Virus record (IMG/VR): IMGVR_UViG_3300021225_000053
Coordinates: 1 to 24,982 of that record
DNA length: 24,982 bases
From: a virus
Strand: one strand, 5' to 3'
In this document: positions 1 to 24,982 of the stretch, one piece after another
Layout of the letters: each line of letters opens with the position of its first letter
Position numbering within the stretch: position 1 is the stretch's first letter
Translations under genes and position numbers: made by a program
The notes under the pieces: generated by a model
Seen by the model: the letters and a program-made list of their open reading frames with translations, nothing else
Database searches by the model: none
What the model was told of the DNA's origin: nothing

Positions 1-140
1 TTAAAGAACGCATTGCTCAATTGATGCAGGCAACGCAAATCCAAGCAAAAACTAAGACAGAATCACGTTTGGATCAGTTAAAAGACGTCCAAGACGTGGA
101 AGTTGTTGAAGTTAAAGACAAAAATGACAACGACGACTGA
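1..140 (+). CDS. C-terminal end of an upstream ORF (partial, unknown)
   Basis: An open frame enters from the left edge (first full codon at base 3) and stops with TGA at 138-140, giving about 45 residues. The visible part is charged, helix-prone and ends in an acidic tail (VEVVEVKDKNDNDD). It overlaps the start of the terminase by 17 bases, so the two are probably translated as a coupled pair. Its place just ahead of the large terminase would suit a small terminase subunit, but nothing in these residues is diagnostic. Function unknown. Confidence 0.55.
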   Translation, partial: KERIAQLMQATQIQAKTKTESRLDQLKDVQDVEVVEVKDKNDNDD

Positions 141-1680
141 AAATACGTCAAAAAAGGCGAAGTTAGACCCCGCCGAGCTCCAATTTTTACTGGATAATGT
201 CGATACATTGTCCGATTCTCAGCTTCGGGTACTAAAAAACCAGCTAGACGAGACAATCGACGCAGTCCACAAAGAGAATTGCCAAGAAAGTTTTATGGAT
301 TTTGTACATAGAGTGTGGCCGCACTTTATTGACGGGGCACACCATAAGCGCATGGCTGCAGCATTCGAAAGGGTAGCTAATGGCACTTGCAAACGGCTTA
401 TTATTAATATGCCTCCTCGTCATACTAAGTCCGAGTTTGCGTCGTACCTGCTACCTGCTTGGTTTCTGGGCAAATACCCAAATCGTAAGGTTATCCAAGC
501 ATCTCACACAGCTGAATTGGCGGTTGGCTTTGGACGAAAGGTCCGAAATCTGGTGGATAGTGAGATTTACCGCGAGCTATTTCCTGATCTGGTTCTGGCG
601 GCAGACTCTAAAGCTGCTGGTCGCTGGAATACCAGCAAGGGCGGTGACTACTTTGCTATTGGTGTGGGCGGCGCAGTTACCGGTAAGGGCGCAGACGTGC
701 TCATCATCGATGACCCGCACAGTGAACAAGAGGCAGCGCTTGCACAAGTCAACCCTGAAATCTACGACAAGGTATACGAATGGTATACGTCTGGTCCACG
801 GCAGCGTCTACAACCGGGTGGAGCCATTGTAATTGTTATGACAAGGTGGTCGTTGCGTGATTTGACTGGTCAAGTGATCAAGTCAGCGGCTTCGCGTGGC
901 GGGGATGAGTGGGAAGTTATCGAGTTTCCGGCAATTTTGCCTAGTGGCAACCCACTTTGGCCTGAGTTCTGGTCGTTGATGGAGCTAGAAAAGCTACGTA
1001 CCGAGTTGCCGAACAGCAAATGGATGGCTCAGTATCAGCAACAACCCACATCAGACAGCTCAGCTATCGTAAAACGTGAGTGGTGGAAGATATGGGACAA
1101 GGAAACACCGCCAGAATGTGACTATATTCTACAGACATGGGACACGGCGTTCGAAAAAAACACCCGCGCCGACTATTCTGCGTGCACAACATGGGGTATT
1201 TTCTACAATGAAGAGGACAATGACCAGCCAAACATCATCTTGCTGAACGCATTTAAGGCGAGGATGGAGTGGATCGAGCTAAAAAAGAAGGCTTTTGAAG
1301 AATATAAAGAGTGGCAACCTGATAATATCTTAATCGAGAAGAAAGCGACGGGTGCGCCGCTGATTTATGAGTTCCGAGCGATGGGAATACCCGCTATGGA
1401 GTTCAGTCCGGGCAAAGGTCAGGACAAAATTAGCAGATTGAACGCAGTTTCAGACGTAATCGCCTCAGGTAAGGTGTGGATTCCAGAAACTCGGTGGGCA
1501 GAAGAGCTAGTTGACGAGATAGCGTCGTTCCCATCGGGCGAACATGACGACTTAGTTGACGCGACAACCCTAGCCTTAGCCAGATTTAGGAATGGTGGCT
1601 TTATTCGCCTACCAAGTGACGAGCCAGACGAGATACGCCTGTTCAAATCGCACAAAAACGCTGGGTACTACAACGTATGA
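124..1680 (+). CDS. terL: Terminase large subunit
   Basis: This is the DNA-packaging motor: an ATPase that drives DNA into the prohead through the portal, fused to a nuclease that cuts the concatemer. In the 518-residue form, the ATPase has a Walker A-like MPPRHTKSE at about 96-104, Walker B VLIIDDP at about 192-198 and a coupling motif VMTRWS near 238. The RNase H-like nuclease shows the usual acidic positions: TWDTAF near 338, IEKKATG near 404 and HDDLVDA near 474. The length is normal for TerL. The frame can open at TTG 103, but ATG 124 is preferred because it gives a natural N-terminus and a typical short overlap with the upstream ORF. It ends in an ATGA overlap with the oxygenase gene. 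Family assignment is firm; the exact start is less so. Confidence 0.95.
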   Translation: MTTTTENTSKKAKLDPAELQFLLDNVDTLSDSQLRVLKNQLDETIDAVHKENCQESFMDFVHRVWPHFIDGAHHKRMAAAFERVANGTCKRLIINMPPRHTKSEFASYLLPAWFLGKYPNRKVIQASHTAELAVGFGRKVRNLVDSEIYRELFPDLVLAADSKAAGRWNTSKGGDYFAIGVGGAVTGKGADVLIIDDPHSEQEAALAQVNPEIYDKVYEWYTSGPRQRLQPGGAIVIVMTRWSLRDLTGQVIKSAASRGGDEWEVIEFPAILPSGNPLWPEFWSLMELEKLRTELPNSKWMAQYQQQPTSDSSAIVKREWWKIWDKETPPECDYILQTWDTAFEKNTRADYSACTTWGIFYNEEDNDQPNIILLNAFKARMEWIELKKKAFEEYKEWQPDNILIEKKATGAPLIYEFRAMGIPAMEFSPGKGQDKISRLNAVSDVIASGKVWIPETRWAEELVDEIASFPSGEHDDLVDATTLALARFRNGGFIRLPSDEPDEIRLFKSHKNAGYYNV

Positions 1681-2225
1681 ACGAATTTTGGGTAACGTAT
1701 CAGATACCGCCTGAGGTTATTGACCTAGCAAACAAGGAATTTGATCAAGTTACACCGTATGATGCGCAAGTGTTACGTGGCTTGGAGCGTAAAACTAACT
1801 ATGCTCAGCGAGATAGCACCTTAAGGGTACCTGCGTTTGAGCATTGGTTTAGTGGGATCTTGTACAGATACGGTATGGTTAGTAATAGCAACCTGTGGCA
1901 GTTTAAAATTGATGGTCAGGAAACGCTGCAGGTAGCAGATTATGGTGAAGATCAGCATTTTGATTGGCATATGGATGTGATTCCATTCTCAGGCCCTACT
2001 GATAGGAAAGTATCAGTAATATGCCTAATGTCTGATCCAGAAGATTATTATGGTGGGCATCTACAAGTACAGAACCCACACGACGATAAAGATGTACACA
2101 CAATAGCGTTACGAAAAGGAACGATGGTAGCTTTTCCTTCAGTAATACGACATAGAGTAACCCCCGTAGCGCAAGGAGTTAGGCGCTCGGCAACCATGTG
2201 GCTAACAGGCCCTTGTTATAGATAG
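1677..2225 (+). CDS. 2-oxoglutarate/Fe(II)-dependent oxygenase (prolyl hydroxylase-like)
   Basis: A 182-residue non-haem iron dioxygenase. The iron triad is visible: His98 and Asp100 in FDWHMD, and a distal His159 in FPSVIRHRVTPV. A 2-oxoglutarate-binding Arg follows in GVRRSATMW (Arg169 or Arg170). Enzymes of this fold couple 2-oxoglutarate decarboxylation to hydroxylation of a substrate, often a prolyl or other protein side chain. The pattern and length fit the small prolyl-4-hydroxylase-like branch seen in other phages. It overlaps terL by ATGA and is followed eight bases later by the portal gene, so it is co-transcribed with packaging genes. The substrate is unknown: a virion protein, host protein or nucleic acid are all possible. 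Confidence 0.9.
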   Translation: MNEFWVTYQIPPEVIDLANKEFDQVTPYDAQVLRGLERKTNYAQRDSTLRVPAFEHWFSGILYRYGMVSNSNLWQFKIDGQETLQVADYGEDQHFDWHMDVIPFSGPTDRKVSVICLMSDPEDYYGGHLQVQNPHDDKDVHTIALRKGTMVAFPSVIRHRVTPVAQGVRRSATMWLTGPCYR

Positions 2226-2233
2226 GATGAATC

Positions 2234-4717
2234 ATGGCAACTAATATGATAGACAAGGGACTCTATGCAGCCCCAACCGGTATACAAGCATCACCGCAAG
2301 AGCCAGATATTGAAATCGAGATTGAAAATCCAGAGGGTGTTCGCATCGGTATGGATGGTCTGGAGATTGAGTTAGAACCCAGCAAAGGATCTGCAGAAGA
2401 CTTCGACGCTAACTTAGCTGAGTTTATGGATGAAGGTGAGTTAGCTATGTTGGCTAGCGAACTTATTGCCGACTTTGATGATGACGTGGCTTCACGTAAA
2501 GATTGGGTTGAAGCATATGTTAAAGGTTTAAAGCTGTTGGGTTTGAAAGTAGAAGAAAGAACTGAACCGTGGAATGGCGCATGTGGCGTGTTCCACCCTA
2601 TGTTGACAGAAGCAGTTGTACGCTTCCAATCAGAAGCTATCGTTGAGACGTTCCCAGCTATGGGTCCTGTTAAGACTCAGATTGTTGGCGCAATCGACAA
2701 GCTAAAAGAGGAAGCAGCCGCACGTGTACGTGACGATATGAACTATCGTCTAACAGAAGAGATGACTGAGTATCGCCCTGAGCATGAGAAGTTATTGTGG
2801 GCGTTGCCACTCGCAGGTTCAGCATTCAAGAAAGCATACTATGACCCGACACTAGGTCGTCAAGTAGCTATGTTCGTTCCTGCAGAAGACATGATTGTTC
2901 CTTACGGCGCATCGTCTCTCGAAACAGCAGAGCGTGTAACGCATGTGATGCGTAAGACTAAGAACGAGATGAGAAAGCTACAAGTAGCTGGCTTCTATTG
3001 TGATGTTGATCTTGGTGATCCACAGAGTGTGTTGGATGACATCGAGAAGCAAAAAGAGAAAGACGAAGGATACGTTGGCAATATAGACAATCGCTTCCGT
3101 GTTCTTGAGATGCACGTCGAGTTAGACCTAGCAGGATATGAGGATGAGAAGAAAGGCGAGAAGACTGGGATCGCTCTGCCTTACGTAGTAACTATAGAGA
3201 AGGGTACGGCAACAATATTATCCATAAGGAGAAATTGGTATGAAGACGACACTCTTAAACTCAAGCGTAATCATTTTGTTCACTACGTTTATGTTCCCGG
3301 CTTTGGCTTCTATGGCTATGGTTTTATACATCTTATCGGCGGGTACGCTAAAGCAGCTACAGCAATTATGCGTCAGTTGGTTGACGCAGGTACTCTATCC
3401 AACCTCCCCGGCGGTCTAAAGACTAAAGGTCTACGTGTTAAAGGTGACGATACTCCTATCGCACCGGGTGAGTTCCGTGATGTGGATGTAGCGTCAGGCA
3501 CCTTACGTGACAACATCCTACCTCTGCCATACAAAGAACCAAGTCAAACTCTGTTCCAGTTGTTAGGTCAGATCATTCAAGAAGGTCGTAGCTTTGCATC
3601 GGCTGGCGACATTAACGTGTCGGATATGTCTACGCAAGCACCGGTAGGCACAACATTAGCTATCCTTGAGCGGACCTTAAAGATAAGCACGGCGGTACAA
3701 GCACGTCTGCACTATGCAATGCGTATAGAGTTCCGTCTGTTAAAAGCGATCATCGCTGACTACACACCAGAAGACTACAGCTATGTTCCTGAAGATGGCA
3801 CACCATCAGTTAAACGCAGTGACTATGATCAGGTAGACATCATCCCTGTTAGTGATCCGAACGCAGCAACAATGGCGCAGAAGATTACGCAGTATCAGGC
3901 TGTGATTCAGTTAGCTCAACAAGCTCCACAGTTGTACGACTTACCTTTGTTGCACCGCCAGATGATAGAGATACTTGGTGTGAAGAACGCAGCTAAGTTA
4001 GTGCCGACTGAAGATGACGAGACACCGACCGATCCAGTAACGGAGAACCAGAACATCCTGATGGGTAAGCCAGTCAAGGCTTTCATTGAACAGGATCACG
4101 AGGCTCACATTGCTGTTCACATGGCAGCAGCCCAAGACCCCAAGATTCAACAGTTGGTTGGTATGTCACCTATGGCTCAAGCAATTCAAGCCGCAGGCGC
4201 AGCTCATATAAACGAGCACGTTGCACTGGCGTACCGCAAACAGATCGAAGCGAAACTTGGTGTCAGCTTACCGACCGAAGAGCAGAACAAGAAGATGCCT
4301 CCAGAACTTGCAGCTCGTGTGGCTCAGATGGCAGCTCAAGCGTCGCAGAAACTTCTGGCTCAGAACCAGCAAGAAGCGGCTCAACAGCAAGCACAGCAAC
4401 AAGCGGAAGATCCAGTCCTGCAGCTACAGAAGATGGAACTGCAGATCAAGCAGGATGAGCTTAAACGTAAGGCATTGAAAGATACTGCAGATGCGGCAGC
4501 TAAAGCTGATCAGCTTGAGATCGAGCGTCTACGGATTGAAGCTACTAAAGAAATTGCAGGTCTACAGGCTGGTGCAAAGATCCGTACGGATACCCAGAAA
4601 CTGCAGGCAAATACAGAGATAGAAGGTGTAAGGCTAGGCGCTCAGATTGCTAAAGATCGTCGTGAGATGTCAAAACCACAACCTAAAGCAGCACCAAAGA
4701 AGAAAGAAACTAAATGA
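2234..4717 (+). CDS. Portal protein (P22-like, long form)
   Basis: An 827-residue protein in the portal position right after the terminase. Portals form the dodecameric ring at one capsid vertex through which DNA is packaged and ejected. An acidic N-terminus (1-70) precedes a mixed alpha/beta core. An aromatic-glycine run (GFGFYGYGFIHLIGGYAKA, near 355) followed by a long helix and LSNLPGGL is characteristic of large podovirus portals as I know them. From about 700 to the end there is a Gln/Ala-rich coiled coil with many Lys and Glu, consistent with the helical barrel of long P22-type portals. A GGA lies just upstream of the ATG. The stop overlaps the next gene by ATGA. No catalytic motif is expected. 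Confidence 0.88.
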   Translation: MATNMIDKGLYAAPTGIQASPQEPDIEIEIENPEGVRIGMDGLEIELEPSKGSAEDFDANLAEFMDEGELAMLASELIADFDDDVASRKDWVEAYVKGLKLLGLKVEERTEPWNGACGVFHPMLTEAVVRFQSEAIVETFPAMGPVKTQIVGAIDKLKEEAAARVRDDMNYRLTEEMTEYRPEHEKLLWALPLAGSAFKKAYYDPTLGRQVAMFVPAEDMIVPYGASSLETAERVTHVMRKTKNEMRKLQVAGFYCDVDLGDPQSVLDDIEKQKEKDEGYVGNIDNRFRVLEMHVELDLAGYEDEKKGEKTGIALPYVVTIEKGTATILSIRRNWYEDDTLKLKRNHFVHYVYVPGFGFYGYGFIHLIGGYAKAATAIMRQLVDAGTLSNLPGGLKTKGLRVKGDDTPIAPGEFRDVDVASGTLRDNILPLPYKEPSQTLFQLLGQIIQEGRSFASAGDINVSDMSTQAPVGTTLAILERTLKISTAVQARLHYAMRIEFRLLKAIIADYTPEDYSYVPEDGTPSVKRSDYDQVDIIPVSDPNAATMAQKITQYQAVIQLAQQAPQLYDLPLLHRQMIEILGVKNAAKLVPTEDDETPTDPVTENQNILMGKPVKAFIEQDHEAHIAVHMAAAQDPKIQQLVGMSPMAQAIQAAGAAHINEHVALAYRKQIEAKLGVSLPTEEQNKKMPPELAARVAQMAAQASQKLLAQNQQEAAQQQAQQQAEDPVLQLQKMELQIKQDELKRKALKDTADAAAKADQLEIERLRIEATKEIAGLQAGAKIRTDTQKLQANTEIEGVRLGAQIAKDRREMSKPQPKAAPKKKETK

Positions 4718-4911
4718 ACGAAAACACCCTACTTGACTACTTAAAGAAGGAACTCGCTAAGGAAATAGAAACCAGAGCTGCATCCTTATCGTCAGGTAGT
4801 GCCCAGAGTTTTGAGGAGTACAAACACGTAGCCGGAGTAATCCGGGGTCTAGCTTTGGCTACGGAAATTATTAATGACCTCGTGCAAAGACTGGAGAAAT
4901 CTGATGAATAG
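4714..4911 (+). CDS. Small helical protein of unknown function
   Basis: A 65-residue protein with its ATG inside the portal stop (ATGA) and its end overlapping the next start (ATGAATAG), so it is translationally coupled on both sides. The sequence is charged and predominantly helical (LLDYLKKELAKEIETRAASL, then a central turn and a second helix ending in QRLEKSDE), with no Cys, membrane segment or recognisable motif. The two-helix hairpin shape is common in small virion-assembly proteins, but no function can be assigned. Confidence 0.75.
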   Translation: MNENTLLDYLKKELAKEIETRAASLSSGSAQSFEEYKHVAGVIRGLALATEIINDLVQRLEKSDE

Positions 4912-5308
4912 TGCTGTTGATTTGTCTCAAGCTGTGGACTTGTCTGCCTTAATCGACAAATCTGCCCAAGAGAAAGCAACACAAATACCTACCCCCGCTG
5001 GCTACAAGATTCTTTGTGCCCTGCCGGAGATGGATGAAGCGTATGAAAGCGGAATCATTAAAGCCGACCAGACTAAGAAGTTTGAAGAAGCTTTAGCTAC
5101 AGTGTATTTCGTTGTAAAACTTGGTCCTGATTGCTACACAGACAAAGAGCGTTATCCGTCTGGTCCGTGGTGCAAAGAAGGTGATTTTGTATTGGTACGT
5201 CCTAGTTCAGGTACTCGTATCAAGATTCACGGGCGTGAGTTCCGTGTAATTAACGAAGACACCGTTGAGGGAGTAGTACAAGACCCCCGTGGTATTTCAC
5301 GTGCATAA
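4904..5308 (+). CDS. GroES-like co-chaperonin
   Basis: A 134-residue protein matching the GroES beta-barrel order. PAGYKILCALPE corresponds to the first strands (GroES RVIVKRKE). ESGIIKAD (near 48-55) falls where GroES has its GroEL-binding mobile loop (GGIVLTG). VVKLGPD matches VLAVGNG, CKEGDFVLVRPSSGTRIK matches VKVGDIVIFNDGYG, and INEDTVEGVVQ matches the C-terminal SESDILAIVE. Phage co-chaperonins such as T4 gp31 replace host GroES so that GroEL can fold the coat protein; a similar role for a virion protein here is inferred. The frame also opens at ATG 4874, but ATG 4904 has a GGAG at 4893-4896 with ideal spacing and gives the GroES-like length plus a short N-terminal extension. Confidence 0.82.
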   Translation: MNSAVDLSQAVDLSALIDKSAQEKATQIPTPAGYKILCALPEMDEAYESGIIKADQTKKFEEALATVYFVVKLGPDCYTDKERYPSGPWCKEGDFVLVRPSSGTRIKIHGREFRVINEDTVEGVVQDPRGISRA

Positions 5309-5318
5309 GGAGTAACAA

Positions 5319-6278
5319 ATGGCAGAGTTTGAAAAAAGTGAGTTTAAGTTCCCTGATGAGATAGTCGACAAGAATGTGTTGGCTAATGCAGAGGAAGATT
5401 TACAGATAGAGATCGAAGACGATACTCCAGCCCCCGACCGTGACAAGAAACCTATGGCTGAACCGCCAGAAGATGTCACCGACGACGAGCTTAGCCAGTA
5501 TGACGAGAAAGTTCAGAAGCGCCTAAAGAAGTTTACTAAGGGCTACCATGATGAGCGTCGTGCTAAGGAAGAAGCTTTCCGTGAGCGTCAGGCTGCAGAA
5601 GAATTCGCTAAGCAAGTCTACGAAGAAAACAAACGCCTACAACAACAGTTGTCTGAAGGCTCGAAGATGTACATTGAGCAGGGGCAATCCGCTGCACAGA
5701 TGGCATTGGAGTCTGCTGAAAAGGCGTACAAAGAAGCATATGAATCAGGTGATACTGACGCATTATTAGATGCGCAGAAGAAGATTACCGCTGCGACTTT
5801 GAGACTTGACAAAGCACAAAATTTAAAACCTATTGAAATTGTTGAAAAACCAAGTTATAGTCCGTCCAAGCCTGCAGTTACCGACACCCGTGCCGAGCAG
5901 TGGAAAGACGAAAATCCGTGGTATGGTGACGAAAGCAAGCCTGAACATACGATCATGAGTGCTACCGCCTTAGGCGTGCATACAGCATTACTCAGACAAT
6001 ATGGTCAAGGCTATATAGGCAGCGATGATTACTACGAGAAGATCGATTCTCGTATGCGAGCAAGTTTCCCCGAATATTTCGGGAGCACAAATCAAGAACC
6101 GGATGAAGAGCGAGCAGCTCCCGCCCGTGCCAAACCAGCTAACGTAGTAGCACCCGCTACCCGTAGCACATCCCCCAAGAAGGTAAAGCTAAGTTCTTCG
6201 CAAGTAGCAATAGCGAAGCGTTTAGGTGTGCCTCTTGAACTTTACGCCAAGAAGGTTGCTGAACAGGAGAATAGATAA
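5319..6278 (+). CDS. Putative scaffolding protein
   Basis: A 319-residue, highly charged protein between portal and capsid genes, the usual place of a scaffold. Residues 1-70 are acidic and disordered-looking, about 70-165 form a long Lys/Glu/Gln/Ala-rich coiled coil, 195-260 hold an aromatic segment (ENPWYGDES, FPEYFGS), and the C-terminus is a Pro/Ala linker followed by a basic helical end (LSSSQVAIAKRLGVPLELY). A basic helix-turn-helix end that binds coat protein is known in P22 and phi29 scaffolds; the likeness here is in general character only. An AAGGAG lies just before the start, and the stop overlaps the next start as TAATG. A minor head protein is the alternative. Confidence 0.6.
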   Translation: MAEFEKSEFKFPDEIVDKNVLANAEEDLQIEIEDDTPAPDRDKKPMAEPPEDVTDDELSQYDEKVQKRLKKFTKGYHDERRAKEEAFRERQAAEEFAKQVYEENKRLQQQLSEGSKMYIEQGQSAAQMALESAEKAYKEAYESGDTDALLDAQKKITAATLRLDKAQNLKPIEIVEKPSYSPSKPAVTDTRAEQWKDENPWYGDESKPEHTIMSATALGVHTALLRQYGQGYIGSDDYYEKIDSRMRASFPEYFGSTNQEPDEERAAPARAKPANVVAPATRSTSPKKVKLSSSQVAIAKRLGVPLELYAKKVAEQENR

Positions 6279-6730
6279 TGGCAAATGAACCACGTTTGAC
6301 CCGCGAATTAGAAACACGTAGTAAGGCAGTTAGAAAACCAACTTGGGCACCGCCTGAGCTGTTACCTAACCCAAACCCTGAACCGGGCTATAAATTTCGT
6401 TGGGTTCGTATATCGATGCTAGGCAAAGATGACAACATTAACTTCTCTGGTAAGCGCCGTGAAGGCTGGGAACCTGTTAAGGCGTCGGAACATCCTGAGC
6501 TTCACATGCATCTTGATAGTGAAAATGCTGGGAAAGATGTAGTAGTAATTGGTGGGTTGATGCTCTGTAAGACACCTGAAGAGTTTGTTGAGCAGCGGAA
6601 TGAGTACTACCGCAAGCAGGCTAATGACCAGATGATTGCAGTCGACAACAACCTGATGCGTCAAAGTGACCCGAAGATGCCGCTCTTTAATGATCGGAAA
6701 TCGACGACGACCTTTGGCAGAGGTGGTTAA
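6278..6730 (+). CDS. Conserved phage protein of unknown function, head region
   Basis: A 150-residue soluble protein whose ATG overlaps the scaffold stop. It opens with a basic N-terminus (LTRELETRSKAVRKPTW), a Pro-rich stretch, then the strand-like GYKFRWVRISML and a segment KRREGWEPVKASEHPE, followed by a helix with EEFVEQRNEYYRKQ. The C-terminus is Gly/Arg-rich (FGRGG). I have the impression of related proteins in other aquatic phages beside capsid genes, but I cannot name a family. Position between scaffold and the structural gene pair suggests a role in head assembly. Confidence 0.7.
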   Translation: MANEPRLTRELETRSKAVRKPTWAPPELLPNPNPEPGYKFRWVRISMLGKDDNINFSGKRREGWEPVKASEHPELHMHLDSENAGKDVVVIGGLMLCKTPEEFVEQRNEYYRKQANDQMIAVDNNLMRQSDPKMPLFNDRKSTTTFGRGG

Positions 6731-6749
6731 TTAATTTTTGGAGTTAAAC

Positions 6750-7385
6750 ATGGCTTATCCTGTTATAGCGGCCCCGTACGGGCTAAAGCCGATCAACTTG
6801 ATCGGTGGTCAGGTGTTTGCTGGTGCTACTCGTGAATTACCTATTGCAACTTCCTACACCACTGCTATTTTTTATGGCAATGTTGTAACCCTAGTTGCAG
6901 GCGGTACTATCGAGAACTCACCATTAGCAGCTGATACGTCGCCTTTGGCTGGCGTTGTTGGTGTTTTCTTGGGTTGTTCTTACACAAACCCAACTAACGG
7001 TCAAACAACTTACTCACAATACTGGCCCGGCACTGCTGGTGCTAGCAATATTGTTGCGTATATTGCTGATGATCCTGATCAACTGTACAAAGCAGTTAAC
7101 GTAGCTGGTACAACAGTTAACGACACAACTTCTGGTCTGTTACCTGCGTACTTAGGTCAAACTGTTGTTGGTTCAAACTGCCGTTTAGTATTGAACACAG
7201 GTTCAACAACTTCTGGCGATTCTAAAGTTGGTATTTATACCGCTGCTGGCGCGACTACATCAAGTCTGCCACTACGAATCGTTGATGTTGTGCCTGACAC
7301 AGCAAATGCGTCTGGTAACTTCGTTGAATTCGTTGTTAAGTTCAACTTTGGCTACCATTCGTACTACAACGCAACCGGTATCTAA
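6750..7385 (+). CDS. Capsid-associated structural protein (decoration-like)
   Basis: A 211-residue protein rich in Thr, Ser, Gly, Val and Ala, with an all-beta look and no charged coiled coil, directly before the major capsid gene. It starts MAYPVIAAPYGLKPINLIGG and ends with aromatic FGYHSYYNATGI. Such proteins ahead of a coat gene are usually head decoration or minor capsid proteins; this is inferred from position and composition. The frame also opens at TTG 6738, but ATG 6750 has GGAG at 6740-6743 at ideal spacing. Two in-frame stops are absent between them, so the choice rests on the ribosome site. Confidence 0.7.
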   Translation: MAYPVIAAPYGLKPINLIGGQVFAGATRELPIATSYTTAIFYGNVVTLVAGGTIENSPLAADTSPLAGVVGVFLGCSYTNPTNGQTTYSQYWPGTAGASNIVAYIADDPDQLYKAVNVAGTTVNDTTSGLLPAYLGQTVVGSNCRLVLNTGSTTSGDSKVGIYTAAGATTSSLPLRIVDVVPDTANASGNFVEFVVKFNFGYHSYYNATGI

Positions 7386-7396
7386 GGAGATAAATC

Positions 7397-8311
7397 ATGG
7401 CAATTTCACGTGCACAACTACTGAAAGAGCTGCTCCCGGGCCTGAACGCGTTGTTCGGTTTGGAGTATGCAACTTACGGCGAAGAACACAAAGAGATCTA
7501 CGAAACAGAGACCTCCGAGCGTTCGTTCGAAGAAGAAACAAAACTGTCTGGTTTCTCAGCAGCACCTGTTAAAAACGAGGGTTCCGCCATCGCTTATGAC
7601 AATGCTCAAGAAGCATGGACAGCACGATACAACCACGAAACAATCGCAATGGGCTTCAGCTTGACTGAAGAAGCTATCGAAGATAACTTGTATGACTCGT
7701 TATCCGCTCGTTACACCAAAGCATTGGCTCGCGGTATGGCTTACACCAAGCAAGTTAAAGCTGCAAACGTATTGAACAACGGCTTCACTAACACCGCTGC
7801 ATATTACGGTGGTGATGGCGTGCCTCTGTTCTCAGCTTCGCACCCATTAACTTCTGGTGGCACCAACAGCAACATTCCAACAACTCCTGCTGACTTGAAT
7901 GAGACTTCTTTGGAAGCCGCTGTAATTCAAATCGCTGCGTGGACTGATGAACGTGGTCTGTTGATCGCTGCTAAGCCTAGCAAACTGATCGTTCCACCAG
8001 CATTGCAGTTCGTTGCAACCCGCCTGTTAGAGACATCTCTACGTGTTGGTACTAACGACAACGACATCAATGCTCTGAAGAACAACGGTTCAATCCCCGG
8101 TGGTTACACAATCAATCACTTCTTGACCGACAACAACGCTTGGTTCTTAACAACCGACGTTCCAAACGGCATGAAGCATTTTGTGCGTACCCCAATGTCA
8201 ACCGGCATGGACGGCGACTTCGATACTGGTAACGTACGTTACAAGGCTCGTGAGCGTTATTCTTTCGGTTGGTCAGATCCGCTCGGTATGTACGGCTCTG
8301 TAGGCGCGTAA
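7397..8311 (+). CDS. Major capsid protein (HK97-fold, Mu gpT-like)
   Basis: A 304-residue coat protein. The N-terminal third carries acidic helices (YGEEHKEIYETETSERS), as in the N-arm of HK97-type coats. The middle has the pattern I associate with Mu gpT-like major head subunits: an EG.AIAYDNAQE segment, a strand with ETIAMGFSLTEEAIEDNLYD, a long helix ending in ANVLNNGF, and GGDGVPLFSASHP. It has a strong AAGGAG site seven bases before the ATG and is followed at once by a hairpin terminator, in line with a highly expressed coat gene at the end of a transcript. It forms the capsid shell around the DNA. Confidence 0.88.
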   Translation: MAISRAQLLKELLPGLNALFGLEYATYGEEHKEIYETETSERSFEEETKLSGFSAAPVKNEGSAIAYDNAQEAWTARYNHETIAMGFSLTEEAIEDNLYDSLSARYTKALARGMAYTKQVKAANVLNNGFTNTAAYYGGDGVPLFSASHPLTSGGTNSNIPTTPADLNETSLEAAVIQIAAWTDERGLLIAAKPSKLIVPPALQFVATRLLETSLRVGTNDNDINALKNNGSIPGGYTINHFLTDNNAWFLTTDVPNGMKHFVRTPMSTGMDGDFDTGNVRYKARERYSFGWSDPLGMYGSVGA

Positions 8312-8312
8312 A

Positions 8313-8336
8313 AAGAGGGGGCTTCGGCCCCCTTTT
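8313..8336 (+). terminator. Rho-independent terminator after the capsid gene
   Basis: A perfect GGGGGC / GCCCCC stem (8317-8322 with 8327-8332) is closed by a TTCG tetraloop in the extra-stable C(TTCG)G context. A/T pairs extend it outwards (8313-8316 with 8333-8336), leaving TTTT on the 3' side. It begins right after the capsid stop codon. The T-tract is short, so it may act partly or as a 3'-end stabiliser. Confidence 0.85.
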
Positions 8337-8337
8337 G

Positions 8338-8346
8338 TGGTATAAA
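8338..8346 (+). promoter_or_regulatory. Possible extended -10 promoter
   Basis: TGGTATAAA matches the bacterial sigma70 extended -10 consensus TGnTATAAT at all but the last base. It sits immediately after the terminator hairpin. No good -35 box is seen upstream, where the terminator GC stem lies, but extended -10 promoters can work without one. Transcription would start near 8353, just ahead of the structured leader, and would serve the genes from 8440 onwards. Confidence 0.35.
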
Positions 8347-8350
8347 GTAG

Positions 8351-8439
8351 GTGTTCCGGGAAATCCGGTGCGAACGAATGGCTCCCGGCCTGTTACATGC
8401 ATATCGTCGCACTTAACTCGCATGTGAGGACAATTTAAC
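8351..8439 (+). ncRNA. Structured 5' leader with a cobalamin-riboswitch-like core
   Basis: This leader holds two inverted repeats. CCGGG (8356-8360) can pair with CCCGG (8384-8388), and ACATGC (8395-8400) with GCATGT (8420-8425). The second stem ends directly beside the GAGG ribosome site (8426-8429) of the gene at 8440. Within the first element, GGGAAATCCGGTGCGAA (8358-8374) followed by GCTCCCGGCCTGTTA closely resembles the conserved core of cobalamin riboswitches (GGGAA-TCCGGTG-GAA, then GCTG-CCC-ACTGT). The B12 box and the CCGG partner strand of the P4 arm are not found, so ligand binding is doubtful. The structure is seen; its function is inferred. Confidence 0.35.
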
Positions 8440-8895
8440 ATGGCACTCTCAACTACCCAGAGTATCTGGCGTTCTGGCGGCGGCGATCAAACTCGCACCG
8501 CATATTGTGGTTCTGGCTTGATGGCAGCTCAGTTTTATATTGCTGACGCATCTGTTGCTACCCCAACAAAAGTAGCTGTATCTTCTTCAGCGCTTACTAC
8601 TTATTTAGTATTGCCTGCTGGCGCTGTTGTTACCGACGTGATCATTACTGATGCAGGTTCAGGTAGTGTTGATTTGAACACTCTTGGCTACACTTCTGCT
8701 ACAGCTACTGCCGGTAATATTGCAAACAACTTATCTGTTGCTTCTACTGGTTCAGTTACCAGCGGTTTAACATTTAACTCCATTAGCGAACTGAGCTATG
8801 TAACCGTAACTATCGACACTTCAGGTGCTGGTACTGTTGGTGGCTACATCACTTACTTCGTAGTTGATCCTTTAGCCGGTCAGCAAAACGTCTAA
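8440..8895 (+). CDS. Beta-rich structural protein, unknown
   Basis: A 151-residue protein dominated by Thr, Ser, Val, Ala and Gly, with alternating hydrophobic strands (TTYLVLPAGAVVTDVIIT, LSYVTVTIDTSG, GGYITYFVV) and almost no Lys or Glu. This composition suits a virion surface or decoration protein. It is the first gene after the terminator and leader, so it may be expressed separately from the capsid operon. A GAGG lies ten bases before the ATG, slightly far, next to a stem that could influence access to it. No known family is recognised. Confidence 0.75.
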   Translation: MALSTTQSIWRSGGGDQTRTAYCGSGLMAAQFYIADASVATPTKVAVSSSALTTYLVLPAGAVVTDVIITDAGSGSVDLNTLGYTSATATAGNIANNLSVASTGSVTSGLTFNSISELSYVTVTIDTSGAGTVGGYITYFVVDPLAGQQNV

Positions 8896-8907
8896 TAGGA
8901 GGTCGTT

Positions 8908-9183
8908 ATGACCATGCAAACAGACGTAAAAGCAGCGCAGGTTACTTCTACCAACACAGCGTATGCTGGCCCAACTCGTGTAAAAGCGATAACGGTTAGC
9001 TACGCTTCCGGTGGGACGGTTGTGCTAAAAGATGGCGGTGCGAGTGGGACCACACGGTTTTCATTTACTGCACCTGCAGCGGCTGGCGCGGTACCTATTT
9101 TGTTTCCCGGTGAGGGCATTAAATTTGATACTGATGTGCACGCTACATTGTCTAGCGCAACTATAGTGGTGCTCTATGGCTAA
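8908..9183 (+). CDS. Small beta-sandwich-like structural protein
   Basis: A 91-residue protein with a strong AGGAGG five bases from the ATG. It shows regular beta strands (RVKAITVSYASGGTVVLKD, TRFSFTAPAAAG, SSATIVVLYG) and a segment ILFPGEGIKFDTDVHATL typical of small jelly-roll or Ig-like phage decoration proteins. Its last codons overlap the following gene by eight bases. The role as a capsid or tail decoration protein is inferred from composition and from its place among structural genes. Confidence 0.75.
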   Translation: MTMQTDVKAAQVTSTNTAYAGPTRVKAITVSYASGGTVVLKDGGASGTTRFSFTAPAAAGAVPILFPGEGIKFDTDVHATLSSATIVVLYG

Positions 9184-9421
9184 GACTCCGGCGTGGCAGC
9201 GCAAAGAAGGCAAGAATCCCAATGGCGGCTTGAACGCCAAAGGGAGGGCCTCTGCGAAAAAGCAAGGCATGAATTTGAAAGCTCCCCAGCCGGAAGGCGG
9301 CTCAAGGAAAGAGTCGTTCTGCGCCCGTATGTCAGGTATGAAAAAGAAGCTTACATCGGCGAAAACAGCAAATGATCCGAACAGCCGCATTAATAAATCT
9401 TTAAGAGCATGGAAGTGTTGA
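9176..9421 (+). CDS. Small basic conserved phage protein (DUF6321-like)
   Basis: An 81-residue, strongly basic protein beginning KTPAWQRKEGKNPNGGLNAK and containing LKAPQPEGGSRKESFCARM and NDPNSRINKSLRAWKC. I recognise this order of motifs from a domain of unknown function widespread in aquatic phages (recalled as DUF6321). Two Cys residues, one in FCARM and one at the very end, could bind metal or form a disulfide, but this is speculative. The start lies inside the end of the previous gene without its own clear ribosome site, suggesting coupled translation. Confidence 0.8.
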   Translation: MAKTPAWQRKEGKNPNGGLNAKGRASAKKQGMNLKAPQPEGGSRKESFCARMSGMKKKLTSAKTANDPNSRINKSLRAWKC

Positions 9422-9422
9422 T

Positions 9423-9620
9423 ATGTCAGAGCATCACGATAACCTAAAAAACTTTGTTGATTTTATTTCTGTGTTCGCAGCTGTTGGTGCGTTCTTAGAA
9501 TTGCTCACTCCGCTTTTTGGGTTGATTGGTGCAGTGCTTGGTTTGATGCGCATAATAGAAATGGTTACGGGTAAAGAATTTGTAGACATTATCCGTAGGA
9601 AGGATAACGATGGCCTTTAA
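9423..9620 (+). CDS. Small membrane protein (holin-like or unknown)
   Basis: A 65-residue protein with a hydrophobic stretch from about 10 to 45 (VDFISVFAAVGAFLELLTPL, then GLIGAVLGLMRIIEMV), enough for one long or two short membrane helices joined by a Pro turn. The N-terminus has His and acidic residues and the C-terminus is basic (IIRRKDND). It starts one base after the previous stop. A small holin is possible, but a better holin candidate lies beside the lysozyme at 24183, so an internal virion or membrane-contact role is equally plausible. Confidence 0.7.
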   Translation: MSEHHDNLKNFVDFISVFAAVGAFLELLTPLFGLIGAVLGLMRIIEMVTGKEFVDIIRRKDNDGL

Positions 9621-10095
9621 TACCAAAATAGACTCTGCGGGTCTGACCACATTAGCTGGTCTGGGTGTTCTTGCTTTCATGGATAAGAAAGATAAAGACA
9701 AGGCTAAAGAGAAAGACAAAGCTGGCGAAGCGCTAGTAAAAACTGCAGAACCTGTAGTTAAACCAGCCGAGCCTACTAAACCAGCTGAGCCTGTAAAAAC
9801 TACTACGCCACAACCACAGAATACAACAGGGTTCAGAGGTAAAGCTGCGGGCGAATTGCCAAGCAAACCTTACCCATTAAATACTCTACCTAACGAGAAG
9901 CGTAAAAGCCAACCTTACCCTGTAAAGCAAGCTGCGCAGACTAAAGCTGTTATGAAGAACACGACTGACAAGTTTAAGAAGTCTGACATTGCTCGTATGG
10001 ATGAAGGTGGAAACCCATATAAATCAGGCGGCAAAGTTCGCTCAGCATCACAACGTGCAGACGGCTGTGCAATTAGAGGAAAGACGAGGGCATAA
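9610..10095 (+). CDS. Basic Pro/Lys-rich protein with RADGxxIRGKTRA tail (1 of 3)
   Basis: A 161-residue protein with a short hydrophobic start (LTTLAGLGVLAFM), a highly charged Lys/Asp run, several PAEP/KPAEP units around 45-65, and a disordered-looking middle. The last 22 residues (140-161) form the shared C-terminal tail: GGKVRSASQRADGCAIRGKT then RA. The same tail ends two other neighbouring proteins whose remaining sequence is unrelated. AGGA lies a few bases before the ATG; the gene overlaps the previous one by 11 bases and the next as TAATG. Function unknown; see the finding on the tail family. Confidence 0.75.
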   Translation: MAFNTKIDSAGLTTLAGLGVLAFMDKKDKDKAKEKDKAGEALVKTAEPVVKPAEPTKPAEPVKTTTPQPQNTTGFRGKAAGELPSKPYPLNTLPNEKRKSQPYPVKQAAQTKAVMKNTTDKFKKSDIARMDEGGNPYKSGGKVRSASQRADGCAIRGKTRA

Positions 10096-10496
10096 TGGCT
10101 TTACCTACAAAACCAATGACTCCGGCACCTACAAGGCCGATGACTCCAACACCTGCACCTGTAAACCCAGCTATGCAGCGCCAACAACAGAATCAAGCAT
10201 TTGTTAACCAACTAAATGCAAGAGATGGGCAACAGAGGTTAGTTGACCCTAACGCGATGAAAGCTGCAGTTGATAAGAATATGGCGCTTAGACAAGCTAC
10301 CGATTCTAGATTAGCCGCAGAAGCAGCACGTAACACTATCCCAGCTACCACAGGTGCGAATGCTGGATTAAACCGTAGCATAAATGCGATACAAAGTCGT
10401 AGCGCTGCGCCTGTCGCAAGAGCTAAAGGTGGCAAAGTTAAATCTGCTTCAGCACGTGCTGATGGATGCTGCATTAGAGGTAAGACTCGTGCCTAG
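10095..10496 (+). CDS. Low-complexity protein with RADGxxIRGKTRA tail (2 of 3)
   Basis: A 133-residue protein. The N-terminus is a Pro/Thr repeat (KPMTPAPTRPMTPTPAP); the middle is an Ala/Gln/Asn-rich helical stretch (AMQRQQQNQAFVNQLNARDG) and the last 22 residues carry the shared tail GGKVKSASARADGCCIRGKT then RA. It starts in a TAATG overlap with the previous tailed protein and overlaps the next gene by eight bases. The N-terminal part resembles neither of the other tailed proteins, so the tail is a module rather than a sign of whole-gene duplication. Confidence 0.75.
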   Translation: MALPTKPMTPAPTRPMTPTPAPVNPAMQRQQQNQAFVNQLNARDGQQRLVDPNAMKAAVDKNMALRQATDSRLAAEAARNTIPATTGANAGLNRSINAIQSRSAAPVARAKGGKVKSASARADGCCIRGKTRA

Positions 10497-10869
10497 CGTT
10501 AGCAAGAAGCAAGAACGTTTTATGCAGGCGGTTGCCCACAACCCTGCGTTTGCAAAAAAGGCGGGGGTTCCGCAAAGTGTGGGTAAAGAGTTCACTAAAT
10601 CAGGAGGCGGTATGGCTGAGTCAAAGAAGATGGTTGGTAAAGAGATTGCGTTCATGAAGAAAAAGGGCGCACCTAAGTCAATGGTCAAGCATGAAGAAGG
10701 TGAGATGAAGGGTATGAAAAAAGGCGGCGCTGCTAAGTACGCTAAAGGTGGCGTAATTGCTTCTAAGATGGGCGCTGTTAAGACTGCTGCACCTAGCCGT
10801 GATGGCATTGCTGTCAAAGGCAAAACTAAAGGTACACAGATCAAGATGCGTAGCGGCGGTAAGTGCTAA
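10489..10869 (+). CDS. Basic protein, SKKQERFMQAV-type, possible two-domain fusion
   Basis: A 126-residue, Lys/Gly-rich protein. GTG at 10489 is chosen as the start: AGAGG lies at 10476-10480 and the product then opens MPSVSKKQERFMQAVAHNP, a natural N-terminus of a small family I know from phages and bacteria (similar to DUF3008). The longer frame from 10384 only re-reads the previous gene. Near residue 42 a second unit begins, MAESKKMVGKEIAFMKKKGA, which in other phages looks like a stand-alone protein; its ATG (10612) has AGGAGG at 10602-10607, so internal initiation is possible. The C-terminus carries a diverged form of the shared tail (SRDGIAVKGKTKG) plus a short basic extension. Confidence 0.75.
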   Translation: MPSVSKKQERFMQAVAHNPAFAKKAGVPQSVGKEFTKSGGGMAESKKMVGKEIAFMKKKGAPKSMVKHEEGEMKGMKKGGAAKYAKGGVIASKMGAVKTAAPSRDGIAVKGKTKGTQIKMRSGGKC

Positions 10870-11123
10870 TGATGGCGTCTCGTGGTATGGGTGCGATAGC
10901 CCCTTCCAAAATGCCGTCGGGTAAGAAGAAAGCCCGTCGTGATGACACTGACTTCACTCAGTATAAAGAGGGTGGAGCAGTGTGGGATAAGCCACGCCCC
11001 AAAGGTTTAGGTAAGCCAACTAAGTTAAGCCCCGCTAAGAAGAAGTCAGCGAAGGCTGCAGCAAAAGCTGCTGGTAGGCCTTACCCAAATCTCGTAGACA
11101 ATATGAGAGCTGCGGGGAAGTAA
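10869..11123 (+). CDS. Small Lys/Ala-rich phage protein, GRPYPNLVDN type
   Basis: An 84-residue basic protein. It contains KEGGAVWDKPRPKGLGKP, a Lys/Ala helix, and ends with GRPYPNLVDNMRAAGK, a combination I have seen in small marine phage proteins without a known role. The start is ATG 10869 in a TAATG overlap with the previous stop, with ATG 10872 as an alternative; an in-frame GTG at 10863 lies inside the previous gene and is less likely. The GGAV motif is shared with the neighbouring tailed proteins, though the RADG tail itself is absent. Confidence 0.75.
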   Translation: MMASRGMGAIAPSKMPSGKKKARRDDTDFTQYKEGGAVWDKPRPKGLGKPTKLSPAKKKSAKAAAKAAGRPYPNLVDNMRAAGK

Positions 11124-11446
11124 TGGCTGAAGAGAAGCTATCTACGAAAGCTAAAAGCGCAATCAAAAGCATCACAGGTAAAGATGTTGATGAAGTGCTT
11201 GAAAACATAGAAGCACCTGCTAAAGATGCTCGTGCGGAGTCGTTAAAGGCTCGTGCTAAAAGCTCTGTAGGTGGTAGTGGTGTTCGTGGTGGTGGCTCTG
11301 GCAGTATAGGTGGTGGCGCAGGTGCTACAGGTGCAGACTTGTTACACATGATGAACCCACAGAAGTTAATGAAAAAAGGTGGTGCTGTTAAATCAGCGTC
11401 AGCTCGTGCAGACGGTATAGCAATACGTGGAAAAACGAGGGCTTAA
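11123..11446 (+). CDS. Gly-rich protein with RADGxxIRGKTRA tail (3 of 3)
   Basis: A 107-residue protein in three parts: a charged helical N-terminus (KLSTKAKSAIKSITGKDVDE), a flexible Gly/Ser stretch (residues about 50-70, GGSGVRGGGSGSIGGGAG), and the shared C-terminal 22-residue tail GGAVKSASARADGIAIRGKT then RA. It is joined to both neighbours by TAATG overlaps, which implies tightly coupled translation with the first adaptor gene that follows. A Gly-rich linker before the tail would let the tail reach a partner while the helical part is held elsewhere; this is inference. Confidence 0.75.
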   Translation: MAEEKLSTKAKSAIKSITGKDVDEVLENIEAPAKDARAESLKARAKSSVGGSGVRGGGSGSIGGGAGATGADLLHMMNPQKLMKKGGAVKSASARADGIAIRGKTRA

Positions 11447-12186
11447 TGCCATACACAACAGCTACTTATGCGTTTAATCCTGACCTCAACGAGATATTCG
11501 AAGAGGCGTTTGAACGTTGTGGTAAAGAATTACGGAGTGGTTATGACTTCCGTACGGCTCGTCGCAGCCTGAATTTCTTGCTGGGTGAGTGGGCTAATCG
11601 TGGTATTAACTTGTGGACTATTGAGCAAGGCTCGGTCAATCTAATACAGGGGCAGACTACTTATGATCTACCTAATAATACCGTTGATCTTCTGGAACAT
11701 GTTATTCGCACTTCTTCCGGACAGGGTCCTAACCAGACTGATCTAACAATCACACGAATCAGTGTATCTACGTACGCGACTATACCTAACAAGTTAACAC
11801 AAGGTCGTCCAATTCAGGTGTGGATTAACCGCCAAAGTGGGCAAACTACTGACTTGTTAGGTGCAACACCCCAGAACCCACAGATTAATGTATGGCCTGC
11901 ACCGGATCAGGGTACAGCGTTGAACCCATACTATGTGTTCTATTACTGGAGATTAAAGCGTATTGCTGATGCTGGCGAAGGTGTAAACGCAGTGAATATT
12001 CCGTTCCGCTTCCAGAACTGTATGGTAGCTGGACTGTCGTATATGTTATCGATGAAATTAAAAGACGTAGCGCCTGATCGTATTATGGCGTTGAAAGTGC
12101 AATATGACGAGGCATGGGAACTTGCGGCTAGTGAAGACCGCGAGAAAGCTGCTGATCGTCTGGTGCCACGTGAGATGTATATTTAA
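11446..12186 (+). CDS. Putative head-tail adaptor/connector protein
   Basis: A 246-residue protein that looks like the connector proteins that bind beneath the portal of short-tailed phages (P22 gp4-like). The N-terminal third is helical: LNEIFEEAFERCGKELRSGY, then ARRSLNFLLGEWANRGINLW. Strands follow (GQTTYDLPNNTVDLLEHVIR) and a C-terminal helical region ends with WELAASEDREKAADRL. The pairing of a helical bundle with a QGQTTYDLP strand is a pattern I know from phage adaptors. It overlaps the previous gene by TAATG. A tail-tubular protein is the alternative reading; the structural role is more certain than the exact position. Confidence 0.65.
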   Translation: MPYTTATYAFNPDLNEIFEEAFERCGKELRSGYDFRTARRSLNFLLGEWANRGINLWTIEQGSVNLIQGQTTYDLPNNTVDLLEHVIRTSSGQGPNQTDLTITRISVSTYATIPNKLTQGRPIQVWINRQSGQTTDLLGATPQNPQINVWPAPDQGTALNPYYVFYYWRLKRIADAGEGVNAVNIPFRFQNCMVAGLSYMLSMKLKDVAPDRIMALKVQYDEAWELAASEDREKAADRLVPREMYI

Positions 12187-12188
12187 GT

Positions 12189-12611
12189 ATGGGCAATAGG
12201 TTTAGTTCCGGTAGACACTCGATCTCGGAATGTGATCGGTGTGGGTTTAGATATAAGCTGAGTATATTAAAGAAGCTTACGATTAAAACTAAACAGGTGC
12301 AGATTAAAGTTTGCCCTACCTGTTGGGAACCAGACCAACCACAGTTACAATTAGGTATGTACCCAGTGGACGATCCACAAGGTGTACGTGAACCACGTCC
12401 AGATAACAGCTACTACCAATCTGGATACACTGGGTTGCAGTTACAACAAACGCCACCTAATGATGTTGATGCGTTTGGGCAGCCAAGTGAAGGTAGCCGT
12501 GTAGTCCAGTGGGGTTGGGGTCCGGTTGGTGGTGCAAGCGCAAACGATTATGGGCTAACACCCAATGCGCTATCAGTGCAGTGTCTGGTAGGTAATGTGA
12601 CGATTACATAG
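12189..12611 (+). CDS. Zinc-ribbon phage protein
   Basis: A 140-residue protein with two CxxC knuckles near its N-terminus: Cys15-Cys18 (CDRCGF) and Cys42-Cys45 (CPTCW), 23 residues apart and separated by basic strands, as expected for a zinc ribbon. The remainder is Gln/Gly/Pro-rich (QPQLQLGMYPVDDPQGVREP, then WGWGPVGGASANDYGL) and probably extended. It lies two bases after the first adaptor without a visible ribosome site. Embedded in a structural operon, it is more likely a neck or tail component with a zinc-stabilised fold than a DNA-binding regulator, but this is inference. Confidence 0.75.
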   Translation: MGNRFSSGRHSISECDRCGFRYKLSILKKLTIKTKQVQIKVCPTCWEPDQPQLQLGMYPVDDPQGVREPRPDNSYYQSGYTGLQLQQTPPNDVDAFGQPSEGSRVVQWGWGPVGGASANDYGLTPNALSVQCLVGNVTIT

Positions 12612-12620
12612 GAGTTTGAA

Positions 12621-12779
12621 ATGGATACAAAACAAGTTAAGAAGATTGCCGACAAAGAAGTTAAGAAGCATGAGAACCGCATGCACGGTAAGAAGATGGC
12701 TAAAGGCGGCGTGACTTCTGAGTCAATGGTAAAGGTGGGTCGTAATCTGGCTCGTGTCGCTAACCAAAAATCGGGTTAA
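12621..12779 (+). CDS. 52-residue Lys-rich protein, KKMAKGGVTSE type
   Basis: A small ORF of 52 codons with GGAG at 12611-12614 seven bases from the ATG. The product is basic: a charged helix (VKKIADKEVKKHENRMHG), then KKMAKGGVTSESMVKVGR and a short helical end (NLARVANQKSG). The AKGGV segment echoes the GGxV motif of the tailed proteins upstream. Similar mini-proteins occur, as I recall, beside structural genes in other aquatic phages. Good ribosome site, full packing with its neighbours and the shared motif make it a real gene; the function is unknown. Confidence 0.75.
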   Translation: MDTKQVKKIADKEVKKHENRMHGKKMAKGGVTSESMVKVGRNLARVANQKSG

Positions 12780-12781
12780 TC

Positions 12782-13033
12782 ATGGCTAAATTTTCTCAAA
12801 AAGTTCAGGGTAAAGAAGTTGGTTCTGCAGCTGTTTATGCAAAACCACATGACATGAGTGGCGGCCCAGCTAAAACTGAGTTAAAAAACTTAGGTAAGTT
12901 AGATACGCTCAATCCTTCTATTGGTCAGATGAGTAAGTCTGCCGGTAGTAAAGGCGTAAAGACTGACGGTATTGAAACACGTGGTAATGGCGCTGCAACT
13001 AAAGGTCGTATTGCTAGAGGCCCAATGGCCTAA
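12782..13033 (+). CDS. Small protein with variant Gly-rich tail (RGNGAATKGR)
   Basis: An 83-residue protein starting two bases after the previous stop. The N-terminal part is polar and basic with a Gly-Gly turn (KPHDMSGGPAKTELKNLG); the C-terminus reads GVKTDGIETRGNGAATKGR followed by IARGPMA. This ending resembles a lengthened version of the shared tail (xDGIxxRG...KGR), so it is likely a distant member of the same module. No ribosome site is obvious. Function unknown; clustering with the tailed proteins and the second adaptor suggests a virion or assembly role. Confidence 0.72.
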   Translation: MAKFSQKVQGKEVGSAAVYAKPHDMSGGPAKTELKNLGKLDTLNPSIGQMSKSAGSKGVKTDGIETRGNGAATKGRIARGPMA

Positions 13034-13043
13034 GAGGTAATCT

Positions 13044-13967
13044 GTGAACTACGCTCAGTTATATGTTGCGATTCAAAGTTACGTTCAGAACTACGATTCT
13101 GATTTCGTAAGTAATATACCTACCTTCGTTAGGGAGGCAGAACGTCGCATCTATAATTCGGTGCAGCTCGCGTATTTGCGTAAAACATTAGTCGGTGCGC
13201 TATCGACGGGGGTACAGTATTTATCTACCCCTTCAGATTTTTTATCTACGTATTCATTGTCGCTAGTAAAACAAGACGGTACGTATGAGTTCTTGTTGGA
13301 CAAAGATATTACGTTTATGCGGCAAGCATTCCCAAGCCCTACTGCTACCGGACAGCCAAAGTACTATGCGTTATTTGGACCTACAATTTCTGGTGGTGCG
13401 CTTACTAATGGGTTAGCGTATCAGTTTGGTCCTACTCCTGATTATCCATATCAGTTAGAGATTAACTATTACTACTACCCACCTTCAATCGTTGCTGGTG
13501 TAGTTCTTACAGTAGGTAGTCTGGTTGGTGGTAGTGGGTATACCAATGGTACTTGGTATGATGTTCAGTTAACCGGTGGCTCCGGTGCATCCGCAACTGC
13601 TACTTTAACTATTGCTAGCGGTATTGTTACTAACTGCGTTATTGAGAGCGGCGGTTCACTATATCTTGTAGGGGATGTTTTATCTTCTAATGATGTAGCC
13701 ATAGGTAACGGTTCAGGGTTTAGTATAACTGTAGCTACAATTAATAACTCAACAGGTACTTCGTGGCTTGGTGATAACTACGAACAAGTATTGTTGTACG
13801 CATGTTTAGTAGAAGCGTACGGCTTCATGAAAGGTGAAGCTGACATGATGACTTACTACATGCAGAAATATGAAGACGGTATTGCACAACTTAGACGTCT
13901 GGGTGATGGACTCGAGCGCGGTGATGCATATCGTGATGGTCAATTTAAGAGACCGGTGACATCATAA
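13044..13967 (+). CDS. Phage adaptor protein (SU10-adaptor-like) with inserted domain
   Basis: A 307-residue second adaptor-like protein. It starts with GTG (GAGG at 13034-13037, six bases away). The N-terminal helices (YAQLYVAIQSYVQNYD, then IPTFVREAERRIYNSVQL) and strands (GVQYLSTPSDFLSTYSLSL, YQLEINYYYYPPS) plus the C-terminal helices (DNYEQVLLYACLVEAYGFMK, YMQKYEDGIAQLRRLGDG) form the pattern I know from the SU10-type adaptor family that joins portal to tail. Between about residues 152 and 236 lies an extra Gly/Thr/Ser-rich block (GGSGYTNGTWYDVQLTGGSG) not needed for the adaptor fold. It overlaps the next start as TAATG. Confidence 0.75.
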   Translation: MNYAQLYVAIQSYVQNYDSDFVSNIPTFVREAERRIYNSVQLAYLRKTLVGALSTGVQYLSTPSDFLSTYSLSLVKQDGTYEFLLDKDITFMRQAFPSPTATGQPKYYALFGPTISGGALTNGLAYQFGPTPDYPYQLEINYYYYPPSIVAGVVLTVGSLVGGSGYTNGTWYDVQLTGGSGASATATLTIASGIVTNCVIESGGSLYLVGDVLSSNDVAIGNGSGFSITVATINNSTGTSWLGDNYEQVLLYACLVEAYGFMKGEADMMTYYMQKYEDGIAQLRRLGDGLERGDAYRDGQFKRPVTS

Positions 13968-14392
13968 TGGCACTACAACAAGGACAGACAAATAGTTTTA
14001 AGCAGGATATTCTGCAAGCAGGTCAGAACCTGTTAACAGATACTCTGTACATGGCTTTGTATACTGGCTTTGCTACGTTAGGGCCTACTACCACTGCATA
14101 TACTACAAGTGATGAAGTAACAGGCACAGGGTATTCAGCAGGTGGTGTTGTAATTACTGGAGTAACAATAAATACTGATGTGAACTCCGGTATTGTGTAT
14201 GTGAACTTTAACAATGTATCTTGGCCCGGTGCTTCATTTACAGCACGTGGTGCATTGATATATAACAGTTCAAAGAGCAACAAATCAATAGCAGTACTGG
14301 ACTTTGGTTCAGATAAAGTGTTTAGCAGTACAAGCAACACCGTAACGATGCCTGTTAATACAGCTTCTACGGCTTTAATTCGTTTTTCTTGA
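13967..14392 (+). CDS. Conserved beta-rich virion protein
   Basis: A 141-residue protein beginning with a helix (SFKQDILQAGQNLL) followed by alternating strands: TLYMALYTGFATLGPTTTAY, then DEVTGTGYSAGGVVITGV, and FTARGALIYNSSKSNKSIAV ending in LDFGSD. This string of motifs is one I know from structural proteins of cyanophages and other marine phages, where the function is not settled. It lies between the second adaptor and the tail appendage genes, so a tail or neck role is likely. The start is in a TAATG overlap and the stop is directly followed by the ribosome site of the next gene. Confidence 0.75.
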   Translation: MALQQGQTNSFKQDILQAGQNLLTDTLYMALYTGFATLGPTTTAYTTSDEVTGTGYSAGGVVITGVTINTDVNSGIVYVNFNNVSWPGASFTARGALIYNSSKSNKSIAVLDFGSDKVFSSTSNTVTMPVNTASTALIRFS

Positions 14393-14401
14393 GGAGTTAC
14401 T

Positions 14402-14983
14402 ATGCCTATCGCAAAATCTTCGATGGCTGATTCGATCCACGCTGGTGTAGGCAAGACTGCGCAAGAAGTGGAATCTAGCGGCTTGGGTGGTGTGTTTACA
14501 ATGACTTGCTATGACGCAGCGGGCAATCTAAAGTGGGAAGAAGCGTTCCATAACTTAGTAGTCAACGTTGGTTTGCAGGATTTAAACACTCAATATTTTA
14601 AAGGTTCAAGCTGGACCCCAACTTGGTATCTTGGTTTAGTTGATGGTTCATCATCCCCTACATACGCAGCTGGTGATACATTAGCTTCGCATGCTGGTTG
14701 GACTGAACTAGCTGGTGGTGGTTCTATTTATTCCGGTAACAGAAAATCTGTTACGTTTGGTACAGCTACTACTGCAGATCCTTCTGTTATTAGTAACTCC
14801 GCTTCTCCTGCAGTTTTCTCCATTACAGGTACAGCTACTGTTGCAGGCGCATTTTTATCTAGCGCAGCCACAGGTACTTCAGGTACTTTATTCTCTGAAG
14901 GTAACTTTACTGGTGGTAATAAGATTGTTGCTAGTGGTGACACTATTAACGTTACTTACACATTCTCCGCTGATGCGGTTTAA
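14402..14983 (+). CDS. Beta-rich tail-region structural protein
   Basis: A 193-residue protein with GGAG at 14393-14396, five bases before the ATG. The sequence has FTMTCYDAAGNLKWEEAFHN, LQDLNTQYFKGS, WYLGLVDGSSSPTYAAGDTL, WTELAGG and a Thr/Ser/Ala-rich C-terminal half ending NVTYTFSADAV. The combination of a YDxxGNLKWEE strand, a Trp-rich middle and a DTINVTYTF end is familiar from phage tail-region structural proteins with jelly-roll or Ig-like character. A precise family is not recognised. Like its upstream neighbour it belongs to the run of virion genes ahead of the fibres. Confidence 0.72.
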   Translation: MPIAKSSMADSIHAGVGKTAQEVESSGLGGVFTMTCYDAAGNLKWEEAFHNLVVNVGLQDLNTQYFKGSSWTPTWYLGLVDGSSSPTYAAGDTLASHAGWTELAGGGSIYSGNRKSVTFGTATTADPSVISNSASPAVFSITGTATVAGAFLSSAATGTSGTLFSEGNFTGGNKIVASGDTINVTYTFSADAV

Positions 14984-14994
14984 TGGAGGTTTAA

Positions 14995-15174
14995 ATGGCT
15001 GCAACATATAGAAAAGGCGACATGGTGAAAGCCGTCGCCGTTATCCCAACCGGACCTGTCGAGTCTATTCGCATGTTAGACGATGGTACTGTTGTGTATC
15101 TCGTTACTTACACTGATGTGAATGGTGTTGAACAGCAACGTTGGTTCGATGAAGACCAAATAACCGCTGCTTAA
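14995..15174 (+). CDS. 59-residue SH3-like small protein
   Basis: A short ORF of 59 codons with a textbook GGAGG (14985-14989) five bases before the ATG. The product has the strand spacing of a small SH3-like barrel: YRKGDMVKAVAVIPTGPVES, then IRMLDDGTVVYLVTYTDVNG, then VEQQRWFDEDQITAA. No Cys, no membrane segment. Tightly packed between structural genes, it may be a small tail or assembly protein; the fold assignment is from pattern only and the function is unknown. Confidence 0.8.
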   Translation: MAATYRKGDMVKAVAVIPTGPVESIRMLDDGTVVYLVTYTDVNGVEQQRWFDEDQITAA

Positions 15175-15183
15175 GGGTAGCGC

Positions 15184-17094
15184 ATGTTCGGGTTCTCCCC
15201 CTACGCAGCAACCCCATTTGCGGCGTTACCGAGTAGCGGGGGGACTACCCATAACGTAGATGTATCGGAAGCTATAAACGCATCTGCTACACAAGTTAGC
15301 GGATCAGTACTACCTACATCAATTTCGGAAGCAATCAATGCTTCTGCAGTTCAAAGCACAGTTACAACTTTTGTTTCCGCTATTGCAGAGACAATACAAG
15401 TATCTACTACACAATCAAGCACTTTAGATACTTCACTGTCTATTAGTGAATCAATACAAGTATCAAGTGATCAATCTGTAATCGCCACCCAAGAAGCCGC
15501 AATAAGCGAGCAAGTTAACTTTAACGCTGCTTCTAGCGTAACGGCTTCTATTGTTGTAGCAGTTATTGAAACAGTACAAGTTGATGAGGCTGATTCTGCA
15601 GCGATAGATGCTAACGTATCTATAACAGAACAAACTAACGTATCTGATACACAAAGCGCTACCTTAGGATTAATTGCTGATGTAAGTGAGCAAGCCGCAT
15701 TTAGTGATACTGAAGCTGCTGTTATAAATATATCTGTAGCAATAGAGGAAAGATCCGATTTAGCTGCTGACCCAGAAAGCTCTTCCGCATTTAGTGGCGC
15801 TATAGACGAACAAGTTAATGTTTCGGATTCTACAGCTGTGGCACTAACAGCGGCAGCAAATATTAGTGAGCAAACTGCGCTGTCTAATGCGCAAGATATA
15901 GAACAAAATTTATTAGTATCGGTTGACGAGCAAGTTAGTTTAAATGCTTCACAAGATAGTACTGTTGGTACATTCCTATTTATTGTTGAACAAGTCAATG
16001 TCTCTGATGCTAATGCCAATATTGTTACGCTAAATGTTGATGTTGCAGAGACAGTTAATTTATCCGATGCGCAATCAATCAGTGTAGAAATTAACACGCA
16101 AATAAATGAAAGCGTACAAGTATCAGCTGCCGCTAGCTCATCTGCTGACATAGCTGCCGACGTAGCAGAAGCTATACAAGTATCCAGTTCACAGGCAAAC
16201 GTAGTTAGCCTTAACGTAGACGTTAGCGAACAAATTAATGTTGCTGATACAAACTCTGTATTAGTTACATTTGAAGCATTAATAAACGAAGCGATTGATC
16301 TAGCTTCTTCTGTATCCGCACAAACAGTGTTTGATACTCAGATTGCTGAAAACGTACAACTCGCAGATAGTAGTAGCTCTACGTTTGAGATAGGCGCGGC
16401 GGTCCAAGAAACATGTCAGCTAGTCGATGCAAATACCGGCGCTTTAGTTATAGAGTGTTTAATTTCTGAAGCGCTTACAGTTTTAGATGCAGTAGCAGTT
16501 ATATTAAATACTAATGCTACTGTTAACGAAACCATAAATGCACAAGCTACAGTTACAGCTTCTATAGTCGCTGCGGGTTCAGTATCTGAATCAGTAGCAG
16601 CTGCAGATAGCCAGAGTGCTACAACTAGCATTGGTGGTTCCGTATCTGAATCAATAAACGCAAGCTCAACAGTATCAACATTTATAACAGCAGATGTATT
16701 TGTAACTGAGCAAACTGTCATAGCCGATGCACTTGCATGCACCGCATTCTTTAATGGGCTGATCTCAGAATCGTTAGCTGGCAGTGATATTTACTTTGCG
16801 CCCACCAATTATTTAGTCGATATAATTGAGCAGATCACGGTTTCTGATGCGCCCAATGGAGCTAATCCGTGGAATCCTGAACCAGATACTCCTTCTGGTG
16901 ACTGGGTGATTAGCGGTAGTGGCACAACGCCTTCTGGTAATTGGTCTACAGGTGGTACTGGATCTACACCTACTGGTGGTTGGGCACCTGCTGGCGGTGG
17001 AAGTTCTACTCCGGGCGGTGGTTGGTCTACAGGTGGCAGCGGCGTTACATTCCCTTCGGGTGGCTGGACAGATAATCCGACAACTCCAAATTAG
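15184..17094 (+). CDS. Repeat protein: 27 exact 20-residue repeats plus PSGxW tail
   Basis: A 636-residue protein with three parts. A short N-terminus (1-25, MFGFSPYAATPFAALPSSGG) is followed by 27 contiguous units of exactly 20 residues (26-565). A consensus unit reads roughly xVSEQVNVSDxxSAxxxxxx with a nearly invariant Glu at position 4 and hydrophobics at 2, 6 and 8. The C-terminus (566-636) is Gly/Ser/Thr-rich with five PxGxW motifs about 13-15 residues apart. The unit suggests a beta-solenoid or repeated hairpin, so an elongated fibre or spike. Nearly no Lys or Arg occurs in the repeats, giving an acidic surface. It sits just before the S74 fibre; a tail appendage is inferred. Confidence 0.8.
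   Translation: MFGFSPYAATPFAALPSSGGTTHNVDVSEAINASATQVSGSVLPTSISEAINASAVQSTVTTFVSAIAETIQVSTTQSSTLDTSLSISESIQVSSDQSVIATQEAAISEQVNFNAASSVTASIVVAVIETVQVDEADSAAIDANVSITEQTNVSDTQSATLGLIADVSEQAAFSDTEAAVINISVAIEERSDLAADPESSSAFSGAIDEQVNVSDSTAVALTAAANISEQTALSNAQDIEQNLLVSVDEQVSLNASQDSTVGTFLFIVEQVNVSDANANIVTLNVDVAETVNLSDAQSISVEINTQINESVQVSAAASSSADIAADVAEAIQVSSSQANVVSLNVDVSEQINVADTNSVLVTFEALINEAIDLASSVSAQTVFDTQIAENVQLADSSSSTFEIGAAVQETCQLVDANTGALVIECLISEALTVLDAVAVILNTNATVNETINAQATVTASIVAAGSVSESVAAADSQSATTSIGGSVSESINASSTVSTFITADVFVTEQTVIADALACTAFFNGLISESLAGSDIYFAPTNYLVDIIEQITVSDAPNGANPWNPEPDTPSGDWVISGSGTTPSGNWSTGGTGSTPTGGWAPAGGGSSTPGGGWSTGGSGVTFPSGGWTDNPTTPN
15259..16878 (+). repeat. 27 tandem 60-bp coding repeats, no indels
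   Basis: Each repeat encodes 20 residues beginning two or three residues before a conserved Glu (SEQ, SEA, SES, AET, NES and similar). All 27 units keep the 60-base period without a single codon gained or lost, yet no two units are identical at DNA level, so selection on protein structure, not recent slippage, maintains the spacing. Confidence 0.9.
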
Positions 17095-17104
17095 TAGGTG
17101 ATAT

Positions 17105-20100
17105 ATGGCATTAGTTCTAAAAGACAGAGTCAAAGAAACTTGTTCAAGTCCGGGTACCGGTTCGGTTACTTTACTAGGTGCGTCTACTGGTTATGTTTCG
17201 TTTTCGGTTATAGGCAACGGTAATACTACGTATTATGCGATTGCTGATCAGACCGGCAACAACTGGGAAGTAGGTATTGGTACGTACACTTCTTCAGGTA
17301 CTTCACTATCACGTGATACGGTGTTGTCTAACTCTGCTGGTACTACGTCACTCATAAATTTTTCGTCTGGTACGCAAGATGTGTTTTGTACATACCCGAC
17401 CGAAAGAGCTGTTTACCTAAACAATACGGGAACAACATTAACACCAAACAGTTTAGTTATTGTTGAACCAGAAATTGCAAACACAATAAAGTTAACAGGT
17501 TCAGGCGCAGCTGCGTATACACCGTTTGTACAAACATTTTCAAGTGCGGTAACAGACTATGATGGCTACCAATTAAATTACATTCAAAACGTAAGTAACG
17601 GTACAGATGCGTCCGTTGACTATGTTGCGTATAACGACACATCAGACGTTAACTCATACTTTATTGATATGGGTATTGGTAGCTCGAATTATACAAACCC
17701 AACATACACTGTGTTCCCTGCAAATGCAGGTTATTTATATACAGGCGGTGGGGCAAGTGGACAAGCATCTGACTTAGTTATCGGTACAAGTAACACAGCC
17801 AGTGATATTACGCTTTTTACTGGGGATACATTAACCGCTAACATCCGTATGCAAATCAAAGGTACGGGTAATGTTTTAGTTGGTACCACAACTGATACAG
17901 GTGAGACGTTCCAAGTAAATGGCGATGCTTATATTTCTGGCGCTACTACATTTGGCTCAACAGTAACGCTTGATGCTAACCCAACAACAGCGCTAGAAGC
18001 AGCTACAAAAGCATACGTTGATAATGCTGTTACTGCAGGGTTGCATATTCATGAACCTGTATTAGTAGAAACAACAGGAAACTTAAATGCTACGTATGTG
18101 CAAGGTGGTACAACTTTTAACATCACCACCATTACAAGCGGTACTACTGTAACCACTTCAACTACGCATGGGCTTTCTGTAAACGACCAAATTTGGTTAA
18201 CTACAACTGCTGGTAATGGGTTGTCTACTAACACTGCTTATTTTGTTTACTCCGTACCCGCAACTAACCAGCTTACATTATCACTTACATATGGCGGCGC
18301 TCAGATCACAGGGTTAACCAATGCTACTGGATTATCGTATGCGACTAGAGCAAACTCAGGTGTAGGCGCGACGTTAACAAATGCAGGTACTCAGGCGGCT
18401 TTAGTTATTGACGGTGTAACTATGGCTGTAAACGACAGAGTTATGGTTCGTTTACAAACTTCTGGGCAATACAACGGTGTTTACGTTGTGTCTAACATTG
18501 GTTCAGGTTCAACGAATTGGGTACTTACTCGCTCTACTGATGTTAATAAAGTCGCACCTTCTGACCCTTTAGGTTTAGGTACTGGTGACTATTTTTACAC
18601 ACAGTCAGGTACGCTTAACGCTGGTGACTCACACGTATTAACTACCGAACCCAATACAATGATTATTGGGTATACACCACTGACATATACACAGTTTAGT
18701 GGTGCAGTTACATATACTGGCGGTACTAATATTGACGTTACTGGGCAAGTTATTTCTTTAACTGGTACGGTCGCTGCAACTAATGGTGGTACGGGTACAA
18801 GCACTGTTACTACAGGTGACTTGTTGTATGGTTCTGCTACAAATACATGGTCGAAGTTACCACTAGGTATTAACTACAAATCATTAACAGTAAATGCTTC
18901 CGGCACACAAATGGAGTGGAACGCTGTTGCGTTAAACCAAGCTGCTGCGGTATCAGGTACTTTGGGTGTTAGTAATGGCGGTACTGGGCAAGATACATAC
19001 ACTGATGGTCAGTTACTAATCGGTAATAGCACAGGTGGTACGCTAACTAAATCTACATTAACTGCTGGTACAGGTATAAGTATTACCAACGGTGGTGGTT
19101 CTATAACTATTGCTACATCAGGTGGTGCAGGAGTTACATCAGTTACAGGTACATCGCCAGTAGTATCATCAGGCGGTACTACACCTGCTATTAGTTTAGA
19201 TACTGCGTACGGAGATACACAAAATCCTTATGGAAGTAAAACTGCTAACTATGTTCTAGCTGCACCTAATGGATCAACAGGCGTTCCTACGTTTCGTGCA
19301 ATCGTAGCGGCTGATATACCTACGCTTAACCAGAACACAACAGGCTCAGCAGCTACATTAACTACACCACGTAATATTTACGGTAATAGTTTCAATGGTT
19401 CCGCTGATTTGAATCAAGTTATTGCGTCTACCTATGGCGGTACGGGTAATGGTTTCACTGCATTTAACGGTCCGACTACAACACAAAAAACATTCTTATT
19501 ACCAGATGCTTCAGCCACTATCTTAACTAGTAATGCTGCTGTAACCGTAGCACAAGGTGGTACTGGGCAAACTAGTTATACAGATGGTCAGTTATTGATT
19601 GGTAACAGCACAGGCAATACATTAAACAAAGCAACGTTAACTGCTGGTTCTGGTATTAGCATAACTAACGGTGGTGGGTCGATTACGATTGCTGCTACTG
19701 GTGGCGGCGGTGGAGTTACATCTGTAAGCGCAACTGCTCCTGTTGCATCAAGCGGCGGTGCAACACCTACGATTAGTTTGGATTCTGGTTATGGTGATAC
19801 GCAAAACCCATACACAAGTAAAACCGCTAATACATTCTTAGCAGCGCCAAATGGTTCTGCAGCGGCACCTACATTCCGTGCAATTGTTGCAGCTGATATA
19901 CCTACGTTAAATCAGAACACTACAGGTTCGGCAGCAACGTTAACAACACCACGTGCAATCTACGGTAATAACTTTGATGGTTCAGCAGCTTTAACTCAGA
20001 TTATCGCCGCTACTTACGGCGGCACAGGTAATGGATTTACTGCATTTAGTGGACCTGCGACTACAACCAAAACGTTTACGCTACCTAATAATAGTGCAAC

Positions 20101-21568
20101 CATACTTACCGATAACGCTGCTGTCACTATAGCTCAAGGTGGTACAGGACAAACCACAGTTGCTGCTGCAGCCCAAGCGTTACGTAACTACACTGCATCC
20201 CCATCAACCACGCTTACGGTAAATAGTGGGCCTTTTGTATCGTACAGCAGTAGTATTGGTCTCGTAATAACTTTACCTGACGTAACTACATTAACTGTAG
20301 GTTGGGCAGTACAAATACTTAATCTTGGTGCTGGTGCCCTTACTGTATTTAACTCCGCTGGTTCTTCACCTAACCTTGGCTCTATTACCCAAGGCGTTAT
20401 CATAGAATACATGTGCTTATCCACGGCATCTAATGTTAATGCTTCGTGGCAAGTTACTACTATAGGGGCAGGCGGTACGGGCGGCGCAACCACTAATGCT
20501 CCTACAGGTACCGGACGCATGGTGCTACAAACTAGCCCATCATTAGTCACTCCAGCATTAGGCACACCATCAAGCGGTACATTAACTAGCTGTACAGGTT
20601 TGCCTTTAACTACAGGTATCACAGGTACGCTTGGTGTTGGTAACGGCGGTACTGGTGCTACAGGAACACCAACAAACGGTCAGCTATTAATTGGTAACGG
20701 CTCAACGTATACCCCCGCTACGCTAACCGCTGGCACAAACATCACAATTACTAATGGCGCTGGCACTATTCAGATTGATGCAGCAGCTTCGACAAGTGCT
20801 ACCAACCTTTCTGGTGGCGGCACTAACACAGTTGTATACCAATCTTCAACAGGCGTAACTGCGTATGTGTCGCCTAATACAGGTGCTATAAGAAGGTTCC
20901 TTGTTCAACTTGGTAACGGTACGACGGGGGGTGTACCCAATTTTAGTGCAATTTCTGCTGCCGACTTACCTAACACAACAGTAACAGCAGGTTCATACAC
21001 CAACGCAGATATTACAGTTGACGCGCAAGGTCGTATCACAGCAGCAGCAAATGGTGCAGGTGGTGGTGGCGTAACAAGTCTTACAGGTACCGCTAACCGA
21101 GTCACTGTTTCGGCTTCCACTGGCGCAATTACTCTTTCTGGCCCACAAGATATTGCTACATCAAGCAGTGTGCAGTTTGGCTCGTTCGGTGTAGGTATTG
21201 CAGCTACAGGTACTGCAGGGGAAATCAGAGCAACAAATAACATTACAGCTTTTGCTACTTCTGATCGCCGCTACAAAGAAAACATCCGTGCTATACCTAA
21301 TGCGCTTGATAAAGTCGTTGCTATTGGCGGTAAGTTGTTTGATTGGACTGATGAATACATAGCAGATCATGGCGGCGAAGATGGTTACTTTGTTCGTAAA
21401 GCTGACTTCGGCGTTGTAGCGCAAGATGTACAAGCAGTATTACCAGAAGCAGTGCGTACTAAAGAAGATGAGACTTTAGCTGTTGACTACGAAAAGTTAT
21501 GCGCATTAGCATTTGAAGCTATACGTGAACTTAAAGCAGAAGTAGATGCATTAAAAGCGAGTAAATAA
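17105..21568 (+). CDS. Tail fibre with C-terminal S74 intramolecular chaperone
   Basis: A 1487-residue tail fibre. The N-terminus (LVLKDRVKETCSSPGTGS, then GNNWEVGIGTYTSSGTSLSR) is of the kind that attaches fibres in aquatic phages. KAYVDNAV near 304 and repeated GGTGQ boxes (about 561, 625, 818, 1012, 1181) belong to fibre shaft units. The last 102 residues form an endosialidase-type chaperone (peptidase S74): SDRRYKENI at 1386-1394, DFGVVAQDV, LPEAV, a YEKLCALAFEAIRE helix and a coiled-coil end. In this family the domain trimerises the fibre and then cuts itself off before the Ser of SDRR, here Ser1386. The catalytic end looks intact. It likely binds the host surface. Confidence 0.92.
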   Translation: MALVLKDRVKETCSSPGTGSVTLLGASTGYVSFSVIGNGNTTYYAIADQTGNNWEVGIGTYTSSGTSLSRDTVLSNSAGTTSLINFSSGTQDVFCTYPTERAVYLNNTGTTLTPNSLVIVEPEIANTIKLTGSGAAAYTPFVQTFSSAVTDYDGYQLNYIQNVSNGTDASVDYVAYNDTSDVNSYFIDMGIGSSNYTNPTYTVFPANAGYLYTGGGASGQASDLVIGTSNTASDITLFTGDTLTANIRMQIKGTGNVLVGTTTDTGETFQVNGDAYISGATTFGSTVTLDANPTTALEAATKAYVDNAVTAGLHIHEPVLVETTGNLNATYVQGGTTFNITTITSGTTVTTSTTHGLSVNDQIWLTTTAGNGLSTNTAYFVYSVPATNQLTLSLTYGGAQITGLTNATGLSYATRANSGVGATLTNAGTQAALVIDGVTMAVNDRVMVRLQTSGQYNGVYVVSNIGSGSTNWVLTRSTDVNKVAPSDPLGLGTGDYFYTQSGTLNAGDSHVLTTEPNTMIIGYTPLTYTQFSGAVTYTGGTNIDVTGQVISLTGTVAATNGGTGTSTVTTGDLLYGSATNTWSKLPLGINYKSLTVNASGTQMEWNAVALNQAAAVSGTLGVSNGGTGQDTYTDGQLLIGNSTGGTLTKSTLTAGTGISITNGGGSITIATSGGAGVTSVTGTSPVVSSGGTTPAISLDTAYGDTQNPYGSKTANYVLAAPNGSTGVPTFRAIVAADIPTLNQNTTGSAATLTTPRNIYGNSFNGSADLNQVIASTYGGTGNGFTAFNGPTTTQKTFLLPDASATILTSNAAVTVAQGGTGQTSYTDGQLLIGNSTGNTLNKATLTAGSGISITNGGGSITIAATGGGGGVTSVSATAPVASSGGATPTISLDSGYGDTQNPYTSKTANTFLAAPNGSAAAPTFRAIVAADIPTLNQNTTGSAATLTTPRAIYGNNFDGSAALTQIIAATYGGTGNGFTAFSGPATTTKTFTLPNNSATILTDNAAVTIAQGGTGQTTVAAAAQALRNYTASPSTTLTVNSGPFVSYSSSIGLVITLPDVTTLTVGWAVQILNLGAGALTVFNSAGSSPNLGSITQGVIIEYMCLSTASNVNASWQVTTIGAGGTGGATTNAPTGTGRMVLQTSPSLVTPALGTPSSGTLTSCTGLPLTTGITGTLGVGNGGTGATGTPTNGQLLIGNGSTYTPATLTAGTNITITNGAGTIQIDAAASTSATNLSGGGTNTVVYQSSTGVTAYVSPNTGAIRRFLVQLGNGTTGGVPNFSAISAADLPNTTVTAGSYTNADITVDAQGRITAAANGAGGGGVTSLTGTANRVTVSASTGAITLSGPQDIATSSSVQFGSFGVGIAATGTAGEIRATNNITAFATSDRRYKENIRAIPNALDKVVAIGGKLFDWTDEYIADHGGEDGYFVRKADFGVVAQDVQAVLPEAVRTKEDETLAVDYEKLCALAFEAIRELKAEVDALKASK
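18977..20137 (+). repeat. Tandem duplication inside the tail fibre (193 and 194 codons)
   Basis: Two copies of a shaft module start at GGTGQ boxes at 18977 and 19556 and end at a third box at 20138. Each contains TDGQLLIGNSTG, SGISITNGGGSITI-type strands, YGDTQNPY, FRAIVAADIPTLNQNTTGSA, YGGTGNGFTAF and SATIL in the same order. DNA differs at many synonymous sites, so the duplication is not recent. A further degenerate start (GGTG box, TNGQLLIGNG) appears at 20645. Confidence 0.88.
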
Positions 21569-22656
21569 TGGGTGTACTAAACTCTACAGGGCAACTTAGT
21601 TTAGCGGGTACTACCGTAGGGCAATCTATTCAAGTAGCTCTCAATGGTACTGGAACTGCGACAATAGCTATAAATGCAACAGGTGTTTTGGCACTGCGAG
21701 GTAACACTACGCAAACCAACATAATTATACCTACTGATTTTTATAGTAAGATTTCTCCTACATGTAGAGCAATTTTTATGTATGGAAACATTGGCTCCAC
21801 TACTACTGGTAGCACCGTTAATACAACCAATTTAGTAAGCACTGCAGGAGTCGTTGCTGCTAACGGTACAGCAGCAGGAACTGCTAGAAATAATACAGCA
21901 GCAGCCACATACGGATACGATAAAGGTATTGTTGGTTTTGGTTTTACTACCACCACAACAGGTACAACTAACCTAGTTACAAACGCAGGAGCTGTTGGCA
22001 CTGACGTCGCAGCAGTAGGTAGTAACAGGCAAGCCGTTGCTGCGTGTAGATATAACAATAACTTAGCTATTTTTGCTTTTGGTTATTTTACTTCTGCAGT
22101 AAGTACACAAAACCTTGTTAACTCATCTGGTGTTGTTGCTACAGATACTACGGCAACGGCGCAAGCTAGATATGGTCCTACCGGACTTACTTACGGATTT
22201 GATAAAGGCATTTTTTTCGGTGGTCAGTCTCTGCCTACTAGTGGCACACAGTATAACACGTCAAACTTAGTATCAACGGGAGGTGTTATAGCAGGGAATG
22301 TATCTTCAGCAGGCTCAGCTAGGTATCTTGTTGGCTCTTCAACTTATGGGTTTGACAAAGGCATATTCCAAGGCGGTAATATTGCAGCTGCAACAGGTAT
22401 CTCTAATCTTGTATCAAATGTAGGGGTCATAGCTTCAGATACAGCAGCTGTAGCGGCTTCTGCGTATTTTGGTAGGGCAGGGTCTCAGTTTGGATTTACA
22501 GGGCAAGGGATTATAGGTTTTGGTATTGTTAGTCCCACAGTTCAAAACGTAACCAATCTTATATCTAATGTTGGCGTTGTCGCTACCGGTGCTGGTTCAG
22601 TAGGGCAAGCAAGGGCGCGTTTAGCTTGCTGCGGATATGCGGTTCAACAAGCATAA
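21568..22656 (+). CDS. Six-repeat propeller-like tail protein (receptor-binding candidate)
   Basis: A 362-residue protein that starts in a TAATG overlap with the fibre. Residues 1-65 are beta-rich. From about 68 onwards six repeats of roughly 45-54 residues follow the plan: GIFxGG strand, Thr/Ser-rich loop, TNLVSNxGVVAxDTAA, a SARxxxx strand and YGFDK. Six repeats of this size with Gly-Gly turns and an aromatic strand are reminiscent of kelch-like six-bladed beta-propellers, which bind ligands through their loops. The loops between GG and NLV vary most, as expected for binding surfaces. Its position after the fibre suits a receptor-binding or fibre-tip protein. The fold is inferred, not shown. 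Confidence 0.7.
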   Translation: MGVLNSTGQLSLAGTTVGQSIQVALNGTGTATIAINATGVLALRGNTTQTNIIIPTDFYSKISPTCRAIFMYGNIGSTTTGSTVNTTNLVSTAGVVAANGTAAGTARNNTAAATYGYDKGIVGFGFTTTTTGTTNLVTNAGAVGTDVAAVGSNRQAVAACRYNNNLAIFAFGYFTSAVSTQNLVNSSGVVATDTTATAQARYGPTGLTYGFDKGIFFGGQSLPTSGTQYNTSNLVSTGGVIAGNVSSAGSARYLVGSSTYGFDKGIFQGGNIAAATGISNLVSNVGVIASDTAAVAASAYFGRAGSQFGFTGQGIIGFGIVSPTVQNVTNLISNVGVVATGAGSVGQARARLACCGYAVQQA

Positions 22657-22662
22657 AATACT

Positions 22663-22902
22663 ATGAATCAAAATCTACAAGAAATTTTACTGGGTCTTAC
22701 GCCAGAAGAAATACAAGCGTATAGAGATGTGCAATACAACTCCACTGCACCAGCATCATGGGTATGGAGTGAAGAAGATATGGCGTGGCTGCCACCTATT
22801 CCAGTGCCACAAGATAACCAGCCTTATTACTGGGATGAAGAAAACCAAGCGTGGAACCCTGCTTCAGGATATCCACTCGCCGACGCACCTAAAGGAGAAT
22901 AG
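22663..22902 (+). CDS. Trp/Pro-rich small protein with duplicated WxEE...AW motif
   Basis: A 79-residue acidic protein. After a helical start (LQEILLGLTPEEIQAYRDVQ) it has two related hairpins: WVWSEEDMAWLPPIPVP and YYWDEENQAWNPASGYP. Similar Trp/Asp-rich units occur in small proteins beside cyanophage fibre genes as I remember them, without a known role. No ribosome site is evident before the ATG, which lies six bases after the previous stop. A fibre-associated or fibre-assembly role is a guess from position. Confidence 0.72.
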   Translation: MNQNLQEILLGLTPEEIQAYRDVQYNSTAPASWVWSEEDMAWLPPIPVPQDNQPYYWDEENQAWNPASGYPLADAPKGE

Positions 22903-22904
22903 TA

Positions 22905-23552
22905 ATGGCATCAAAATTTAATTCGGAGTTTAACTATCGCTACCAAGTTAAAGGTGAAACACCGTGGGAAAAAATAAAAACACTTCAAGGTTTTCTTGAA
23001 GGTCGTATTTCCGCTTCTAAACTAGTAGAAGTAGCTAGGCTACGAAATGAAGCTTCGGAAAAGAAAATTCAATACTTAATAGATACTGGCGCTCCTGAGC
23101 ATGAAATTATTGCAGCTAAAGTAGCTCACCTTGAAGTGCTATCGCATCATGACACAGAGCAGCATGCATTTGAATTAAACAAACTAGAAATAGAAATGCT
23201 TAAGCAGCTTATAGCTGAACTATATGTAATCGTAGAGCCTACACGTTTACCCGGCTATACCGATGAACAGATGTTTGAGTTAAACGCAGCAAACGAATTT
23301 ACGGCAATGATTGGCAAAGAAATTTATGCAGAGTTAATTGCAGTAGGGCATCCATCGCCAGCAAAAATTGGTAACGCTATGTCTAACCCACACACGTTCA
23401 AAGCATTACAAAATGCAGGGTTGATACCAAAAGAAATGGCGTACTTAGAAGGCGGTGTTGACCCCCTGAAGATAGAATTAAAGTTAACTGTGCCTGAACA
23501 ACTTACATACACACCACCAAGCGTATTGAGCTTGGAGGCAAAACCTTCATAG
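22905..23552 (+). CDS. Helical protein of unknown function after the fibre genes
   Basis: A 215-residue soluble protein with AAGGAG seven bases before the ATG. The N-terminus is aromatic (FNSEFNYRYQVKGETPWEKI), and residues 40-110 are a long charged helical stretch (EASEKKIQYLIDTGAPEHEI, then HHDTEQHAFELNKLEIEM). A second helical part contains EQMFELNAANEFTAMIGK, and the C-terminus has strands ending LTVPEQLTYTPPSVLSL. No catalytic or metal motif is seen although His is frequent around 80-85. Position between fibre genes and the lysis cassette gives little guidance; a fibre-assembly chaperone is one untested possibility. Confidence 0.75.
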   Translation: MASKFNSEFNYRYQVKGETPWEKIKTLQGFLEGRISASKLVEVARLRNEASEKKIQYLIDTGAPEHEIIAAKVAHLEVLSHHDTEQHAFELNKLEIEMLKQLIAELYVIVEPTRLPGYTDEQMFELNAANEFTAMIGKEIYAELIAVGHPSPAKIGNAMSNPHTFKALQNAGLIPKEMAYLEGGVDPLKIELKLTVPEQLTYTPPSVLSLEAKPS

Positions 23553-23562
23553 AGGAAGAATC

Positions 23563-24183
23563 ATGATCGACCCGATGACAATAGGGTTAGCCGTTTCAGG
23601 TATTAAGCTAGTTATAAACGGTATTAAATCCGCCGCTGATGAAGCGAAAGAAGCAGTAGATAGTATTAACGAATGCGTAGAGTCGGGGAAAAAACTAGGC
23701 GAATCTCTTTCACCAGTAAAAAAGTTTTTCGCAGCGGCAAGTCGGTATGAGTTAGGCAGGAACAATTTAGAGTTAGCAAAGAAAGCGCAAGACGAAGCGA
23801 TAGCAGCAGGTGAGCCGGTAGCTGACCCAATCAGCGATGCCGAGTACGTGATGGATATGATGGCGATGGATCGGGAGATTAAGCAGTATTACGCCCAGAT
23901 CAAGCACTTCTTTATCTACCACTTCGATGAGCCGGGAATGTGGGATGAGTTCTGGGAACGCTTGAGTAGGATGCGTAAAGAGCGTGAAGAGAAAGCTGAA
24001 GCCGCTAGGAAAGCTGCCACAGAAGCTAGATTGGCTATAGCAGCAGAAAAGATGCGTAAGAAACGCGCTATCGCTAAAACTATGAACGTAGTCTATAACT
24101 GCTTGGGTGGTATCGTTATTACGTTGATCGTTGCAGGTTTTGCATGGTTTATTAAATGGATGTTTGATCAAGGAGGCAGTTAA
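23563..24183 (+). CDS. Coiled-coil protein with C-terminal membrane anchor (lysis region)
   Basis: A 206-residue protein preceded by GAGGAAG. The N-terminus is weakly hydrophobic with small residues (IGLAVSGIKLVINGIKSAAD); the middle is helical with an aromatic block (YYAQIKHFFIYHFDEPGMWD) and a Lys/Arg/Glu/Ala coiled coil (about 130-170). One membrane helix lies at about 176-200 (GGIVITLIVAGFAWFIKWMF). It overlaps the holin-like gene by TAATG. A tail-anchored coiled-coil protein next to holin and lysozyme could be a lysis regulator or an inner-membrane spanin-like component, but typical spanins are anchored at the N-terminus, so this remains uncertain. Confidence 0.7.
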   Translation: MIDPMTIGLAVSGIKLVINGIKSAADEAKEAVDSINECVESGKKLGESLSPVKKFFAAASRYELGRNNLELAKKAQDEAIAAGEPVADPISDAEYVMDMMAMDREIKQYYAQIKHFFIYHFDEPGMWDEFWERLSRMRKEREEKAEAARKAATEARLAIAAEKMRKKRAIAKTMNVVYNCLGGIVITLIVAGFAWFIKWMFDQGGS

Positions 24184-24668
24184 TGCTTACACTACTCTCA
24201 ACCACGCTGTCATTCTTGATGGGTGGCTTACCAAAGCTACTAGACTTTTTTCAAGATAGACAAGACAAAAAGCATGAGATTGCTCTGGCTCAAATGCAGA
24301 TGGATCAACAGCTACGTATGCAGCAAGCTGGCTTCCAATCACAAGAACGCATCGAAGCTATCCATACCGAGCAGATTCAGATTCAAGCAGATGTGCAAGA
24401 ACGTCAAGCGCTATACCAACACGATATAGAAATTGGTAAAGGCGCATCCCTATGGGTGATTAATTTGCGTTCATCTGTTCGCCCAGTAGTCACGTATCTA
24501 TTTGTTTTCTTACTAATGGTGGTAGACATATCCGGTATATGGTGGGCATGGTCGTCAGGTATGGATTTCTACAAAGCGATGCAGTACATCTTTGATCAGG
24601 ACGAGATGCAGATTCTGGTTTCGATTATTGCGTTTTGGTTTGGGTCACAGGCGTTCAGCAAGAAATGA
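24183..24668 (+). CDS. Putative holin (3-TM type)
   Basis: A 161-residue membrane protein. A weak hydrophobic N-terminal helix (1-22) is followed by a Gln/Glu-rich amphipathic helix (25-85) and two clear membrane helices at about 101-121 (VTYLFVFLLMVVDISGIWW) and 142-157 (ILVSIIAFWFGSQAF), ending in Lys. The SSVRPVVTY entry into the first clear helix and the short C-terminal second helix recall the three-TM holins of gene-transfer agents and related phages. It is translationally coupled to both neighbours (TAATG before, ATGA after) and directly precedes the lysozyme, so release of the lysozyme through the inner membrane is the natural role. Confidence 0.7.
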   Translation: MLTLLSTTLSFLMGGLPKLLDFFQDRQDKKHEIALAQMQMDQQLRMQQAGFQSQERIEAIHTEQIQIQADVQERQALYQHDIEIGKGASLWVINLRSSVRPVVTYLFVFLLMVVDISGIWWAWSSGMDFYKAMQYIFDQDEMQILVSIIAFWFGSQAFSKK

Positions 24669-24982
24669 AAATTTCAGATCGTTGCTTGTTGTCAATTAAA
24701 CAAAACGAAGGGGTACGGGTCAAACCGTACCTTGACCACATCTTGCTTTGGACGACCGGCGTGGGCCATTTAATTGCTCCACCAGCGCATATGAATATGA
24801 AGCTAGAAGAGCGCAAAGCAGCTAAAGCTGCAGGGCAGTTGGCATGCCCCCCAGAGTGGAATAGAACTTTGACAATGGAGGAAGTCGATGAGATACTCAG
24901 AACTGATCTCAGACGTTTTGAATCTGGCGTACCTAAGTTTTGCCCTGCTAATCTTACTCAGGGGCGGTTTGACGCTATGGTC
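24665..24982 (+). CDS. GH24 lysozyme/endolysin (cut by window end)
   Basis: The first 106 codons of a T4-type lysozyme (glycoside hydrolase family 24), which cleaves peptidoglycan glycan strands to release progeny. The catalytic triad spacing matches T4 lysozyme: Glu15 in KQNEGVRVKPY, Asp24 in YLDH, and Thr30 in LWTTGVGHL (E-x8-D-x5-T). An insertion with Met/Lys/Ala and two Pro-Pro pairs follows, then LTMEEVDEILRTDLRRFE, where the family has its interdomain helix. No signal peptide or SAR-type N-terminal helix is present, so it should depend on the holin. The start overlaps the holin stop as ATGA. The C-terminal part lies outside the window. Confidence 0.9.
   Translation, partial: MKISDRCLLSIKQNEGVRVKPYLDHILLWTTGVGHLIAPPAHMNMKLEERKAAKAAGQLACPPEWNRTLTMEEVDEILRTDLRRFESGVPKFCPANLTQGRFDAMV

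Follow-up and report, generated by a model that had tools for sequence, protein, structure and literature searches.

A conserved tail recurs on small, otherwise unrelated proteins of uncultured phages; the same body occurs with or without it, its genes are flanked by those for the capsid and the adaptor, and the bodies turn over fast. Selection acts on the tail as a peptide rather than as DNA, and the tails of one genome resemble each other. With moderate confidence, and by analogy with the capsid targeting sequence (CTS) of T4 internal proteins or with T7 gp7.3, we propose that the tail serves as a C-terminal docking peptide that would place hypervariable small proteins in the virion.

Tail copies and their carrier proteins

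The window, i.e., the whole 24,982-base stretch of DNA analyzed here, represents part of an uncultured phage genome. It encodes a terminase, a portal, a GroES-like protein, a major capsid protein in the same module (7397..8311, + strand; phrog_371, E 2e-22), and an SU10-type head-tail adaptor (11446..12186, + strand; PF24175, E 9e-9), which is annotated as a tail adaptor in isolates, as well as, judged by position, a probable scaffold and a cement-like protein. The adaptor forms the downstream boundary of a cassette whose upstream boundary is a DUF6321 protein that is tail-less here (9176..9421, + strand; PF19846, E 6e-19). Within the cassette, three + strand ORFs with orphan bodies (no Pfam or PHROG match) encode proteins of 161 aa (9610..10095), 133 aa (10095..10496), and 107 aa (11123..11446), and tail comparison placed the + strand copies GGKVRSASQRADGCAIRGKTRA (10027..10092), GGKVKSASARADGCCIRGKTRA (10428..10493), and GGAVKSASARADGIAIRGKTRA (11378..11443) at their respective ends. 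The coordinates reported for these three proteins by the first-pass annotation, together with its counts of 17 identical residues out of 22 and 3 identical codons out of those 17, were reproduced exactly. The three tails have 61–68% DNA identity (24 codons compared), and in 200,000 composition-preserving shuffles the number of shared positions reached a maximum of 5, versus the 17 observed. An unbiased all-against-all comparison of the C-termini in the window yielded 5 pairs scoring ≥38 (versus 0 in shuffles), and it recovered the pairs formed by these three tail-bearing genes.

The fourth copy, KMGAVKTAAPSRDGIAVKGKTK (10765..10830, + strand), had been described as a diverged version, and the tail profile bears this out, matching residues 93–114 of its 126-aa carrier (10489..10869, + strand, GTG start) with an E-value of 2e-12; the stop codon follows 12 aa further on. 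This protein combines an N-terminal SKKQ module (phrog_16759, E 2e-19), a disordered linker, and the diverged tail. In its AlphaFold model, residues 1–40 are helical (pLDDT 76–90) and the remainder scores 44–58; the tail, the sole tail region modeled, is predicted to be unstructured on its own, and a fold search with the model returned nothing significant. The protein at 12782..13033 (+ strand), also proposed as a version of the tail, scores just 1.8 bits with the tail profile, and profile comparison assigns it instead to a separate family, whose conserved tail, GIETRGNGAATKGRIARGPMA, is a distinct one. The ending of this single-copy family, GIxxRGxGAATKGxxxRGPMA, is highly conserved on a fast-changing body downstream of the adaptor. 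The GGxV part reported in two further proteins is merely a short Gly-Gly motif (<6 bits by the tail profile). Other phages have shared endings of their own: in HTVC023P, two unrelated proteins (L006 8135-8872 and 18960-19343) end in RGxGAAxRGxxFxGV, which is related to this second tail, and consecutive glycine-rich proteins of pelagiphage-type phages share the ending GGSGIVIIRYKFQ (L006 22721-28417; L168 22472-26679).

Two profile searches of uncultured viral contigs matched at least 600 stretches, and the matches listed comprise 423 distinct tail copies, all 423 on the + strand of their own locus, in short proteins with a median length of 116 aa. Among these listed copies, 401 (95%) are located no more than 30 residues from the stop codon: 298 (70%) end 1 or 4 residues ahead of it, with RGKTRA or RGKT[RK]G[RK]MV directly before the stop, and 103 lie 5–30 residues away. 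The remaining 22 are deeper inside the protein, most of them in one family of ~65–75 aa beyond the adaptor with an N-terminal ADGIAKKGKTEG. The expectation that hits are always C-terminal therefore holds for ~95% of the listed copies and fails for ~5%, which counts against a docking tag; since the ADGIAKKGKTEG family has the tail core N-terminally, the core is able to occur at either end. The ADGIAKKGKTEG protein is encoded ~2–3 kb past the tail cassette (L030, L060, L078, and others) and also has a GRNLAKVxNQ motif, which is present in the window at 12621-12779.

The 405 tail-bearing proteins among the matches listed fall into 138 body clusters, in line with the earlier description of a portable tail on otherwise unrelated proteins, and the same body can be found with or without it. 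Specifically, the DUF6321 protein ends in LRAWKC in the window versus LRAWNCKEGGSVRGGGCEIRGKTKGKMV in several relatives; the SKKQ module, tailed in the window, is a tail-less stand-alone protein of 46–58 aa in phiKZ-like phages; and the DSL-LC04 homologue of a tailed body ends in YAKGGLVTSKGQGRVIRSKKTRIC instead. DUF6321 and SKKQ, too, are short phage modules that are portable and found in these genes, but their sequences differ from the tail, and they represent bodies able to gain it rather than the tail itself. DUF6321, which stands alone in the window, forms the C-terminal domain of far larger phage proteins belonging to several PHROGs (e.g., residues 850–928 of 928). The 40-residue SKKQ module (window 10489-10608) has ~70% identity to a stand-alone protein of 46–58 aa found both in phiKZ-like jumbo phages (PHIKZ165.1) and in 61-kb Rhizobium phages (stand-alone loci: L165 4001-4177; L166 4001-4141; L164 12001-12141), and forms the start of the virion structural PHROGs 22033 and 25121.

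The bodies are basic, poor in hydrophobic residues, and rich in disorder-promoting ones, with a mean charge of +6 versus −6 for the capsid, cement, and adaptor proteins. Apart from DUF6321, SKKQ, and a few weak single matches, almost no Pfam or PHROG family was matched by the 138 body representatives, and enzyme cargo was rejected on this basis; because the bodies are not recognizable enzymes, any "cargo" would consist of small proteins that are probably disordered. With SKKQ excluded, a homologue was detectable for 19% of bodies between contigs with 85–95% adaptor identity and for 5% at 75–85%, whereas the flanking DUF6321 protein, of similar length, was kept in 100% of contig pairs; since homologues of short bodies of low complexity are more easily missed, this turnover may partly reflect rapid divergence rather than replacement.

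Gene neighborhood and distribution

Clustering near the adaptor gene, anticipated by the first-pass annotation, is pronounced, with 381 of 391 tails preceding the adaptor gene and 10 following it in the listed contigs that have one. Between the major capsid protein and adaptor genes lie 167 of 173 tail genes in listed contigs; of the six exceptions, two stem from the use of stop-to-stop coordinates. Several copies per genome were also predicted and found, the mean being 2.9 C-terminal tails per contig in the 44 contigs with a complete DUF6321-adaptor interval. When contigs were picked by the adaptor alone, 46 of 57 had at least one upstream tail. Elsewhere in the window, the product of 1677-2225, between the terminase and portal genes, resembles by eye a phage 2OG-Fe(II) dioxygenase, and 15184-17094 encodes a 636-aa protein of many diverged Ser/Asn-rich repeats (SEQxNVSDxxS-like).

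This placement before the adaptor would also suit non-virion assembly factors or chaperones whose tail docks on the nascent adaptor, portal, or tail machine and which leave before maturation, and T7 gp7.3, with its C-terminal loop at the adaptor-nozzle junction, is required for assembly (PMC11784390). Fast body turnover is unexpected for such factors, however, and one tail is common to 2–6 protein species per genome; we consider this explanation unlikely. Alternatively, the proteins may act free in the host, in takeover or counter-defense, with the tail binding a host factor. Hypervariable bodies would suit such an arms race, but the genes are embedded in a structural run and the tail is nearly constant over a wide phage group, which makes this option improbable.

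As the annotation had supposed, the hits are virus-specific rather than scattered in cellular proteins: a scan of ~85,000 species genomes from bacteria and archaea gave three tail loci on three contigs, all in metagenome-derived assemblies and possibly phage themselves. Among cultured phages, a diverged copy was found only in the Planktothrix phage Pag-Yong1 group, with one tail each; in Pag-Yong1 the copy MIGRDGCAKRGRTKGRFI ends UMO75986, and the adaptor gene comes directly after. A tblastn search of 50,697 phage records with a 25-aa tail gave no match, and a 30-aa variant retrieved from phage records the Planktothrix phage group only, as a weak match. No shared tail of this type was found in the isolate relatives DSL-LC04 and CRP-902, no family match to the tail in Pfam, PHROGs, or PDB, and no sequence match among solved structures for the tail, adaptor, or capsid. 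A literature search on shared tails, Pag-Yong1, DUF6321, and phiKZ165.1 found no paper, and no virion proteomics of any tail carrier was found. A further contig, IMGVR_UViG_3300021247_000119 (L014), is probably the same phage as the window: its tails are identical, and its adaptor shows 100% identity.

Selection on the peptide and tail dialects

Across 207 distinct tail DNA versions, 13 near-invariant residues are kept, and nearly all synonymous codons are present at the invariant positions. Because codons are saturated at these residues, selection acts on the peptide. The proportion of shared codons was 0.40 within contigs versus 0.39 between contigs, and this equality, together with the saturation, indicates neither a recent duplication nor a DNA signal. 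The earlier view that the likeness is old and selected, with no fresh duplication, is thus upheld; a small within-genome codon excess (p 0.025) is compatible with some gene conversion. A DNA-level element or ribosome-binding site was likewise rejected, given the saturated codons and merely partial translational coupling of tail genes to the next gene (51 of 134 and 105 of 181). This coupling, and the shuffling of other short modules within the same tail genes, are what would be expected if the tail were a by-product of low-complexity module shuffling or a nucleic-acid element for ribosome binding, coupling, or recombination, but the codon saturation and the constancy of the 13 residues over so many DNA versions point to the peptide and leave that account highly improbable.

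At the amino acid level, tails within genomes are more alike (identity of 0.75) than when permuted (0.66; 0 of 2,000 permutations), and relatives that lack the canonical tail have a form of their own common to two or three proteins. For example, one relative (L304) uses RGSGCEKRGKTRGKFV and RGGGCERQGKTRGKFV, and another (L325) carries RGSGIAERGVRKCKMR and RGAGIAKQGVRKCKMR on two proteins. Such shared within-genome dialects are expected if one receptor serves all tails of a genome.

The net charge of the tail is +6, which also fits DNA binding and in this respect counts against a docking tag. Given bodies that average +6 and a composition rich in Gly and Lys, the tail could instead be a nucleic-acid-binding or DNA-condensing peptide, body and tail together neutralizing packaged DNA or binding phage DNA or RNA with no specific protein partner. 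Yet a strict Asp, several Gly, and small residues are conserved beyond what charge would need, K and R exchange at positions 17 and 21, position 3 is often S or A, and the lineage-specific dialects suggest a co-varying partner; we regard this reading as rather unlikely, if the least so of the alternatives to docking. The stretch GCAIRGKT fits the Walker A pattern GxxxxGK[ST] in most copies, but it is probably a look-alike of the motif, which in P-loop NTPases lies within a Rossmann-type fold: the stretch ends 1–4 residues from the stop in 70% of the listed copies, its Lys is replaced by H or R in 22 of 415, and the single modeled tail region lacks structure.

Precedents and candidate role

The CTS of T4 is an N-terminal peptide that is cut off by the prohead protease. 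T4 internal proteins IPI–III are small and highly diverse, with several per genome sharing this short terminal peptide (PMC3012670; PMC9391042). Similarly, the tail described here is a short terminal peptide on several otherwise unrelated proteins per genome, and its bodies are hypervariable between close relatives (19% detectable versus 100% for DUF6321); this fast turnover favors a T4-like role. Unlike the CTS, it is C-terminal (401 of 423 listed copies near the C-terminus), and a prohead-type protease is not evident in the window. T7 gp7.3 is a 99-aa basic protein that is ejected; its unresolved N-terminus surrounds the DNA, and its C-terminal loop (residues 84–98) anchors at the adaptor-nozzle junction (PMC11784390). 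In composition and gene position the tail carriers resemble it, with a basic low-complexity body, a gene in the structural region, and putative anchoring, and the location of tail genes before the adaptor favors a T7-like role. However, gp7.3 is a single protein and the carriers are a family with changing bodies; the tail profile scores −3.1 bits on gp7.3 and gives no homology to gp7.3 or gp6.7. Given this mismatch and its position at the opposite end from the CTS, the tail family belongs to neither system. In encapsulins, cargo proteins of diverse kinds, with genes next to that of an HK97-fold shell, carry short cargo-loading peptides, mostly C-terminal and sometimes N-terminal (PMC7355545), but that cargo consists of folded enzymes with a different peptide, and the tail family is not counted as a member here either. 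By these three precedents, we infer that the tail serves to dock proteins on a component of the virion or of its assembly.

According to the docking proposal, GGxVxSASxRADGxAxRGKT[RK] would be bound by a single assembly component in these podophage-like phages, such that any small protein with the tail would end up in the virion, the most likely sites being the head interior and the portal-adaptor-nozzle channel. The bodies would then form a hypervariable cassette of 2–6 small basic proteins that travel with the particle and are delivered into the host together with the DNA; virion location, partner, and delivery are all inferred from these patterns and precedents. Going further, and only tentatively, the tail may represent an undescribed C-terminal virion-loading code of a large uncultured phage group, with swappable, injected anti-host bodies and a dialect that co-varies with its receptor.

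If the tail is indeed a loading tag, any gene with this ending could be read as a candidate for a virion-delivered protein, which would give access to short phage orphans that homology searches fail to annotate. It would also provide a small C-terminal tag to put proteins into a podophage-like particle, and the cassette would be a place to seek counter-defense proteins.
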